A stretch of 64,000 bases of DNA, taken from contig NZ_CP121694.1 in the NCBI RefSeq assembly GCF_035573695.1, forward strand, positions 2,828,501 to 2,892,500, in the 5' to 3' direction. The DNA is from Metallumcola ferriviriculae (lineage in GTDB: Bacteria > Bacillota > JADQBR01). Position numbers and translations under genes: made by a program. Shown here one piece after another: positions 1 through 64,000 of this stretch; the stretch's first letter is position 1, and each line of letters begins with the position of its first letter. A model generated the notes under the pieces. The model ran no database searches. It saw only the letters and a program-made list of their open reading frames with translations, and was not told the DNA's origin.

Positions 1-75
1 TAGAACTCCCAAATAATGCGGCTAGGCAATAATTATCGGCTAAATGTTTAACTAATTACTATTACTAGACTATTA

Positions 76-1485
76 CTAGCAATCTAATTTTAATTTTTCA
101 ACCATTATATCACGGGTGGCTGTCTTACCGTAGCTGCTTCGGGCACGAACCCAGAAAATCAGTCCCACCAGTGCCCAACCACCGGCGATAGCCCATTCAT
201 ATGGCCACACCAGGGCTGCTGGCATTCCCGGCAAATATAGCAGTACAAACATTAAAGAAAGAAGCGACGCACCTACTCCTACCACCTTACCGTAAGATAC
301 CGTGAAGGGGCGCTCCATTTCAGGTTCCTTATATCTCAAGACAAGGAAGGACACGGATACCAAAAGGTATGCCAGTACAATACTCAATCCGCCTGCATCA
401 ACAAGCCAGACCAACATCTTACGCCCGAAAAATGGCGCTATTGAAGAAAGAAGACCAATCATCAATATGGCATTAGTGGGCGTCTTAAACTTAGGATGCA
501 GTTTGCCCAAGAAACCGGGCAGCATCTTGGCTTCAGCCATGGCATAGATAGCCCGGCTGCCGCCCACATAAAAGGCGTTCCAACTGGTAAGAATACCGCC
601 AATACCGCCAAGCACCATAATCTTGCCCCAAAACGGCGAACCAAAGACTGCGGCCATGGAATCAGCAGTAGCCAAACTGGTTTCTGCCAGCTGAGAAGCG
701 GTCAGTGCCCTAGATACGCCAAGGATAATCAGGATATACCAAGCAGCAGCTAATATTACCGATAAAATTAACAGTTTACCAATCATATTATATGGCAGGT
801 CAATTTCTTCTGCTGCCTGGGGAATAACATCAAAACCCACGAACATAAAAGGTGTCATTATTACCACGGCGAAAATTCCTTTGGCGCCGCCAAACAGCAG
901 TGGCTGCATATGGGCTGTACTGCCGTTAACGAAACCACCGGTAATGAACAAAAGGCCTACTACTCCGATAATTAAAGTAAACACCAACTGAACAAAGGCA
1001 GCCATCTTAACACCGATATAATTAACATAAGTCATTAATAATGATCCGGCTACACCAACTAATGCCCAGGTCAGATATACGTCCCAGCCGGCAATGTTCC
1101 ACAAAAATACTTTTTGATAATTCGGAACCAAGTAATCTACTACCGTTGGCAGGGCCACCGCTTCGAATGCTACCACCGAAACGTAACCCAGAATAATCGC
1201 CCAGGTAGCCACAAAAGACCAGTTAGCACCCAAGCCGCGGAAGGTGAAGACATGCTCCCCCCCGACAAATGGCATTGCTGCGGTTAGTTCAGAGTAAGTC
1301 AATCCTACTAGAGCCACCATTAGTCCGCCGATGGCAAAAGCAATCATTGCACCCACTGAACCAGCAGTTTTAACCCAAGTACCAGCCAGTACCACCCAAC
1401 CCCAGCCAATCATAGCACCGAAAGCAAGCACCAAAACATCTTTACGAGACAACACCCTTACTAATTGGTTATCATTTTCATGCAA
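76..1485 (-). CDS. APC-family amino acid permease
   Basis: A cytoplasmic-membrane amino-acid/polyamine transporter of the APC superfamily. The protein of about 469 residues is almost entirely hydrophobic, with about 12 membrane segments; the first runs through LAFGAMIGWGWVVLAG, the glycine-rich substrate-contact helix typical of the family. It ends in a short basic tail. The frame is open from 1503, but the first TTG there sits inside the Shine-Dalgarno sequence; GAGGAGG is followed after 9 nt by an in-frame TTG at 1485, which I take as the start. It lies 193 bp downstream of the GabT-type gene on the same strand, so uptake of the amino acid that the aminotransferase consumes is a reasonable inference. 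The substrate is not readable from sequence. Confidence 0.85.
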   Translation of the reverse strand: MHENDNQLVRVLSRKDVLVLAFGAMIGWGWVVLAGTWVKTAGSVGAMIAFAIGGLMVALVGLTYSELTAAMPFVGGEHVFTFRGLGANWSFVATWAIILGYVSVVAFEAVALPTVVDYLVPNYQKVFLWNIAGWDVYLTWALVGVAGSLLMTYVNYIGVKMAAFVQLVFTLIIGVVGLLFITGGFVNGSTAHMQPLLFGGAKGIFAVVIMTPFMFVGFDVIPQAAEEIDLPYNMIGKLLILSVILAAAWYILIILGVSRALTASQLAETSLATADSMAAVFGSPFWGKIMVLGGIGGILTSWNAFYVGGSRAIYAMAEAKMLPGFLGKLHPKFKTPTNAILMIGLLSSIAPFFGRKMLVWLVDAGGLSIVLAYLLVSVSFLVLRYKEPEMERPFTVSYGKVVGVGASLLSLMFVLLYLPGMPAALVWPYEWAIAGGWALVGLIFWVRARSSYGKTATRDIMVEKLKLDC

Positions 1486-1583
1486 ATCTACCAACCTCCT
1501 CAAATGATGAATTTCTTATCTGTCTATGTCTATCTATTTAGAATATTTTTACAAATGCAGTGCCGGTTTGCTTACTTGAGCCC

Positions 1584-1618
1584 GGCATCGGGGGTGGCTA
1601 ACCACCCCCTGCCTAGCC
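1584..1618 (-). other. GC-rich hairpin between gabT and permease gene
   Basis: An inverted repeat GGGGGTGG/CCACCCCC with a four-base loop lies between the aminotransferase gene and the permease gene. It has no U-tract behind it in either direction, so it does not look like an ordinary intrinsic terminator. It may act as an mRNA-stability or processing element inside a gabT-permease transcript. This is inference. Confidence 0.4.
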
Positions 1619-1678
1619 AGCTGCAAAATGCAAAATATCTTGTGCGGACGATTTAGCCGCCAGCTACTGCATTAACCT

Positions 1679-3004
1679 TTAGGCGTTTATCTGAAAAGCT
1701 TTTTCCAGAATATCCAATCCTTCATCCACTTGGTCGTCAGTAATCACCAGCGGCGTAAGGAAGCGAATTACGTTGCCATAAATACCGGCAGTCATGGTAA
1801 TTAAGCCGTTTTCATAGCAGGTCTGAGCAATCTTACCGGTGAGCTCTTTGTCCGGTTCCTTAGTGGCACGGTCCTTAACCAATTCAATGGCCACCATCGC
1901 TCCGAGACCCCGAACATCACCAATAGCCGGGTATTTTTCCTGCATCTGTCTTAGGCGCCCCATCATGCGTTCACCAATTGCAGTTGAACGCTGTATAAGT
2001 TTCTCCCGTTCTATCTTCTTGATAACTTCCAATGCGGCTACGCATGATAGCGGATTACCGCCGAAGGTACCGCCAATTTCGCCAGGTGCCGGTGCGTCCA
2101 TCACTTCTGCCCGACCGGTCACTGCACTGAGCGGCATGCCGCTGGCGAGGGATTTGGACATGGTAATCAAATCCGGTTCCACTCCGAAGTGCTCAATGGC
2201 AAACATGCTGCCGGTACGACCAAAGCCCGCTTGTACCTCGTCAGAAATGTAAAGAATATCGTTCTTTTCACAAATTTTCTTAATGCCTTGGATAAACTCT
2301 TTAGGCGGTACGATGAAGCCGCCTTCCCCTTGGACCGGCTCAGCAATAAGAGCAGCCACGTGCTCAGCGGGGAATTCAGCCACAAAAAAGCGTTCCAGGT
2401 GTTCCACGCAGTGCAAACCGCACTCGGGATAAGTAGAATTAAAGGAACACCGATAACAGTTGGCTGACGGAATTTTATAGGTTTCCGGTGCGAAAGGCCC
2501 AAAACCAAATTTATAAGGTTTGACTTTGCTAGTTAGGGACATCGTCATTAAGGTACGACCGTGAAATGCTGACTCTAAGGAAATCAGGCCCATCCGTCCG
2601 GTATATTTGCGAGCTATCTTGACGGCGTTTTCCACGGCTTCAGCACCGCTATTGGCCATCATCGTCTTCTTGGCAAAATCCCCCGGGGTGATTTCCGCAA
2701 GTTTTTGAGCCAGCTTGATATATGGCTCATACATGTTAACGTGAAAACAAGAATGAAGAAACTTCTCTGCCTGTTCCTTGACGACATTGACCACTTCGTC
2801 AGGACAATGACCTACATTTAGAACCCCAATGCCGGCAGCAAAATCGATAAATTCGTTTCCGTCAACATCGGTTATTACTGCGCCCTTGCCCTTTTCAATA
2901 AATACTGGAGTTACATTTCCCGGACCCCTTGCGACAAATTCCTGACGTAATTTCATTAATTCCTGTGATCTAGGCCCCGGCACTTCTGTGACTATTTTCG
3001 ACAT
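1679..3004 (-). CDS. gabT: Class-III aminotransferase, 4-aminobutyrate aminotransferase type
   Basis: A PLP enzyme that would transfer an omega-amino group, probably from 4-aminobutyrate or a related amino acid, to 2-oxoglutarate, giving a semialdehyde and glutamate in the cytoplasm. The 441-residue length is usual for fold-type I class-III enzymes. Visible landmarks are the N-terminal FIDFAAGIGVLNVGH, the cofactor region MMANSGAEAVENAVK, ISDEVQAGFGRTG near residue 255, and the PLP lysine in MSKSLASGMP. A cysteine-rich stretch (CYRCSF...CGLHC) around residues 177-193 is a feature of the clostridial GabT subgroup. The ATG follows AAGGAGG by a good spacing. Ornithine or beta-alanine aminotransferase are alternatives. 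It lies upstream of the APC permease and may share its transcript. Confidence 0.85.
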   Translation of the reverse strand: MSKIVTEVPGPRSQELMKLRQEFVARGPGNVTPVFIEKGKGAVITDVDGNEFIDFAAGIGVLNVGHCPDEVVNVVKEQAEKFLHSCFHVNMYEPYIKLAQKLAEITPGDFAKKTMMANSGAEAVENAVKIARKYTGRMGLISLESAFHGRTLMTMSLTSKVKPYKFGFGPFAPETYKIPSANCYRCSFNSTYPECGLHCVEHLERFFVAEFPAEHVAALIAEPVQGEGGFIVPPKEFIQGIKKICEKNDILYISDEVQAGFGRTGSMFAIEHFGVEPDLITMSKSLASGMPLSAVTGRAEVMDAPAPGEIGGTFGGNPLSCVAALEVIKKIEREKLIQRSTAIGERMMGRLRQMQEKYPAIGDVRGLGAMVAIELVKDRATKEPDKELTGKIAQTCYENGLITMTAGIYGNVIRFLTPLVITDDQVDEGLDILEKAFQINA

Positions 3005-3382
3005 TATTCATCAATCCTCCTTCGAAATTTTGTTTCGAATAATCAATATATTGACAAAAGTTCATGCCTTGCGGCATTAAATACCCACATATATAGGAAA
3101 TTATCCCAGGCCTATAATTTCTTATATATTTATTAAGAAAATCGATCTCATCGCCTTCGGCGCATTAAGGTAATCACTTTTCACTCCCCTCGTTTGAATA
3201 TTTATAATATTATATAAAATATAAAAGGTCACCCACTATAAGTGCAATAATAGTGCCAGCGCCAACGCTGCCTGCCATAAAATATTAGTGGGTAAGTCAA
3301 GGAGCAAAACGGAGCATAACAGAGCTAACGCAATGTATACAATATTCAAACATTTAGAATCTGCAAGCGGAAAATAGATTAC

Positions 3383-3415
3383 TGCCCTGACGCATTTAAT
3401 TAATGCGCCAGGGCA
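3383..3415 (+). terminator. Hairpin with plus-strand T run
   Basis: TGCCCTG-A-CGCATT and its complement AATGCG-C-CAGGGCA form a long stem interrupted by one mismatch, followed on the plus strand by TTTT. No plus-strand gene precedes it, so it is either a backup terminator after dctM or a relic. Confidence 0.4.
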
Positions 3416-3446
3416 TTTTAACAAACGTGCTCGCGGTTATTCGAGC

Positions 3447-3474
3447 AAAAAAGAACCCCGAGGTTAACTCGGGG
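3447..3474 (-). terminator. Intrinsic terminator after dctM
   Basis: Read on the minus strand, just past the dctM stop codon, CCCCGAG/CTCGGGG closes a five-base loop and is followed by TTCTTTTTT. This is a standard rho-independent terminator ending the TRAP operon. Confidence 0.8.
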
Positions 3475-3490
3475 CAAGAAAGTATATTTA

Positions 3491-4906
3491 TTATAGGAGG
3501 TTAAGCAAAAATAGGCTGATTCCCGGTACATAGGTGACCAATGCCAGACCGACTATGACCGCTAAAAGCCACGGCAGCGCCGCTCGGGTCACCGTTAATA
3601 GCGGCATACCCGTCAAGCCGCTGGCCACATAGAGGTTTAGCCCCACGGGCGGTGTAATCATACCGACTTCCATATTTACCACCATGACGATACCGAAGTG
3701 AATGGGGTCAATACCCAATTTCATGGCCACCGGGTAGAGAATGGGCGCCAAAATGGTAATCATGGCCGTAGGTTCCATAAACTGCCCGGCAACGAACAAC
3801 AATACGTTAACGATTAAGAGGAATATCATTGGTCCCACGTTCCAGGCTACTATCAGCTCGGCAATTGCGTGAGGAATCCGTTCCAAAGTCAGGATATGCG
3901 CAAACAGCATGGCCATACTGATAATAAAGAATAGCATTGATGTAGTTTTAGCCGCCTCAACTAAAGTCTTACCGAAGTCTTTAATCTTGAGGTCCTTATG
4001 GATAAATAGGCCGACTATCAGTCCCAGCATTACGGCCACGGCAGCGGATTCAGTAGGGGTAAATACCCCGCTATAGATACCGCCGATGACGATGATAGGT
4101 AAGGATAAGCTCCAGATGGAATCCTTCAACGCTGTCATCCGTTCCTGGGATGAGGCCTTCTCAGAGCGCTGAAAGTTTTTTTTGCGAGCAATATAGAAAC
4201 TGACAACAGATAACAGCACCGCCAACATAATACCAGGCACAATACCTGCCAAGAACAATTTACCAACGGATTGGTCCACAGTAACCCCGTAAACTATCAT
4301 GGGAATGCTTGGTGGTATCAAAATTCCCAATGAGCCGGCAGTCGAAATAGAACCGACTGCGTAGTCTTTATCATAGCCGTGGTCAATCATGGCCGGGATC
4401 ATGATGCCGCCGATGGCAACCACAGTGGCTGGTGATGACCCGGAAATTGCTGCAAATAAGGCACAGGCAAAGATTCCCGCAATGGACAACCCGCCGGGAA
4501 TATGGCCCACCCAGGTATTAGTCAGTTTAATCAACCTTTTGGCAACACCGCCGGTAGTGAAAATATTACCAGCCAGCACGAAAAAGGGAATGGCCATCAA
4601 GGGAAAAGTGTCTAAGCCGGAAAATATCTTCTGCGCCATGTTAGGCAGCGGATCTGTGGTAAAAAAGTAAATAGAGAATAACGACGCAATACCTAGAGAA
4701 ACCGCAATAGGCATACCCAAGAGCAAACAAGCAAATAACATGGCGAAAACTGCCAGACCCATATTACCGGTCTGCATTGCATAAATAACGCCAAATACGC
4801 AGATACCAACAAAAATTAGCGATATTATCCGTCCCGCAGGGGAACCGGGTTTGCCCTGACCGGGCATATTCTGATGTTCTAATTGTTTATCCAGGGTTAA
4901 ATCCAT
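3491..4906 (-). CDS. dctM: TRAP transporter large permease subunit DctM
   Basis: The large membrane subunit of a tripartite ATP-independent periplasmic (TRAP) transporter. It uses an ion gradient to import an organic acid delivered by the DctP-type binding protein. The 471 residues hold about 12-13 membrane segments. Family landmarks are FACLLLGMPIAVSLGIASL, AISGSSPATVVAIGGIMIPAM near residues 154-174 and a glycine/proline-rich GILIPPSIPMIVYG. A charged N-terminal stretch of about 25 residues precedes the first helix. The ATG overlaps the dctQ stop codon by one base, indicating translational coupling. The substrate cannot be read from sequence; C4-dicarboxylates are the default guess only. 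Confidence 0.92.
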   Translation of the reverse strand: MDLTLDKQLEHQNMPGQGKPGSPAGRIISLIFVGICVFGVIYAMQTGNMGLAVFAMLFACLLLGMPIAVSLGIASLFSIYFFTTDPLPNMAQKIFSGLDTFPLMAIPFFVLAGNIFTTGGVAKRLIKLTNTWVGHIPGGLSIAGIFACALFAAISGSSPATVVAIGGIMIPAMIDHGYDKDYAVGSISTAGSLGILIPPSIPMIVYGVTVDQSVGKLFLAGIVPGIMLAVLLSVVSFYIARKKNFQRSEKASSQERMTALKDSIWSLSLPIIVIGGIYSGVFTPTESAAVAVMLGLIVGLFIHKDLKIKDFGKTLVEAAKTTSMLFFIISMAMLFAHILTLERIPHAIAELIVAWNVGPMIFLLIVNVLLFVAGQFMEPTAMITILAPILYPVAMKLGIDPIHFGIVMVVNMEVGMITPPVGLNLYVASGLTGMPLLTVTRAALPWLLAVIVGLALVTYVPGISLFLLNLL

Positions 4907-5409
4907 CAGTGCCCACCCGCTTTCTTACCCATTTCTTCTGTCGGGGTCTTTATCACTTTAACTGCTTCCTGAAGAAATCGTAAGGTCATCAGCGAAAAAC
5001 CAATGGGTATGATGGAAATGGGAATGGTCAAGGGAATTTCCATTTCCGGGGTGACCTGACCAAATGCGGCAATGACACCCACCTGCTTTACACCTAAATA
5101 AGCAACGATTAAACAAAAGAACGCACTAATCAATAAAGTAGTGGTGCTTACCACCTTTTGTACTCCATAAGGGAACTTTTCCACCAAAATGTCCACACCG
5201 ATATGCACCTTATCCCTTACACCGATAGACGCACCAATGAAGCCAACAAAAATCAATAAATAAATGGTGACCTCGTAAGAAGAACCCAAACTGGTTTCAA
5301 ATACATAACGTAAGACTGTTTCAATAAATGTAATGGCTGTGGCAACTCCCAGGGCAATTGCTACCAGAAATTCTTCTATCCTGCTGAGTATTTTGTCAAA
5401 AAGCGCCAT
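4906..5409 (-). CDS. dctQ: TRAP transporter small permease subunit DctQ
   Basis: The small membrane subunit of the TRAP transporter, which pairs with DctM in the membrane. It has about four membrane helices, and the DctQ signature region ETVLRYVFETSLGSSYEVT lies near residues 30-50. The frame is open up to 5481, but the upstream part reads through the terminator region. ATG at 5409 follows AGAGGTG by a proper spacing and gives a normal 167-residue DctQ, so I place the start there. It is coupled to dctM by a one-base overlap and separated from dctP by a terminator hairpin. Confidence 0.9.
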   Translation of the reverse strand: MALFDKILSRIEEFLVAIALGVATAITFIETVLRYVFETSLGSSYEVTIYLLIFVGFIGASIGVRDKVHIGVDILVEKFPYGVQKVVSTTTLLISAFFCLIVAYLGVKQVGVIAAFGQVTPEMEIPLTIPISIIPIGFSLMTLRFLQEAVKVIKTPTEEMGKKAGGH

Positions 5410-5455
5410 AACGTCACCTCTCTTTCTACCAAATACACCCGACCAGCAGCGTAAG

Positions 5456-5497
5456 TTTTTTTTAAAAAAGGGGCCTCTCAAATAAGAAGCCCCTTTA
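5456..5497 (-). terminator. Terminator between dctP and dctQ
   Basis: Directly after the dctP stop codon on the minus strand, AAAGGGGC and GCCCCTTT form a stem followed by a run of six T. Since dctQM lie immediately downstream with no clear promoter of their own, it probably acts as a partial terminator that keeps the binding protein in excess over the membrane subunits. Confidence 0.75.
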
Positions 5498-5505
5498 AAA
5501 ACTAA

Positions 5506-6564
5506 CTAGTCACGCAGAGCTTTAACTGCTTCAATTAGGTCGGAACCCACTATATCTTCGAAGTCATCATAAACCTTATCTGTCGCTTCCATCCACGCCT
5601 TCTTCTCGTCCGGAGTTAATTCATGGATTTCTTCAAGGGTACCGTCTGCTTTAATCTTATCAAGGGCTTCGCCATTAATTCTTTCACCGTTATCCCGTAC
5701 CCATTGGGTAGTTTCATCCAGAGCTTTTTCCAGTCCGGCACGCACATCTTCCGGCAGGCCTTCCCAGAATTCGGAATTAGTGATTACTGCGTAACCCAGG
5801 TATCCGTGGTTACTAAGAGTCATATACTTCTGTACTTCGTGAAATTTCTTGGAGTAAATATTGGACAGGGTATTTTCCTGACCGTCAATAACGCCCTGCT
5901 CCAACGCGCTGTAAACTTCACTGAAGGGCATGGGAGTGGGGTTAGCATTTAAGGCCTTGAACTGAGCTTCCAAAACTTCACTAGACATGACACGGAAACT
6001 CTTACCTTCGAAATCTTTAGGCATATAAAGCGGCTGGTCGTCTAAGCTCATCTGCTTAAAACCGTTATCCCACATAGCCAAACCTAAGAGCTGCTTATCC
6101 TTTAACATGTTAAACAACTTGCCGCCAATTTCTGGGCTTTCCATCGCTTCCTGTACCTTCTCAGTACTGGGAAAAGCAAACGGGAAGTCAAAAATGGTCC
6201 ATTCAGGGAAAAGTTTAGAAACCTTGGATGTTGCCGGAGCAGCCATCTGCACGTTATTCTGCTGGATTGCTGATAGGACGTCGTTATCATTATATAACTG
6301 AGAGTTAGGGAATACCTGTACATCTACTTTACCATCGGTATATTCCTCAGCCTTTTCTTCAAACATTACCGCAGCTTGTCCCTTGGGAGTGTTTTCAGCA
6401 ACTACATGGGAAAACTTGATGACAATCTTTTCTTGCTTCGCCGCCTTGTCCCCTTCGCCACCATTATCTGCCGCCGGTTGCTCCGAACGGGCACCACACC
6501 CAGCAACCAAAGAACCAACCAGCAACATTACCACTACCAACAACGTGACCTTCTTAAACTTCAT
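5506..6564 (-). CDS. dctP: TRAP transporter substrate-binding lipoprotein DctP
   Basis: The extracytoplasmic solute-binding protein of the TRAP system. The 352 residues begin with a lipoprotein signal (basic start, hydrophobic run, lipobox LVAGC with Cys at about residue 23), followed by a charged linker and the DctP fold: IKFSHVVAENTPKGQAA near residue 50, and the conserved region FRVMSSEVLEAQFKALNANPTPMPFSEVYSALEQGVIDGQENTLSN. The conserved Arg in the FRVM strand that salt-bridges substrate carboxylates is present, consistent with an organic-acid ligand. The protein would be anchored outside the membrane by its lipidated Cys. It is first in the dctPQM operon. RBS GAGG lies just upstream of the ATG. 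Confidence 0.93.
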   Translation of the reverse strand: MKFKKVTLLVVVMLLVGSLVAGCGARSEQPAADNGGEGDKAAKQEKIVIKFSHVVAENTPKGQAAVMFEEKAEEYTDGKVDVQVFPNSQLYNDNDVLSAIQQNNVQMAAPATSKVSKLFPEWTIFDFPFAFPSTEKVQEAMESPEIGGKLFNMLKDKQLLGLAMWDNGFKQMSLDDQPLYMPKDFEGKSFRVMSSEVLEAQFKALNANPTPMPFSEVYSALEQGVIDGQENTLSNIYSKKFHEVQKYMTLSNHGYLGYAVITNSEFWEGLPEDVRAGLEKALDETTQWVRDNGERINGEALDKIKADGTLEEIHELTPDEKKAWMEATDKVYDDFEDIVGSDLIEAVKALRD

Positions 6565-6784
6565 TAAAAAACCTCCTCAATATTATGATTTCTCAGACAA
6601 TTATGTCTATGACAATAATCTATCATTATCCAAGTTTTCTGAAAACAATTTCACCATATTGGTCTTTTTGTTTTTTATGGTCATTGGTAAATAGCAAAAC
6701 TTATCGTAAATGGGATAAACTTTTGTACCATTACAACTGCGGTTTCATAGTATGGATTAAAGAAAACTACTTAGGGGGATATTT

Positions 6785-7363
6785 ATGAACGAAGAAAAAA
6801 AGCGAGTATTTGAGAATAGCGTAAGACAGACCCCTCCGTCTCCGTCACAATGCAGCGGTATCCTATATACCATTACCCCGGGTGATACTCTTTTCATCCT
6901 ATCCACACGCTTCGGTACTCCCTTAAGGGACATCATTGCAGCAAATCCCCAAATAGATGACCCAAATGCCGTGGTACCCGGGCAAAGAGTATGCATTCCG
7001 CTGCCTCCGCCACCGCAAACATGCAGTGGTTTTTATCTCACCGTTTCCGCCGGCGATACGCTGGTACAAATTTCCCAACGTTTTGGGGTGCGGCTTGTTG
7101 ACATTCTTATAGCCAACCCTCAGATAGTCAATCCGGAAGTGATTTTCGCCAGACAAACAATCTGCATACCCATACCCCCGCCGGCAGACATACCTTGTTC
7201 AGGTTTCTTTTACACTGTTAAGCAGGGAGAAACCCTCAACCAAATCTCTGCCCGCTTCAATGTAACGGTAAGAGAAATCTTTGCGGCCAATCCGCAGATT
7301 GTCGACCCGGGCAAAATATTTGCCGGCCAGAAAATCTGCATACCGAGCCAGGAGAACTCGTAA
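6785..7363 (+). CDS. Triple LysM-domain protein
   Basis: A 192-residue protein made of three LysM domains in tandem after a short charged N-terminus of about 22 residues. Each unit starts at a Cys-Ser-Gly and has the pattern TV..GDTL..IS.RF...(I)...NPQI.DP..I..GQ.ICIP; they lie at about residues 23-73, 78-130 and 137-188, joined by proline-rich linkers. LysM domains bind N-acetylglucosamine polymers, so peptidoglycan or spore-cortex binding is expected. There is no classical signal peptide, as in many clostridial LysM proteins and spore-coat assembly proteins. Cysteines recur at the start and near the end of each unit and could pair. RBS AGGGGGAT precedes the ATG. It is one of few plus-strand genes here. 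Confidence 0.88.
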   Translation: MNEEKKRVFENSVRQTPPSPSQCSGILYTITPGDTLFILSTRFGTPLRDIIAANPQIDDPNAVVPGQRVCIPLPPPPQTCSGFYLTVSAGDTLVQISQRFGVRLVDILIANPQIVNPEVIFARQTICIPIPPPADIPCSGFFYTVKQGETLNQISARFNVTVREIFAANPQIVDPGKIFAGQKICIPSQENS

Positions 7364-7404
7364 GAAATTAAGATTATTTTTTAAAAAATTAATCAAAGTC
7401 TTTT

Positions 7405-7433
7405 GAAATAGCTAGGGTAAAAGCTATCTTTTT
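7405..7433 (+). terminator. Terminator after the LysM gene
   Basis: ATAGCT/AGCTAT with an eight-base loop is followed by CTTTTT on the plus strand, 45 bp beyond the LysM stop codon. The stem is short, so the terminator is probably weak. Confidence 0.6.
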
Positions 7434-7446
7434 CCATCTACTGCCA

Positions 7447-7497
7447 ACATATAGTTAAGCCTGTTTGTGAACAATACAAACAGGCTTAACTATATGT
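7447..7497. repeat. Perfect 22-bp inverted repeat
   Basis: Two 22-base arms (7447-7468 and 7476-7497) are exact reverse complements around a 7-base loop. There is no U-tract, so it is not a typical terminator. It lies between the LysM terminator and the DUF1657 gene. It could be a miniature mobile element remnant or a very stable RNA hairpin in the leader of the next gene. Confidence 0.7.
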
Positions 7498-7558
7498 CAA
7501 TAGAGCTGCTGCCTGTCAGCATCCCTATTCTGATTTATAAAAAAAAGGAGGTGAAGGC

Positions 7559-7825
7559 ATGACCGTAGGCCAACAACTTCACCAAACATTAGGTATGTTA
7601 AGAACTGCCGGAGGGCAGCTGCAGACCTATTCCCTGCAGACCATGGACCCCCAGGCAAAGCAGTTTTATAACAGCTGCAGTCAACAGCTGGAACAGATGG
7701 TTAATGACCTGTCCAATCGGGTCAATTATGTAGAACAACAGGAACCAACCTACAAGGTCAACGAAATGGCTCAACAGCAGGCCGCACAAAACCAAAATCA
7801 ACAGCAATCCCAACGACAACCTTAA
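7559..7825 (+). CDS. DUF1657 family protein
   Basis: A small 88-residue protein matching the DUF1657 family of spore-forming Firmicutes. The recognisable pattern is an N-terminal MTVGQQLHQTLGMLRTA, then SLQTMDPQAKQFY, then an alpha-helical segment ending in YVEQQEPTYK. The C-terminal 20 residues are almost all Gln, Asn and Ala and look disordered. In Bacilli, members often sit beside spoVA-type genes and are linked to spores, but no molecular function is known; here no spoVA gene is adjacent. The start is clear: AGGAGGTGAAGGC directly precedes the ATG. Its stop codon overlaps the stop codon of the convergent minus-strand gene. Confidence 0.8.
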   Translation: MTVGQQLHQTLGMLRTAGGQLQTYSLQTMDPQAKQFYNSCSQQLEQMVNDLSNRVNYVEQQEPTYKVNEMAQQQAAQNQNQQQSQRQP

Positions 7826-8286
7826 ACAAATTTACCGCCTTGAAAAGCAATCAGTTTGATTGCCTTTCTCTTTTTGTTGGGGTGACAGTAAAGTATAAGC
7901 ATAGCACCGCCGGAAAAATCCGCCTGAAGAGGAAGCTGTAAAGCCCAAAGACCAGTGAGCAGCGCACCCAAAGCCACGCCTGTCCCTACCCCGGTAAATG
8001 CGGCAGCATAGGGTCCTGCTGCCGCCAAAGGCAAAAGCAAAGGCGGGCTAACTTCACCTAACGCGACCAAGAAAAATAACAGTCCTAAAAGGATCGCACC
8101 TATCAAGCCGCCAACCAAAGTCCAACGCAATTCTCGGGCGGTAAGAAATATTTCATGCTTTATTTGCTCCTCATAATTCCCGGTTAAATCGGTAACCATC
8201 CCATCGCTGATATCCTCTCCTGCCAGCAATTCTACCGTTTGCATGGCTTGATTATTCTCGGGAAAAATTGATACTACTTTAACCAT
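7822..8286 (-). CDS. Small membrane protein of unknown function
   Basis: A 154-residue protein I do not recognise. The first 50 residues form a soluble alpha/beta region (VKVVSIFPENNQAMQTVELL) that resembles the first half of a ferredoxin-like or general-stress-17M-like fold. Two or three membrane segments follow (about residues 58-80 and 85-115, rich in Gly, Ala and Leu), then a short soluble tail containing AMLILYCHPNKKRKAIKLI. This soluble-membrane-soluble layout resembles small membrane proteins that respond to stress, but that is only a resemblance. The ATG follows GAGAG. The stop codon overlaps that of the convergent DUF1657 gene, leaving no room for a terminator between them. Confidence 0.6.
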   Translation of the reverse strand: MVKVVSIFPENNQAMQTVELLAGEDISDGMVTDLTGNYEEQIKHEIFLTARELRWTLVGGLIGAILLGLLFFLVALGEVSPPLLLPLAAAGPYAAAFTGVGTGVALGALLTGLWALQLPLQADFSGGAMLILYCHPNKKRKAIKLIAFQGGKFV

Positions 8287-8317
8287 TCTCTCACCCCGCC
8301 AAAACTGTTAGATTGTT

Positions 8318-9535
8318 TTACCTGGTAGTGTCTGCCATCTTTACCTGAAGCAGCGAGTCCAGGCGCTTCTGTACCGACTGGGAAACCGCATCCGTATCGC
8401 CGATCAGCCAACCAAAATTAAACAACTGTTCCTGGTTGGACAAATAAAAGGGTTTAATCAACTGCAAATACTTCACTACTTCCGGTGCCACATCAGCCCG
8501 ACCCACCCAAAGCATAGGTCCATGCTTACCTTTATGAGAAAGAAGTGCGGCAGCAACCGCATCAAATGGCTGATCCGGATTGACAAAGGTAATATTATGC
8601 CCCGCCTCGGAGACACCCCAGCCAAAAGATCGACTGCTCTGCCATAGCCAATACCCTTGATTTCTGCCTATATCTTTATATCCGGCAAATCCCACCGAAA
8701 AGGCCTGGGGATTATCGCCGGGAATGCGCTGTACATGACCGTATTGGCTTAATGACTTGGCAACTTGGGTAGAGATAACCTTTTCCGGACCAAACAAATA
8801 TATGTATGCATCCACCGGACGCTTTTTTAGTGCCTTAATGGTTTCCTCAGGAACTTTGTCCCGCTCAACAAATAAGATAGTATGGCCCATATGGGCTACC
8901 CAGGGTGCCGCCAGCAAGGCATATTCCGGAGCATCCGCAGGGAGAAGCAGTACCTCATCCTGATGGTTGGCTTCCATTGTTGCCTTGTATTCATCAATGC
9001 TATAAGCCAATTGGGAATATTGACGCTTATTAAAGTGACGGTATTTATAACCCTCGTTACTCAAGTCCGTCAGCACACTGTCCGCCACGTCACCCACCAC
9101 ATATACCTTCACATTACCATCCAAAAAAACACCTTCAGGGTCTAATCTTTTTAATTCCTGCATGGTAACCTTCGGTATTTCATTTCGCCGAATAAACAAT
9201 ACCGGAGCATCAATGGGATGATGTATCAGGCCTACCGCAGTCAAGGCAGTACGCCAATCATTATCAGGTGTCAAAATGACAGCGCCGGGTTTATTATCTG
9301 TAAAGGTGGCCGGATAAATGGCCTCACTGATGGCAGCGGCGGTTTCAATATGATTTTTCCCGTATAAACGGGTGGTATTTGCTGTGACTAACGGCTTCAA
9401 AAGAGGCAGGTTTTCGGATGTTGCGCTGTAGAAAGGTCCGGGCAGCAGTGCCAGCAGCGCGCTGCCCAGCATCAATTCTGCCAAAACTATCACAAACCAC
9501 CAACGGACATGATGCTTGCGACGGATATATTTCAT
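8318..9535 (-). CDS. Exported protein with CWB2-like (cell-wall-binding repeat 2) domains
   Basis: A 405-residue protein with one N-terminal membrane segment (WWFVIVLAELMLGSALLALL) that serves as signal or anchor. The rest resembles cell-wall-binding repeat type 2 units: TRLYGKNHIETAAAISEAI near residue 55, GAVILTPDNDWRTALTAVGL, PVLFIRRNEIP...ELKRLDP, and VYVVGDVADSV; the pattern recurs more weakly later (VLLLPADAPEYALLAAPWVAH; YIYLFGPEKVISTQV). CWB2 modules bind anionic wall polymers in clostridia, so a surface role is likely. The start at 9535 follows AGGGGGAT and lies one base beyond the stop codon of the upstream gene, making the two a coupled pair. Function beyond wall binding is unknown. 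Confidence 0.65.
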   Translation of the reverse strand: MKYIRRKHHVRWWFVIVLAELMLGSALLALLPGPFYSATSENLPLLKPLVTANTTRLYGKNHIETAAAISEAIYPATFTDNKPGAVILTPDNDWRTALTAVGLIHHPIDAPVLFIRRNEIPKVTMQELKRLDPEGVFLDGNVKVYVVGDVADSVLTDLSNEGYKYRHFNKRQYSQLAYSIDEYKATMEANHQDEVLLLPADAPEYALLAAPWVAHMGHTILFVERDKVPEETIKALKKRPVDAYIYLFGPEKVISTQVAKSLSQYGHVQRIPGDNPQAFSVGFAGYKDIGRNQGYWLWQSSRSFGWGVSEAGHNITFVNPDQPFDAVAAALLSHKGKHGPMLWVGRADVAPEVVKYLQLIKPFYLSNQEQLFNFGWLIGDTDAVSQSVQKRLDSLLQVKMADTTR

Positions 9536-9536
9536 C

Positions 9537-11315
9537 TTACATATCCCCCTTTTTGCGGCCATGTGCTACCAACGGCCAGTTAAATAACAAGCCGGTGAAA
9601 GCGCCAACAATGGTGGACGAATACATGACACCCCACCATAACAGATTACTCTCTTCCGGCATCATGGGCAGGTATTCCATCATCAGCCACCACATGAGAG
9701 GAAGCATACCCAGCGATACACCGCTCATGGAAATGAAAATCACCAAAGCACTATCTTTTACCGTATCCCAATACCGGGAGTCCTCATTAATCCTTAACAT
9801 TAACGGGACAAATACCAGCACCAATACCGCCAGTCCGGCAAGATATGAAATAATAATGCTGATTATCATCGGGTTACCCAATAGATAGAACGGGCTGTCA
9901 AACTCTATCAGAGGCAGTCCATTAATAGTCAAGATAAAACCCACAATTATCATGGCCGGTGCGCCGAAACCCAAAGTGCTCAGATTTGCAGAAATCACCT
10001 GAACCCAAAATGGCTTAATGTGCCGTGCCTGGCTGACCCGGTGGCTGTAACCCCGATAATTAATATAGTAAGCATAGATGCCCAGCGGCCCCAATAAAAG
10101 GGCCACAAACAGCCAGGAAAACTTCATATATGGCGATAGATCCGTATTACGGGTGACCATATGATTCCATATCCAAATGGCGGCGGAGAAGATGAAAGCC
10201 AGCCATATTATCACCCATCCATCCAGAGCACTGTTACCCTGATCCCCCTGCATCATATAGGTATTGATTTCCTCGGCGAAATCCGCCCGAGCCTGGGCGG
10301 CAAACGGAATCTTTTTCAGATCTCCCACCACAAAGGTATGATTATAGGGTCCTTCGGTGGGGGTAACAAACCATTCGGGTTTAGTACGCCAATAATAACT
10401 TTCCACCTTCGGCGGCAGCCTCGTACCTTTAGTTAGCAGCATGGGGCCGAACCTGCCCCGGGGCGCCAAGGAGGCAATAGTCAGCGCACCGCGCCAATTT
10501 TTTTCATCTACCAGGAAATAAGTCCGCCCTCCTTCCGGAGTTTCCCGACTGTTCCACCAGCCAAAATCGGTATCCCGTTGATAATATTCCGCAAATGCGA
10601 CAGCTGCCTCCACGGGGTTATTACCGCCCACCAGCCGAGCTTTCTTTTGCGACCCTTTGTCCATCAGCAGATTTTTGTTTCCCAATAAGTAAATGTTATT
10701 ACTGCCGTCGGGCAGCGTGGTCGTTTCATCGCCCTCAGCGGCAGCCACCACCCTGTCCCCGGTAAGAGCTGACCAAGTCAAGGCAGGAATTGCCCACGCT
10801 GGGTCATCTCCGGGAACTACCAAAGTGTTGCGGCCTGGAGGCTGATCCTTAGCAATGTGTACATCCACAGCCAAACTCTCCTTGATAGCCGCAGCATATT
10901 GGCTCCACTTTACCGGCAGCACCACCGCGGCTATGTCATCCCGGGCAAGTCCTAACTGCTCTAAATATACCGGCAGTGCCCCAGCGTCAGCAGCCGCTTT
11001 GTCTGTCATTAGGACCGGCAGCGCCTTTAGCGGCGGCGCCATCAAATGACTCAATTGAACTGCCGGGCGCCAGTCATCAGCAGGTAGCAGCAGCAACTTC
11101 TGCGGCTCCTGCCAGGTAAGCATGTTGAAAATATTTCTCTGCTGCTCAGGCCAATCAGCGCCCCATACCCGGGTAGTATTACCGGTATTCCAGTGCAGCC
11201 GCTCAGCGACAAATTTAGTTTCTCCTTTGCTGGTATATTCTCGAAATATGTATAACGGTCCAAGAACCAGCATCGAAACAAAAAAAACAGCCAGCAGTAA
11301 CGATAGTTTCTTCAC
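9537..11315 (-). CDS. CWB2-like extracellular region fused to a polytopic membrane domain
   Basis: A 592-residue protein with a signal or membrane segment at residues 5-24. About 330 residues follow that resemble degenerate CWB2-type units (TRVWGADWPEQQRNIF, KLLLLPADDWRPAVQLSHL, ALPVLMTDKAAADAGALP, NIYLLGNKNLL). The C-terminal 230 residues hold about six membrane helices, beginning WVIIWLAFIFSAAIWIW; this part weakly resembles the DUF4396 membrane family. The outside region would therefore be tethered to an intramembrane module. It forms a tight pair with the next gene, which has a similar outside part but no membrane domain. I know of no characterised protein with this layout; function is unknown. 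Confidence 0.6.
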   Translation of the reverse strand: MKKLSLLLAVFFVSMLVLGPLYIFREYTSKGETKFVAERLHWNTGNTTRVWGADWPEQQRNIFNMLTWQEPQKLLLLPADDWRPAVQLSHLMAPPLKALPVLMTDKAAADAGALPVYLEQLGLARDDIAAVVLPVKWSQYAAAIKESLAVDVHIAKDQPPGRNTLVVPGDDPAWAIPALTWSALTGDRVVAAAEGDETTTLPDGSNNIYLLGNKNLLMDKGSQKKARLVGGNNPVEAAVAFAEYYQRDTDFGWWNSRETPEGGRTYFLVDEKNWRGALTIASLAPRGRFGPMLLTKGTRLPPKVESYYWRTKPEWFVTPTEGPYNHTFVVGDLKKIPFAAQARADFAEEINTYMMQGDQGNSALDGWVIIWLAFIFSAAIWIWNHMVTRNTDLSPYMKFSWLFVALLLGPLGIYAYYINYRGYSHRVSQARHIKPFWVQVISANLSTLGFGAPAMIIVGFILTINGLPLIEFDSPFYLLGNPMIISIIISYLAGLAVLVLVFVPLMLRINEDSRYWDTVKDSALVIFISMSGVSLGMLPLMWWLMMEYLPMMPEESNLLWWGVMYSSTIVGAFTGLLFNWPLVAHGRKKGDM

Positions 11316-11379
11316 AGCAAAGACCTCACTTTTGTTTATTAATTATTAGTATTAAACAGTTATAAGGTGTGCATGCATG

Positions 11380-11407
11380 AAAAAAAACACCCCCGCGATA
11401 AGGGGTG
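11380..11407 (-). terminator. Terminator on the minus strand
   Basis: CACCCC/GGGGGTG closes a short loop and is followed on the minus strand by eight T. It ends transcription coming from the broken small gene at 11452-11679 and probably from tRNA-Pro, just before the CWB2-like gene pair. Confidence 0.75.
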
Positions 11408-11451
11408 GTTTAGGTGTTTAATTAATAACAAGCGGAGACTACTTTTTAAAC

Positions 11452-11679
11452 TCATTCATTCTCTGCTTCAATTATATCTGCACTGATTTCCATATGTTCC
11501 CCATCAAGAATTTGGTACAAGTAAAAATGTACTAATGTTTTAGATGGAGGCATCTAAAAGAACCTCCCTCCAAAAACTCCTGACTTTGAATTGCGAACTT
11601 TAATAACAAAATGACCACTTCCTAGGATTTTTTTCAAATCAACTAGAAAGTGGTCTAAGCTGTCGTAATCGGGCCTGGA
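11452..11679 (-). pseudogene. Small gene split by an in-frame TAG
   Basis: On the minus strand one reading frame stays open from 11679 to 11452 except for a single TAG at 11554-11556. The upstream part reads ...LVDLKKILGSGHFVIKVR and on to GGRFF; after TAG comes ATG and 33 codons (MPPSKTLVHFYLYQIL...AENE). Both halves look like real protein. The second half has its own ribosome site (GGAGGGAGG, about 10 nt upstream) and is followed by a terminator, so it could still be translated alone. The upstream half lacks an ATG or GTG; TTG at 11637 is the only start-like codon. It weakly resembles small clostridial proteins with an FVIK...W pattern. I read it as a decaying gene of about 75 codons in which TGG became TAG. 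Confidence 0.45.
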
Positions 11680-11736
11680 TTAGGCCACTAAACTATAATG
11701 CCTTCAAATCCCCCAAAACCCTCGTAGACATATAAA

Positions 11737-11813
11737 TGGTCGGAGCGACAAGATTTGAACTTGCGACCTCTACCACCCCAAGGTAGCGCTCTACCAAGCT
11801 GAGCCACGCCCCG
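11737..11813 (-). tRNA. tRNA-Pro (anticodon TGG)
   Basis: A 77-nt cloverleaf on the minus strand. The acceptor stem CGGGGCG pairs with CGCTCCG (one G-U), the anticodon stem CTACC/GGTAG closes the loop TTGGGGT with anticodon TGG, the T-loop is GTTCAAATC, and CCA is encoded. The leading C1 is normal for bacterial tRNA-Pro. It is solitary. Confidence 0.95.
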
Positions 11814-11852
11814 ACACAATTTAATAGCTATCTGTTTTTACCGACAAGGACT

Positions 11853-11881
11853 ATTTTACCTACTTTCAGCCGTTTTGTCAA
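11853..11881 (-). promoter_or_regulatory. Sigma-A-type promoter of tRNA-Pro
   Basis: TTGACA, 17 bp, TAAAAT on the minus strand, about 39 bp upstream of the tRNA 5' end. This is a near-consensus housekeeping promoter. Confidence 0.85.
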
Positions 11882-11906
11882 GTTCACACGGACCGGTTTG
11901 ACCGGT

Positions 11907-12008
11907 TGGTGGCCGCAGGGCGACAGACATCAATGGGTGTCACCCTGCGGTGTCACTTATTTGATGCCTGGTGTCAGGCACCAAGTGGCACCAAGTGTCA
12001 CTTATTTG
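11907..12008. repeat. Structured repeat region between tRNA-Pro and the MEMO-like gene
   Basis: It contains CCGCAGGG/CCCTGCGG, a direct repeat GTGTCACTTATTTG (11950-11963 and 11995-12008) and a GGTGTCAGGCACC palindrome. The last is the core also found at 48812-48856 and 52750-52794. It overlaps the stop codon of the MEMO-like gene and may serve as its terminator. Confidence 0.6.
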
Positions 12009-12880
12009 TATCCGCACTCGAAAACCAAACTGAAGTAGCTGGTGGTTTCAATTAAATCATTTTTCAGGATCATGCCTGAATTTGTGTTAGCAAGAACCTT
12101 AAATTCATTCAAACCTCTCGCGTCCATGGCGGTAAAAAGCACTCCTAAGGACGCGGGTGAATCTAAATAGTCATTACCCATTGAGAAAATTCGGCCCAAA
12201 TTATCTGCTTTTAATGCAGCCATTGTCTCTCGATCTTTCTGCTGGGCTTCCTCCCTCGTCAGATAATGGGAAAAATCCACTGACGCAATAATTACTGCCC
12301 CCTCATCTGTCACCTCATTTAATTGTTCGGCTAGAAGTTTAGCTTCCTGTCTACTTACATCATGATGTAATATCAGGGGGACAACCTTAGTTTCGGGAAG
12401 ATAGAATTTGATAAAAGGCATCAAGTTACCGATGGAATGTTCGGAATCTAGCACCATGTCATCCTGCTTAACAGGGGCAGCGTCCAAAAGTTTACCAACA
12501 ACTTCCCTGTCTACTTCCACAGTGCCAAAGGGGGTTTGCCAGTCCCAGGTGCCGGTAATAATTCTTTCTCCCCGATTGTGGTGGTTGGGCCCAACTAGCA
12601 CCAAAAGACTAGGTTCTTGCTGCCTAAAACGGCTAAACACTTGGCTTATTAGCTGATGTGCTAAAAGATGGTGCGGCACCACTGCACCGTCAATACGGTT
12701 GTCGCTCGACTCCTGTTCCCCCTCTGGGCGGGGAGAAAAATATTCCGGCATGAAGAATTGATTGGGGTGGACACTCTCCCCGGCGGCCGGGACTATCTTG
12801 CTTTCCGTTTCTCCCCGGGGAATAGAGGCCAGTAAAACCGCCAACGAAACTATAAGAGCTATCAACAGTAGTTTCTTCAT
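12002..12880 (-). CDS. MEMO-like protein (AmmeMemoRadiSam system protein B)
   Basis: A member of the MEMO1 family, related to extradiol dioxygenases. After a signal segment (KKLLLIALIVSLAVLLASI) comes a MEMO core: GAVVPHHLLAH near residue 70, LVLVGPNHHNRGE near 95, DSEHSIGNLMPF near 148, VVPLILHH, and VIIASVDFSHY near 205. The histidines in PHH, NHH, EHS and DFSHY are the likely metal ligands. Bacterial genes of this family often sit with a radical SAM and an AMMECR1 gene; neither is nearby. The signal segment places it outside the membrane, unlike cytoplasmic MEMO. It lies just downstream of the macroglobulin-like gene. The frame opens at a TTG (12895); I prefer the ATG at 12880. Activity is unknown. 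Confidence 0.82.
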   Translation of the reverse strand: MKKLLLIALIVSLAVLLASIPRGETESKIVPAAGESVHPNQFFMPEYFSPRPEGEQESSDNRIDGAVVPHHLLAHQLISQVFSRFRQQEPSLLVLVGPNHHNRGERIITGTWDWQTPFGTVEVDREVVGKLLDAAPVKQDDMVLDSEHSIGNLMPFIKFYLPETKVVPLILHHDVSRQEAKLLAEQLNEVTDEGAVIIASVDFSHYLTREEAQQKDRETMAALKADNLGRIFSMGNDYLDSPASLGVLFTAMDARGLNEFKVLANTNSGMILKNDLIETTSYFSLVFECGYK

Positions 12881-12940
12881 TTTATCACTACCCAACGTTT
12901 CAACCGGAGTTCTACTGGCAGTTGTTTCATCAAATGGTTC

Positions 12941-15900
12941 TCATTTGATTATTACCCTGTCATCACCGGTCATGCTGTAAATTTTGCCGCTCTTTAAGTG
13001 CTGAAGAACTGCTTTCTCTGCCTTGAACTCCCCGCTGCCAATTACTCTGGCATAATAATGAAAAGAACCGTTTTTATGTCCAACGACAAATACCGATTTC
13101 TGCCCGCTTACCTGCACCGGGTAATTAAGACGCGTATCGTGCTTTACCCCCCAATTATAAGGCCTTTCTACTACCTTCAACCCAGCAGGCAGGTAATCAG
13201 TGATTTGATAAGTCCCATCCGGGGCTTTGCTGCCAAATTGGTAGGAAATATTCACCTGTACTAAGTCGCCTACCCGAAGCTCATTTCCGGAGCTGCGAGG
13301 GCTTGAATATTTTCTTGTCACCTTAGATCCATCAACACTAGTATCTCCTTCGGCCCCCAAACTACTTTCGTAGACAACGGTAACCCCTACCTGGCCCTGA
13401 ATTCCTTTAAACTGCAGGTCGGCCAATTTTTCCGGTGTTAGATGCAAAGATAAAGTTTGCCCCGGCTCCAAGGTGACCTCCTTCTTTTTGCCATCAACGA
13501 TATAACTGAAACCGACCTTCTCCTGAGGCATCCTGGTCAGTGCTTGATCTAAGAATAACAGCTGTTCAATATAGGTAAGGATAGCGGTGGTATGGTTATC
13601 AAGCAGGTATTGCTGCAGCTGGTTCTGCCCCTTGGCGTCTAAAGTCGCGGCAGCCACAGCGGCCAAAGCCGTAGCCTCCAGCACATCATCCTGATCCTCG
13701 CCCATATTAATCCTCACGGCAGCACCAATTTTTTCCCCGTCTGAGAGAAATAACTGCTCAAGTTTTGATAGCGCCCGCTGTCTGTCACCGCTTTCAGTCA
13801 GGGCCAGAATCAGGTAAAGCTGTTCTTTGACGGTTAAATCTTCCTGCCGGGACAGCCAATCAACTTCTCTTAATACCGGTTCTTTTAAAGCAGCTAAGCC
13901 GTATAAGGCAATAATGCCCCGCTCCCTGCTTTGTTTCGGGTCGTTCATTACCCGATAAAAATACTGTGTCAATACGGAATTATCGAATCCTTCTAACCCC
14001 AGAGCAGCTATCTTGGCGCTGAGCGCCAAATCAGAGTCCGCATAGGGAAGAATAGCTATCCCCCCATCGGGGCTTTGATACTTAAGGAAGTCAGTACCCG
14101 CGTCCTTCATTATCCGAGTGTCCGGGAAATATTCTTCCAGCAAGTCCCGGGCTTTGGCCGCCGCCAGTCTTTGCTCAATCCTGCTTCCTCCTACCCCTAA
14201 AAGCCGCCACAAGGTATTGAGATACTGGCTCCGCTGGTAGTCTGTGAATACTAAGGTTGATATGGAATCGGGTGAACCATTAATCTTCGTCATCTCATCC
14301 AGCAGGTAAAAGTCGGTGTGCTGCCGGGTCATCAGCGTCTCCACCACATCAAAAGTTAAGGTTAGGGTATCAGTTAATCCCTGGCCGCTTTTACCGGTAA
14401 CGGTAAGTTCATAGCCGCCCGCCTTTAATGGTGGCAGCTCAAGCTGTACAGGTTCGAAAGCCTTTCCTGTTAAGACGATATTCTTTATTTCGCCGGCATT
14501 TGACTTCAACCTGGCAGTATATGTTACTTCAGCTCCATTATTTAGCTGATTGCCAAATGACCGCACGGGTATCACCGGCCGATCCCCAGTCAAATAGGTA
14601 TTATTTAAAACCATATCTAAGAAAAAGGGCAGCTTTACCTTGATTTTACTTGTTCCGTTGCCGGCCTGCAGACTTTTAGTCACTGCCTGATAAGTAAGGC
14701 GCCAGGAAGTCAAATTATCCGGCACTTGAAAGGACACCTGGGCGCGACCATGCTGGTCGGTGGTTATGGTTTTAAAGAAGACGGCATCCTTGAAGTCTTT
14801 TCTGTCAGATTCCCCTTCGCCGCCGTGTTCAGCACCGCCGCTATTCTCCACCGGTGCATGGTGGGTACTAACGGTGCGATTAACCCCGCTGGGGATTAGG
14901 TCGCCGTACAAGGACCGCAGGATATCTACATGCTGATCCTTTAAGGCAAAAAGTGCTTCGTCTACTAAGTTTAAATTGACCTTGGCTTCTACCGGCCGGC
15001 CCTGTTTATCTTTCACTTCCAAAGATACCTTTACCGTATCTTTGGGTCTGTACTGCCTACGGTCGGTGCTGACTTGGATATCTAATGCTTTCTCCGCCGT
15101 GTCAAAAGCTGCCAACTGTGCCGGCGTCTCGTAGTAGTACCTCCCGTCAAAATAAACTCCTTTTAGCCAAACATTAGGGATAAACTCTGCATCAAATTCA
15201 GTGGTAAATGAGCTATCATCACGGACATAACTATTCAACACCCCGTCACGGGCAGTAAAGTACAGGAAACCTTTTTCCCTGGACGCAACAACCGCCTCAT
15301 TATTTTTCAGTACCACCCTTACGGTTTCACCGGTTGAGTATTTGCCTGATTGATTATTGGGTTCTAGGTGATACCACTGATAGTCGGATTCCCGATAAAA
15401 ATTAGGTCCTATCAAGTAGATTTCCTTGGCTGCTAAGTTGCCTTTGGTATCCTGGGTGGACAGTTCAACCCGGTAAGACCGGTCCCCTGACGCTGGAAAG
15501 GTAAATCCCGCACTGCCATCTTGGTTAGTGGTCACCTGCCCCTGAGTGACAAAAATCTTTTGATACTGATAATGATATTTTTTCCGCACTTTTTTGTTGA
15601 TGAAGTCGTAATATTCTCCACCCTCTTCTACCTTTTCCCAGTGGTCGTAGTAAACCTTTACCGTTACTGTTTGGTCCGCCGCAGAACCACTGCGAAAAGC
15701 ATCCTGTTCCCACGGGTCCTTACTACCGCTGTTTACTTTATCAACGGTTAATTGGTAAAGTTTCATGTGGACGCTGCCGGTACCATCGGTAATGCTGCCA
15801 TCCGCTTCTATTTCCAAGTCATTATTCAGTACTATCACCGAACTTCTACCGGTAATTTCGCCACTTTCGGGAAGGTCGGCATTGACTTGAAGATAGCGGT

Positions 15901-17788
15901 GCTGCACCGGGCCATACAGGGTCCCTTCGTACATTGGTAGATACTTAAGTCCCGCCTCCCCTCTAGAGTCGGTGGTTAAAGTACCTTTTTTATCTTGAAG
16001 ACGATAGTCGAACGGTATATTAGCAGCACCTGTACCTTCGAAAAAAGCAGCTTTAAGCTTAAAATCTACTGGTTCCCCCACAAAAACCGCTTTCCGATTC
16101 GGCGTGATTTCCACTTGATAAGCCGGCTTTGAATAGGTTTTTACCTCAAAACCTTGTTGAGTAATTAACTGTTCCCCATCTTTTACAGTTAGATAATAAT
16201 ACCCCGGTAAAAGATTGGGAAGTTTGATATTGCCGTCAAAAGTAAATTCGTTTAACTTAATTTCTTTGGAAGCAATAAACGATTGGTCTTGCCAGCCGCC
16301 CCATTTGGTAATGGCTGCCGTAATCTGCTCCGGCCGGTTGACGCCGGGCATCCTGGGCTTGACAAGACCCCAGAAATTAACTGTATCATTAGGTTTATAC
16401 AGCCCCCTGTCCAGGTAAAGGTACTTCCAGTAAAAGCGCTGCTTTTCCCGTAATTTCTCTCTTTCCTCATCCCAAGGGAGTTGGTGTCCAACTGCAGCTA
16501 CCGCTGTTTGATTACCTTTGGTTACTGTGATATAGGGGCCGCCACCCCCGCCCTTAAGAGCGGTTAGCTCGGCTAAACCGTCAGGCCCGGTCATAACCCC
16601 CTGCTCTTTGCCTTCAGCCCTTACTACCGTTTCCGCCACAGGTATCCCGCTAAGCAGGTCATTAACCCAGACTAAAGTCTTATTGTCGGCGTAAGCGGCA
16701 TAAATACCCAGGTCAGTTACCTGAAACCATAACTGTCCCCGAAAGTCCTTAACTGATACCTCAGCCACGTAAAAGCCGGCTGGCATAGGCTCAGGGAATT
16801 CTAGAATGTTTCGGTAGTCGTAAGCCTTCAAAGGAGAGACGAATTCAGCCACCCGGTTCAAGGATGAAGTGTCTTCTCGATACTTTTCCCGGCTGCGAGA
16901 TGCCCAAGAGGGGATTTTCTCCCGCTCGCTCAGAGCTTCGATGTAAGCTGATGCATCGGGGTACCGATAAATGCCTACCTGCACTTCGGGGAGCTCTTCC
17001 TGATTCCGGTTATAGTAGCCTACAGGAATTAAAGGGGTATCTTCAGTGGTAAAATCCAAGTTACTGCGATAAAAGCTTAGGTCATAATCCTGTCCTTTAC
17101 CTTGAACTCCACTATCTGTTTCAAACTGAAATGTGTAATCTTCCTGCAGTACTTGGTCACTTCCCGCCAGCGGCAGCCCCTTTTTTACCGTAACAGTGTA
17201 TACAGTCGCCGGTTCTAGTTTTTTCGAAATAAATACCGCTGTTTTTTTATGTACTATGAAATTACCGTCCACTTTGGGGCTAATGGAAAAGTAATCTTTA
17301 ATTTCTTCAAAATTTAAATGGGAAAAATTAATTTCAATACCGCTGTCAATCGGTACTAAAGCAGACTTATCCCGGGGCAGGGTGGAGACGATGCTAAATT
17401 TTCCTTTCGTCTGAAACGCCCATTTTAGAGGTGGCTGCTCATCCAGGGCCAGAGCAAACCTGTAGATACGATTAGGGTCCAAAGGCTGATCGGGTACAAT
17501 TCGAAGCTCTTGGCTGCCTTTGGCGTTTTGTTTGACCGTGAACCCCACGGCAGGGCTTAGCGTCAGCTTTTCCTTAATCTGCCGGGCATTTAAAGCCACA
17601 TTAGACTGGATAAGAAACTCCGAATCCAGGTTGACTCCTCCCTGGTCAGATACAGTGGGTCTCAGGTCAATCTCTGCGGCAATGGCACCGCTGGTAACCT
17701 CTACTGGGTGGTCATTAGCCGCTGTAATAGCAAATGTAACTGCTGTCACGATCAGAAGCGCACCAACAATGGACACGTATTTTTTCAC
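12941..17788 (-). CDS. Bacterial alpha-2-macroglobulin-like protein lacking the thioester Cys
   Basis: A 1615-residue exported protein of the bacterial alpha-2-macroglobulin (YfaS/MG2) type. It has a signal segment (residues 5-22), an N-terminal Ig-like region, and the MG2 landmark YLDRGLYKPNDTVNFWGLVKP near residue 450. The A2M landmark (TTDQHGRAQVSFQVPDNLTSWRLTYQAV) lies near residue 1020, followed by a helical toroid from about 1190 and a C-terminal receptor-like domain. At the usual thioester site (about residues 1195-1202) it reads GGSRIEQ, so the Cys of CxEQ is absent and no thioester can form. The protein may still act as a protease-trapping or envelope-guarding scaffold, or as a structural surface protein. 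No lipobox is seen and no PBP1C gene is adjacent, unlike in Gram-negatives. The partner downstream is the MEMO-like gene. Confidence 0.85.
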   Translation of the reverse strand: MKKYVSIVGALLIVTAVTFAITAANDHPVEVTSGAIAAEIDLRPTVSDQGGVNLDSEFLIQSNVALNARQIKEKLTLSPAVGFTVKQNAKGSQELRIVPDQPLDPNRIYRFALALDEQPPLKWAFQTKGKFSIVSTLPRDKSALVPIDSGIEINFSHLNFEEIKDYFSISPKVDGNFIVHKKTAVFISKKLEPATVYTVTVKKGLPLAGSDQVLQEDYTFQFETDSGVQGKGQDYDLSFYRSNLDFTTEDTPLIPVGYYNRNQEELPEVQVGIYRYPDASAYIEALSEREKIPSWASRSREKYREDTSSLNRVAEFVSPLKAYDYRNILEFPEPMPAGFYVAEVSVKDFRGQLWFQVTDLGIYAAYADNKTLVWVNDLLSGIPVAETVVRAEGKEQGVMTGPDGLAELTALKGGGGGPYITVTKGNQTAVAAVGHQLPWDEEREKLREKQRFYWKYLYLDRGLYKPNDTVNFWGLVKPRMPGVNRPEQITAAITKWGGWQDQSFIASKEIKLNEFTFDGNIKLPNLLPGYYYLTVKDGEQLITQQGFEVKTYSKPAYQVEITPNRKAVFVGEPVDFKLKAAFFEGTGAANIPFDYRLQDKKGTLTTDSRGEAGLKYLPMYEGTLYGPVQHRYLQVNADLPESGEITGRSSVIVLNNDLEIEADGSITDGTGSVHMKLYQLTVDKVNSGSKDPWEQDAFRSGSAADQTVTVKVYYDHWEKVEEGGEYYDFINKKVRKKYHYQYQKIFVTQGQVTTNQDGSAGFTFPASGDRSYRVELSTQDTKGNLAAKEIYLIGPNFYRESDYQWYHLEPNNQSGKYSTGETVRVVLKNNEAVVASREKGFLYFTARDGVLNSYVRDDSSFTTEFDAEFIPNVWLKGVYFDGRYYYETPAQLAAFDTAEKALDIQVSTDRRQYRPKDTVKVSLEVKDKQGRPVEAKVNLNLVDEALFALKDQHVDILRSLYGDLIPSGVNRTVSTHHAPVENSGGAEHGGEGESDRKDFKDAVFFKTITTDQHGRAQVSFQVPDNLTSWRLTYQAVTKSLQAGNGTSKIKVKLPFFLDMVLNNTYLTGDRPVIPVRSFGNQLNNGAEVTYTARLKSNAGEIKNIVLTGKAFEPVQLELPPLKAGGYELTVTGKSGQGLTDTLTLTFDVVETLMTRQHTDFYLLDEMTKINGSPDSISTLVFTDYQRSQYLNTLWRLLGVGGSRIEQRLAAAKARDLLEEYFPDTRIMKDAGTDFLKYQSPDGGIAILPYADSDLALSAKIAALGLEGFDNSVLTQYFYRVMNDPKQSRERGIIALYGLAALKEPVLREVDWLSRQEDLTVKEQLYLILALTESGDRQRALSKLEQLFLSDGEKIGAAVRINMGEDQDDVLEATALAAVAAATLDAKGQNQLQQYLLDNHTTAILTYIEQLLFLDQALTRMPQEKVGFSYIVDGKKKEVTLEPGQTLSLHLTPEKLADLQFKGIQGQVGVTVVYESSLGAEGDTSVDGSKVTRKYSSPRSSGNELRVGDLVQVNISYQFGSKAPDGTYQITDYLPAGLKVVERPYNWGVKHDTRLNYPVQVSGQKSVFVVGHKNGSFHYYARVIGSGEFKAEKAVLQHLKSGKIYSMTGDDRVIIK

Positions 17789-17916
17789 TCTACTTTCCCC
17801 CTGTAAAAAAATAACACTCTTTACGATATCTTAAGTATTTTTAGTCCCACTTCTTTTCCCTTTAACAATATCCTTGATGTAAGTTTTGGCTTAACGGGAC
17901 TCTTTGCGGTTACATA

Positions 17917-18555
17917 TTAATAGCCCAAAGTTTCTCCGACAATTATTACTTTAAAATCTGCTGCCGAAGGCTTTTTCTTTAGCACAGAATAGATGCGGCA
18001 GATTCTTTTTTCACTGTTACAATCAGCACAAACGCCAGTGGTAGCACATGGGGTTTTTAAATTCAATCGATTAGTATTTTTAGGTGCGGCACTTAACTCA
18101 ATTCTTGCAAATCCCGCTTCGGTATCTTTACATATTTTGTTTACACCTGCCAAGACTATCACTTTCTTGGGTCCAAAAGACATGGCTGCCACCCGATTAC
18201 CAGTTCCATCTACGTTTACCAGGTATCCGTCTAAAGTTAGCGCATTACTACTGCATAAAAAGATATCACTGGTCAGCTGCTTACGCCGCACTTCCAACTT
18301 TTCTTCCGCGGACAACTCGGGTACATTGTGGTCTAAAATAACTGCTCCAAGCTCGGCCGCTTTTTCCGCCACATTCAGCCCTTTGACGGTAGCAGAACCA
18401 CCAAATCCGATGGTCATCCCTGATGTTATTAAGCTCAAAACAGAATCAACTGCGTCTTTTGAATTAGTAAAATACTCCGCATCAAATCCATTTTTCTTTA
18501 AGGCACCCACTGTTATCTCCGCCAATTGCTCATTATGCCATTTTTGTACACTCAA
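17917..18555 (-). CDS. LUD-domain (lactate-utilisation-type) protein
   Basis: A 212-residue protein of the LUD/DUF162 family, related to LutC and the C-terminal part of LutB. Landmarks are GMTIGFGGSATVKGLNV, VILDHN, SDIFLCSSNALTLDGYLVNVDGTGNRVAAMSFGPKKVIVLAGVNKI, and a Cys cluster near the end (CATTGVCADCNSEKRIC). That cluster is typical of the stand-alone clostridial LUD proteins and could bind an Fe-S cluster or metal. No lutA or lutB is adjacent, so a lactate role is not supported by context. The frame is open to 18654, but GGAGGG lies 7 nt before a TTG at 18555 and the family homology begins there, so I use that start. Confidence 0.85.
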   Translation of the reverse strand: MSVQKWHNEQLAEITVGALKKNGFDAEYFTNSKDAVDSVLSLITSGMTIGFGGSATVKGLNVAEKAAELGAVILDHNVPELSAEEKLEVRRKQLTSDIFLCSSNALTLDGYLVNVDGTGNRVAAMSFGPKKVIVLAGVNKICKDTEAGFARIELSAAPKNTNRLNLKTPCATTGVCADCNSEKRICRIYSVLKKKPSAADFKVIIVGETLGY

Positions 18556-18693
18556 AATTAACCCTCCTCTAAGTTTTCGGTTTAGAAACTTAAAATAGTT
18601 ATAGTACATATATTTCGCTTTTATGATCAGCTTTTCCTGGTTTTTACAGGTCATTGGTTTTTAAAATCAGCAGAAATGGCATCGGCATCACCA

Positions 18694-19821
18694 TCATACC
18701 AATCCCTTGTTTAACCGTCGTACACTGAGCCAGAAAATTACCAGGCCAAATATTGCCAATGCCAGAGCGTGAATCCACAATGCCTCCATGCCGACGCCTT
18801 TCAGGAATATACCTAATACAATTTCCATGTAATGACGCAGCGGGCTTATGAAGGAAATCCACTGCAGCGCGGAAGGCATACTGGAAATGGGTACCATAGT
18901 TCCTGATAAAAACATAATGGGGAAGAGGGCAAAAAAACTCAGCAGCAGCACCTGCTGTAAGGTTTTTGCATACGTCGCCAGGAGAACTCCCAAGCCCATG
19001 GCGGCAAAAAAGATTAAGGTGGATAGCAGGAAGAACAACATCAAACTGCCCTTCAAAGGCACATCGAAGAGAAACATGGCGATGACCACACCCACCCCTA
19101 GCCCCACCGTTTTAATAATACCCATTGGCAAAATCTTTGCTATCACAAACTCTGCAGAACTGATGGGAGTCACCATTAATTGCTCCAATGTACCCGCTTC
19201 CTTTTCCCGCACTATAGCACCCGCAGCCAGCAGCACGCCAGTCAGCAGCGCTGCCAGGGCAAGCATGGCCAACAGGTTAAAGTGGGTGAATTTAAGTTCT
19301 GGGTCATAGAGCACATTGATCCGGTTGTTGATTACCGGCATGCTCTCCAGCGCTTTGCGGTCAACTCCTAAGCGCTCAATTTCAATAGCTTGGGAGTAGT
19401 CCCGAATAACCTGGGATGCATAACCCAGGGCCGTGGCAGCAATTTGTGAGTTGGACCCATCTACCAGCAATTGGACATTTGTTGTAAGACCCCGGGCTAA
19501 ATCGCGGGAATAGTCCCCGGGAATGATGACGGCCATGTCTACCCTGCCGCTTTTAATCAACTCATCCACCGTACCGGGTTCATTGACAAAATACTCCACA
19601 GAAAAATTGTCCAGACTGCGAAACCGGTCCAACAACTCCCGGCTCTCAGCAGATTTATCCATATCATAAAAAGCGACGGGTAGATTATTTACATCAAGGA
19701 ATAAAGCCCAGCCGCAAATAGCCACTTCCATGAAAATGTAAAGCACCAAGAAAACCATAGCCTTATCCCGGAAAAACTGAATAAATTCTTTTTTTACCAG
19801 CGACATCAAACGTGTATACAT
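18694..19821 (-). CDS. ABC-2 type permease (second)
   Basis: The membrane subunit of an ABC-2 exporter, of the YhhJ/YbhR type. The 375 residues have one N-terminal membrane helix, a large extracytoplasmic domain (NNLPVAFYDMDKSAESRELLDRF...), and a five-helix C-terminal bundle. The conserved VREKEAGTLEQLMVTPISSAEFVIAKILP lies around residue 210 and FALFPIMFLSGTMVP near 300. The start at 19821 (ATG) follows AAGGGGGG by 8 nt; a GTG nine bases upstream falls in the ribosome site. It is last of four genes (HlyD, double ATPase, two permeases). This arrangement matches the YbhGFSR-type drug and cation exporters of enterobacteria. The substrate is unknown. Confidence 0.9.
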   Translation of the reverse strand: MYTRLMSLVKKEFIQFFRDKAMVFLVLYIFMEVAICGWALFLDVNNLPVAFYDMDKSAESRELLDRFRSLDNFSVEYFVNEPGTVDELIKSGRVDMAVIIPGDYSRDLARGLTTNVQLLVDGSNSQIAATALGYASQVIRDYSQAIEIERLGVDRKALESMPVINNRINVLYDPELKFTHFNLLAMLALAALLTGVLLAAGAIVREKEAGTLEQLMVTPISSAEFVIAKILPMGIIKTVGLGVGVVIAMFLFDVPLKGSLMLFFLLSTLIFFAAMGLGVLLATYAKTLQQVLLLSFFALFPIMFLSGTMVPISSMPSALQWISFISPLRHYMEIVLGIFLKGVGMEALWIHALALAIFGLVIFWLSVRRLNKGLV

Positions 19822-19835
19822 CGGATGCACCCCCC

Positions 19836-20963
19836 TTACGCAACCTTCTTTTTAAACCGCATCGAAGCCAGGGTAATGATAACTCCCGTATAACCCAGCA
19901 GCCATAATATATCCACCCAAAGGTAGCTCAGTCCGTTTCCCTTCAGGAAAATGCCTCGGGAAATCTCAATAAAGAACCGCGCGGGAAAAAGATAGGTGTA
20001 GTACTGGAAGAATTTTGGCATGTTGAATATGGGGTAAACAAACCCGGAAAATAACATGGAAGGCATCACTGTAATTACTATGGCTAATAGCATGGCCACC
20101 ACCTGGGACCTGGTAACGGTAGATGCCAACAGGCCAATGGCCACAGTGCACATCACATAGATTACCGATAATAATAAAAAGAGCAGGAGACTGCCTTCAA
20201 CCGGTATTTGAAACCAAAAAACGGCAGCAACCAGAATTACCAGTACTTCGATAAAAGCGATGACACCATAAGGCAAAAGCTTACCCAGAATGAATTCATA
20301 GGGCTTAATAGGGGATATCATCACCTGCTGGATAGACCCCCGTTCCTTCTCCCGTACCACTGCCAGCACCGATAGCAGTGGCGGAAAGGCCATCAGCAAT
20401 ACGCCAAATAAACCGGGAATAATAAAGTTCTTGCTGTCAAGAGACGGGTTATACCAGACCCGAGGATCTACTGTTACTGCTTCTTCCACTTGAGGCAGGC
20501 CCTTTCGCTGCAGCATACCGTTTACGACTTCAGCTGACCGGGCCTCATTGATAGCTTTGGTATAATTAATGGCAACCTTAGCCGTGGGTGGAAATGAGCC
20601 ATCTACCATTGTCTGGACTTCCGCGGGCAAACCCTTTAGTAACCGATCCGAAAATTGCGGCGGAATTACCAGTGCTGCATCCACCTCACCCCGGTCCATC
20701 AGCCGGTAGATATCCTTGTAGTTGGCCGCCTGGTCTTGAATAATAAAATAGCCCGAATTACTAAAACTTGAAATATATTGGCGGCTTTCAGCGGACTTAT
20801 CCTGATCCCATACCGCTAACTGGACATTCTTTAAATCCAGGTTTATGGCATAGCCGAACAATAAAAGCATTATTAACGGCAGTAAAATGGCAATTCCCAA
20901 AGAATACGGGTCTCGTCTGATTTCTAAAGACTCTTTACGAAGCATGGCCAGTATTCGCCGCAT
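19836..20963 (-). CDS. ABC-2 type permease (first)
   Basis: A 375-residue ABC-2 membrane subunit paralogous to the next gene, of the YbhS type. It has an N-terminal helix (GIAILLPLIMLLLFGYAI), an extracytoplasmic loop of about 140 residues (VQLAVWDQDKSAESRQYISSFSNSGYF...), then the C-terminal five-helix domain with VVREKERGSIQQVMISPIKPYEFILGKLLPY and LFSGFVYPIFNMP. The two permeases would form a heterodimer with the fused ATPase. Its ATG overlaps the stop codon of the ATPase gene by one base, indicating tight coupling; the second permease starts 14 bp after its stop. Confidence 0.9.
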   Translation of the reverse strand: MRRILAMLRKESLEIRRDPYSLGIAILLPLIMLLLFGYAINLDLKNVQLAVWDQDKSAESRQYISSFSNSGYFIIQDQAANYKDIYRLMDRGEVDAALVIPPQFSDRLLKGLPAEVQTMVDGSFPPTAKVAINYTKAINEARSAEVVNGMLQRKGLPQVEEAVTVDPRVWYNPSLDSKNFIIPGLFGVLLMAFPPLLSVLAVVREKERGSIQQVMISPIKPYEFILGKLLPYGVIAFIEVLVILVAAVFWFQIPVEGSLLLFLLLSVIYVMCTVAIGLLASTVTRSQVVAMLLAIVITVMPSMLFSGFVYPIFNMPKFFQYYTYLFPARFFIEISRGIFLKGNGLSYLWVDILWLLGYTGVIITLASMRFKKKVA

Positions 20964-22900
20964 TAATAAGCCCCCTTTCTGTCCTCAGCTTCAATCAAAG
21001 CAACAAAAAGGTCTTCCATGGTCAGCGGTGCTTTCTCAACACGACTAACCGGGTGATGATTTTGCTCCAACAATTTTTTAACCCCGGCCGCCGCCTGGGC
21101 AGCATTGTCAACCATAAGATGCAGCGTACTGCCAAAAACACTTGCCTGCTGATAGGCAGCATCTTCAGTTAAAAGGTCTAAAGCGCCCATGGGGTTAGGC
21201 GTTTCGATCTCCAGCAACTCTCCAGCCAGATTTTCTTCTTTTAACTGACTGGGACTACCCATGGCAACCATATTACCGTAATAAATAAGGGCAATGGTGT
21301 GGCAGTGCTCCGCCTCATCCATGTAATGAGTGGTGACAAACACTGTAACCCCTTGTTCCGAAAGTTGGTAAATCAGATCCCAAAATTCCCTTCGGGCGTT
21401 AGGGTCAACTCCTGACGTGGGTTCATCCAAAAATAATATCTCCGGCTGGTGCAGGATGGAGCAGCCCAAAGCCAAGCGCTGCTTCCAGCCGCCGGAAAGA
21501 TCCCGGGTGACAGTGTTTTCTTTGCCGGTCAGGCCGGCCATTGCCAAAACCCACGCTTTACGTTCCTTTAATACGTTACCGCGCAGGCCATAAACACCGG
21601 CAAAAAAGTTTATATTCTCTTCCGCAGTCAAGTCATCATAGAGAGAAAATTTCTGGGACATGTAGCCTATTTTAGAACGCAGCTTGCGGGAATGCTTAAA
21701 AATGTCTAACCCTGCCACCCGCGCCTTACCCGACGTTGGCGGCAGCAGCCCGCACAGCATCTTGATGGTGGTTGACTTTCCTGACCCGTTGGGTCCTAAA
21801 AATCCGAAAATCTCTCCCCGTTTGACTTTAAAGCCAGCCTTGTTAACTGCCGTGAAACTACCAAATGTTCTTGTCAATTCTTCTACTTCTACTGAATAAT
21901 CAGTTTCCTGGGCAGCCTTACTGCTGTCGTCGTTTCTTTGCGGTACCAATAACTGCCAGTTTTTTTCTGTTTCCTGCCCTTCTTTCGGCCCCTCATCGAT
22001 GATGGATACAAAGATATCCTCAAGTGAAGGCATAATCCCTCGAATATCTTCCACCTTTATCCCGGCATCGGTTAATAAATTGCCAACCCTTTCTTCTTGA
22101 CGCGCATCACTAACCTCTAAATGCAGCTCTTCTCCGAAAATCTCAACCTTAGAGTACTCCTGCCGGAGAATTTCAAATGCCCGACGCAGAGGATTGGCCT
22201 TGATGCTTAGCAGGGTCCCCTGCATACTTTGTTTTAGGGACCGAGGTGTATCACACTTAATAATGCGCCCTTGGTGCATTAAAGCAACCCGGTCGCACCT
22301 TTCCGCTTCATCCATATATGGTGTGCAGACGAAAACCGTCACTCCCTCGCTGATAAAATCATATATCAGTTTCCAAAATTCTCGGCGAGATACCGGGTCT
22401 ACACCTGTGGTGGGTTCATCCAGAAAGAGAATTTCCGGCGAATACATGAGTGTACAACAGAGGGCCAGCTTCTTTTTCATCCCCCCGGAAAGGTTTTCCG
22501 CCGGCCGGTCAATAAACTCGGTCAGCCGGCTAAACTGCAGCAGTTTTTCTTTTCTCTTTTCTCTTTCTTCCTTGGGCACTTGGTACAGATCAGCAAAAAA
22601 ATCGATGTTTTCTCCTACCGATAAAGTGCCGTATAAGCTGAATGCTTCTGACATATAACCAATTTTACCGCCAAGGCCTTCGGCATTATTAACGCTATCC
22701 ACCTCGGCCACGGCAGCCCTTCCGGACGTGGGCGAGAGAATGCCGCAAAGCATCTGGATTGTGGTAGTCTTCCCAGCGCCGTCGGGGCCTACCAGGCCGA
22801 ATATCTCGCCTTTTTTCACACTTAAATCCAACCCGTTCACAGCTGTTACGCTATCAAAGTTTTTCGTCAACCCCCGGGTAATTATTGTATTCTGTTCCAA
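20963..22900 (-). CDS. Fused double ABC-transporter ATPase
   Basis: The energising subunit of the HlyD/ABC-2 exporter, with two complete nucleotide-binding domains in 645 residues. The first (about 1-310) has Walker A GPDGAGKTT, signature LSGGMKKKLALCC and Walker B ILFLDEPTTGVD. The second (about 335-645) has GPNGSGKSTT, LSGGWKQRLALG and ILFLDEPTSGVD. The first ATPase carries Tyr-Met (PYMDEA) where the switch His is usual (THYMDEA in the second), so the two sites may not be equivalent. This matches YbhF-type fused ATPases. It is followed directly by the two permease genes and preceded by the HlyD gene 30 bp away. Confidence 0.92.
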   Translation of the reverse strand: MEQNTIITRGLTKNFDSVTAVNGLDLSVKKGEIFGLVGPDGAGKTTTIQMLCGILSPTSGRAAVAEVDSVNNAEGLGGKIGYMSEAFSLYGTLSVGENIDFFADLYQVPKEEREKRKEKLLQFSRLTEFIDRPAENLSGGMKKKLALCCTLMYSPEILFLDEPTTGVDPVSRREFWKLIYDFISEGVTVFVCTPYMDEAERCDRVALMHQGRIIKCDTPRSLKQSMQGTLLSIKANPLRRAFEILRQEYSKVEIFGEELHLEVSDARQEERVGNLLTDAGIKVEDIRGIMPSLEDIFVSIIDEGPKEGQETEKNWQLLVPQRNDDSSKAAQETDYSVEVEELTRTFGSFTAVNKAGFKVKRGEIFGFLGPNGSGKSTTIKMLCGLLPPTSGKARVAGLDIFKHSRKLRSKIGYMSQKFSLYDDLTAEENINFFAGVYGLRGNVLKERKAWVLAMAGLTGKENTVTRDLSGGWKQRLALGCSILHQPEILFLDEPTSGVDPNARREFWDLIYQLSEQGVTVFVTTHYMDEAEHCHTIALIYYGNMVAMGSPSQLKEENLAGELLEIETPNPMGALDLLTEDAAYQQASVFGSTLHLMVDNAAQAAAGVKKLLEQNHHPVSRVEKAPLTMEDLFVALIEAEDRKGAY

Positions 22901-22930
22901 ATAAACCTCTCCCTGAAATCTGAGAATGCT

Positions 22931-24055
22931 TTACTTATTTCCACTATCTTCAGTAACTGTCATAATTTCAGCGTCCGCCGGCATACCGGGCTTGATTGCT
23001 CCACCGGCGTTACCAACTTCAAGTTCTACGGCGTAAACCATTTTTACCCTTTCATCCGGCATGTGAACATTTTTGGGAGTAAATTCGGCTTCCGATGCTA
23101 CCTTTACTACCCTGCCGTTGAGTGGCTTATCAGGATAGGAGTCAACGTATACCTTGGCAGTCTGCTTAAGTTTAACCCTGCCAATATCCTTTCCGGTTAC
23201 GTAGACCTTGAGGGTCAACTGATCCATATTTACTAATTGTAAGAGCGGGGTGCCCGGTACCGCACTTTCACCCAGTTCCACAAGTTTATTGACTATTATA
23301 CCGTCGCTGGGAGCATAAATTTCAGTCTTGGCCAATATCGCCTCGGCTTCTTCCAGCACAGCCCGAGCCAACTTCTTGTTAGCTAAAGCTACTTTTAAAG
23401 CTGCATCGGCCTGGCTATAATGTTGATCCTCTACCTGTTCTCCTGTAGAAACTTGTGTATCGTAAGCCATCTGCAGAGCCGCTTCGGCCTGCTGTACCTG
23501 TTTTTCCACAGCTTCATACTGGGCTTTTGCTGCGTTATACTTATTTGTCACTGCTTCGGACTGCGCTTCGGAAACGACGTTTTGCTTATACAACTGCCGG
23601 TACCTTGTCAATTCATCCTCTGCCTGCTTCAAGGCTGCCCTTACCTGGTTGGCATTGGCCCGTGCCGTCTCCGCAGCAGCCCTAGCTTGAGCAACTGTAC
23701 CGGTGTACTGACGGTCAGTCAAATCTACGGCAAGCTGCGCCTGTTCTACCTGACTTTCAGCTACTGCAAACTGGGCCTCTGCCTGTTCAACTTTTGCGCG
23801 AAGCTGTCTATCATCAAGTTTAGCAAGCAACTGACCCTTTTTGACCTGTTCCCCTTCATCTACAGCCAGTTCCGTTAGTCTTCCTGGAATTTCTGCACTG
23901 ATTATCACCCGATCTCCCTCTACAAAGCCGCTGCTTTGGATTACACCAGGGTCATCCTCACTAGCGAACACATTAAATACTCCCCATCCCCCAATAATCA
24001 GCAGCCCTACAACAAGGACTACGGCCAATTTTTTCTTCTGCCAAAGCTTCACCAT
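22931..24055 (-). CDS. HlyD-family membrane fusion protein
   Basis: The periplasmic-adaptor-type subunit (HlyD/EmrA/YbhG type) of the ABC-2 exporter; in a Gram-positive it would act on the outer face of the membrane. The 374 residues comprise one N-terminal membrane helix (VVLVVGLLIIGGWGVF), a biotinyl-lipoyl-like half (GRLTELAVDEGEQVKKGQLLAKLD), a long Ala/Gln-rich coiled coil from about 75 to 235, the second half (ILAKTEIYAPSDGIIVNKLVELGESAVPGTPLL) and a beta-barrel domain. ATG at 24055 is preceded by GGGAGGG; an upstream in-frame TTG at 24070 overlaps that site. It is the first gene of the export operon. Confidence 0.9.
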   Translation of the reverse strand: MVKLWQKKKLAVVLVVGLLIIGGWGVFNVFASEDDPGVIQSSGFVEGDRVIISAEIPGRLTELAVDEGEQVKKGQLLAKLDDRQLRAKVEQAEAQFAVAESQVEQAQLAVDLTDRQYTGTVAQARAAAETARANANQVRAALKQAEDELTRYRQLYKQNVVSEAQSEAVTNKYNAAKAQYEAVEKQVQQAEAALQMAYDTQVSTGEQVEDQHYSQADAALKVALANKKLARAVLEEAEAILAKTEIYAPSDGIIVNKLVELGESAVPGTPLLQLVNMDQLTLKVYVTGKDIGRVKLKQTAKVYVDSYPDKPLNGRVVKVASEAEFTPKNVHMPDERVKMVYAVELEVGNAGGAIKPGMPADAEIMTVTEDSGNK

Positions 24056-24130
24056 TTTTTGCCCTCCCAACGGTTAAATCCATTATCTTAGATATCTCAC
24101 AAACTACCCCCAGTGGGTATTGCCATTATA

Positions 24131-24159
24131 TTCTTACACCGTTAGTGCTAATTTGTCAA
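24131..24159 (-). promoter_or_regulatory. Probable promoter of the HlyD/ABC operon
   Basis: TTGACA, 17 bp, TAAGAA on the minus strand, 76 bp before the HlyD start. The spacer holds TTAG-CA-CTAA, a short dyad that could be a repressor site, but no regulator gene is adjacent. Confidence 0.6.
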
Positions 24160-24189
24160 CCTATTTTACCGAATTTATTTGGCGGACAT

Positions 24190-24276
24190 CAAAAAAGGCC
24201 ATGCACTCAAGAGCACAAGTACGGCTAAGCCAGCAAAGCTGGCAAGCCTTCTATGCATCGAGTGCACGGCCATTAC
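24190..24276 (-). terminator. Large hairpin terminator with shared repeat core
   Basis: Outer arms GGCC-TGCACTC/GAGTGCA-GGCC enclose an inner hairpin GCCAGC/GCTGGC. Read on the minus strand it follows the lipoprotein gene at 24291 and ends in TTTTTT, so it can terminate that operon. The core (24216-24256) is also present at 50583-50629. Confidence 0.7.
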
Positions 24277-24290
24277 TATGTTATAAGCTG

Positions 24291-24893
24291 CTATTTCATC
24301 GGAAGTTCCCAGACAAACATCCGCTTAGGAACATCCCGCAAATCCTTCATGTTCAATTTTATCGTAGAATCCGTCCTGATTACTCCATCACCATTTTCAT
24401 CTTTGGCGGGGAAAGCCAGCACGCCTACGGGGTGGTGACTGTCCTTGCTGGACAATTCCCACTTGGTGGGCTTTAATATTTTTCCGTCTACCTCTAATTC
24501 GGCTTTTTCCAGCATGGAGTAATCCCTTAAATCGCCGGAATGGGTGGTCATGGACACCTCAAAAACGATATTATTCTCTAAGTCCAGTTGGTCCACTGAC
24601 TGTTCGTTACCTACGGCCTCGAAATATTCCGGCGCTGCCCAGAACACACCTACTTCAACACTGCCCTGGCCTTCATCGACGCGGAAATACATCTGCTCAA
24701 ATTGATCCTCAGCCACTGCCTGCTCATTTTGATTCTCACCTGCTTGGGCAGGTGCATCCTTACCGGCCTGGGCTGGGGTATCTTGAGATACATTATCGCC
24801 TTGTTCTGGTGCCTTCTCTCCAGAGGTACAACCTACAAGTATTAAGCTCAAAGCAAAAATCATTATTAAAATAGCCAATCCTTTTTTCTTCAT
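24291..24893 (-). CDS. Putative lipoprotein of unknown function
   Basis: A 200-residue predicted lipoprotein. The signal KKKGLAILIMIFALSLILVGC has a lipobox with Cys at about residue 22. A low-complexity linker rich in Gln, Ala, Asp and Pro carries the repeat APAQAG/TPAQAG. A C-terminal domain of about 130 residues, likely beta-sandwich, begins EQMYFRVDEGQGSVEVGVFW and contains HSGDLRDYSMLEKAELEVDGK and DSHHPVGVLAFPA. I do not recognise this domain. The start at 24893 follows AGAGGA; longer starts (24956) would run into the upstream gene and lack a signal peptide at the N-terminus. It lies 22 bp after the beta-propeller gene, so the two are probably one transcript and may act together on the cell surface. 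Confidence 0.7.
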   Translation of the reverse strand: MKKKGLAILIMIFALSLILVGCTSGEKAPEQGDNVSQDTPAQAGKDAPAQAGENQNEQAVAEDQFEQMYFRVDEGQGSVEVGVFWAAPEYFEAVGNEQSVDQLDLENNIVFEVSMTTHSGDLRDYSMLEKAELEVDGKILKPTKWELSSKDSHHPVGVLAFPAKDENGDGVIRTDSTIKLNMKDLRDVPKRMFVWELPMK

Positions 24894-24915
24894 GACAGTC
24901 ATCCTCTCGCTATTG

Positions 24916-25896
24916 CTATTGTACTGATACGAAATCAATTTCATGAGGTGATGCACCTACATCATAATGGTACAGTTCACTGTAATCTTTGGCGTTGAAA
25001 ATGTACACCCGGTTTTCTTTACTATCGGTAATAAAGACATTTTGACCGTCAGGTGTGAAGCTGACGTGGTTTGGCGAAGGAGTGACATCAATTACCTGGG
25101 CCACTTTGTAATCAGCCTCAACATCTATCACTTGTACTGTACCCTGGCCTTGGGCTACCACCCAAATATAGCGGTTGTCAGGGGACACAGCTACCGCATG
25201 GGTTTTTTCACCGGTAGGAATAATCTTTTCCAATTTACCGCTGCCGGTATCCAGTACCCCGATGGTACCGCCTTCGTAATTTGCCACGTACAGGTACTTG
25301 CCGTCAGAGGATGGCCGGGTCTCCTGTGCCCCTTCACTGCCTGAATCCCAGACACCCTCCACCTTAAAGGTTTTCATATCTACCACTATCACACCATTAG
25401 CCACCGGGTCGGCAATATATGCTCTTTGGCCATCCGGTGAAAAGCTCATGTGGGTAGGTCCTGCCATGCCCTCAGTGATAGTCTGCGCTATTTCATTAGT
25501 GGTGGTATCAATCACGGCCAATATGGGCCCGCCTGACCTCCCTGCCGCCACCAAGACATACTTACCGTCAGGGCTGATATCAACACCATGGGTCCTTTCA
25601 CCTACATTAATAGTCTTAACTTTTTTACCTGTCTGGGTATCCACCACGTAAATATTTCCGCCGTCTAGATCTCCCGTATACAGGTACCTATTATCTGGCG
25701 TTACCGCTACTCCGTGGGAAGCTGTTTTTCCAACACTAATGGTTTGTTTTACCTTCTGTGTTGAAGTATCATATACCGTTACGGTGCCGTCTCCGGCATT
25801 AGGTACGTAAACGAGATATTGTTCCGCAGCTGAACATGCTGTCAAACCCACTACAAAAAGTAGTAACATTAAAGATAATAAGACTTTTTTCGACAT
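24916..25896 (-). CDS. YVTN-type beta-propeller lipoprotein
   Basis: A 326-residue exported lipoprotein with a lipobox LTAC (Cys at about 21). The rest consists of seven or so beta-propeller blades of the YVTN/40-residue type. The repeating pattern is YVPNAGDGTVTVYDTSTQKV, ...GVAVTPDNRYLYTGDLDGGNIYVVDTQTGK, ...GVDISPDGKYVLVAAGRSGG and so on. Such proteins resemble surface-layer proteins of archaea and cytochrome-cd1-like propellers lacking haem; the usual role is protein or metal binding at the cell surface. No catalytic motif is visible. It is the first gene of a two-gene transcript with the following lipoprotein, behind a promoter with Pho-box-like repeats. Confidence 0.85.
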   Translation of the reverse strand: MSKKVLLSLMLLLFVVGLTACSAAEQYLVYVPNAGDGTVTVYDTSTQKVKQTISVGKTASHGVAVTPDNRYLYTGDLDGGNIYVVDTQTGKKVKTINVGERTHGVDISPDGKYVLVAAGRSGGPILAVIDTTTNEIAQTITEGMAGPTHMSFSPDGQRAYIADPVANGVIVVDMKTFKVEGVWDSGSEGAQETRPSSDGKYLYVANYEGGTIGVLDTGSGKLEKIIPTGEKTHAVAVSPDNRYIWVVAQGQGTVQVIDVEADYKVAQVIDVTPSPNHVSFTPDGQNVFITDSKENRVYIFNAKDYSELYHYDVGASPHEIDFVSVQ

Positions 25897-25934
25897 TGAT
25901 AACGCCCCCTACTTTGGTTAGCTTAATCTTTAAA

Positions 25935-25998
25935 AGTATAGCCCATCATTTTGATAAAACTGTGACGTGATTGTGACCTTTTTGTGAAGTAACGTGAC
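25935..25998 (-). promoter_or_regulatory. Promoter with Pho-box-like direct repeats
   Basis: On the minus strand three hexamers (TTCACA, GTCACA, GTCACA) recur with an exact 11-bp period (25983-25988, 25972-25977, 25961-25966), with a partial fourth at 25993-25998. TATACT lies 20 bp downstream (25935-25940). The layout matches PhoP/PhoB-type operators of Gram-positives (TTWACA, N5, TTWACA). Control of the beta-propeller operon by phosphate limitation is an inference. Confidence 0.5.
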
Positions 25999-26111
25999 GC
26001 AGTATTATAACTTAAAAAACAACGTGCGCCGCGAATGGTCGGCCGATGTATAAATTGATACTCCGCGGAAAAAGTATTGCCAACAGCTATTTCCTATAGC
26101 GAGGTGATAAG

Positions 26112-27101
26112 ATGTTTTTTGAAAAAATACCCAGAATAGAACTGGCCAACTTACCGACACCACTAGAGCGGCTGAACAACATCAACAGCCAAAAAAATGT
26201 TGACCTATGGATAAAACGGGACGATTTGACCGGCTTGGCTTTTGGTGGCAATAAGTTAAGAAAACTTGAGTTTTTAGCAGCAGATGCCCGAGAAAAGCAA
26301 TGCGATACCTTGGTGACCATTGGCGGACAGCAGTCTAATCATGCCCGATTGACTGCTGCAGCTGCGGCAAAATTAGGCCTGCGCGCCACATTATTACTGT
26401 TAGGTGAAAAAACGGCAGAAGCCTCAGGCAACTACCTGTTGGACCTGCTGCTGGGAGCGGAATTAAAATTCTTGGGCGATGTAAATGCATTGGAACTAGA
26501 AAAACACTTGAAGAGAGAAAAAGAACAGTTGGTCTCCTTGGGCCATAATCCATATATTATTCCATTAGGCGGTTCGAACAACCTGGGGGTAATTTCCTAC
26601 ACAGCGGCCGTTAAGGAATTGAAAGGTCAAAGAGAAAATATCAAGACCATCATCACAGCTTGTGGTTCAGCCGGTACTCAAGCAGGTATTATTCTTGGCT
26701 GCAAGCTTTTTTTACCGGACTGCCAGGTGGTGGGCATCAGCGTTTGGCACCCAGCTGATTACCTTGCAGAGAAATTAATGGAATTATGTACAGAAACCAT
26801 TAAAGAATTTCAACTGCCCATTTCTATCAGCCAAAAAGACATCACCGTGCTTGGAGATTATATCGGTGCCGGCTACGGTGTGCCTGATGAGATGGGTCTA
26901 GCGGCCATTAGAACTTTTGCTCGTAGGGAAGGGATTATACTTGACCCTACCTATACGGGTAAAGCCGCGGCAGCACTACTAGACATGATTGACCAAAGTA
27001 AGCTTAGCGAGCCAATCTTATTTTGGCATACCGGCGGTACACCCGGTATTTTTACGCACAGCTCAGCTCGCCATCTTTCGCTGGAATTCAGTAAATCTTA
27101 A
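26112..27101 (+). CDS. PLP enzyme, D-cysteine desulfhydrase / ACC deaminase family
   Basis: A cytoplasmic fold-type II PLP enzyme of 329 residues in the ACC deaminase/D-cysteine desulfhydrase family. Landmarks are the N-terminal RIELANLPTPLERL, IKRDDLTGLAFGGNKLRKLEFL near residue 38-59 with the PLP lysine in GGNKLRK, VTIGGQQSNHARLTAAAA (Ser-Asn-His near 78), TACGSAGTQAG near 186 as the phosphate loop, and FWHTGGTPGIF near the end. Sequence alone does not separate D-cysteine desulfhydrase (pyruvate, ammonia and sulfide) from ACC deaminase or L-cysteate lyase. Its convergent position against the sulfate-assimilation operon favours a sulfur-amino-acid substrate. GAGGTGAT lies 5 nt before the ATG. 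Confidence 0.85.
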   Translation: MFFEKIPRIELANLPTPLERLNNINSQKNVDLWIKRDDLTGLAFGGNKLRKLEFLAADAREKQCDTLVTIGGQQSNHARLTAAAAAKLGLRATLLLLGEKTAEASGNYLLDLLLGAELKFLGDVNALELEKHLKREKEQLVSLGHNPYIIPLGGSNNLGVISYTAAVKELKGQRENIKTIITACGSAGTQAGIILGCKLFLPDCQVVGISVWHPADYLAEKLMELCTETIKEFQLPISISQKDITVLGDYIGAGYGVPDEMGLAAIRTFARREGIILDPTYTGKAAAALLDMIDQSKLSEPILFWHTGGTPGIFTHSSARHLSLEFSKS

Positions 27102-27149
27102 ACTGAATAAAACCCTTAATCAGATTCTTCGATCTAGTGTATATAACTA

Positions 27150-28883
27150 TCAGTCCAGCAGGTTCTTTACTTTTTGATAAGCACTCGCTCTGGCTTCAGA
27201 CAAATCAAGATGCAAATCTATAGCTGGATTGTAATCATCTATCTCACCAAGCCAGACCAATTTCATGTCATCTGAGTTAATTTCAGCATATAGAATGGTC
27301 ATTTCCTTTGGCACAATATCATCAACTGCTGCGACCACGATGCAGCCTGCATTCATTAGAAGATGTGACAGTTTAGCAATCTTTTTTAAGCATTCTTCCC
27401 TGGTTGTCTGGGTATTTAGCACTAATTCATCTGGGTTCAGATGGTAAACAAATTTTCCTTCCGTGAAAAGTTCTCTTTCAAGAATCTTTGCCAAGTTTCG
27501 TTTTCCTGCATTCTTTTTGCCGGAAATCAGTACTACCAGAGGTTCCTGTGCGTATTTGACCGCCCTTTCCTCTCTGGTAACAGCAGCTTTTCGCCAATTG
27601 TTATTTTTTGCTGTCTCTTTTTGCTCCACCTCATCAGGTAAGCTGTCCACAATAATACCGCCGCCGGATATCTCGAAGTTATCCACCAGTACAAACCTAG
27701 ATGTTTCTATTAAGTTTTCTGCCTTATCAAAAGCAACTTCTTTTTCCAACTTGAAGATAACTTCCGCCACTTCATGCCTTTGCACGAACTGTCTCTCTGT
27801 CTTGACTAAGGTAGATGCATCAAGAACAGCCATTACCTTTTCAAGTTCAGCACTTACCTTTTGAGTGCCAATTTTAATAATATAGCTCCTGTTGCTGCCC
27901 AAATGCTCTTTTCCCAACCAAAATAACTTTGTCTTTATTCGGGTAGATACTTGCGGCTTGGCCTCTATCGGTATGCAGGCCAGTTCCCCTCGGGTAATAT
28001 ATATCTGCTCTTCAAGGGTAAATCCGGTTGCACTGGCCACTGAATCTTCATCCATCTTTGCAGCGTTGAATCTTTCTATGGATTTAACCTTAGATTTCTT
28101 TGCACTGGGATAGAAAGCCACTTCATCCCCGACTTTTACTTTACCCGCATCAATTGTTCCCGCAACTATTCTTCTATCATCTCCACCGGCAGTAAACTTA
28201 AAAACACCCTGCACCGGCATTCTAAACATCTGGTTTTCGGGAGTTTGTGCATTATCCAGTTGGTCCAATTTTTCCAACACCGTCATGCTGTCATACCATG
28301 GCATTTTTGCAGAATACACTGCAACATTATCTCCCATAAAGCCGCTGACGGGAATAAATGATTGTGCCTCTACGCCGATTTCCAGAAGAAACTCCTTATA
28401 CTCCGTTACTATCTTGTCATATCGCTTTTGGTTGTAATCAACTACATCCATTTTATTTACCAAAACAACAACTTGTTTAATGCCTAGCATTGACAATAGA
28501 TAGCCGTGTCTTTTGGAATTTTCCATTACTCCTTCATGTGCGTCTATTACCAGCAGAGCTGCCTCAGCTCTTGCTGCACCTGTAACCATATTCTTAAGAA
28601 ATTCAATATGTCCCGGGGCATCCATAATGATATACTTTCGTTTTATTGTTTTAAAAAATACCCTGGCCGCATCAATCGTAATTCCCTGTGCCTGTTCATC
28701 TTTTAAGGCATCCAACAAAAAAGCATATTCAAAGGGCTTTGAATTTCTTCTGCAGGCTTCTCTTACTTGCTCCAACTTTCCAAGTGGCAATGTATTTGTA
28801 TCAGCTAATAGCCGCCCAATTATAGTGCTTTTTCCGTGATCCACATGGCCTACAATTACGATATTCATATTTTCGTTAGTCAC
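27150..28883 (-). CDS. cysN: Sulfate adenylyltransferase GTPase subunit CysN with a degenerate APS-kinase-like tail
   Basis: The regulatory GTPase of ATP sulfurylase; with CysD it makes adenosine-5'-phosphosulfate (APS) from ATP and sulfate, driven by GTP hydrolysis. Residues 1-430 are an EF-Tu-like GTPase: G1 GHVDHGKST at 12-20, DAPGH near 92, NKMD near 147, then beta-barrel domains. About 145 further residues resemble APS kinase (CysC), but the P-loop reads GKKNAGKR, with Arg in place of the final Ser/Thr, so kinase activity is doubtful; an intact cysC lies in the same operon. The GTG start follows AAGGGATGGGA; an internal ATG at 28868 is an alternative. It is the last gene of the operon, separated from cysD by an unusual 192-bp gap. 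Confidence 0.9.
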
Positions 28884-29075
28884 TGTTCATCCCATCCCTT
28901 TATGTTAAATTTCAGCACATGTATGCCATCATAGCTAAAAGCGAGTGTCCAAAAAGTCCATCGCAGCAGGAGCAAGAAATTCAAGATGCGAAAGCTTTGT
29001 GGCGCAGTTGGCACGATACCATCCGAGCTAGCAAGCGAGCAGGCGTTCTCTGGCTTCCATTCCATGGCGTGCAGG
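28884..29075 (-). other. Unexplained 192-bp spacer between cysD and cysN
   Basis: Elsewhere in the operon genes overlap or lie within about 100 bp. This spacer has more G+C than its flanks, no convincing promoter or terminator and no family-like reading frame. A 91-codon minus-strand frame (28880-29155) runs through it out of phase with cysD, has no ribosome site and looks non-genic. The string TTTTTGGACACTC in it resembles ends seen on some transposable elements, so an insertion remnant is possible. Confidence 0.4.
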
Positions 29076-29957
29076 TTACATATAGCCCACCTTCCGCAGT
29101 TCTTCCAAGCCGCCGCCGTCTTCTTTGTCCTGATCTCTTCCGCTTCTCTCGGCAATGTTTGAAAACTTGCCGGATCTCAATTCTTCCACAATTTCCGCCA
29201 CTGTACTGGCGTTTGATTCTACCGGCTGAGTACACGGCCAGCATCCCAGCGACCGGTATCTCTTACCTTCTCCCTTATCAAAATAAAGTGATACCATGGG
29301 GATTTTTTCTCTTTGAATATATTCCCAAAGGTCTAATTCCGTCCAGTCAAGCAGAGGGTGTATTCTCACATGTGTCCCTGGCGCAAAGTCAGTTTTATAT
29401 TGATTCCAGAATTCCGGCGGCTGGTCCCCAACGTGCCAGTCATTTTGTTGGCTTCTGGGAGAGAAGTATCGCTCTTTGGACCTTGATCCTTCCTCGTCAG
29501 ACCGAACTCCAACAATTATTCCTGTAAATGCTGTCGGATTTTTCTCCAACTCGTACTCACCGGTCTCATGATTCAGCCTTAATCTTGCTCCCGTCCCATT
29601 TAGAGTGGCCCTTAAAGCTTCTGTCTTTAACAATCTGCAGCATTCCAACCTGGTGCAATTACCATCAGGAAATGTCTTTTTGGCGTTCAAAGCTTCAACA
29701 TTTTGTCCGTAAATCATATCCAGCCGCCATTGTTTAGCATAGTTGTCCCGGTACTCAATCATCTCGGGTATTTTATAATGCGTATCAATATGAACCAGCG
29801 GAAACGGAACATGGCCGAAAAATGCCTTTCTCGCAAGGTGCACAAGAACTGTACTGTCTTTACCGATGGACCAAAGCATTCCTAAATCTTTAAAATTTGC
29901 ATATGCTTCTCGTAAAATATGGATAGACCTATTTTCCAATTTAGTTAGATGAACCAT
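29076..29957 (-). CDS. cysD: Sulfate adenylyltransferase subunit CysD
   Basis: The catalytic subunit of heterodimeric ATP sulfurylase, of the PP-loop (PAPS-reductase-like) fold. At 293 residues it has normal length. It starts [16 protein letters not shown] and has the PP-loop [17 protein letters not shown] near residue 31-47 (SIGKDS where many have SGGKDS). Other landmarks are [41 protein letters not shown] near 150, [17 protein letters not shown], and a family-typical end [12 protein letters not shown]. It acts with CysN in the cytoplasm. It lies between aprB and the 192-bp spacer before cysN. Confidence 0.93.
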
Positions 29958-29971
29958 TTTAGTTCCCCCCG

Positions 29972-30286
29972 TTAGTATTTGTTGGATTCTTGTTTATTGA
30001 TTTGTATATGATATCTCTTTTTATCGGAACTAACGATATGCCAATTAATGCAGTCTTGGTGACTTTTAGTGTATAAATAACCGCCTTTACCACCGATGTC
30101 CTCACCTAGGTAGTATTTAATCGCACCTGCCGGGCATTCTTTCAGGCAGGCGGTACACCCCCAACATTCTGTCGGATACTTGATAAATGCTTTATCAGTA
30201 TTGCCCGTTTCAATCAGATTACCGGGACAAATATTACAACAGCGGCCGCATGAAATGCATTTAGCTGGGTCAATTAGTATGCTCAT
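29972..30286 (-). CDS. aprB: APS reductase beta subunit AprB-like ferredoxin
   Basis: The iron-sulfur partner of AprA. The 104 residues carry two [4Fe-4S] motifs: [12 protein letters not shown] near residue 11 and [12 protein letters not shown] near 42, followed by a tail ([25 protein letters not shown]) like that of AprB. Together with AprA it would reduce APS to sulfite and AMP. The tail is shorter than in dissimilatory AprB of sulfate reducers, as is usual for assimilation-type AprB. ATG at 30286 is preceded by GGGAGG at 10 nt; it overlaps the end of aprA by 17 bp. Confidence 0.87.
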
Positions 30287-31958
30287 AAATTTCATCCCTC
30301 CCAACCAAGTCTCTCAAGAGAATTTGTACCCGGCCGTCTTTATAAATCGAATTTACGTACTTCATCCACTTTTGGTCATCTTTTTGGGGATAATCAATGT
30401 TCTCTTGATAACATCTCCATCGGGTTTCCTTTCTTGCTTCAAGATGTCTGATCAATACGGCACATACATATAAACGGTCAATGATTTCACAGATAGATAA
30501 TAATTCATGCAGGGTCTCAGCCTTTAAGTCAGCCGCGGTTTTCAGCAGTTCCTCTATCCGCTCAGCAGCAATACCTAATTTATTTCTGCTATAGGTGTAA
30601 GCCGTAGTAATACCACCTGCATATTCGTCCATAACTTTTTGCATTGTTTCCTCAACCTCTTCAATACTGTATAGCGGTGAGTCATTGTAAAAAAAGTGAT
30701 CTATACAGCTAATTTTTTTACTTATTTTTTCGGGGTCTAATTGGTGAATTTGCGCCGTTTCTATGGTTTCGATTACCGACGTGGCTGCTATTTCTCCTTC
30801 CGCGAGGCAGCCGGTCACGTATTTTTTGGGACTGCCGCCGGCAGCATCGCCGATGGCATACAAATTCTTCAATGTTGTCTTCCTGGCATGGTCTACCCAG
30901 TAACCGCTGGCTGCATGGCCGCCCACAATGTATGGCTCAGTTCCCTCTATTTCAACATTTTCCTCTGCCGGACCAGTGTTTTTTTCCAGCCATTTTAATG
31001 CCTGAGCCGGAGCCATGTTTAAGTAAGCTTTGAACAATTCACTTTGTTGGCCCTCTGTAATTCCCTTTGTTTTTAAAAAGCACGGGCCGCTGCCTTTAAC
31101 ATTTTCCATAACAGTAGCGTACAGCCTTAAATGGGTGCTGCATATCTGGCTGTCTTTTAAATATTCCTCACCTTTGGCATTAATTTGAACCGTATTAACA
31201 CCCTGAGCAATAGTACCGGTAGGTGCTATGGTATCTTTACATCTTAAGGCGATAAACCTCATCTCAAAAGAGGTCATCTCAGCACCGGCCCTAATTCCCA
31301 TGGCATATCCGGCTCCTGTATTGAAGGGACTATACCACATTTTATGTCTGGAAAAAGTAGGGTTATTAGGTTTGTATAGCCCTGATGCCCCGCCGGTTGC
31401 ACATATGGTTTGTTTAGCATGAATTACGTAAATAATATTTTCGTTCAACGAAAAACCAATGGCCCCTAAGACACGGTCATCTTTAACCAAATAGTCCACA
31501 ATATTAACGTTATTCAAAACAGCCGTATTATCTTGACTTGTTACTGCTTTGGCAAGAAGAGGCTTTATATTTTCACCGTTAATTTTAATGCTTCTTTTTC
31601 CCCTTTGAACATACTCTCCATTTTCATCCTTAAAAATTGGCAACCCCAAAGCTTCAAGCCTTTTGGCTGCTTTATTAAGGCGTTTTGCCGCACTGTAAAC
31701 CAAATCTTCCCGAATGATACCCTCGGAGTCTTTTTTCACATAGTCAACAAAAGTTTCGGGAGTTTCGCCTTTACCAATATAGGCATTCAAAGCATTTACA
31801 CCTGCAGCTAAACAACCGCTCCTTTTGATATTGGCTTTATCCGCAATTAATACTTGTAAATTGGAATTTTCGGCTATGGTAAGGGCGCAGTAACACCCGG
31901 CGGTTCCGCCGCCGATAATTAATACATCTGTTTCTAAAGTCTTTAGGTCAAAGTTCAC
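30270..31958 (-). CDS. aprA: APS reductase alpha subunit AprA-like flavoprotein
   Basis: An FAD enzyme of 562 residues that would reduce adenylylsulfate to sulfite and AMP with electrons from AprB. The FAD-binding motif VLIIGGGTAGCYCALTIAE lies at about 12-30, then DKANIKRSGCLAAGVNALNAYIG, which matches AprA more closely than fumarate reductase. Further landmarks are FALRC-type FIALRCKDTIAP near 235, GGHAASGYWVDHARKTTLKNLYAIGDAAGG near 343, and a helical C-terminal domain. It starts with GTG behind AAAGGAG. Its place between cysC and cysD/N points to assimilation rather than respiration; no aprM, qmo or sat gene is adjacent. Confidence 0.87.
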   Translation of the reverse strand: MNFDLKTLETDVLIIGGGTAGCYCALTIAENSNLQVLIADKANIKRSGCLAAGVNALNAYIGKGETPETFVDYVKKDSEGIIREDLVYSAAKRLNKAAKRLEALGLPIFKDENGEYVQRGKRSIKINGENIKPLLAKAVTSQDNTAVLNNVNIVDYLVKDDRVLGAIGFSLNENIIYVIHAKQTICATGGASGLYKPNNPTFSRHKMWYSPFNTGAGYAMGIRAGAEMTSFEMRFIALRCKDTIAPTGTIAQGVNTVQINAKGEEYLKDSQICSTHLRLYATVMENVKGSGPCFLKTKGITEGQQSELFKAYLNMAPAQALKWLEKNTGPAEENVEIEGTEPYIVGGHAASGYWVDHARKTTLKNLYAIGDAAGGSPKKYVTGCLAEGEIAATSVIETIETAQIHQLDPEKISKKISCIDHFFYNDSPLYSIEEVEETMQKVMDEYAGGITTAYTYSRNKLGIAAERIEELLKTAADLKAETLHELLSICEIIDRLYVCAVLIRHLEARKETRWRCYQENIDYPQKDDQKWMKYVNSIYKDGRVQILLRDLVGRDEIYEHTN

Positions 31959-31973
31959 AGCCGTTCAACTCCT

Positions 31974-32585
31974 TTACAAAGTAACATCCTTAAAATGCCC
32001 TTGCGCTAATAAGTAATTAATTATGTCATCCACACAATCTTCTATGCTTTGTTTGTCCGAAATAATAACAATCTCGGGATTGACAGGTTTCTCATATGGG
32101 GAATCTATCCCGGTAAAGTCTTTTATCTCCCCAGCTCTGGCTTTTTTATAAAGTCCTTTGGGGTCTCTGCTTTCACATGCTTTTAAAGAACAATCTACAA
32201 ATACCTCGATAAACCTATCTCCCATCAGTTGTCTCGCATTTTCTCTATCTGCTGCCAGCGGCGAAATAAAAGCGGTAAGCGTAATAATACCGGCGTCCAG
32301 AAATAATTTACATACTTCGGCAATTCTCCTTATGTTTTCAACGCGGTCACTGACACCAAACCCCAAGTCCTTATTGAGACCGTGCCTGACGTTGTCACCA
32401 TCCAGCAAATAAGTAAGCCTGCCCAATGCAGCTAATCTTTTTTCCACGGCATTGGCAATGGTGGACTTACCGGATCCGGATAAACCGGTAAACCATAAGA
32501 CTACACTTTTTTGCTGCAGCAAAGCTTCTCGATCTTCTTGTTTGATATTTGTATCATGCCAAACTATATTTTTTCCGTGTATCAA
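31974..32585 (-). CDS. cysC: Adenylylsulfate kinase CysC
   Basis: Phosphorylates APS at the 3'-OH using ATP, giving PAPS. The 203 residues have normal family length with Walker [10 protein letters not shown] at 34-42, [18 protein letters not shown] near 60-77 (the APS-binding DNVRHGLN), [14 protein letters not shown] and the [39 protein letters not shown] block. All catalytic motifs are intact, in contrast to the tail of CysN. The start is TTG at 32585, eight bases after GGAGG. PAPS is not needed by AprBA, so the enzyme may serve sulfonation or act as a parallel branch. Confidence 0.94.
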
Positions 32586-32597
32586 GGTTACGACCTC

Positions 32598-34031
32598 CTA
32601 ATAAATTCCGATGACCCGCCAATAAGTTAAGGCAAAAAGGGTAACCACTGCAATACTGACGACATTTAGCACAAACCCTATCCTCATCGCCTCATGGGGT
32701 TTGATAAACCCGGAAGAAAAGGCAATAGCATTAGGAGGCGAACTCATGGGCAGCATAAAAGCCAAACCCGCAGGTACGGCTACTATATAGACTGCCAAAG
32801 CCGGGGGAAGATTTAGCATCACCGCTGCCTGGATAATTAGCGGCAGCAATATAACAACAACTGCGGCATTGGAAATACCCTCGGTAAGAAATACACTGAT
32901 GGTAAAAACAACAATCAAGAAACCCAAAGTGGAAAAATCCATCTTGGCAAGGAAGTTTTGGTTTATATAATCCAATAAACCCGTCTCTACCAATGCTTTA
33001 CCCAGGGCTATTGCGCCTCCATACATAAAAATCGCACCCCAGTTAATTTCCTTTTTGGCGTCCTCCCAGCTGATTACATTTAAAACAAAGAACAGCGCTG
33101 CACTGATGAGAGCCACATTTGCAATGCCAAATCTATTACTTTCAAATATCCACATATAAATTGTTCCGACTAAGATAACCAATGCCTTGATTTCTTTTAG
33201 GTCAATCTTACCTAGTCTTTCTCTACCACCTGTGAACAGTTCTTTCAAAATTTCCGTATCGCGAGTGGAGGCCCTTACCGTATATTTAAGATAGAAAGCC
33301 ACCAGTATCATAATTAAATATACCGGTGGAGCAACCGTAACTATCCACTCCAAAAAACCGATACTCTGACCGGTAGTTTCCTCCAAAATCCCCACAGCAA
33401 GAGGATTTCTTGCACCGCCCAAAAAAGTAACCACGCCACCTAGAACGCTTCCCCACGCCAAGGCAAAGAACATGTATTTTCCTAAAATGGAATTATTTCT
33501 TAATTCCAATCTTCGGCTTATTGATATTAAAATAGGAAAAAGCATGGCAGCTACCGCGTGTTCCGGCATAATGTGGGACAGAGAAGCTGCTAAGAAAAAA
33601 ATTGAAAGAACTAAATTCTCCGGTTTATCGCCAAATCTTGATAAAACATAATATGAAACTCTTTTATTTAGCCCGGAGCCGGAAATACCGGCGGAAATAA
33701 TAAAAGCACCGATGATAAAAAAGACTGCTTTATTCCCAAAAAACGAATAGACTTGTTCCGCTGCCAACACATTAAATGAAGCCAAAAGCCCCATAATCAT
33801 CAGGCTGGTAATAGCTAGAGGAATAGCATTGGTTATCCATAAAAAGTTGGCAAATATAAAAATGACCAATGCCTGGTAGGCCTGAACAGACATACCTTGG
33901 GGGATGCTTTTATTGGAAATGAATATGAAAAACAAAGCAAAAGAAAATAATAGCAAAATTGCATTCTTATATTCTATTAAAAACAGCGCCGGTAACGGCC
34001 TTCTATCTATATAAACCTTGCTTTTCACCAC
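32598..34031 (-). CDS. SLC13/DASS-family transporter, probable sulfate importer
   Basis: A 477-residue membrane protein of the divalent anion:sodium symporter (SLC13/CitT) family with about 12 membrane segments. Landmarks include FFIIGAFIISAGISGSGLNKRV, the first SNT-like hairpin region ILSIFFLAASLSHIMPEHAVAAML, and the C-terminal AFMLPMSSPPNAIAFSSGFIKPHEAMRIG, the family signature. In this operon sulfate is the obvious substrate, as for other SLC13 proteins found in cys clusters; that is inferred from context. It begins with two successive GTG codons behind GGAGG; either could be the start. Confidence 0.85.
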   Translation of the reverse strand: MVKSKVYIDRRPLPALFLIEYKNAILLLFSFALFFIFISNKSIPQGMSVQAYQALVIFIFANFLWITNAIPLAITSLMIMGLLASFNVLAAEQVYSFFGNKAVFFIIGAFIISAGISGSGLNKRVSYYVLSRFGDKPENLVLSIFFLAASLSHIMPEHAVAAMLFPILISISRRLELRNNSILGKYMFFALAWGSVLGGVVTFLGGARNPLAVGILEETTGQSIGFLEWIVTVAPPVYLIMILVAFYLKYTVRASTRDTEILKELFTGGRERLGKIDLKEIKALVILVGTIYMWIFESNRFGIANVALISAALFFVLNVISWEDAKKEINWGAIFMYGGAIALGKALVETGLLDYINQNFLAKMDFSTLGFLIVVFTISVFLTEGISNAAVVVILLPLIIQAAVMLNLPPALAVYIVAVPAGLAFMLPMSSPPNAIAFSSGFIKPHEAMRIGFVLNVVSIAVVTLFALTYWRVIGIY

Positions 34032-34039
34032 GTTTCCTC

Positions 34040-34648
34040 CTACAATCCGCTGGATCCAAATGACTCGTCTATGTTTTTAACCCTGAGCTTTTGCCTTAAA
34101 TTCATCGTTTCCAACAGCGTCTTCAGTTTGATTTTGTCTGTCAGAGAATAGTCAGCCTGGCCCCTATCCAGCAAGGGTATTACCTTCAGCATATTGGAAG
34201 AAAACTTATTGTAGCATTTGTGGGACTTAATGTAGCTGCTCAGTCTGGCATCATATTTCACGGGTACGGGAATAATTTTCATTGCTAATAATTTTTTTAT
34301 CAGCTCTTTATCATTTGCCGTATTCGCAAAAACCCAACCGCGAACAAATAAGTCCACAGCAAACGTCAATATTTCCAAGTGCTGTTTGGAGCAGAGATTA
34401 ATATCTGAAGCAAAATACAAACCGTGTACACCATATGAAAAATACTCTTCTATCAGCTGCTTATGATTTGGCATGTCTGACTTGAGAATAATAAAGATAT
34501 CAAAGTGTTTTTTGATCATTTCTACAGTTTTTTTTCGGTCACTGCCGCTTAGCTCATCTTGGAAGGATAGGACTATATATTTTGTCTGATGTGTTGTAAT
34601 CACATCTTCAATAAAATCCAGCACAGTTTGTTTCGGAGTGTCCTCCAC
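34040..34648 (-). CDS. Unknown protein of the sulfate-assimilation operon
   Basis: A 202-residue soluble protein that I do not recognise. It has alternating predicted helices and strands (KYIVLSFQDELSG, FDIFIILKSDM, GVHGLYFASDINLC, DLFVRGWVFAN, KIIPVPVKYDA) that look like half a TIM barrel, with no membrane segment and only two Cys, not clustered. It lies between metY and the transporter gene in the same direction, so a part in sulfur uptake or transfer is plausible. The start is uncertain: the GTG at 34648 has no ribosome site, while GGGAGGGGG lies 5-8 nt before in-frame ATT codons at 34669/34666, and the extra residues (INTIRIV) would add a natural beta strand. An ATT start would be rare. 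Confidence 0.6.
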   Translation of the reverse strand: MEDTPKQTVLDFIEDVITTHQTKYIVLSFQDELSGSDRKKTVEMIKKHFDIFIILKSDMPNHKQLIEEYFSYGVHGLYFASDINLCSKQHLEILTFAVDLFVRGWVFANTANDKELIKKLLAMKIIPVPVKYDARLSSYIKSHKCYNKFSSNMLKVIPLLDRGQADYSLTDKIKLKTLLETMNLRQKLRVKNIDESFGSSGL

Positions 34649-34734
34649 TATCCGAATGGTATTAATAATAACCCCCTCCCTTAAGGTACGTTATTCAAAA
34701 ATTTCCATCATGCAGTAAACTTTGAAACATCTCT

Positions 34735-35965
34735 TCAAACTACTTTTAATGCCTGGTCTATGTCTGCCAAGATATCTTTTGAATCTTCTATCCCTATAGA
34801 TATTCTTACTAAGTCCTCATAGACGCCCATTTGTAATTTTTCTGCCTCCGTATTGTCAGCACAAATGGTAGAAGCAGGATGAACTATTAAGGTTTTTGAA
34901 TCACCTACATTTACCAGGTTTTGTGAGTTTTAGATTGTCTATAAAATTAAACGCCTTTTCTTTGCTTCCAAGCCTGCAGGTAATTATCGCGCTGGCACCT
35001 TTTTCATAGTACTTCTTAGCTAAACCGTAATAACTTGAATTGTTAAGCAGAGGATAATTGACCCCGTTAATCTTAGGATGCGTGCTGAGATACTGGGCGA
35101 GTTCCCCAGCATTAGCACAATGTGCTTTCATTCTCAGTCCCAGCGTTTCAATGCCGACCAAGTTTAAAAAGCTGTTCATCGGAGATAATGCGGCACCTAT
35201 ATCTTTTGCTATTTCTTTTCGCAGCTTAGCTGTAAATGCAAACCTGGAAAAACGTTTTGCATACTGGCTAAAACCGCTAAATTTATCGTCACCGTACTTT
35301 TTACTGCCTCCGTCCACAATAACTCCACCGATGGCATTGGAATTCCCGTTGATATACTTGGAAGTTGAATGGATGACCACATCTGCCCCATAGCTGATAG
35401 GTCTTATCAGGTAAGGAGTCGTTATTGTTGAATCTACTATAAAAATAATGTTCTTTTTTTGACATACTTTTGCTACCGCTTCCATATCCAGCACATCAAG
35501 CTTTGGATTACCAATTGTCTCGGCAAATACCACTTTAGTCCTGTCGCTAATTTCACTGCCTAAGCTTTCTTCATCCAGCGTCTCTAAAAATTTTACCTTA
35601 AGCTGATAATCTTCAAGGTGTTTAAAAAGGTTGTATGTCCCGCCAAATACACCGGAAGAGGAAATAATCTCATCGTTGGGTTTGAGGATATTCATTACTG
35701 CAAGATAGATTGCAGACATCCCCGAAGCTGTGGCTACTGCTGCGACGCCTCCTTCTGCGGCGGCAATTCTCTTTTCAAACGCTTCGACGCTGGGGTTGGC
35801 TATGCGAGAATAGACGTAACCGGCTTCCCTGCCGGCGAAAATGTGTTCAAGTTCTTTAGCAGTTTTATGCTTAAAGGCATTCGAATAATAGATGGGTACG
35901 TTAGTCGCGCCCGTATGATTATCTCCTGTCCAATTGCCGTGGATTAGTTTTGTCTGAAATTCCAT
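34735..35965 (-). pseudogene. Frameshifted O-acetylhomoserine sulfhydrylase (metY-like)
   Basis: A PLP enzyme gene of the Cys/Met-metabolism family (MetY type). The first 354 codons (35965-34901) hold the whole catalytic core: NVPIYYSNAFKHKTA, YSRIANPSVEAFEKRIAAAEGG, PLP-lysine region VIHSTSKYINGNSNAIGG. The frame then leaves the family at about 34917 and stops. The missing C-terminus is present in the -1 frame down to a TGA at 34735 (LVNVGDSKTLIVHPAST...VRISIGIEDSKDILADIDQAL). Removing one C at 34917-34918 restores a continuous protein of about 409 residues. It is thus a recent pseudogene, a sequencing error or, less likely, a programmed shift. An intact metY lies at 47223-48503. ATG follows AAGGTGATT. 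Confidence 0.8.
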
Positions 35966-35977
35966 CCAATCACCTTC

Positions 35978-36892
35978 TCAATCTCCAAACAGCGTAGTAG
36001 AAAAATATCTTTCTCCGGTATCCGGAATTATCGTCAATACTTTTTTCCCTTTACCCAATCTTTCTGCCACCTGCAGGGCAGCATATAAATTTGCACCTGC
36101 AGAGATACCGGCAAGAATACCTTCTTTACGGGCAAGTTCTCTGGCTGTTTCAAGAGCTGCTTTACTGCTGACTTTAATTACTTCATCGTAAATATCTACA
36201 TTTAGCGTTTTGGGTATGAAACCGGCCCCTATCCCTTGAATCATATGAGGGCCTGCTTCCTGCCCGGATAGTACCGCTGAGGCTTCAGGCTCAACGGCAA
36301 TAATTTTTATGCCGGAAATGGTTTCTTTTAAAATCTCTCCTACACCGGATATGGTTCCACCGGTGCCTACCCCTGCCACAAAAGCATGAAGATCCAAACC
36401 AAAGTCTTTTAATATCTCCTGGGCAGTGGTTTCACGATGCGCCTCAGGATTGGCAGGATTCTCAAACTGCTGCAGCATCAGATAACCTTTTTGCTCTACA
36501 AGCTCCACTGCCTTTTCAATTGCCCCGTTCATCCCTAAAGGAGCTGGGGTCAGGATAATTTCTGCGCCATAAGCCTGAAGCAGTTTTCTTCTTTCCAATG
36601 ACATTGATTCCGGCATGGTAAGAACCAATTTGTATCCTTTGGTCGCTGCGGTCATGGCAAGGCCTATGCCCGTATTGCCGCTTGTGGGCTCTACCATAGT
36701 ATCGCCCGGTTTAATCAGCCCGTTTTTTTCCGCAGCCTCAACCATGCTACAGGCAATTCTGTCTTTAACGGAACCGCCGGGGTTAAACATTTCTAGCTTT
36801 AAATATACCTCAGCAGCGGCGTCCTCTGCCATATGACCAAGCCTTACCGTGGGCGTATTACCGATGGTTTCAAGAATATTATCATAAAGCAT
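35978..36892 (-). CDS. cysK: Cysteine synthase A (O-acetylserine sulfhydrylase)
   Basis: A fold-type II PLP enzyme that makes L-cysteine from O-acetylserine and sulfide. The 304 residues carry [13 protein letters not shown] at 6-18, the PLP-lysine motif [11 protein letters not shown] (Lys about 43), [13 protein letters not shown] near 68 (substrate loop), the phosphate loop [13 protein letters not shown] near 174 and the C-terminal [15 protein letters not shown]. All active-site elements are intact. In this operon the sulfur could arrive either as free sulfide from the sulfite reductase or as a thiocarboxylate on the carrier protein, as CysM accepts from CysO in Mycobacterium. It starts 9 bp after the sulfite reductase stop codon. 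Confidence 0.93.
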
Positions 36893-36901
36893 TTTGTCAC
36901 C

Positions 36902-39196
36902 CTACACTTTCCTGACAACAAGAAGATTACACCCATCATAGTTGTCATCAATTTTAATAATCTCATGTCCTTCCGCTTCTAGACTCTTGGGAACATTCTT
37001 GATGGGCTCGCCATGATCCAGTTTGAAGCCAAGGGTTTCCTGAGAATTAATTTTTTCTAATTCGATTTTGGCCTTAACGAAATTAATCGGGCACTTAACG
37101 CCTGTCAGGTCAATTATGTTTACCGATAAATCCTTATCTTGATGATGACCCACTTCACCATATTCGTTAACACTCTCTTTTGATAAAGTTATTTCAAGTT
37201 TCGGATTAAGAGATTCAAACATTTGATTGACCTTACCAACCAGATACTTCACATCTTCATAATGTCTTTCCAGATTATCCACATCGCCAAGCTTGTAATC
37301 CAGGAGTTCGTTAATTACGTCTTTGATATTTTCTGTTACATAACCCGTATCGACGAAGTGGTTAATAAATTCTTTGAATATCAATCTATCTTTTGTCGTA
37401 TCCACACCCTGCAAAATCAATAATGCTCTGGCTGCTGATACACTGGCGTCATAAAGCTTTGAAGATTCTTTTGTTGTCCCGTACTCACTAAGGTGTGTGT
37501 GTGCATTAGAAATGTCTAGTTTGATGACGTCCAGCACCCCTGCACTGCATTCACCCGGCCCTCTGCCTTTCAGTGAGAATTTTTCCTCTGAACCAAAATC
37601 ATAATAAAGCTCAGGGTTTTCTGCTTCCGATTCTATCCCGGAATAATCATGAATAAGGCTTTTGATACCTTCAGTTTCCCTTGCTACAAATTCAGCGAAG
37701 TCAGAAATTCCGGTTTCACGCTTAAAATCTGCCAATCGGTATAAGAAATCAGGTATCTTTTTAGTGGGGACAGCACCGTATTCCGTACCCAAGACCGCCT
37801 TTTCGACACCAACAGCACCACCAAATAATACCGAGTACATTGGAATCAATCCGTCTTCTACTCTTTTAGCCTTTCCGAACAGTCCTATCTCGCCTTTATG
37901 GTGCTGCCCGCAAGAATTTGGGCATCCGGAAATAAAGATTTTCGGGAGCTGCCTTTTTATCTCTTCATCAACATTTGCAAATCTATGTCTGATAGCAGTC
38001 AGCAGGTTTTGTGATAACCCTAAGCCCAGCTTGCAAGTTGCCGCACCGGCACATGCGATGGAGTTATCAACATCAAAAGGAGAAGTGAATGGGGCTATTA
38101 ACTGTAACAGTTCTTCAGCATGCTCCCCGGTTAAATCTCTCACAAAAAAGCCTTGGGTGTTGGTCAATCTCACCGTAGGTTCGTAGTCCAGATCCGCTGC
38201 AAAATCAATAATTTGTTCAAGATTATCTACATTGAGGTTACCGTTTTTGGGATGAATGTAGACAGCATAAAGTCCTTCATTTCTTTGTGCAAATACTAAA
38301 GGATTGGAGTTTTTCTTTGGTTTGCCTATTGGTTTACTGGGATTAGAGTTATTAAAAAAAACATCCAATCTCTTTTCATTTTTCACCTGTTGTAAAGTCT
38401 CGAGATATTTTGCTTTGAACCCTGCCTCCCCTAATCTCTTTCGAATAAATCTGATGCGAGCTTTATGTTTATTAATTCTATCTCCTTCATTTTCAAACAG
38501 TTCTTTCATGGCCTGAACATGATACAGTACTTCCGAAGCAGGTATGAAATCGTAAAGTTTTACTGAGACGATAGGACCTGCACCAAATCCGCCTGCGCCG
38601 TAGACCTCAAAACCTTTCTTACCATTCTTAATTTTGGCAACAAAGCCCAGATCAGCGATGGTCGCATTACCCGTATCTTCCGGCGTATTCGAATAGGCTA
38701 TTTTATACTTTCGGGGAAGGTTAAAGACTGTCGGGTCATTAAGGGTGTACTCAGTGGTTGCTAATGCATACGGAGTAACATCAAAGACCTCATCTTTAGC
38801 AGCTCCTGACAGGGGAGAACAACCTACATTTCTCGCCGTATTCCCACCTGTACCCTTGGTAATAATACCTGCCTCCAAAAGTCCTTCCACTATGTTCACA
38901 GTATCGTCCAACGAGACCTTATGAAATTGTATATCCTGCCTGGTGGTAAAGTGAATATATCCGTGAGAATATTCTTTCGCTAATTCACTTATTTTTTTCA
39001 ATTGACTGAGATTAGTAACACCGGATGGAATTCTGGTTCTGACCATATAAGTATCGTTATCCCTTTGTTCATAAATACCCATGGCGACGCGGTAAGGTTT
39101 GAACCTTTCCGGTTCGATCTGACCCTTTTTCAATTCTTCCACTTTGGTTCGATAATTCTTTCCTTCTTCCAAGACTTGCCGGGGTATTTTAATCAC
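36902..39196 (-). CDS. Sulfite reductase (sirohaem, NirA/Sir type) fused to a TusA-like domain
   Basis: A 764-residue fusion. Residues 1-540 are a ferredoxin-type nitrite/sulfite reductase: two half-domains beginning FKPYRVAMGIYEQRD and NEGLYAVYIHPKNGN, the substrate Arg region HFTTRQDIQFH and TARNVGCSPLSG, and the [4Fe-4S]-sirohaem cysteines C382, C388, C425, C429 (CAGAATC, GCPNSCGQH). Then comes a helical linker of about 135 residues, and from about 689 a TusA/SirA-like sulfur-carrier domain (IIDLTGVKCPINFVKAKIEL). The key Cys is present, but the CPxP motif reads CPIN. In the operon it should reduce sulfite to sulfide, and the attached carrier domain might receive the sulfur. The GTG start follows GAGGAGG at 8 nt. 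Confidence 0.88.
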   Translation of the reverse strand: MIKIPRQVLEEGKNYRTKVEELKKGQIEPERFKPYRVAMGIYEQRDNDTYMVRTRIPSGVTNLSQLKKISELAKEYSHGYIHFTTRQDIQFHKVSLDDTVNIVEGLLEAGIITKGTGGNTARNVGCSPLSGAAKDEVFDVTPYALATTEYTLNDPTVFNLPRKYKIAYSNTPEDTGNATIADLGFVAKIKNGKKGFEVYGAGGFGAGPIVSVKLYDFIPASEVLYHVQAMKELFENEGDRINKHKARIRFIRKRLGEAGFKAKYLETLQQVKNEKRLDVFFNNSNPSKPIGKPKKNSNPLVFAQRNEGLYAVYIHPKNGNLNVDNLEQIIDFAADLDYEPTVRLTNTQGFFVRDLTGEHAEELLQLIAPFTSPFDVDNSIACAGAATCKLGLGLSQNLLTAIRHRFANVDEEIKRQLPKIFISGCPNSCGQHHKGEIGLFGKAKRVEDGLIPMYSVLFGGAVGVEKAVLGTEYGAVPTKKIPDFLYRLADFKRETGISDFAEFVARETEGIKSLIHDYSGIESEAENPELYYDFGSEEKFSLKGRGPGECSAGVLDVIKLDISNAHTHLSEYGTTKESSKLYDASVSAARALLILQGVDTTKDRLIFKEFINHFVDTGYVTENIKDVINELLDYKLGDVDNLERHYEDVKYLVGKVNQMFESLNPKLEITLSKESVNEYGEVGHHQDKDLSVNIIDLTGVKCPINFVKAKIELEKINSQETLGFKLDHGEPIKNVPKSLEAEGHEIIKIDDNYDGCNLLVVRKV

Positions 39197-39222
39197 TGTT
39201 CCGCCTCCTCAATAACTCAACA

Positions 39223-39636
39223 CTAGGTCAATAAGTATTCAAGTTCCTCCACAAATTCACCAGTAGCTATTTTAAAGAAATTAAGTACCGGTTCTTTTTC
39301 CTTTAATGAAATGATTGCGTAAAGTATGCCGGGATCATACGCCAGCCGTTTATCTTCTTCCGACGGTCTGGAAGGCGTATAAGGATGAGAATGATAATTT
39401 CCAACTAATTCAAGACCCTCGTTTCTCATTTCCTTCAGTGCCGCGAATTGTTCTTTCGGATCCATGGTAAAATGTTCACTGCTTTGGTCCATATTTCTCC
39501 CCGGGAAAATTTTATTAACAATAATTTCTTCCTGGATTTTTCTGCCCGCCAACAACCCGCAGCACTCCAGTGGAAATTCATCTCTTGCCTGTTTTACCAA
39601 TTGGTCATATTGCGCTCTTGACAGCTTCACTATCAT
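39223..39636 (-). CDS. JAMM/Mpn+ metalloprotease (Mec/HcyD type)
   Basis: A 137-residue zinc protease of the M67 JAMM family. Its core motif HSHPYTPSRPSEED (near residues 81-94) gives the two His, Ser and Asp of H-x-H-P...S-x-x-D, and the upstream Glu falls in FPLECCGLLAG near residue 22. Small stand-alone members act on sulfur-carrier proteins: Mec+ of Mycobacterium frees cysteine from CysO, and HcyD and QbsD trim residues behind the carrier's Gly-Gly. Here the carrier at 40533 ends GGGAIGL, so trimming of the tail is a direct prediction. It lies between the E1-like gene and the sulfite reductase gene. Confidence 0.88.
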   Translation of the reverse strand: MIVKLSRAQYDQLVKQARDEFPLECCGLLAGRKIQEEIIVNKIFPGRNMDQSSEHFTMDPKEQFAALKEMRNEGLELVGNYHSHPYTPSRPSEEDKRLAYDPGILYAIISLKEKEPVLNFFKIATGEFVEELEYLLT

Positions 39637-39733
39637 TTAAAATGACATCCTTTCGGGGTTGGGGTATTTATAAATCCCGAGCGGGACAATCTTTTTCTAG
39701 TCAACACTCTGCCCCAGTGATAAGTCCGCTGAC

Positions 39734-40543
39734 CTATAAATCACAAACGGGACCCTGGTAGTCAATTAGATTTTTTATGGTGGGCTCTTGGCCGCAGACA
39801 GCACAATCTGATTTATAATTAACCTTAATTTTCCTAAACTGCATTTTGACAGCATCATAAGTCAGCAGGTATCCGGCTAAGTTATTACCAAGGTCCAACA
39901 GATACTTGATAGCTTCCGTAGCCTGAAGCGTACCGATAACACCGCCCATAACGCCAAGCACTCCGGCTTCACGGCAGGTAGGTACAACTCCTTCCGGCGG
40001 CGGTTCCTTAAACATGCACCTATAACAAGGTGTGCCATCATCAGGAATATATGTGGTCAGCTGTCCGTTAAATCTGATAATGCCTGCATGGGAAAATGGC
40101 TTTTTTGCAATCACACATGCATCGTTGATTAAAAATTTTGCTGCGAAATTATCAGTACCGTCAATTACAAAATCATAATCCTGGTCTTTGATAATATCTA
40201 AAATATTTGAGGAGTCTACAAAGGTATTGTAGGTGACCACGTTCACATCCGGGTTCATTTCATTCAGCGTTTCCTTACCTGATATAACCTTTAACTTACC
40301 CACATCTTTAGTTTGGTGGATGATTTGTCTCTGCAAGTTTGATAAATCTACTTCATCGCCATCTACTAATCCAATGGTACCAATACCAGCTGCAGCCAAA
40401 AACATGGCCGCCGGCGCACCAAGTCCTCCAGTTCCTATTACAAGAACTTTTGCATCGAGCAGACGCTGCTGCCCTTGAACGCCAACTTCTGACAAGATGA
40501 TATGTCTTGAATATCTTTCTATCTGCTGTTCATTAAAGTCCAA
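39734..40543 (-). CDS. E1-like sulfur-carrier activating enzyme (ThiF/MoeB/HcyF family)
   Basis: Adenylates the C-terminal glycine of a ubiquitin-like sulfur carrier, the step before thiocarboxylate formation. The 269 residues have YSRHIILSEVGVQGQQRLL at 11-29, the nucleotide loop GTGGLGAPAAMFLAAAGIG near 38, DGDEVDLSNLQRQIIH near 62, DGTDNFAAKFLINDAC near 130, two zinc CxxC pairs (CYRC near 174 and CAVC near 248), and a Cys in PTCREAGVLG that may bind carrier sulfur. No rhodanese domain is attached, which fits sulfide supplied by the sulfite reductase. Its start overlaps the carrier gene by 11 bp. ThiF or MoeB of thiamine/molybdopterin synthesis is the alternative, but the neighbours argue against it. 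Confidence 0.88.
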   Translation of the reverse strand: MDFNEQQIERYSRHIILSEVGVQGQQRLLDAKVLVIGTGGLGAPAAMFLAAAGIGTIGLVDGDEVDLSNLQRQIIHQTKDVGKLKVISGKETLNEMNPDVNVVTYNTFVDSSNILDIIKDQDYDFVIDGTDNFAAKFLINDACVIAKKPFSHAGIIRFNGQLTTYIPDDGTPCYRCMFKEPPPEGVVPTCREAGVLGVMGGVIGTLQATEAIKYLLDLGNNLAGYLLTYDAVKMQFRKIKVNYKSDCAVCGQEPTIKNLIDYQGPVCDL

Positions 40544-40748
40544 TAGCTCCGCCCCCCATAAAGTACAGAAACTCTACCCGATCATTTTCCTTGATAATCG
40601 TAGTTTCAAATTTCTCCCTGTCAACAATATCACCGTTTAACTCAACAGAAACCATGTCAGGCATTTTTACCTGCTCAATCTCTAGAAGTTCCAATATGCT
40701 CGCTTCTTTTTCCAACTGCTTGTCGTCACCATTAATTTTAACGTTCAT
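40533..40748 (-). CDS. ThiS/CysO/HcyS-like sulfur carrier protein
   Basis: A 71-residue ubiquitin-like carrier and the first gene of the sulfate-assimilation operon. It has the ThiS fold signature: MNVKINGDDKQLEKEASILELL, VSVELNGDIVDREKFETTIIKENDRVEFLYFMGGG. Unlike ThiS and MoaD, which end in Gly-Gly, it continues AIGL after GGG, so the active C-terminus must be exposed by cleavage; a JAMM protease two genes downstream can do this. The frame is open to 40814, but ATG at 40748 follows GGAGG at 9 nt and fits the fold. Its C-terminal thiocarboxylate would deliver sulfur to cysteine or homocysteine synthesis. Confidence 0.87.
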   Translation of the reverse strand: MNVKINGDDKQLEKEASILELLEIEQVKMPDMVSVELNGDIVDREKFETTIIKENDRVEFLYFMGGGAIGL

Positions 40749-40769
40749 TGTGACATACCTCCATTTATT

Positions 40770-40794
40770 AATCCCTATTATTTCAATAGGAATT
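40770..40794. promoter_or_regulatory. 25-bp palindrome in the leader of the sulfate-assimilation operon
   Basis: AATCCCTATT, five bases, AATAGGAATT: nine of ten positions match as an inverted repeat. It lies between the -10 element and the ribosome site. Its size, A+T-rich ends and CCTATT/AATAGG arms resemble operators of Rrf2-family regulators such as CymR, which control sulfur genes in Firmicutes. The assignment to CymR is an inference. Confidence 0.5.
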
Positions 40795-40812
40795 ATTGGA
40801 TTTATTTTATAC

Positions 40813-40841
40813 AAAGTATCATTTTACGCCCGTGTTGTCAA
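40813..40841 (-). promoter_or_regulatory. Promoter of the sulfate-assimilation operon
   Basis: TTGACA, 17 bp, TACTTT on the minus strand, 65 bp before the carrier gene start. The -35 is perfect and the -10 weak, consistent with a regulated promoter. It lies directly upstream of the palindrome at 40770-40794. Confidence 0.65.
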
Positions 40842-40860
40842 TAGTTATTAGAAAAAAGGC

Positions 40861-40898
40861 CCAAAAAAGCCCTTTACCGCTGGTAACGGTAAAGGGCT
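40861..40898 (-). terminator. Terminator after lysC
   Basis: AGCCCTTTACCG and its exact complement flank a seven-base loop, followed on the minus strand by TTTTTT. It isolates the threonine/lysine operon from the sulfur operon. Confidence 0.9.
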
Positions 40899-40933
40899 TA
40901 ACTGTTCCATTTTAAATTAAACGGCCAGCTGCA

Positions 40934-42169
40934 TCAGGACGCCGCTGAGTTTTCTTCCTCAACATCCAGGTCAAACTTAGTATGAAGGACTTTTACTGCC
41001 TTTTTGACACTGTCGGCATCAATAATGCACGATACCTTGATTTCTGAAGTACTGATCATCTGAATATTGATACCGGCATTTGCCAGGGCCTCAAACATAC
41101 AGGCAGCAACACCGGGATTGGTGATCATACCTGCGCCAACGATAGAAATTTTGGCCACACTATCATCGTAATCGTAATCGGGTGTACCGATTTCCTGCTT
41201 TATTCTGTCTGATATCTGCAAGGCCTTATTCAGTTCGTCCTTGGCAATGGTAAAACTGATATCATTGACATCATTTCGCATGGTACTTTGAATGATCATG
41301 TCAACATTGATATTTTCTGCGGCCAGAGCGCTGAATAATTTCATGGCGATACCCGGTTTGTCTGGAACATCGAAAAAAGCAATCTTAGCAACATTTAAAT
41401 CATAGGCTACACCACTAACCACCATTTCTTTTTCCATGGAGGCCACCTCCTCAACTATTGTACCTGTATTATGGTTAAAACTTGAACGAACATGCAGCTT
41501 GACGTTATATATCTTGGCAAATTCCACTGCCCGGGGATGGAGTACCAAAGCGCCGAGACTAGCCAGCTCAAGCATCTCATCATAAGAAATACTGGGCAGT
41601 TTTTGGGCCCGAGGCACTACTCGAGGGTCGGTGGTATAAACACCGTCAACATCGGTAAAAATTTCGCAGACATCCGCCTTTATTGCAGCGGCTAGAGCGA
41701 CAGCTGTGGTATCTGAGCCGCCCCGCCCCAAAGTGGTGGTGTCGTCATTAGCGCATCGACCTTGAAATCCGGCTACCACCACGATCTTACCTGCAGCCAA
41801 CTCTTTATCCAACCGTTCAGAGTTTATCCCGGTAATCTTTGCCTTAGCATAAACCTCATTGGTGCTAACGCCTGCCTGGGCGCCTGTCAGCGATACCGCC
41901 GCTTCCCCCAAGTTCTCTATGGCCATGGCCAAAAGAGCAATTGAAACCTGCTCTCCGGTAGATAACAGCATATCCATCTCTCTTTCGGACGGAGTATCTG
42001 ACAGCTGGCGTGCTAAGCCGATTAATTCGTCTGTGGTATCACCCATAGCTGATACTACTACCACCACGCTATTACCTGCCCGTTTGGTTTCCACCACTCT
42101 TTTGGCCACGCGCTTGATACGTTCGGGGTCCGCTACTGAGCTGCCGCCGAATTTTTGTACTACTAGCAT
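40934..42169 (-). CDS. lysC: Aspartate kinase
   Basis: Phosphorylates L-aspartate, the first step to lysine, threonine and methionine. The 411 residues have the kinase N-terminus VVQKFGGSSVADPERI, VVVVSAMGDTTDELIGLA, GRGGSDTTAVALAAAI near 150 and two C-terminal ACT domains (KPGIAMKLFSALAAENINVDMIIQ and ISIVGAGMITNPGVAACMFEALANAGINIQMISTSEIKVSCII), the usual site of lysine/threonine feedback. Dual-ACT layout matches the LysC beta-type of Firmicutes. ATG at 42169 overlaps the thrB end by 7 bp and follows AAGGAG. It is the last gene of its operon, just before a strong terminator. Confidence 0.94.
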   Translation of the reverse strand: MLVVQKFGGSSVADPERIKRVAKRVVETKRAGNSVVVVVSAMGDTTDELIGLARQLSDTPSEREMDMLLSTGEQVSIALLAMAIENLGEAAVSLTGAQAGVSTNEVYAKAKITGINSERLDKELAAGKIVVVAGFQGRCANDDTTTLGRGGSDTTAVALAAAIKADVCEIFTDVDGVYTTDPRVVPRAQKLPSISYDEMLELASLGALVLHPRAVEFAKIYNVKLHVRSSFNHNTGTIVEEVASMEKEMVVSGVAYDLNVAKIAFFDVPDKPGIAMKLFSALAAENINVDMIIQSTMRNDVNDISFTIAKDELNKALQISDRIKQEIGTPDYDYDDSVAKISIVGAGMITNPGVAACMFEALANAGINIQMISTSEIKVSCIIDADSVKKAVKVLHTKFDLDVEEENSAAS

Positions 42170-43086
42170 TCCACCCACTCTCCTTTTCTCTCTATTTGGG
42201 CACCGGTAGGGCTGGCCGCCAAATGGCGGGTATCACAGTTTACGCCGACCTGAGAAAAAGCCTGCCGCATACTCTGCCCTACCAGTTTACACTTGTCTTT
42301 ATCAGTTACAAAAGCCACTAACGCTGGGCCGGCACCGCTTAAAGCCACTGCCAGCGCACCGCTTCTTTTAGCGGCATCAAATACCGCCTGCATCCCGGGC
42401 ACCAGATTTACCCGATATGGCTGATGAAGTTTGTCATCCATCATCTGTCCCAGAAGTTGGTAATCCTCCTGAATAAGGGCCAAGACCAGTAAGCTGGCCC
42501 GGCTGACATTAAATACTGCATCTTTTACCGGTACGTTTAAGGGCAGCACATCCCTGGCTATACTGGTGGACAGGGTAAAGTCCGGCACCGCCAGCACCAT
42601 GCTAAGCTGTTGGGGCGGCTTTATCTTCCGATAGAATAATCTTTCATCCAGCACCGCGGACACTACTACGCCGCCAAGCATAGCCGGAGCTACATTGTCC
42701 GGGTGCCCTTCCATAGCAACAGCCAGCTCCAGCAGTTGGCCTTCGGTCAATTTACCGCCGGCCAGTTCATTGGCTGCCACCATTCCAGCCACAATTGCTG
42801 CAGCGCTTGAACCCATGCCCCGTGAGGCGGGAATCTGATTTTCCTGCTTTATTTTTAATCCTGTCGGTTCATCACCGTTTTTTTCAAATACCCTCACAGC
42901 CGCCTGGTATACCACATTGGTCTCATCCCGTGGGATAGATTCGCTGCCCTCACCGGAAATATCAAACTCCAGACCCGATGGTATGACGTCCATTTCCAAA
43001 TAATTGTACAGTTCTAGGGCCATACCGATAGTATCAAAGCCGGGACCCATGTTAGCCGTCGTAGCAGGTACTCTTACTCTGACCAT
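42163..43086 (-). CDS. thrB: Homoserine kinase
   Basis: A GHMP-family kinase that makes O-phosphohomoserine from homoserine and ATP, in threonine synthesis. The 307 residues begin VRVRVPATTANMGPGFDTIGMAL. The phosphate loop IPASRGMGSSAAAIVAGMVAANEL lies near 87-110, and AVALSGAGPALVAFV near 263 is the third GHMP motif. Length is normal. It lies between thrC and lysC, with a 40-bp gap upstream and a 7-bp overlap downstream. Product control by threonine is likely in the family but is not visible here. Confidence 0.94.
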   Translation of the reverse strand: MVRVRVPATTANMGPGFDTIGMALELYNYLEMDVIPSGLEFDISGEGSESIPRDETNVVYQAAVRVFEKNGDEPTGLKIKQENQIPASRGMGSSAAAIVAGMVAANELAGGKLTEGQLLELAVAMEGHPDNVAPAMLGGVVVSAVLDERLFYRKIKPPQQLSMVLAVPDFTLSTSIARDVLPLNVPVKDAVFNVSRASLLVLALIQEDYQLLGQMMDDKLHQPYRVNLVPGMQAVFDAAKRSGALAVALSGAGPALVAFVTDKDKCKLVGQSMRQAFSQVGVNCDTRHLAASPTGAQIERKGEWVEC

Positions 43087-43126
43087 TGCTGCTCCCTCTT
43101 TTGCTGTGATTTAGTGCATATTTCTT

Positions 43127-44179
43127 TTACTTGCCGTTGACAATTGACAGCACCGCATCTTCATCGGCAGGCACTGAGTAGGGTTCCGACACTTGTTTAA
43201 TTGCTGTATTAGGATCCTTCAGACCGTTACCGGTAAGGACACATACCACCGTACTTCCTTTTTCAAAAAAACCTTCTTGATGCTGTTTCAAAACACCGGC
43301 CAAAGACGCCGCTGAAGCCGGCTCGGCAAAAACGCCTTCCCTGGATGCCAATAGGCGCTGGGCAGCCAAGATTTCCTCATCAGTGACTGCTTTGATAAAG
43401 CCCTTAGACTCATCTGCTGCCTGCACCGCTTTTTCCCAGCTGGCAGGATTACCGATACGGATAGCAGTGGCTATAGTTTCCGGGTTTTCCACTATTTTGT
43501 CCTGCACAATGGGGGATGCCCCCTCCGCCTGAAACCCGATCATTTGCGGTAAATTCTTGGACCGTCCTGCATCCTGATAACGTTTGAAACCGCGCCAATA
43601 GGCGGTGATATTACCGGCATTACCCACAGGGATAGCCAAATAGTCCGGCGCATCACCCAGCACATCGCAGATTTCGTAGGCGGAACTGGTCTGGCCTTCG
43701 ATGCGGTACGGATTTAATGAATTCACCAAGGTGATGGGATTCTTTTCGGTAATGCTGCGCACTATGTTTAAAGCATCATCAAAGTTTCCTTTGATGGCAA
43801 TAACCTTGGCGCCGTAAATTAAGGCTTGGGCCAGCTTACCTAGGGCGATGTTACCTTCGGGAATAACTACACTGCAGGTAAGGCCGCAGCGGGCCGCATA
43901 CGCGGCAGCGGCAGCGGAGGTGTTCCCGGTTGAGGCACACATGATGGCAGTTGAACCTTCTTCCACCGCCTTCGCCACAGCCATAACCATCCCCCGGTCC
44001 TTAAAGGAGCCGGTAGGATTTAAACCTTCATATTTAAAGTAGATATTGATACCCAGTTCTTCGGAAAGGTTTTGACCCTTTATCAACGGAGTATTACCCT
44101 CTTTTAGGGAAACGAGGGGGGTCTTGTCGGTGATCGGTAAAAATTCTTGGTATTTTTCTAAAATTCCCGGCCAGTTCAT
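43127..44179 (-). CDS. thrC: Threonine synthase
   Basis: A PLP enzyme that turns O-phosphohomoserine into threonine. The 350 residues match the short Firmicute form. Landmarks are [16 protein letters not shown], the PLP-lysine motif [11 protein letters not shown] (Lys 60), [20 protein letters not shown] near 80, the phosphate loop [16 protein letters not shown] near 183, and [13 protein letters not shown] near the end. It abuts hom, whose stop codon directly precedes its ATG with no gap, so the two are coupled. Confidence 0.94.
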
Positions 44180-45487
44180 TTACGCATCCTCTCCCTCAAC
44201 TCGAATTACATTTGCTACTCTTTTAGTTATTGACATACCCTCCATAATGGTAAGGGCATCACGCAGGTTTTGTTCTTCCACCCGATGAATAATCAGTACC
44301 ACTTCGGCGATATCACCATCTGAACGCTTCTGCAGCACTGTATCAATGCTGACATTATGGTTACCCAAAACGCTGGCAATGCTCGCTAATACGCCTGGGC
44401 GGTCTTTAACCATCAAACGCAGATAGTATTTAGATTCCACCAGACCGATGGGCTTGATGGGCTTCTCTTCAAAGCAGGTGCAGCTGATACGACCGTTGAC
44501 CCCACCGGTAATGTTACGCGCTACTTCCATTATATCACCAACCACGGCGCTTGCCGTCGGCATTTCACCGGCACCGGGACCATAAAACATAGTCTCGCCC
44601 ACGGCATCTCCGGCTACGAAAATGGCGTTGTTAGCATCGCTCACTGCTGCTAATGGATGACTGCCGGGAATAAATACGGGATGAACCCGCACTTCCACTT
44701 CGCCGTCCCGTTCTTTGGCTATACCCAGCAATTTTACGATATAACCCAATTCGGTAGCGTACTTAATATCAGTGGCATCAATACGGGTAATACCCTCTAC
44801 ATAGACATCTCTAGATGTCACCCGGGTGTTAAAGGCGATGGATGCCAAAATGGCAATCTTCCTCGCTGCATCATGACCTTCCACATCGGCGGTTGGATCT
44901 GACTCGGCATATCCCAGCGCTTGGGCCTCTTTGAGCACATCATTAAAATCGCTGCCAAAGCGGGTCATTTTAGTAAGTATATAGTTAGTGGTTCCATTGA
45001 TAATCCCCATTACATCAGTTACCTTATTACCTGCCAGGCACATTTTTAGGGGGCGAATAATGGGAATGCCTCCTGCTACGCTGGCCTCAAACATCAAATC
45101 GGTGTCGTGTTCCTTTTCTGCATCAAAAAGTTCCTTGCCGTACCCGGCAATCAAGTCCTTGTTGGCAGTTACCACCTGTTTACCAGCTTTAAGGGCTTTA
45201 AGAATGTACTCTTTGGCCGGCTCATTACCACCCATCAACTCCACCACAATATCGATATCAGGGTTTTCTAATACAGCTGCTGCGTCAGCAGTGAGCACAC
45301 CGTCAGGTACAGTTACGCCTCGACTTTTAGTTGTATCCCGAACTACTATTTTTTCTATCTGTACTGGTCTCCCGGCCCTGGCGGTAATTAAATCGGCATT
45401 ACCTGTCAGAATCTTATAAACGCCTCTTCCCACAGTGCCCATGCCCAGCATACCAACCTTAATCGGTGCTTGCGAATTAGTTACCAT
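44180..45487 (-). CDS. hom: Homoserine dehydrogenase
   Basis: Reduces aspartate semialdehyde to homoserine with NAD(P)H, feeding threonine and, through MetX, methionine. The 435 residues hold the Rossmann motif VGMLGMGTVGRGVYKIL at 12-28, the catalytic segment MGIINGTTNYILTKMT near 163-178, ALGYAESDPTADVEGHDAARK near 190-210 with the key Lys/Glu region, and a C-terminal ACT domain (YLRLMVKDRPGVLASIASVLGNHNVSIDTVLQK) for threonine feedback. It follows the ACT regulator gene by 29 bp. Confidence 0.95.
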   Translation of the reverse strand: MVTNSQAPIKVGMLGMGTVGRGVYKILTGNADLITARAGRPVQIEKIVVRDTTKSRGVTVPDGVLTADAAAVLENPDIDIVVELMGGNEPAKEYILKALKAGKQVVTANKDLIAGYGKELFDAEKEHDTDLMFEASVAGGIPIIRPLKMCLAGNKVTDVMGIINGTTNYILTKMTRFGSDFNDVLKEAQALGYAESDPTADVEGHDAARKIAILASIAFNTRVTSRDVYVEGITRIDATDIKYATELGYIVKLLGIAKERDGEVEVRVHPVFIPGSHPLAAVSDANNAIFVAGDAVGETMFYGPGAGEMPTASAVVGDIMEVARNITGGVNGRISCTCFEEKPIKPIGLVESKYYLRLMVKDRPGVLASIASVLGNHNVSIDTVLQKRSDGDIAEVVLIIHRVEEQNLRDALTIMEGMSITKRVANVIRVEGEDA

Positions 45488-45516
45488 TTAAAAGTCACCT
45501 CTCTTATCCTTTGCCC

Positions 45517-45963
45517 TTAAGTTTGCCCCACTACTTCCACTTTCTTGACACCATTTATTTCTTTTATTTTACTTAGAAGTTCCTCTACGCTCATCAACAT
45601 ATCCACCGTTTGGATGGAGATTGAGACATTGGCCACCCCTTGCAGCGGTAAATTCTGGTTAATGGTGAGGACATTCCCCTGGACATTTGCCACGGTGTTC
45701 AAAATACGGGATAGCACTCCCGATTTATGCTCTAATATCATAGAAATGGTGACAATCTGTTCCTTAGCAGCATTATGAAAAGGAAAAATCCCATCTTTAT
45801 ACTTATAGAAAGCGCTGCGGCTAAGCCCAACTTTGCCCACGGCTTCATGAATGGTACCGGCATCGCCCCGGGCCAGCACTTCTTTTGCCTTAGCAGTCTT
45901 GACAATAGCCTCAGGCAGTATGGCCGCATTGACAATAAAAAAACGCTGTCCGTCCGAATTCAT
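45517..45963 (-). CDS. ACT-domain regulator (PheB/ThrR type)
   Basis: A 148-residue protein with a short N-terminal helix-turn-helix-like region (VLARGDAGTIHEAVGKVGLSRSAFYKYKDGIFPF, about 30-63) and a C-terminal ACT domain (VTISMILEHKSGVLSRILNTVANVQGNVLTINQNLP). This is the UPF0735/PheB family; the Bacillus subtilis member ThrR represses hom and thr genes. Its position as first gene of the hom-thrC-thrB-lysC operon fits the same role here, with threonine as the probable ligand. That role is an inference. GGGTG lies shortly before the ATG. Confidence 0.82.
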   Translation of the reverse strand: MNSDGQRFFIVNAAILPEAIVKTAKAKEVLARGDAGTIHEAVGKVGLSRSAFYKYKDGIFPFHNAAKEQIVTISMILEHKSGVLSRILNTVANVQGNVLTINQNLPLQGVANVSISIQTVDMLMSVEELLSKIKEINGVKKVEVVGQT

Positions 45964-46019
45964 CTTTTCACCCGCCTATCTGTCCTCCTGCAGAGTACAA
46001 CAATCCATGTATGGTAGAC

Positions 46020-46048
46020 ATTATAACACAGAAAGGGTTATAGGTGAA
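46020..46048 (-). promoter_or_regulatory. Promoter of the ACT regulator-hom-thrCB-lysC operon
   Basis: TTCACC, 17 bp, TATAAT on the minus strand, 57 bp before the regulator gene. The -10 is perfect. It shows that this operon can be transcribed apart from metY-metX. Confidence 0.7.
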
Positions 46049-46070
46049 GAAAAAGTTCACAATCCGTCGT

Positions 46071-47204
46071 TTAGGACAACGTTTGCATAAATTGTGCGAT
46101 TTTCAAGGACATTTTTTTAAACTCTATTAAGAATGCATCATGACCGTAAGGGGAAATCAATTCCCAGTAATGGCTGTCAGCGCCAGCTTGCTTAAAAAAG
46201 TGATGTATCTCCTCCTGATAATACTTGGGGTAAAGAAAATCTGAGCTGACCCCGATACTTAATACCTTACCCCGAAACCGGGAAAATACCTCTCTATATT
46301 CACCCCGGCCGCGTCCCAGATCGTGCAGGTCCATGGCTTTGGTAAGATACAAGTAGGTATTGGCATCAAAACGCTGTACCAGTTTTTCTCCTTGATAGTC
46401 TAAGTAGTGTTCCACTTCGAAACGGTTATCTAGGCTGTAGTAATCCTGCGGCCTAATGCTGGAGAAGGTTCGGCCAAACTTACTCGCCCAGGATTCATCA
46501 CTCTTATAGGTAATGGTGGCAATCTGCCTGGCCAAACCCATGCCCCGTATCGGGCCTGGGCCCGGATAATAGTGCCCGCCCTTAAAATCAGAATCTCCGG
46601 TTATTGCTTCGCGCTGAACTGCATTGAATGCAATACATTGGGCCGCCAACCTGCCGGAAGCGGCGATGGGTACAATCGCTTCCACCATTTCCGGATACAT
46701 TAGAGCCCATTCCAATACCTGCATACCGCCCATCGAGCCGCCGATAACCGCTTTGATACGCCTTATTCCCAGGTTTTTAAGCAGCAGGTACTGCACCTGG
46801 ACCATATCCCTGATAGTAATCAAGGGGAAATCAGCACCATAGGGTTTGCCGGTTTCGGGATTAGTGCTTTTGGGGCCGGTGGTGCCGCAGCAGCCGCCAA
46901 TAACATTAGCAGCTACTACGAAATATTTATTGGTATCCAACGCCCTGCCGGGGCCAATTAATTCATCCCACCAACCGGCCACGCGGTCTTCCGGCGTATG
47001 CCGCCCTGCCACATGGGCTTCTCCGGTGAGGGCATGGGGTACTATAATGCAGTTATCACCCCGCTGGTTTAACTCACCGTAAGTCTCGTAAGCCACTTCC
47101 ACCGGGCCAAAATGCTGGCCGCTTTCCAGGGTTAATTCATGGGGATGAGAAGCTACTGTAATGTATTTTGTTTCAACTAAGCCAACGCCTTTTCCCATAT
47201 CCAT
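46071..47204 (-). CDS. metX: Homoserine O-acetyltransferase
   Basis: An alpha/beta-hydrolase-fold enzyme that acetylates homoserine with acetyl-CoA, making the acceptor for MetY. The 377 residues have VAYETYGELNQRGDNCIIVPHALTGEAH, the nucleophile elbow GGSMGGMQVLEWA (Ser near 153), and the catalytic Asp and His in SIGVSSDFLYP near 320 and SPYGHDAFLIE near 350. The length matches MetX of the true acetyltransferase group; succinyl-CoA use by some members cannot be excluded. ATG at 47204 is 6 nt after GGAGAG; an ATG at 47210 touches that site. It lies 18 bp after metY. Confidence 0.93.
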   Translation of the reverse strand: MDMGKGVGLVETKYITVASHPHELTLESGQHFGPVEVAYETYGELNQRGDNCIIVPHALTGEAHVAGRHTPEDRVAGWWDELIGPGRALDTNKYFVVAANVIGGCCGTTGPKSTNPETGKPYGADFPLITIRDMVQVQYLLLKNLGIRRIKAVIGGSMGGMQVLEWALMYPEMVEAIVPIAASGRLAAQCIAFNAVQREAITGDSDFKGGHYYPGPGPIRGMGLARQIATITYKSDESWASKFGRTFSSIRPQDYYSLDNRFEVEHYLDYQGEKLVQRFDANTYLYLTKAMDLHDLGRGRGEYREVFSRFRGKVLSIGVSSDFLYPKYYQEEIHHFFKQAGADSHYWELISPYGHDAFLIEFKKMSLKIAQFMQTLS

Positions 47205-47222
47205 AGTCATCTCTCCAAATGC

Positions 47223-48518
<1,296 letters not shown>

Positions 48519-48564
48519 TTATAAATGAGGTGCTGTCAGCACCACTTAGTGTTAGGGGCGGTAT

Positions 48565-48593
48565 TAAAAAACCCCTTCTCGGATAAGAAGAGG
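48565..48593 (-). terminator. SAM-riboswitch terminator
   Basis: CCTCTTCT/AGAAGGGG around a short loop is followed by TTTTTT on the minus strand, between the SAM-I aptamer and metY. It is the expression platform that ends transcription when SAM is bound. Confidence 0.88.
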
Positions 48594-48603
48594 CATATGT
48601 TCA

Positions 48604-48720
48604 GTCCTCCTCTCATCTCCCAGGAATTTAATCCTGCAGGAATTAGCACCTTTCCCGAAAAATTTCGAGAAGGTTGCCGGGCTTCATCGGGCCAGTCCCT
48701 CCACCGCTCTTGATAAGAGT
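48604..48720 (-). promoter_or_regulatory. SAM-I riboswitch (S-box) aptamer of metY-metX
   Basis: Read on the minus strand it has the full S-box order: CTCTTATCAAGAG, GGTGGAGGGACTGGCCCGATGAAGC (given here only in part as the conserved P1-P2 and kink-turn blocks), CCGGCAACC, AAGGTGCTAATTCC and GATGAGAGGAGG. All key blocks are intact. High SAM should fold the aptamer and favour the following terminator, lowering metY-metX expression. Confidence 0.95.
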
Positions 48721-48744
48721 CATTTAAAAATTTAATTTAAAAGT

Positions 48745-48774
48745 ACTATACCGTATAGTAGGTATCTGTGTCAA
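48745..48774 (-). promoter_or_regulatory. Promoter of the SAM riboswitch-metY-metX transcript
   Basis: TTGACA, 18 bp, TATAGT on the minus strand, directly upstream of the aptamer. A near-consensus sigma-A promoter. Confidence 0.75.
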
Positions 48775-48811
48775 GTACATATTTTAGAAAATAGTACCGT
48801 TGTACCGGTGC

Positions 48812-48856
48812 AATAACTTGACAAAAAGGTGCCTGGCACCATTTTGTCAAGTTATT
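48812..48856. repeat. Palindromic repeat copy at the end of ribH
   Basis: AATAACTTGACAAAAAGGTG and its near-complement meet at a GGTGCCTGGCACC centre (21 of 22 positions complementary). The ribH stop codon lies inside its right arm. It has nearly the same sequence as 52750-52794 and probably serves as transcription terminator or mRNA end of the riboflavin operon. Confidence 0.8.
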
Positions 48857-49316
48857 CGGTGAGGCTGGGCAGCAGGTTGGTCATCTCTAAGGCGGTAACT
48901 GCTGCATCCCAACCCTTATTGCCTGCTTTAGTACCGGCCCGCTCGATGGCTTGTTCAATGGTATCGGCGGTGATAACGCCGAAAATTACCGGCTTGCCGC
49001 TGTCAAGGCTGACGTGGGCAATGCCTTTGGTTACCTCGCTGGATACATAATCAAAATGAGGTGTGGCGCCGCGAATCACTGCGCCCAGGCAGATTACCGC
49101 ATGATAATCCTTGGTGGTCATTACTTTGGCGGCAAGGGGTATCTCAAATGCCCCGGGCACCCAAGCGATGTCGATATCATCTTCTTCTACCTCATGGCGC
49201 TTTAAGGCATCGAGACAACCGTCCAACAATTTGCCGGTAATAAATTCATTAAACCGACCCACGATGATACCGTATTTCATTCCCTTACCCATTAATTTCC
49301 CTTCAAAAGTACGCAT
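48852..49316 (-). CDS. ribH: 6,7-dimethyl-8-ribityllumazine synthase
   Basis: Condenses 5-amino-6-ribitylaminouracil with dihydroxybutanone phosphate in riboflavin synthesis; forms icosahedral or pentameric shells. The 154 residues carry [21 protein letters not shown] near 14-34, [13 protein letters not shown] near 53-65, [26 protein letters not shown] near 75-100 with the catalytic His, and [27 protein letters not shown]. It is the last gene of the rib operon. ATG is 8 nt after GGGAGG. Its last codons run into the palindromic repeat. Confidence 0.96.
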
Positions 49317-49335
49317 GAATAAAACCTCCCTTTAG

Positions 49336-50532
49336 TTAGCTGCTGAGCAGATGCCCGAGCTTGGCTTTTTTAGTTGCTAGGTAATGAGCGTTGGTTTCCA
49401 CCGGGCAAATTTCAATGGGCACACGCTCCACCACTTCCAGACCATATCCTTCCAACCCCTTAATCTTCTTGGGGTTATTGGTAATCATGCGAAGTTTTTT
49501 AATACCCAAGTCAGCTAGTATTTGCGCCCCGATGCCATAGTCCCTCAGGTCTGCCGCAAAACCCAGGGCTTCATTGGCTTCTACGGTATCTTTGCCTTCA
49601 TCTTGCAGTTTATAAGCACGGATTTTATTAACCAGGCCGATACCCCGCCCTTCCTGACGCATGTACAAAAGTACACCCCGGCCTTCCTTCTCAATCATCT
49701 GCATGGCGGTTGCCAACTGGTCGCCACAGTCACAGCGGCGAGAACCAAATACATCACCGGTAAGACATTCAGAATGTACTCTTACCAGTATCGGTTCATC
49801 GGTGGCCACATCACCTTTGACCAAGGCCATATGAGCTTCACCGTCCAATTGGCTTTCATAGGCACTGGCCATAAACTCGCCATAGCCGGTAGGCAGTTTA
49901 ATGGTTTCCACTTTTTCTATCAGCTTTTCAGTGCGTCGGCGATATTCAATCAAATCGGCAATTGTAATAATGCTGAGGCCATGCTCTTTGACAAATTCCA
50001 TTAGCTCAGGCACTCGAGCCATGGTGCCGTCTTCACTCATTATTTCGCAAATAACCCCAGCAGGGTAACACCCGGCCATGCGAGCCAAATCCACAGCTGC
50101 TTCAGTATGGCCGGCCCGGCGTAATACGCCTCCCTTTTTGGCGCGTAAGGGAAATATATGTCCCGGCCGTCTCAATTCCGAAGGTTTGATATCCGGATCC
50201 AGCATGGCCTTGACCGTCTGGGCCCGCTCGTGAGCGGAAATACCGGTGGTAGTATCTTTATAGTCTATCGACACGGTAAATGCCGTTTCATGGTTGTCGG
50301 TATTATGCTGCACCATGGCATTCAATTCCAACTGGTCCAGCCGTTCCCCTTTCATGGGTACACAGATTAATCCCCGGCCGTATTTAGCCATGAAATTTAT
50401 AGCAGATGCATCGGCCTTTTCTGCGGCCATCAGCAGGTCGCCTTCATTTTCCCGGTCCTCGTCATCTACTACCACAACCATTTTGCCCGCTTCGATATCT
50501 TGAATCGCTTCATCGATAGTATTAAATTTCAT
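49336..50532 (-). CDS. ribBA: Bifunctional DHBP synthase / GTP cyclohydrolase II
   Basis: Supplies both precursors of riboflavin. Residues 1-200 are 3,4-dihydroxy-2-butanone-4-phosphate synthase ([21 protein letters not shown] near 19-39 with the acidic metal site; [30 protein letters not shown] near 120-150). Residues 205-398 are GTP cyclohydrolase II with the zinc site [11 protein letters not shown] (near 263-273), [26 protein letters not shown] and the end [24 protein letters not shown]. Both halves look complete. ATG follows AAGGAGG. The 120-bp gap upstream carries a shared hairpin repeat. Confidence 0.96.
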
Positions 50533-50582
50533 TTTGTCTCTCCTCCTTAAGAATATATGCCGAGAAATTCACCGCTCCTACT

Positions 50583-50640
50583 CAAGTATACATACGGCTA
50601 GGCCAGCAGAGCTGGCAAGTCTTCTATGCCTCCGGGGGCT
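50583..50640. repeat. Hairpin repeat between ribE and ribBA
   Basis: TACGGCTAGGCCAGCAGAGC and the following GGCAAGTCTTCTATGC match the core of the hairpin at 24216-24256 at nearly every position (three differences over 37 bases). The inner stem GCCAGC/GCTGGC is identical. In the rib operon it is not followed by a U-tract on the minus strand, so a terminator role is less clear than at the first site. Confidence 0.65.
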
Positions 50641-50653
50641 TTTGAAATAATGT

Positions 50654-51310
50654 TTAAATAAAGCCGCTTTCTGCTAATAATGCAGCGGTAACACCGGCCG
50701 GCCGTTTGTCTTGGCCTTCCTTCTGCCATGAAAGCAGTCTCGCTACATATTTGGCCAGCATGTCAACCTCTATATTTACCACATCTCCCACTCTCTTAAA
50801 ACCCAGGGTAGTCGCTTTGGCCGTATGCGGGATAAGGGACACACTAAAACCTTTATCATCCACGTCCACCACCGTCAAACTGATACCATCTAAAGCCACA
50901 GACCCTTTCGGTATCACAAACTGCAGCATCTCTCCGGGCGCCTCCACGCGGGTAACCAGAGCAATGTCCACCTGCTCTTGGCCCGTAATTAGGCCGGTGC
51001 TGTCAATATGCCCGCTGACTAGATGACCACCCAGACGATCACCTAGCCGCATGGCCCGCTCTAGATTTACCTGATCCCGAGAACGCAGTGCCTTAAGGCT
51101 AGTGCGGTTGAGGGTCTCTGCCATAACATCGGCATAAAACTTCTGCTCACTAAAACCAGTTACCGTCAGACAGACGCCGTTAACTGCGATACTATCACCT
51201 AATTTAACTCCCTCTAAGACCTCCGCGGCTTCTATCTCCAACACTGCGGATTTAGGGCCGTGACGGATGCTTTTTACTGTGCCAAGTTCTTCTACTAATC
51301 CTGTAAACAT
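50654..51310 (-). CDS. ribE: Riboflavin synthase alpha chain
   Basis: Dismutates two molecules of 6,7-dimethyl-8-ribityllumazine into riboflavin and the pyrimidine precursor. The 218 residues form two similar lumazine-binding barrels: MFTGLVEELGTVKSI...GDSIAVNGVCLTVTGF (1-55) and LGGHLVSGHIDSTGLI...GSVALDGISLTVVDVDDKGFSVSLIPHTAKATTLG. The MFTG start and the C-terminal trimer helix are intact. It overlaps ribD by 16 bp. All four rib genes together are sufficient for the late riboflavin pathway. Confidence 0.95.
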   Translation of the reverse strand: MFTGLVEELGTVKSIRHGPKSAVLEIEAAEVLEGVKLGDSIAVNGVCLTVTGFSEQKFYADVMAETLNRTSLKALRSRDQVNLERAMRLGDRLGGHLVSGHIDSTGLITGQEQVDIALVTRVEAPGEMLQFVIPKGSVALDGISLTVVDVDDKGFSVSLIPHTAKATTLGFKRVGDVVNIEVDMLAKYVARLLSWQKEGQDKRPAGVTAALLAESGFI

Positions 51311-52410
51311 GAGTGCCTCCTCTCAAGCAGCAGACCCAGGTCCTGGGGATAACGGTCCATTTTCAGCAGGTCAAATGCTTTAGCCTGCTCCACCGCTGCC
51401 ACACCCAATCCGGCTATGGGGCCAGGAGCATCTTTGCCGCCAATGATTTTATAACCCATAAATAGATATAATAAATCAACCAAGTCCTGGTCAAAAAAAC
51501 TACCGTGCACCGCTGCGCCGCCTTCCACCAATAGTCCAGTTATCTGCCTTTGTCCTAGCTCTGTCAGCAGCTCATTAAGGTTAATGCTAGTATTGCCATC
51601 CTGGACCAACAAATTTACACCTTGATCCGCCAAATATTTTCTCTTAGCGGCATCGCTGGCGTCAGTAGTTACCACTAGGGTTGGCGCATCATTTACATCC
51701 AATAAATGGCTGTCCAAGGGAATGCGCAGCCGGGAATCCAATATCACCCGCAGTGGGTTAATGGTTTCCCTTCCTGGTAATCTGACGGTAAGACGGGGAT
51801 TGTCCGCTAATACCGTATTGATACCCACCAAAATGGCATCGTAACGATGGCGCAGATATCGCCCCCGCTGGCGCGCTTTTTCCCCGGTTATCCACTGAGA
51901 ACTGCCGGTACGGGTGGCAATTTTTCCATCCAAGCTGACCGCCATCTTAGCTGCCACTAGCGGTTTGCCGGTGGTAATGTATTTTATAAAGGGTAAGTTT
52001 ATTAATCTAGCCTTTTCTGCCATGACGCCGACCTCTACCTCCACCCCAGCCTGGCGCAGCATAGCGATACCACGGCCTGAAACCAAGGGATTGGGGTCTT
52101 CCATGGCCACCACTACTCGCCGGGGCCGGGCCTCGGTCAAAGCCTGGGCACAGGGCGGTGTGCGACCGTGATGAGAGCAGGGCTCCAGGGTCACATAGAC
52201 GGTGCTTCCCACGGTCCTTTCGCCGGCCATAGCCAAAGCATGCACCTCGGCATGGGGCGTACCGGCCTTTTGATGGTATCCTTCACCTACCACAGTGCCA
52301 TCTTTAACAATCACGGCCCCCACCAGTGGATTTGGGCTAGTACATCCTTCTGCTTTTTTAGCCAAATCCAATGCCCGGCGCATATGGCGCAGGTCTTCGC
52401 TATTAACCAT
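51295..52410 (-). CDS. ribD: Bifunctional riboflavin deaminase/reductase
   Basis: The first gene of the rib operon. Residues 1-145 are the pyrimidine deaminase with zinc motifs HAEVHAL (near 50) and PCSHHGRTPPC (near 76-86). Residues 150-371 are the reductase (KPLVAAKMAVSLDGKIATRTGSSQWITGEKARQ; AILVGINTVLADNPRLTVRLPG; GLLVEGGAAVHGSFF). It converts 2,5-diamino-6-ribosylamino-pyrimidinone phosphate to 5-amino-6-ribitylaminouracil phosphate. The gene is under an FMN riboswitch. Confidence 0.95.
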   Translation of the reverse strand: MVNSEDLRHMRRALDLAKKAEGCTSPNPLVGAVIVKDGTVVGEGYHQKAGTPHAEVHALAMAGERTVGSTVYVTLEPCSHHGRTPPCAQALTEARPRRVVVAMEDPNPLVSGRGIAMLRQAGVEVEVGVMAEKARLINLPFIKYITTGKPLVAAKMAVSLDGKIATRTGSSQWITGEKARQRGRYLRHRYDAILVGINTVLADNPRLTVRLPGRETINPLRVILDSRLRIPLDSHLLDVNDAPTLVVTTDASDAAKRKYLADQGVNLLVQDGNTSINLNELLTELGQRQITGLLVEGGAAVHGSFFDQDLVDLLYLFMGYKIIGGKDAPGPIAGLGVAAVEQAKAFDLLKMDRYPQDLGLLLERRHSCLQD

Positions 52411-52504
52411 GTTCCGTCTCCTTCCACATCAGTTCCCGATCATAATAATTTTAATCAAATTTTTGGGCAACTTTTAGCCACAGCCCATAATTTCCTAGAC
52501 ATAA

Positions 52505-52534
52505 ATAAAACCCGGAGGACATAATACCTCCGGG
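52505..52534 (-). terminator. FMN-riboswitch terminator
   Basis: CCCGGAGG/CCTCCGGG with an eight-base loop, followed by TTTTATTT on the minus strand, lies between the FMN aptamer and ribD. Confidence 0.87.
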
Positions 52535-52561
52535 GACATAAACATACAAATCTACCGTAAT

Positions 52562-52680
52562 AGTCTCCTTCTCCCATCCAGACTGTAACTGTCGGCTCCG
52601 GAATTACACCAGATCAGCCTTGCGGCTCGCGGGCTTTACCGCCGGTAAGGATTTTCACCTTGCCCCGAAGGAAATACTTG
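52562..52680 (-). promoter_or_regulatory. FMN riboswitch (RFN element)
   Basis: On the minus strand the conserved RFN blocks occur in order: CTTCGGGGCAAGGTG, AAATCCTTACCGGCGGTAAAG, GCCCGCGAGC, CTGATCTGGTG, ATTCCGGAGCCGACAG and AGTCTGGATGGGAGAAGGAG. The element is complete. FMN binding should promote the following terminator and shut off the rib operon. Confidence 0.95.
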
Positions 52681-52697
52681 CTATGTAATTTAGAAAT

Positions 52698-52726
52698 ATT
52701 ATATCACTGCTCGGTAGGATAGTCAA
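52698..52726 (-). promoter_or_regulatory. Promoter of the FMN riboswitch-rib operon
   Basis: TTGACT, 17 bp, TATAAT on the minus strand, immediately before the RFN element. A strong sigma-A promoter. Confidence 0.85.
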
Positions 52727-52749
52727 CAAACTGACCGTCGTTAAACAGC

Positions 52750-52794
52750 AATAACTTGACAAAATGGTGTCAGGCACCATTTTGTCAAGTTATT
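52750..52794. repeat. Perfect 20-bp palindromic repeat
   Basis: Arms 52750-52769 and 52775-52794 are exact complements around TCAGG. The sequence is nearly that of 48812-48856, differing at a few positions. Both contain TTGACA on each strand. It lies between the spoIVA terminator and the rib promoter. Confidence 0.85.
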
Positions 52795-52798
52795 TTGT

Positions 52799-52850
52799 CC
52801 AGTATTATCATCCAGTATTATCATCCGGTATTGTTACCCGGTATTGTTAA
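52799..52850. repeat. Four-copy 13-bp tandem repeat
   Basis: Two identical units CCAGTATTATCAT are followed by two variant units CCGGTATTGTTAC and CCGGTATTGTTAA, all in register, between the palindromic repeat and the spoIVA terminator. It is a small non-coding minisatellite, which may vary in copy number among strains. Confidence 0.75.
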
Positions 52851-52876
52851 AGAAAAAAAGCCGGCGGAACCGACTT
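52851..52876 (-). terminator. Terminator after spoIVA
   Basis: AGTCGG/CCGGCT (one G-U pair) with a short loop begins at the spoIVA stop codon on the minus strand and is followed by TTTTTTTC. Confidence 0.75.
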
Positions 52877-54354
52877 TAGATTATTATGCAGATAAGGCCG
52901 CCGCTGCCGTCGTTGGCGATACGCTGCAGTGTTTCCCGAAGCTTATCTCTTGCGTTTTCGGGCATGCGGTAAAGCTTGCCCTGAATGCCTTCACGAACCA
53001 ATTCGTGCAGGGACTTGCCAAATATTTCTGTATCCCAGATTCTCTGGGGATCTTCTTCGAATTCGCCCATGATGTAGGTAACCAGGTCTTCACATTGCTT
53101 TTCGGTACCGATCAGCGGTGTAATGCTGGTGGTTATGTCTGCCTTGATTAGATGGTAGGATGCTGCCTTGGCAGTGAGGCGTACACCAAAGTTGCCGCCC
53201 TTTCTAATTAATTCTGGCTCTACCAATTCCATCTCGTCAAGTGAGGGAGTAACAATCCCATAACCCGTAGCTTTAGCTTCATTATATCCCATAGCAATAG
53301 TATCATATTCTTTCTTAGCAACGGATAGTTCCTTCATCAGCTTAAATAGGGTATGGTCGTCTTCAATGGTATAGCCGGTTTCCTCCTGCAGCATCTCGTA
53401 GAACAACCCTTCCCGGCCCTCTAACTCGACATTGACCTCACCGGTGCCAAGGTTCATCTCATTGAGCCGGATAAGGCCTACCAGCTCGGAATTTCCCATT
53501 TCTTCTAGAGATACATCTACATCACGCAGTCGGTTAATTTTATCTACAGCCTCGGTGACCAGGTTTTCCAGGTCAAAACGCAGCCAGTGGTCATACCGCA
53601 GTTCCTGAATCCATTTAGGTACATTAACATTTACATGGCTGATGGGGAATTCGTAAAGGGCTTCCTCCAGCACTCGATATATATCATCGGAACTCATTTG
53701 GGCACAATCCAACGGCAGTACCGGTACATCGTAATCCTGTTCCAATTTATGTGCCAATTCCACGGTAGCCTGTGCATATGGCTGACTGGAATTCAAAACC
53801 ACTACAAATGGTTTATTTAACTCTTTTAATTCACTGATTACCCTTTCTTCCGCACCCAGATAGCTGTCACGCTGAATATCAGTAACGGAGCCGTCAGTCA
53901 CTACTACCAGGCCGATGGTGGAATGCTCTTCAATCACTTTTCGGGTACCGGTTTCTGCAGCATCTTGAAACGGGATTTCCTCGTCATACCATGGTGTCTT
54001 CACCATACGCGGGCCGCCTTCTTCTTCGTAACCCAGAGCACCGGGCACTGCATAGCCCACGCAATCCACTAGACGAACATTCATCTCCAGCCCTTCTTTA
54101 ACACGGATACCTACCGCATCGGCAGGGATGAATTTGGGTTCGGTGGTCATAATGGTCTTACCCGCACCGCTTTGGGGCAGTTCATCCACGGCCCTGGTGC
54201 GGTCATTGGCATCGATAATATTGGGCAGTACCATCAGGTCCATAAATCTTTTAATAAACGTGGATTTGCCTGTGCGTACCGGGCCCACCACGCCCAAGTA
54301 GATATCCCCGCCGGTACGTTCAGAGATATCCTTAAAGATATCGTACTTTTGCAT
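52876..54354 (-). CDS. spoIVA: Stage IV sporulation protein A
   Basis: The ATPase that polymerises on the outer forespore membrane to form the basement layer of the spore coat and is needed for cortex assembly. The 492-residue length is exactly that of the Bacillus protein. The Walker A GPVRTGKST lies at 24-32 and the characteristic MDLMVLPNI, DELPQSGAGKTIMTTEPKFIPADAV follows. The C-terminus ends NDGSGGLICIII, matching the conserved membrane-tethering tail. A sigma-E promoter is expected, but only a poor CATATATT...TACCACT match could be found upstream, so none is called. RBS GGAGGG before the ATG. Confidence 0.97.
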   Translation of the reverse strand: MQKYDIFKDISERTGGDIYLGVVGPVRTGKSTFIKRFMDLMVLPNIIDANDRTRAVDELPQSGAGKTIMTTEPKFIPADAVGIRVKEGLEMNVRLVDCVGYAVPGALGYEEEGGPRMVKTPWYDEEIPFQDAAETGTRKVIEEHSTIGLVVVTDGSVTDIQRDSYLGAEERVISELKELNKPFVVVLNSSQPYAQATVELAHKLEQDYDVPVLPLDCAQMSSDDIYRVLEEALYEFPISHVNVNVPKWIQELRYDHWLRFDLENLVTEAVDKINRLRDVDVSLEEMGNSELVGLIRLNEMNLGTGEVNVELEGREGLFYEMLQEETGYTIEDDHTLFKLMKELSVAKKEYDTIAMGYNEAKATGYGIVTPSLDEMELVEPELIRKGGNFGVRLTAKAASYHLIKADITTSITPLIGTEKQCEDLVTYIMGEFEEDPQRIWDTEIFGKSLHELVREGIQGKLYRMPENARDKLRETLQRIANDGSGGLICIII

Positions 54355-54524
54355 CGGTTTCCCTCCCTCTAGTTTTCTCAGGTGTTGGAATAGCTATTGG
54401 TAATGTTAACCCAAAACATCCCTCCTTCAGCATCGTTTTAAAATTTAAAAGTTGCTAGTGCACTTTTCGCAGTGGTACGTTTTAACATTACAAATATATG
54501 AGCTTGTTTGATATTTATTACAAA

Positions 54525-54548
54525 AAAAGTGCCCCGAAGGGCACTTTT
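54525..54548 (-). terminator. Terminator after gpsA
   Basis: AAAAGTGCCC/GGGCACTTTT with loop TTCG on the minus strand, continuing into TTTG. A strong intrinsic terminator ending the DUF512-der-plsY-gpsA operon. Confidence 0.9.
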
Positions 54549-54592
54549 GTCCAAAAGTTATTAAGTTATTCGCTCTAAGATGGTGCATTATC

Positions 54593-55600
54593 CTACCGCC
54601 ATTCCTCAGTTTTGTCTCGCAGCATCAGATTGGCTACCCCTTCCCTGGGGTTCTGTTCCTCGTATATAACTTGATGCGCTTCCTCTGTAATAGGCATTTC
54701 CACACCTTTATCTCGGGAGAGGCGATAAGCCACCCGAGTAGTTTTAACACCTTCCACCACCATACCCATATCCTTTAAAATTTGGGGCATTTTTTTCCCC
54801 TGCCCCAATTGAATACCGGCACGTCGATTGCGTGAGTACATACTGGTGCAGGTTACTACCAAATCCCCCATACCAGCCAACCCGGCAAAAGTCATTAGTT
54901 CCGCACCCATAGCAACGCCCAATCGCGCCATTTCCGCCAGTCCTCGAGTCATTAAAGCGGCCTTAGTATTATCGCCGTAACCCAAGCCGTCAGATATTCC
55001 GGTACAAAGAGCGATGATATTCTTTAGGGCACCACCCAATTCTACCCCGGTCAGATCGGAGTGAGTATAGACACGAAAAGAAGGAGCCATAAATAAGTCC
55101 TGGACCTGCTCCGCCACTTGTTTCTCCAGAGCCGTCGCTACCACTGCCGTGGGTAAATGACGGCTTACCTCTTCGGCGTGGCTGGGACCAGAAAGTACCG
55201 CGACTCTCTGTTTCAAAGGCCCGGGTAATTCTTCCATCATAACCTGGGACAGACGTAAGCCCGTCTCCATTTCCAAGCCTTTAGCGGTATTTATCACTGC
55301 GAGTTGGTCGCCCAACACCGGCGCCATCTGCCGAAGCACTTGCCTTACCGCCTGGGACGGCACAGCCAGCACCAACATTTCCTTATCCTTAACCGCTGCT
55401 TCCAAATCCCCGGTTGCTGTAATGTTCTCGGGGATAACAATGTCTGGCAGATAGTGGCTGTTGGAGCGCTGTTCATTAATTTCCCGCACACATTCCTCAC
55501 GGCGGGCCCAAAGAGATACATTCATGCCTTTTTCCGCCAATAATACGCCTAAGGCAGTGCCCCAACTACCAGCACCGACCACGGCAACTTTTCTATTCAC
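54593..55600 (-). CDS. gpsA: Glycerol-3-phosphate dehydrogenase [NAD(P)+]
   Basis: Makes sn-glycerol-3-phosphate from dihydroxyacetone phosphate for phospholipid synthesis. The 335 residues begin with the Rossmann motif VAVVGAGSWGTALGVLLAEKG. Further landmarks are SGPSHAEEVSRHLPTAVV near 135, GALKNIIALCTGISDGLGYGDNTKAALMTRGLAEM near 182-216 with catalytic Lys, and GMGDLVVTCTSMYSRNRRAG. GTG at 55600 follows GGAGTG at 7 nt and lies 14 bp after the plsY stop; a longer frame opens at 55627 but overlaps plsY. PlsY, next door, uses its product. Confidence 0.95.
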   Translation of the reverse strand: MNRKVAVVGAGSWGTALGVLLAEKGMNVSLWARREECVREINEQRSNSHYLPDIVIPENITATGDLEAAVKDKEMLVLAVPSQAVRQVLRQMAPVLGDQLAVINTAKGLEMETGLRLSQVMMEELPGPLKQRVAVLSGPSHAEEVSRHLPTAVVATALEKQVAEQVQDLFMAPSFRVYTHSDLTGVELGGALKNIIALCTGISDGLGYGDNTKAALMTRGLAEMARLGVAMGAELMTFAGLAGMGDLVVTCTSMYSRNRRAGIQLGQGKKMPQILKDMGMVVEGVKTTRVAYRLSRDKGVEMPITEEAHQVIYEEQNPREGVANLMLRDKTEEWR

Positions 55601-55614
55601 CAAATACACTCCTA

Positions 55615-56202
55615 TCAAAAACGCCAAGTAATTTTGGGTTCCAAGCCATTTCTCAAACGTTCAATATTACTTCGGTGCTTAAAAATGACAAAGGCAGCCG
55701 CTACAAGACCATATATTACGTAAGCCCACGGTCGCTGATAGATAAATAACAACACCGGCAAACTGGCCGCCCCGCTGATCGAACCCAGAGAAACAAAACG
55801 AAATAACAACACTATCAGCACAAATATCAGCACCGCCCAAAGAATGGATTTAGGCGCTATCGCTAAGAATGTACCTGCACCGGTCGCCACCCCTTTTCCG
55901 CCCCGAAATTTTAGAAAAGCAGAAAACGTATGCCCGAAAATAACTATAAAACCGGCTGCAATCACCATGAACGGACCGCCGAAATAACCCGCAATGAGTA
56001 CAGCTAAGAATCCTTTCAATGCATCAGCAGCCAATACGGTTATTCCCGCCGCTGGACCCAGAATGCGAAAGGCGTTGGTGGCACCCACATTACCGCTGCC
56101 ATACTTTCGTATATCCTTACCATAACGAAATTTACCAATCATATAAGCCATGGGAATAGAGCCCAGCAAATAGCTGAACAACAAAACCAAAAGTTTTATC
56201 AC
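55615..56202 (-). CDS. plsY: Glycerol-3-phosphate acyltransferase PlsY
   Basis: An integral membrane enzyme that transfers the acyl group of acyl-phosphate to glycerol-3-phosphate, the first step of phospholipid synthesis. The 195 residues have five or so membrane segments and the three PlsY motifs: LLGSIPMAYMIGKF near 12-25, SGNVGATNAFRILG near 37-50, and GHTFSAFLKFRGGKGVATGAGTFLA near 90-115, then IFKHRSNIERLRNGLEPKI at the end. It is coupled to gpsA (14-bp gap). A standard der-plsY-gpsA order. Confidence 0.96.
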   Translation of the reverse strand: MIKLLVLLFSYLLGSIPMAYMIGKFRYGKDIRKYGSGNVGATNAFRILGPAAGITVLAADALKGFLAVLIAGYFGGPFMVIAAGFIVIFGHTFSAFLKFRGGKGVATGAGTFLAIAPKSILWAVLIFVLIVLLFRFVSLGSISGAASLPVLLFIYQRPWAYVIYGLVAAAFVIFKHRSNIERLRNGLEPKITWRF

Positions 56203-56251
56203 CTATTCCGCCCCCTTTGCCGCCTGTTGGCGGTAACCACTCTTTCCGACG

Positions 56252-57562
56252 TTACTTATCTCTCTTACGTACTAATAACCAGATGGGATTACCTTCAAAG
56301 CCGAAAGCCTGCCTTAATTGATTCTCTATGTAACGCTTATAGGAAAAATGTAATAGTTTCGGCTCGTTGACAAAAAGAATAAACTTAGGCGGTTTCACCC
56401 CAGCCTGGGTAGCATACAAAATTTTCAACCGTTTCCCTTTATCACTGGGCGGTGGTGTAAGGCGCGTAGCTTCTGCCAACGTATCGTTGAGCACACTGGT
56501 ACTCACCCGTCGGGTTGATTGCTCGGCCACGAAGTCTACTAAATCCAATACCTGAAACACCCGCTGTCGGGTCAAAGCCGAAGTAAACGCCGTAGGCGCA
56601 TACTGAAGGAAAGCAAATTCCTCCCGGATATTTCTCTCAAAGCGATTAATGGTATTGGAGTCCTTTTCCACCAAATCCCATTTGTTCACCACCAGCACTA
56701 TTGCCTTACCCGCCTCATGGGCATAGCCGGCTATCCGCTTATCTTGTTCAGTTACTCCTTCTACAGCATCAAGAATCATCAGCACCACATCAGACCGGTC
56801 AACGGCTCGCAATGAACGAATCACGCTGTACCGTTCGGTAGGGTCTTCGATGCGGCTTTTCCGGCGCAAGCCCGCTGTATCTATCACCACATACTGACGG
56901 TCGTTGCGTTGAAACACTGAGTCGATGGCATCCCGGGTAGTTCCCGGAATATCACTAACTATTACCCTTTCTTGACCCAAAAAAAGGTTTACCATGGAGG
57001 ATTTCCCCACATTAGGCCGTCCCACCACAGCAATTTTAACGGCATCCGGTTCATAATCATCCTCCGGCAGTTGAGGCATCACTTCCACCATTTTGTCCAA
57101 GAGGTCGCCCACATTCATACCATGCATGGCTGACACCGGGGTGGGTTCATCCAAGCCCAGTTGGTAGAACTCCATAAAGGCCGGGTCCTGGAACTGCTCC
57201 ACTTTATTCACTGCCAAAATCACAGGCTTTTTTGTCTTGCGTAACCTCTCAGCAACAACAAAATCGTCTGGCAGCAAACCCGCCTTACCATCCACCACCA
57301 GAACGATTACATCGGCTTCATCCAGAGCTACATTTACTTGTTTTTTAACCTGGTTGATGAGATTGTCTTCCTCATTAAATTCCAGGCCACCTGTATCAAT
57401 TAGGGTGAAGTTTTTTCCCTGCCAAGAGGCATCGCGGTAAAGTCGATCTCTGGTAACGCCGGGAGTGTCCTCAACGATAGCGGTTCGGCCGCCGCAAATA
57501 CGGTTAAATAAGGTAGACTTTCCCACGTTGGGTCTGCCCACTATGGCGATAATCGGTTTCAT
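56252..57562 (-). CDS. der: Ribosome-assembly GTPase Der (EngA)
   Basis: An essential tandem GTPase for 50S subunit assembly. The 436 residues carry two G domains: the first with GRPNVGKSTLFN at 8-19, DTPGVTRDR and NKVE; the second with GRPNVGKSSMVN near 182, DIPGTTRDAIDS, DTAGLRRKSRI and NKWD. The C-terminal KH-like domain ends FGFEGNPIWLLVRKRDK. All motifs are intact. The ATG overlaps the stop codon of the DUF512 gene by 4 bp. Confidence 0.96.
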   Translation of the reverse strand: MKPIIAIVGRPNVGKSTLFNRICGGRTAIVEDTPGVTRDRLYRDASWQGKNFTLIDTGGLEFNEEDNLINQVKKQVNVALDEADVIVLVVDGKAGLLPDDFVVAERLRKTKKPVILAVNKVEQFQDPAFMEFYQLGLDEPTPVSAMHGMNVGDLLDKMVEVMPQLPEDDYEPDAVKIAVVGRPNVGKSSMVNLFLGQERVIVSDIPGTTRDAIDSVFQRNDRQYVVIDTAGLRRKSRIEDPTERYSVIRSLRAVDRSDVVLMILDAVEGVTEQDKRIAGYAHEAGKAIVLVVNKWDLVEKDSNTINRFERNIREEFAFLQYAPTAFTSALTRQRVFQVLDLVDFVAEQSTRRVSTSVLNDTLAEATRLTPPPSDKGKRLKILYATQAGVKPPKFILFVNEPKLLHFSYKRYIENQLRQAFGFEGNPIWLLVRKRDK

Positions 57563-58890
57563 GAAATACCTCCAAAGCCCAGCCCTTCAAGGAGGGCTTG
57601 GGGATGAGTTTCTACTATTTTAACATGCATATCCAGTTCTGCGGTGACTTCTTCAACAGTGAGATCATCCAAAAAACGGTCTGTCCCTTCTTTAAGCATG
57701 ATATCGGGAAGCAGAAGAATTCCATCTTTTCTATCTGGAATGCTAAGCTTCTGCATAACATTCATCACCACATCCCGACCGGTTATTAATCCGGTCACAG
57801 TCACACGACCGCCAAAATGATAGTTATCTAAGGTAACAACCTTTATATCTAAACCGGGAAACCTCTGAGCAAGGCTGACTACCGCTCCCCGAATCAACGG
57901 TGCCGCGGCTTGACCCGTACCGATAAAGTATTTTGCCTCATCATCCGGGACCGTCAGTTTAGCCGAAAGCTGATGCTGCCACTGATCCAAAAACTGCCGT
58001 ACCAGCCCTACACCGTTTTCCAGCTGGGGATATCCTTCATACTCTTCGTCCAAGGGAACTTCTTTCCCCGCCCTTAGATAAAATTCATCTGCTGCAAAAA
58101 CAAACCTGCTTCCTTCCCTTTCCAACATCAGTTGTTGGGTTCTTTCAATCAAAGCTAATGTCTCCCGGGCACTTTCCCGGCTAAATGATCCTATTTCAGC
58201 CAGTCCTTGGCGATGACCGGTAAGACCCACCGGCACCACAGCCAATGATTTAACCTGGGGCCAGAGGCCGGCCAGGTCCTCAATAGTCCTTTCCAATTCC
58301 TCGCCGTCATTTTCCCCAGGGCATAGTACCACCTGAGTGTGCATATTGATCTTATGTCGGGCAAGAAATGAAAGCTGCTCCATAATTTCTGCTGCGCGAA
58401 TGGTACCCATCATCTTTTGTCGCAAGATGGGATTAGTAGTATGTACCGAAATATACAGCGGGCTAAGGCGTAAATCAGCAATACGCTGCAGCTCGGCATC
58501 ACTAACATTAGTCAAGGTTATGAAATTACCAAACAAAAATGAATGCCGATAATCATCGTCCTTAACGTAAAGACTGTCCCTCATTCCCGCCGGCATTTGA
58601 TCCACAAAGCAAAAGAGACATTTATTACCGCATGGCCTGATATTCAAAAGTCCCTCAACTTCGGCACCTAAATCTTCTTCGGGATCTTTCTCTATATCCA
58701 CCAACCACTGTTCGCCATTTGCTTTGGCAAGCTTCAATTCAATCTTTTCGTTCGCCATCAAAAACCGGTAATCCAAAACATCCGTCAGTTGACGTCCGTT
58801 TATGGCGATAACCTTATCTCCCGATTCCATGCCCACTTCGGCAGCAATACTTTCGGGAGTCACTCGTTCAACTTTTAATCCAATGCTCAT
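57559..58890 (-). CDS. DUF512 / PDZ radical-SAM-like protein
   Basis: A 443-residue protein of the DUF512 family. It has an N-terminal PDZ-like domain (VTPESIAAEVGMESGDKVIAINGRQLTDVLDYRFL), then a radical-SAM-type cluster motif in NIRPCGNKCLFCFVDQMPAG (C-x3-C-x2-C, near 86-105), a TIM-barrel-like core (LSPLYISVHTTNPILRQKMMG; MHTQVVLCPGENDG; AVVPVGLTGHR), and the C-terminal DUF512 domain. It is widespread in Firmicutes and cyanobacteria upstream of der; its reaction is unknown. The conserved link to der suggests a part in translation or ribosome modification, which is inference only. Confidence 0.88.
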   Translation of the reverse strand: MSIGLKVERVTPESIAAEVGMESGDKVIAINGRQLTDVLDYRFLMANEKIELKLAKANGEQWLVDIEKDPEEDLGAEVEGLLNIRPCGNKCLFCFVDQMPAGMRDSLYVKDDDYRHSFLFGNFITLTNVSDAELQRIADLRLSPLYISVHTTNPILRQKMMGTIRAAEIMEQLSFLARHKINMHTQVVLCPGENDGEELERTIEDLAGLWPQVKSLAVVPVGLTGHRQGLAEIGSFSRESARETLALIERTQQLMLEREGSRFVFAADEFYLRAGKEVPLDEEYEGYPQLENGVGLVRQFLDQWQHQLSAKLTVPDDEAKYFIGTGQAAAPLIRGAVVSLAQRFPGLDIKVVTLDNYHFGGRVTVTGLITGRDVVMNVMQKLSIPDRKDGILLLPDIMLKEGTDRFLDDLTVEEVTAELDMHVKIVETHPQALLEGLGFGGIS

Positions 58891-58950
58891 AAAAATGCCA
58901 CCCTATCCATTATCTCCCTTATTATCTATTATATTAAATGATGCGTCAAG

Positions 58951-59418
58951 TCAATTCAAATATCCTAGCTCCTGTTTGAGCCGCTGAACCTGCTGTACAT
59001 AATTGGGATAGCTTTTCTTTATGGAGGCCAATAACATGGGTCTGCCCAAAAATTTTAAACCGATATCTACCGAAAGGTACCCTCCCCATTTCAGAGCAGC
59101 ATCGGTATACTTCAAGGCATCTACCAAGCGTACCTGGTCCTGGGGCAGGCCAAATAAGTCCATAAAACAGCGCACGGTCTTAGGAGCCAGAAACTTTTCA
59201 TTGGCCACCGCAAAGGTGTAGACCTTGTTACCCTTTTCATCTTCGCCCAGATAAAAAGGTGTCCCGGCAGGATATCCCTGACGATCATCAAAATGAGGCA
59301 GAGCAAGAATTTCTTCTGTGGATGCATGGTCACGGGGCAGTCTTCCCATGTGAATGCCGGCAGTTACCACACTGGCATGAACACCGCTATGACAATAATA
59401 AAAGATTTTCACCTTCAA
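58951..59418 (-). CDS. DUF3189 protein (second of two)
   Basis: A 155-residue cytoplasmic protein of the DUF3189 family, found mainly in anaerobic spore formers; its function is unknown. The N-terminal KIFYYCHSGVHASVVTAGIHMGRLP is the family signature, with a conserved CH/GS/H arrangement that looks like a ligand or phosphate-binding loop. Then come LPHFDDRQGYPAGTPFYLGEDEKGNKVYTFAVAN and VDALKYTDAALKWGGYLSVDIGLKFLGRPMLLASI. It is a paralogue of the preceding gene (about one third identical by eye), which it overlaps by 4 bp. Both lie beside sporulation genes. Confidence 0.8.
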   Translation of the reverse strand: MKVKIFYYCHSGVHASVVTAGIHMGRLPRDHASTEEILALPHFDDRQGYPAGTPFYLGEDEKGNKVYTFAVANEKFLAPKTVRCFMDLFGLPQDQVRLVDALKYTDAALKWGGYLSVDIGLKFLGRPMLLASIKKSYPNYVQQVQRLKQELGYLN

Positions 59419-59885
59419 GACTCCTTTAGCTGCATAATAGTTGTCTTGACTTGGTCTGTAAGTTTGACGAAATTACCATGAGATTGACGGGTGCCATGGA
59501 TAACAATGGGCCGCCCCACACTGACGATACCAAGCTTTCTGGAAAGAATACCGCCTACCACCATAATCCAATTGACGCACGGCATAGTATCCACCACCAG
59601 AATGTCATCTTGGGGAATAGAAAAAACCCGCGCTAACCCACGGATTAAAGGTTCAAACATGGGACCCAAGTTGCGCTTACCGACAATGTATACCGGGTTC
59701 CCCTCTTTGTCTGTTCCCATATATTTAAAATCCCCGTGATCCTCGGCGAGCTGCTGGTCAAAATAGGGAATTTTGTTTAATTCCGCCGCCGTAGGCAGGC
59801 GGGTTTCAGGTATCAACCCTAAATGCAAAGCAGCAGCGGTCACTGAAGAATGAGAACCGCCGAAACAATGATATACTATCTTCAC
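59415..59885 (-). CDS. DUF3189 protein (first of two)
   Basis: A 156-residue member of the same family, reading KIVYHCFGGSHSSVTAAALHLGLIPETRLPT at the N-terminus, then IPYFDQQLAEDHGDFKYMGTDKEGNPVYIVGKRNLG and CVNWIMVVGGILSRKLGIVSVGRPIVIHGTRQSHGNFV. The HCFGGSHSS loop resembles the phosphate-binding loop of low-molecular-weight phosphatases only loosely. GTG at 59885 is 8 nt after GGGAG; the frame is open to 59915 but that start is less likely. Tandem copies of this family next to YIEGIA genes occur in Peptococcaceae. Function unknown. Confidence 0.8.
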   Translation of the reverse strand: MKIVYHCFGGSHSSVTAAALHLGLIPETRLPTAAELNKIPYFDQQLAEDHGDFKYMGTDKEGNPVYIVGKRNLGPMFEPLIRGLARVFSIPQDDILVVDTMPCVNWIMVVGGILSRKLGIVSVGRPIVIHGTRQSHGNFVKLTDQVKTTIMQLKES

Positions 59886-59915
59886 ATCATCACTCCCTTG
59901 CCGATTATACGCCAC

Positions 59916-59980
59916 GGGGACAGTTCCATCGTCTTCCCTCCGGCCCTTCGCTACGCTGCGGGGACGCTCGAACCGTCCCC
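59916..59980. repeat. Inverted repeat GGGGACaGTTC ... GAACcGTCCCC
   Basis: Eleven-base arms with one mismatch lie 43 bases apart in the gap between the DUF3189 genes and the capping-subunit gene. The loop is rich in short G/C repeats. It resembles dispersed GGGGACGGTTC palindromes of some anaerobic bacteria and has no U-tract. Confidence 0.5.
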
Positions 59981-60000
59981 ATGGCTCCGCTTATCCAAAC

Positions 60001-60201
60001 TTAATGTTTTACCAGCATATATACACCATTTTCAAGGTCATGAGCCATAGCCATTAAGGTACGGCTCATCACTAGAGCCAACGAATCCTGTTCTTTTTTA
60101 TTATTAACATAAAATGTTGGCGCTTCCCCGGGCGAGACCCTGTCTCGTGCTTCCTCCAGCACAATTAAGACAAGAATACGTTGTTTTAATTCCATTTCCA
60201 T
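60001..60201 (-). CDS. Small protein: capping subunit for YIEGIA
   Basis: A 66-residue protein that starts MEMELKQRILVLIVLEEARDRVSPGEAPTFYV and ends ALVMSRTLMAMAHDLENGVYMLVKH. It matches in size and place the small partner of YIEGIA-type membrane proteins in spore formers (named capping complex subunit for YIEGIA); I base this mainly on the position directly after the YIEGIA gene. Several ATG codons cluster at the start; ATG at 60201 is 7-8 nt after AGGTG. Cytoplasmic, alpha/beta; no catalytic motif seen. Confidence 0.7.
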   Translation of the reverse strand: MEMELKQRILVLIVLEEARDRVSPGEAPTFYVNNKKEQDSLALVMSRTLMAMAHDLENGVYMLVKH

Positions 60202-60253
60202 TATCATCACCTGCTCCCGCAGTCAAAACCTCCCGTTGGTTCTGGCTGTAAGT

Positions 60254-61144
60254 CTAATCTGCCGCGCGGCGACCCGGCCCCGCCTGAAGTGGGTTTACCT
60301 TGCTGCTCTCCAATACCGGTGTCATTTTGATAGCCTCAATAAGAGGGTGTATATCCGGTTCATTGGGAAGAATATACAACCCTATCTTACCGGTATCAAT
60401 ATCCTTCCGTGCCAACGGTGTCCAATCTAATTCGCCTACTTCCTTTTTACTGCCAATTAAGCTTGCAGCAGTTTGCAGTATGGCCTGCCGCTGCCCGATG
60501 CTGTTTAGTGTGGCGCGCGCGTCATCGTCCTTGGGCTTAATTAAGACACCCAACCCTTCTTTCAAAATCTTTTCCCGGGATTCAGTTAAGCCCACATTCA
60601 TAATGACAATATTATCCACCATCAATAACGCTCCTTTAAAGTGGAGCTTACATGGTACTATATCCGCTATTTCTCCCACCACTTTACCCTTCATTAGAAA
60701 GTTGTTTCCATAGATGACCAATATTGCCGCCAAGATACCATAGTACCATTCCGTGTAAAAAGTGACCAAGCTGGTCATTAGGGCGGTAAACATCACTAAG
60801 TAGTTACGGGATTCAAATACCCGGGCAATTCCTTCAATATAATCCTTCCCCCGGGGTACCAAGGCTAGTTCCTCAAGCTCCGCCAGAGACTCTCTTTCCA
60901 TATTACGAATGTCTCTAAACTGCTGGGCAGCTAGGGCAAGAAAAGTAACAGCTGCAAATTCTTGTTCCATCAGGGCGGGAACCGCCACGGCACCTAAGCC
61001 CGCGGCGATTACTCCCAGCCCAAGATGAGTGACATAGCCATGTGGATATCCCGGAAACTGCCGGTAATCTGAGCGAAGCATAAACACCCGGGCGATGGTC
61101 CCCATTATCAATCCGGCCACCACAGCAGGAACATATTCGTTCAT
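60254..61144 (-). CDS. YIEGIA-family membrane protein
   Basis: A 296-residue protein with several membrane segments in the first 150 residues and a soluble C-terminal domain. It contains the motif that names the family (KDYIEGIARVFESRNYLVMFTALMTSL near 97-123), with a preceding charged helix (FRDIRNMERESLAELEELALVP). The C-terminal part has VDNIVIMNVGLTESREKIL and IGLYILPNEPDIHPLIEAI. The family is restricted to spore formers; its function is not known, but it is usually linked to sporulation genes. The start at 61144 follows AGGGGGA at 8 nt; a longer frame (to 61195) would overlap spoIIP. Confidence 0.82.
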   Translation of the reverse strand: MNEYVPAVVAGLIMGTIARVFMLRSDYRQFPGYPHGYVTHLGLGVIAAGLGAVAVPALMEQEFAAVTFLALAAQQFRDIRNMERESLAELEELALVPRGKDYIEGIARVFESRNYLVMFTALMTSLVTFYTEWYYGILAAILVIYGNNFLMKGKVVGEIADIVPCKLHFKGALLMVDNIVIMNVGLTESREKILKEGLGVLIKPKDDDARATLNSIGQRQAILQTAASLIGSKKEVGELDWTPLARKDIDTGKIGLYILPNEPDIHPLIEAIKMTPVLESSKVNPLQAGPGRRAAD

Positions 61145-61166
61145 ACAGGGTTCCCCCTTAGTCAAA

Positions 61167-62501
61167 CTAATCCTTCTGATATTCCGCCCGTTCATCGTTG
61201 GTATCTGTTAATTTTTCTTCTACTTCTTCAATGCGAAATGCTTTTTCGTTTATCCGAGATTGGAGCATATTTCCCTTCTTACCAGGCTTGTCGGGCTTAT
61301 CCCGCTTTGTACGACCAAGAAAGTTGGCCCACTCCTCGCCGGCACCAAAATTCTTGACGCGCTTCCATGACTCTTCCCAACTACCGGTGCTGACCAATAG
61401 AAATATGCCGCCACCGATAAGCAGTGCACCTATTACCCACAGCAGGCTGGTCCAATCTCCCGGAGTTGACGGTGGATTGTTGGTGCTGGTGCCTGCATTT
61501 GTCGGTCCGGGGCCTGCCTTATCCGGATTAGTGTTAATGCCCAATACCTGAGGTACCACATCAGCGAAGAGTTCTACACCGTTCATTGCCCGCTTCTTTG
61601 TATTAGTATGGGTACCTGCTTCAATTAAAATGGATTTGGGCGTAAGGTCCTGATTATAGTTTCCTTTGGCCATAAATATTTCTTTAATTAAGCCGGGATG
61701 TATTTTGTCGCTAGTGGCTTTTAGACGCTTAGCAAAATCTAAGTTTGCCTGCATGTGCGGGTTTTGGCGGCCTACTACCAACCTTAATTTGGTTACCGGT
61801 TCACCACTAACCTGACTGCGATAAAAGTCCGGATCGGGGACTCCGTCCCGGTGCACATCAATTAATGCCGCCGGCTGCTGTTTCAACAGCTTAAACGCTG
61901 TCCGGCGAGAGCGTTTATAGGCATTTTGGTCGTGAGGAAGATGACCGGCGCTGCTCCATTCCGTATTTACGCCGATATTTTTGAGCTTCTGGGAGAAATC
62001 TTTACCCACGTCCACAATACCGCCCTTACCGGCAATTGACTCAGTACCGTCTGTAGGTACATAAGATTCGTCATTATGGGTTTGGTATATCCCCACAAGG
62101 TTTTTGGTACTGGTTTGCTTTTGCCCTTGGGTAGGTACCACATCACTGTTTACCGGGCTCACTTCATCTGCTAAGGTAGGCATTTCCACATCTTTAACAA
62201 ATTTAGCATGGGCGGTATCGCCGCTTACCCGCTCAATACGGTATAGTTTATTATCTTCGGTAATTAGCTCATCTTCCGGATAAACTACCCGGGAAGTTTT
62301 ACTGATAACCTTACCTTTTTCGTCCACCACGGTGAAGTAACCGCCGTCATTACGTTCACCTTCAAAAAGCCCGACGATGGGTAGGTCAATTTCGGGGTTT
62401 AACGCTGTCTGGTAAACCTGCTGCCCGCCGATGACCAATATCCCCAACAGCACCATAGCCAGGGCAACGCCCAAACGCATTCCTTTATTCACGGTCACCA
62501 C
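61167..62501 (-). CDS. spoIIP: Stage II sporulation protein P
   Basis: A membrane-anchored amidase/endopeptidase that cuts peptidoglycan during engulfment of the forespore, with SpoIID and SpoIIM. The 444 residues have a single N-terminal anchor (GVALAMVLLGILVIGGQQVYQ), then the SpoIIP catalytic domain: VGIYQTHNDESYVPTDG near 138, WSSAGHLPHDQNAYKRSRRTAFKLL near 182, ALIDVHRDGVPDPDFYRS near 212 and ILIEAGTHTNTK near 292. A second membrane helix near 355-373 is unusual: the B. subtilis form has one N-terminal anchor only. It lies in a cluster with DUF1614 and YIEGIA genes; a sigma-E role is expected but not visible. Confidence 0.92.
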   Translation of the reverse strand: MVTVNKGMRLGVALAMVLLGILVIGGQQVYQTALNPEIDLPIVGLFEGERNDGGYFTVVDEKGKVISKTSRVVYPEDELITEDNKLYRIERVSGDTAHAKFVKDVEMPTLADEVSPVNSDVVPTQGQKQTSTKNLVGIYQTHNDESYVPTDGTESIAGKGGIVDVGKDFSQKLKNIGVNTEWSSAGHLPHDQNAYKRSRRTAFKLLKQQPAALIDVHRDGVPDPDFYRSQVSGEPVTKLRLVVGRQNPHMQANLDFAKRLKATSDKIHPGLIKEIFMAKGNYNQDLTPKSILIEAGTHTNTKKRAMNGVELFADVVPQVLGINTNPDKAGPGPTNAGTSTNNPPSTPGDWTSLLWVIGALLIGGGIFLLVSTGSWEESWKRVKNFGAGEEWANFLGRTKRDKPDKPGKKGNMLQSRINEKAFRIEEVEEKLTDTNDERAEYQKD

Positions 62502-63273
62502 CCCTTTCGGAATCTTCTTCCTCTAATTGGTCTTTATCTTCAATCGTTTCTCCTTTGAGCTCTGTGTCAGGATGCATCTCTTCACCGGCTTCCAAGCCGG
62601 GTTTTTTCAACCCCTGAAGCAGTTCCTTGGGCCTGCCTTTGGTTGCTGGTCCTCCCTGGAGCCGTTCTCTACTTTCACCGACAATTTCTGCGAGCAGTAC
62701 TGCTATAAGGCCTGCAAGTACTATCGCATCAAATGCTCCGGCACCGCCGATGGCTACCGTACCGCCAATACCCCGGGAGGCCAGCCAAAAGTAGTTAATG
62801 ACATCCAAGCTTAATACCCCTAATGTTGCTGCAATAAATGATGCTCTGCGAGACCGACCCAGTAAATAGGCAATGCCGCCGCCCACAATGGGATAGACCC
62901 AAAGGGGGTCTAACACGTCAAACCGAGCACCGGGGTCACCGGTCATCAACCGGCTGCCGATAAACCATATTCCCAGTGCGGTAGCCGCGGCAGCGCCAAT
63001 GGCACGAACCCATTCCTTAGTAGTACCGGCACGAAACAATACGTAAAGCGCTAAAAGCACCGGTATCACACCACCACCAACATTAATGCTGGCATCAACC
63101 GCCCCTGTGGTCAACGGTATATCAATGAAACTGCCGATTATCATTGCCGCAATCACGGCTAGAGCAGCTTTGTCCGTCAACCGCAGCCTATCCAAAATTC
63201 TGTGTGCCAAACCGAAATAAATTAAAATGGAAACCCCCAATAAAGCAATCATTCCTATGGGAAACCCCGCCAT
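62485..63273 (-). CDS. DUF1614-family membrane protein
   Basis: A 262-residue polytopic membrane protein with about seven helices (IGMIALLGVSILIYFGLAHRIL; AALAVIAAMIIGSFIDIPL; VIPVLLALYVLF; GGGIAYLLGRSRRASFIAATLG; AFDAIVLAGLIAVLLAEIVGE), followed by a 60-residue acidic, disordered tail. It matches DUF1614, found upstream of spoIIP in Peptococcaceae. Function is unknown; a transport or membrane-protease role is possible but unsupported. It overlaps spoIIP by 17 bp. RBS GGAAGGAG. Confidence 0.8.
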   Translation of the reverse strand: MAGFPIGMIALLGVSILIYFGLAHRILDRLRLTDKAALAVIAAMIIGSFIDIPLTTGAVDASINVGGGVIPVLLALYVLFRAGTTKEWVRAIGAAAATALGIWFIGSRLMTGDPGARFDVLDPLWVYPIVGGGIAYLLGRSRRASFIAATLGVLSLDVINYFWLASRGIGGTVAIGGAGAFDAIVLAGLIAVLLAEIVGESRERLQGGPATKGRPKELLQGLKKPGLEAGEEMHPDTELKGETIEDKDQLEEEDSERGGDRE

Positions 63274-63462
63274 AAAGACACTCTCCTTCCGATGTGAAAT
63301 ATTCTCGTGGTTATTTTCCCCTCGGAATAGGAATCTATCCGTCAGACAGAAGGATGTCTCAACTTTTTCAAGAGAACTTTCCTTGGGATATTAGATTTAG
63401 AGACGATAGAATTACTCAAAGATTGTGTCTGAGAGGTGAAGAAAAATGGGGATTGAAAAATC

Positions 63463-63496
63463 AAAAACTCCGGAGGAAGATATCCTTTCCGGAGCC
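63463..63496 (-). terminator. Terminator after glpK
   Basis: CTCCGGA/TCCGGAG around a ten-base loop, followed by TTTTTG on the minus strand, 10 bp past the glpK stop codon. Confidence 0.85.
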
Positions 63497-63505
63497 ATTT
63501 TAAAC

Positions 63506-64000
<495 letters not shown>

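Follow-up and report, generated by a model that had tools for sequence, protein, structure and literature searches.

The window, the whole stretch of 64,000 nucleotides from Metallumcola ferriviriculae analysed in this study (contig NZ_CP121694.1, positions 2,828,501 to 2,892,500), carries a gene cluster on its minus strand, and the features of this cluster located below lie on that strand. In the order of transcription, homoserine/threonine/aspartokinase genes are followed by a ThiS-like carrier of the HcyS type (40533..40814; PF02597, TIGR01683), which ends in FLYFMGGG-AIGL; a ThiF/MoeB-type adenylating enzyme of the HcyF type with no rhodanese domain (39734..40543; PF00899, E=3e-81); a JAB/JAMM metalloprotease of the HcyD type (39223..39636; PF14464, E=2e-29), in which the motif HSHPYTPSRPSEED was read from the sequence; a Sir-HEPN-TusA fusion (36902..39196); the cysteine synthase CysK, right after the fusion (35978..36892; above the cut-off of TIGR01139); the O-acetylhomoserine sulfhydrylase MetY (34901..35965; TIGR01326); a 202-aa protein; a DASS symporter (32598-34031) and an APS kinase (31974-32585), both assigned by Pfam/NCBIfam; and AprA-like (30270-31958) and AprB-like (29972-30304) APS reductase genes, assigned from sequence and synteny. 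Taken together, the genes for uptake and activation of sulfate span 29972..34031, and ATP-sulfurylase-type genes, assigned by reading open reading frames, come after the AprB-like gene. The carrier tail that follows the GGG is short and varies in length and sequence in nearly all neighbour loci. Since the glycines are masked by this variable tail, a protease step that exposes them is expected.

The MetY gene of the cluster is frameshifted near its 3' end, and its C-terminal part continues in another frame, in a stretch down to about 34700, as a result of sequencing error or decay. An intact MetY lies at 47223-48503, adjoining a MetX-like open reading frame at 46071-47210, and just a 164-aa piece of MetY was seen at the same place in Anaerovirgula (L042). 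The 202-aa protein (34040-34648) belongs to no Pfam or NCBIfam family, and at least six related loci (L026-L029, L031, L042, and also L192) keep it at this place, flanked by MetY and the DASS symporter.

The cluster unites a masked ThiS-like carrier, an E1-like enzyme, a JAMM protease, a sulfite reductase and MetY, albeit frameshifted, which is the gene set of an HcyS-type cluster. The operon, the pathway and the presence of TusA within the operon are already known (Iyer 2006; Krishnamoorthy and Begley 2011). In the accessible part of their paper, Iyer, Burroughs and Aravind 2006 defined operon class 4e, in which ThiS/JAB/E1-like genes occur together with those for sulfite reductase, O-acetylhomoserine sulfhydrylase and APS kinase and in which SirA (TusA) is always present, a set shared by the window, and they already proposed a role in sulfur assimilation for these operons (PMC1779556). 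The same part of that text describes an actinobacterial fusion of ThiS with sulfite reductase, but no TusA fusion, HEPN domain or cysteine arm (PMC1779556). The protein-thiocarboxylate methionine pathway of Wolinella succinogenes (HcyS/HcyD/HcyF/Sir/MetY) was reported by Krishnamoorthy and Begley 2011, as cited in PMC5764234. Its downstream steps are established in outline: the carrier is unmasked, adenylated, thiocarboxylated and consumed by MetY. The window shares with Wolinella the masked ThiS-like carrier, the JAMM protease, the E1-like enzyme, the sulfite reductase, the O-acetylhomoserine sulfhydrylase and the sulfate-activation genes. The Wolinella system is not reported to include a TusA fusion, a HEPN domain or a Cys550 arm, and the window differs further in its frameshifted MetY and in having CysK next.

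The fusion is encoded by an open reading frame of 764 aa with a GTG start, and the plus strand over the same positions contains many stops. Pfam identified NIR_SIR, NIR_SIR_ferr and TusA in the protein, and 81 full-length relatives show the same domain order. The initial annotation described a 764-residue protein with a complete sirohaem/[4Fe-4S] reductase, and this description is borne out: the frame occupies exactly 36902-39196, the reductase part (residues about 10-520; 37637..39169) contains two NIR_SIR and two NIR_SIR_ferr stretches, the two repeats of a sirohaem reductase, and the four ligand cysteines of the cluster and sirohaem, C382, C388, C425 and C429 (C-x5-C ... C-x3-C; 37910..38053), are present in the window protein and in 100% of 82 aligned sequences. 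At residue 393 (about 38018-38020), near the cluster ligand Cys388, the window protein has Gly and more than 90% of the relatives have Cys (CKLGLC).

At the substrate site, a lysine pair K-x-K denotes a sulfite reductase and K-x-N a nitrite reductase. The active site of the fusion reads K163-x-K165 (PRKYK; 38702..38710), both lysines are invariant in the alignment, and a nitrite reductase identity is ruled out by this pair in favour of the sulfite type. The closest solved relatives by sequence are the nitrite reductases of tobacco and spinach and Mtb NirA. The nearest NCBIfam models are NirA and ferredoxin-nitrite reductase, and no equivalog cut-off is reached, the scores being 203.6 vs 523 bits for NirA and 93.4 vs 756.55 bits for CysI. 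A structure model of the fusion was made from 62 relatives (mean pLDDT 90, pTM 0.79), and its best solved matches are NirA/SiR, with a NirA-like fold in the reductase part (Foldseek, 1zj8, E=1e-27). The protein therefore resembles NirA-type reductases (Mtb NirA 1zj8 and plant nitrite reductase) in fold, cluster cysteines and domain order over the first 520 residues, but it differs from them in its sulfite-type lysine pair, in its additional arm, HEPN and TusA parts and in scores far under the equivalog cut-offs. No flavoprotein gene was seen adjoining the fusion, and from the NirA type of the reductase its electron donor is presumed to be ferredoxin.

Between the reductase and TusA, the initial annotation placed a helical linker. 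The helical bundle is real (residues about 552-662; 37211..37543), but the term under-describes it, as the bundle is a HEPN-fold domain with an invariant GRGxGEC motif before it. PF05168 (HEPN) was matched by 17 of 63 relatives (best E=5.5e-6), the window sequence itself being unmatched. Foldseek returned 2hsb for the bundle (prob 1.00 but E=0.036), then HepT and the HEPN domain of sacsin, with modest E-values, and the next-best genome matches of the linker profile are short proteins of HEPN size. No R-x4-6-H spacing, the HEPN RNase motif, was read in residues 552-662 of the window sequence, and the absence of this catalytic spacing rules out an active RNase.

The protein ends in a TusA-fold domain (residues 692-764; 36905..37123), in which the key cysteine of the CPIN motif is Cys702 (codon 37091-37093). 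A domain of this kind had been claimed at the outset, with a domain search of the C-terminal segment set beforehand as a possible refutation, and the segment does score as TusA: PF01206 covers residues 694-756 and reaches 54.8 bits, the gathering cut-off being 28.6 (E=8.8e-15), and the C-terminal part of the model resembles E. coli TusA (3lvj_C, TM 0.82, Foldseek). C702, P703 and N705 are found in 100% of the 82 aligned sequences. The E-value, the fold and the invariant cysteine rule out a match by chance or low complexity. The ordinary TusA motif is CPxP (PMC11073785), and the fusion departs from it with CPIN, as does the fused family with CPxN. This is not a peculiarity of the window protein, since CPx[N/T] is the rule for the TusAs of HcyS-type operons, fused and separate alike; two other TusAs of the same genome have CPMP. 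Compared with TusA, YeeD and YedF, the fused and paired proteins share the TusA fold and the invariant N-terminal Cys-Pro where the first helix begins, but they have CPx[N/T] instead of CPxP and are joined to, or paired with, a sulfite reductase.

When each species was represented by one genome and scanned with patterns from both motifs, 168 loci were found to code for a protein related to the linker-TusA part, and 81 full-length reductase-linker-TusA proteins were read from 80 of these loci plus earlier loci. They come from more than ten phyla, including Bacillota, Planctomycetota, Actinomycetota, Spirochaetota, Myxococcota, Chloroflexota, Armatimonadota and Campylobacterota, and all keep Cys702. 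Clostridium tyrobutyricum is one bacterium that has the fusion. Since the patterns of the first scan contained both motifs, the count was redone on loci fetched by profile, with unchanged result, which rules out conservation as an artefact of the motif-based search; sequences with Leu704, unable to match the first pattern, still keep the cysteine. The CPIN cysteine is thus conserved in every orthologue looked at, so that the second refutation set in the initial annotation also failed. In the phylum of the window, a profile search with strong linker-domain scores detected the fusion in 14 of 398 genomes, with frames of 768-821 aa in all but one, whose open reading frame runs into a contig end. 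Among these profile-found fusions, ThiF is present in 10 of 11 informative loci. An apparent gene fission in Myxococcales (L090), with Sir apart from HEPN-TusA, was rejected as an assembly artefact, the frames breaking at ambiguous bases (X).

How often the fusion occurs with HcyS-type operons was surveyed in the 49 fusion loci that have 4 kb or more of flanking sequence at both ends. Within 6.5 kb, ThiF and JAB were found in 42/49 of these informative loci, MetY in 43/49 and ThiS in 41/49. The fusions L049/L147 and L104 have no ThiS/ThiF/JAB nearby.

The phylum of the window was also searched with the JAMM protease and the surroundings of the matches were fetched. Many JAMM operons contain a different, small sulfite reductase of about 290-340 aa, and a separate gene for TusA follows it or lies close by. 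This reductase has eight further conserved or nearly conserved cysteines of a ferredoxin-like (Fe-S-type) kind, and a separate TusA is present in 28 of the 29 loci with it, the exception being a contig that ends inside the reductase gene. No cysteine arm was found at the C-terminus of these small sulfite reductases; as they are nevertheless paired with TusA, the arm is not required for TusA pairing. Fusion in one type of reductase and adjacency in another imply that the coupling of reductase and TusA arose twice, and that two distinct reductase types are both tied to TusA speaks more strongly than any other comparison for a functional link. In one genus (L212, L213 and L214), the JAMM protease and the small sulfite reductase form a single fused protein of 428-429 aa, with ThiS, ThiF, TusA and MetY beside it.

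Operon association would suit mere docking too. The reductase would then free bisulfide, which would attack the adenylated carrier, and the TusA domain, with HEPN, would dock ThiF/ThiS near the exit of the enzyme without Cys702 acting as a persulfide carrier. The altered active-site loop of these TusAs, CPx[N/T] in place of CPxP, is consistent with such a role, and so is the Wolinella scheme, in which free bisulfide from Sir was reportedly proposed as the nucleophile on the HcyS acyl-adenylate. Docking leaves the invariance of Cys702 unexplained, however, and likewise the cysteine kept by the separate TusAs of the same operons, and we consider it unlikely.

A second invariant cysteine outside the cluster, absent from the initial annotation, lies between the reductase and the TusA domain. 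The alignment of 82 sequences has six invariant cysteines, namely the four cluster ligands, Cys702 and Cys550 (codon 37547-37549). Cys550 belongs to the motif FSLKGRGPGECSAG (residues 540-553; 37538..37579), of which FSLKGRGPGEC precedes the HEPN bundle, and F540, G544, R545, G546, G548, E549 and C550 are invariant in an alignment of 62 rows. None of the family libraries used describes this motif. Arm-bearing relatives were obtained from a profile search of 199 Planctomycetota genomes, made without use of the motif pattern, which retrieved three kinds of protein: fused reductases; HEPN-only reductases of 746-800 aa, with the motif and HEPN and without TusA (n=9); and tail-only reductases, mostly of 585-618 aa, in which the chain stops two residues past the motif, as in ...DLGADKLFSLDELGAGECMA (n=12). 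The arm cysteine is kept in 18/18 fused, 9/9 HEPN-only and 12/12 tail-only proteins; the arm glycines and arginine vary across these relatives, but the cysteine does not. A quick tree puts the arm-bearing proteins together on one side of a branch with good support, HEPN and TusA being scattered among them, and the arm cysteine is absent from the reductases branching outside this group. It looks as if HEPN and TusA were gained later, inside the arm-bearing clade, with losses as an alternative. No ThiS/ThiF/JAB/TusA clusters were found around the arm-only reductases.

Since the arm cysteine also occurs in reductases that lack TusA, Cys550 belongs to the reductase and not solely to the connection with TusA, and its presence in relatives outside HcyS-type clusters means that feeding TusA cannot be its sole role. 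By analogy with DsrC, the GRGxGEC motif looks like a C-terminal cysteine arm and not a linker to TusA. DsrC has a swinging C-terminal arm whose penultimate cysteine takes up sulfur (PMC3397948). The likeness is one of analogy, no homology to DsrC having been found: in the tail-only relatives, a flexible C-terminal arm bears a cysteine close to the chain end that would serve a sirohaem sulfite reductase. The arm here differs in being covalently within the reductase, in having one cysteine, third from the end instead of penultimate, and in that its acceptor role is putative. The fusion has no match to the DsrC/TusE family (TIGR03342).

The same distribution bears on whether Cys550 takes part in sulfur transfer at all. 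It could be a structural or regulatory residue of this reductase clade, such as part of an active-site lid, a redox switch or a ferredoxin contact, with no relay through it, and the sulfur would then reach TusA straight from the sirohaem site or by way of free persulfide. That the motif occurs in TusA-less reductases outside HcyS-type clusters agrees with this, as does its prediction as a low-confidence loop where a helix starts, the confidence of the model being lowest in the arm region. A cysteine two residues from the C-terminus that persists in 12/12 tail-only proteins, despite varying glycines and arginine, nevertheless suggests a chemical job for the thiol, and a purely structural or regulatory Cys550 appears to us possible but doubtful.

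The sulfur of a TusA persulfide is zero-valent, and sulfide is two electrons more reduced. The initial annotation saw in the TusA domain a covalent carrier at the exit of a sulfide-making enzyme, for direct hand-off to the ThiS-like protein; a hand-off of sulfide can therefore not be simply a TusA persulfide, and either the reductase stops at S0 or the TusA domain has another job. A 2026 study found that assimilatory sulfite reductases give S0 directly and H2S secondarily (PMC13188885), which fits persulfide carriage. If S0 is released, a cysteine arm together with TusA would be a sensible means of keeping the sulfur protein-bound. What stands of the earlier proposal is a real and widespread fusion with an invariant Cys702, HcyS-type neighbours and a split version in which reductase and TusA are again paired; the carrying of sulfide as a plain TusA persulfide does not stand. 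Overall, the hand-off is plausible and better supported than before, though unproven.

From the domains, the conservation of the two cysteines, the gene neighbourhood and the repeated pairing of reductase and TusA observed here, we infer how the sulfur is transferred, in which oxidation state it moves and what accepts it, as follows. Sulfite would be reduced at the sirohaem and the sulfur would leave zero-valent, at the persulfide level. Its first acceptor would be one of the protein's own cysteines, most probably Cys550 in the flexible GRGxGEC arm, from which it would pass to Cys702 of the TusA domain and on to the ThiS-like carrier, after the JAMM protease had unmasked this carrier and the ThiF-like enzyme had adenylated it. 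The thiocarboxylate product would go to MetY (homocysteine) and/or CysK (cysteine). Freeing the thiocarboxylate from an acyl-disulfide would need an extra thiol or electrons, and Cys550 could serve there too. The HEPN bundle, without an RNase motif, may act as a rigid spacer or a docking module. This reading, in which an assimilatory sulfite reductase of the NirA type feeds an HcyS-type thiocarboxylate pathway through a sulfur relay of its own, is one we hold to be about evenly poised between right and wrong.

The same parts could also work in the opposite direction, with TusA supplying the reductase with sulfur or sulfite, for instance in the form of a Cys-thiosulfonate derived from thiosulfate or sulfite, and acting as a substrate-delivery arm. 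TusA-family proteins such as YeeD and the Metallosphaera TusA are able to carry thiosulfonate (accessible part of PMC4175335; PMC11073785). The cluster itself codes for taking up and activating sulfate and for reducing APS, a route that yields free sulfite, and the neighbouring genes form a sulfur acceptor system, both of which make substrate delivery very improbable. Returning to the outward relay, a broader version, drawn by analogy with DsrC, is put forward only tentatively: the arm-bearing reductases may form a clade with a DsrC-like arm in cis (GxGEC) that takes the sirohaem sulfur as a persulfide, so that assimilation would run on protein-bound S0 and not on free sulfide, and in HcyS-type operons this arm would have been extended by HEPN and TusA, giving one polypeptide that leads from sulfite to a ubiquitin-like carrier.

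In the full-text literature open to search, neither the Sir-HEPN-TusA architecture nor the cysteine arm nor the CPx[N/T] signature turned up. If the relay is true, assimilatory sulfate reduction in many anaerobes could bypass free sulfide, and the TusA long known beside these operons would have a testable role, with CPx[N/T] as a signature for finding more of them. A single purifiable protein and two point mutants could then test whether the product is S0 or sulfide and what accepts it. The cysteine-arm motif, new to the family libraries used, would be a further yield of the analysis.

A genome of the same family as the window (L192, about 4300-4900) has a second copy of the operon in which the JAMM gene is followed almost at once by a TusA-only open reading frame (CPINF), without the reductase-HEPN part.
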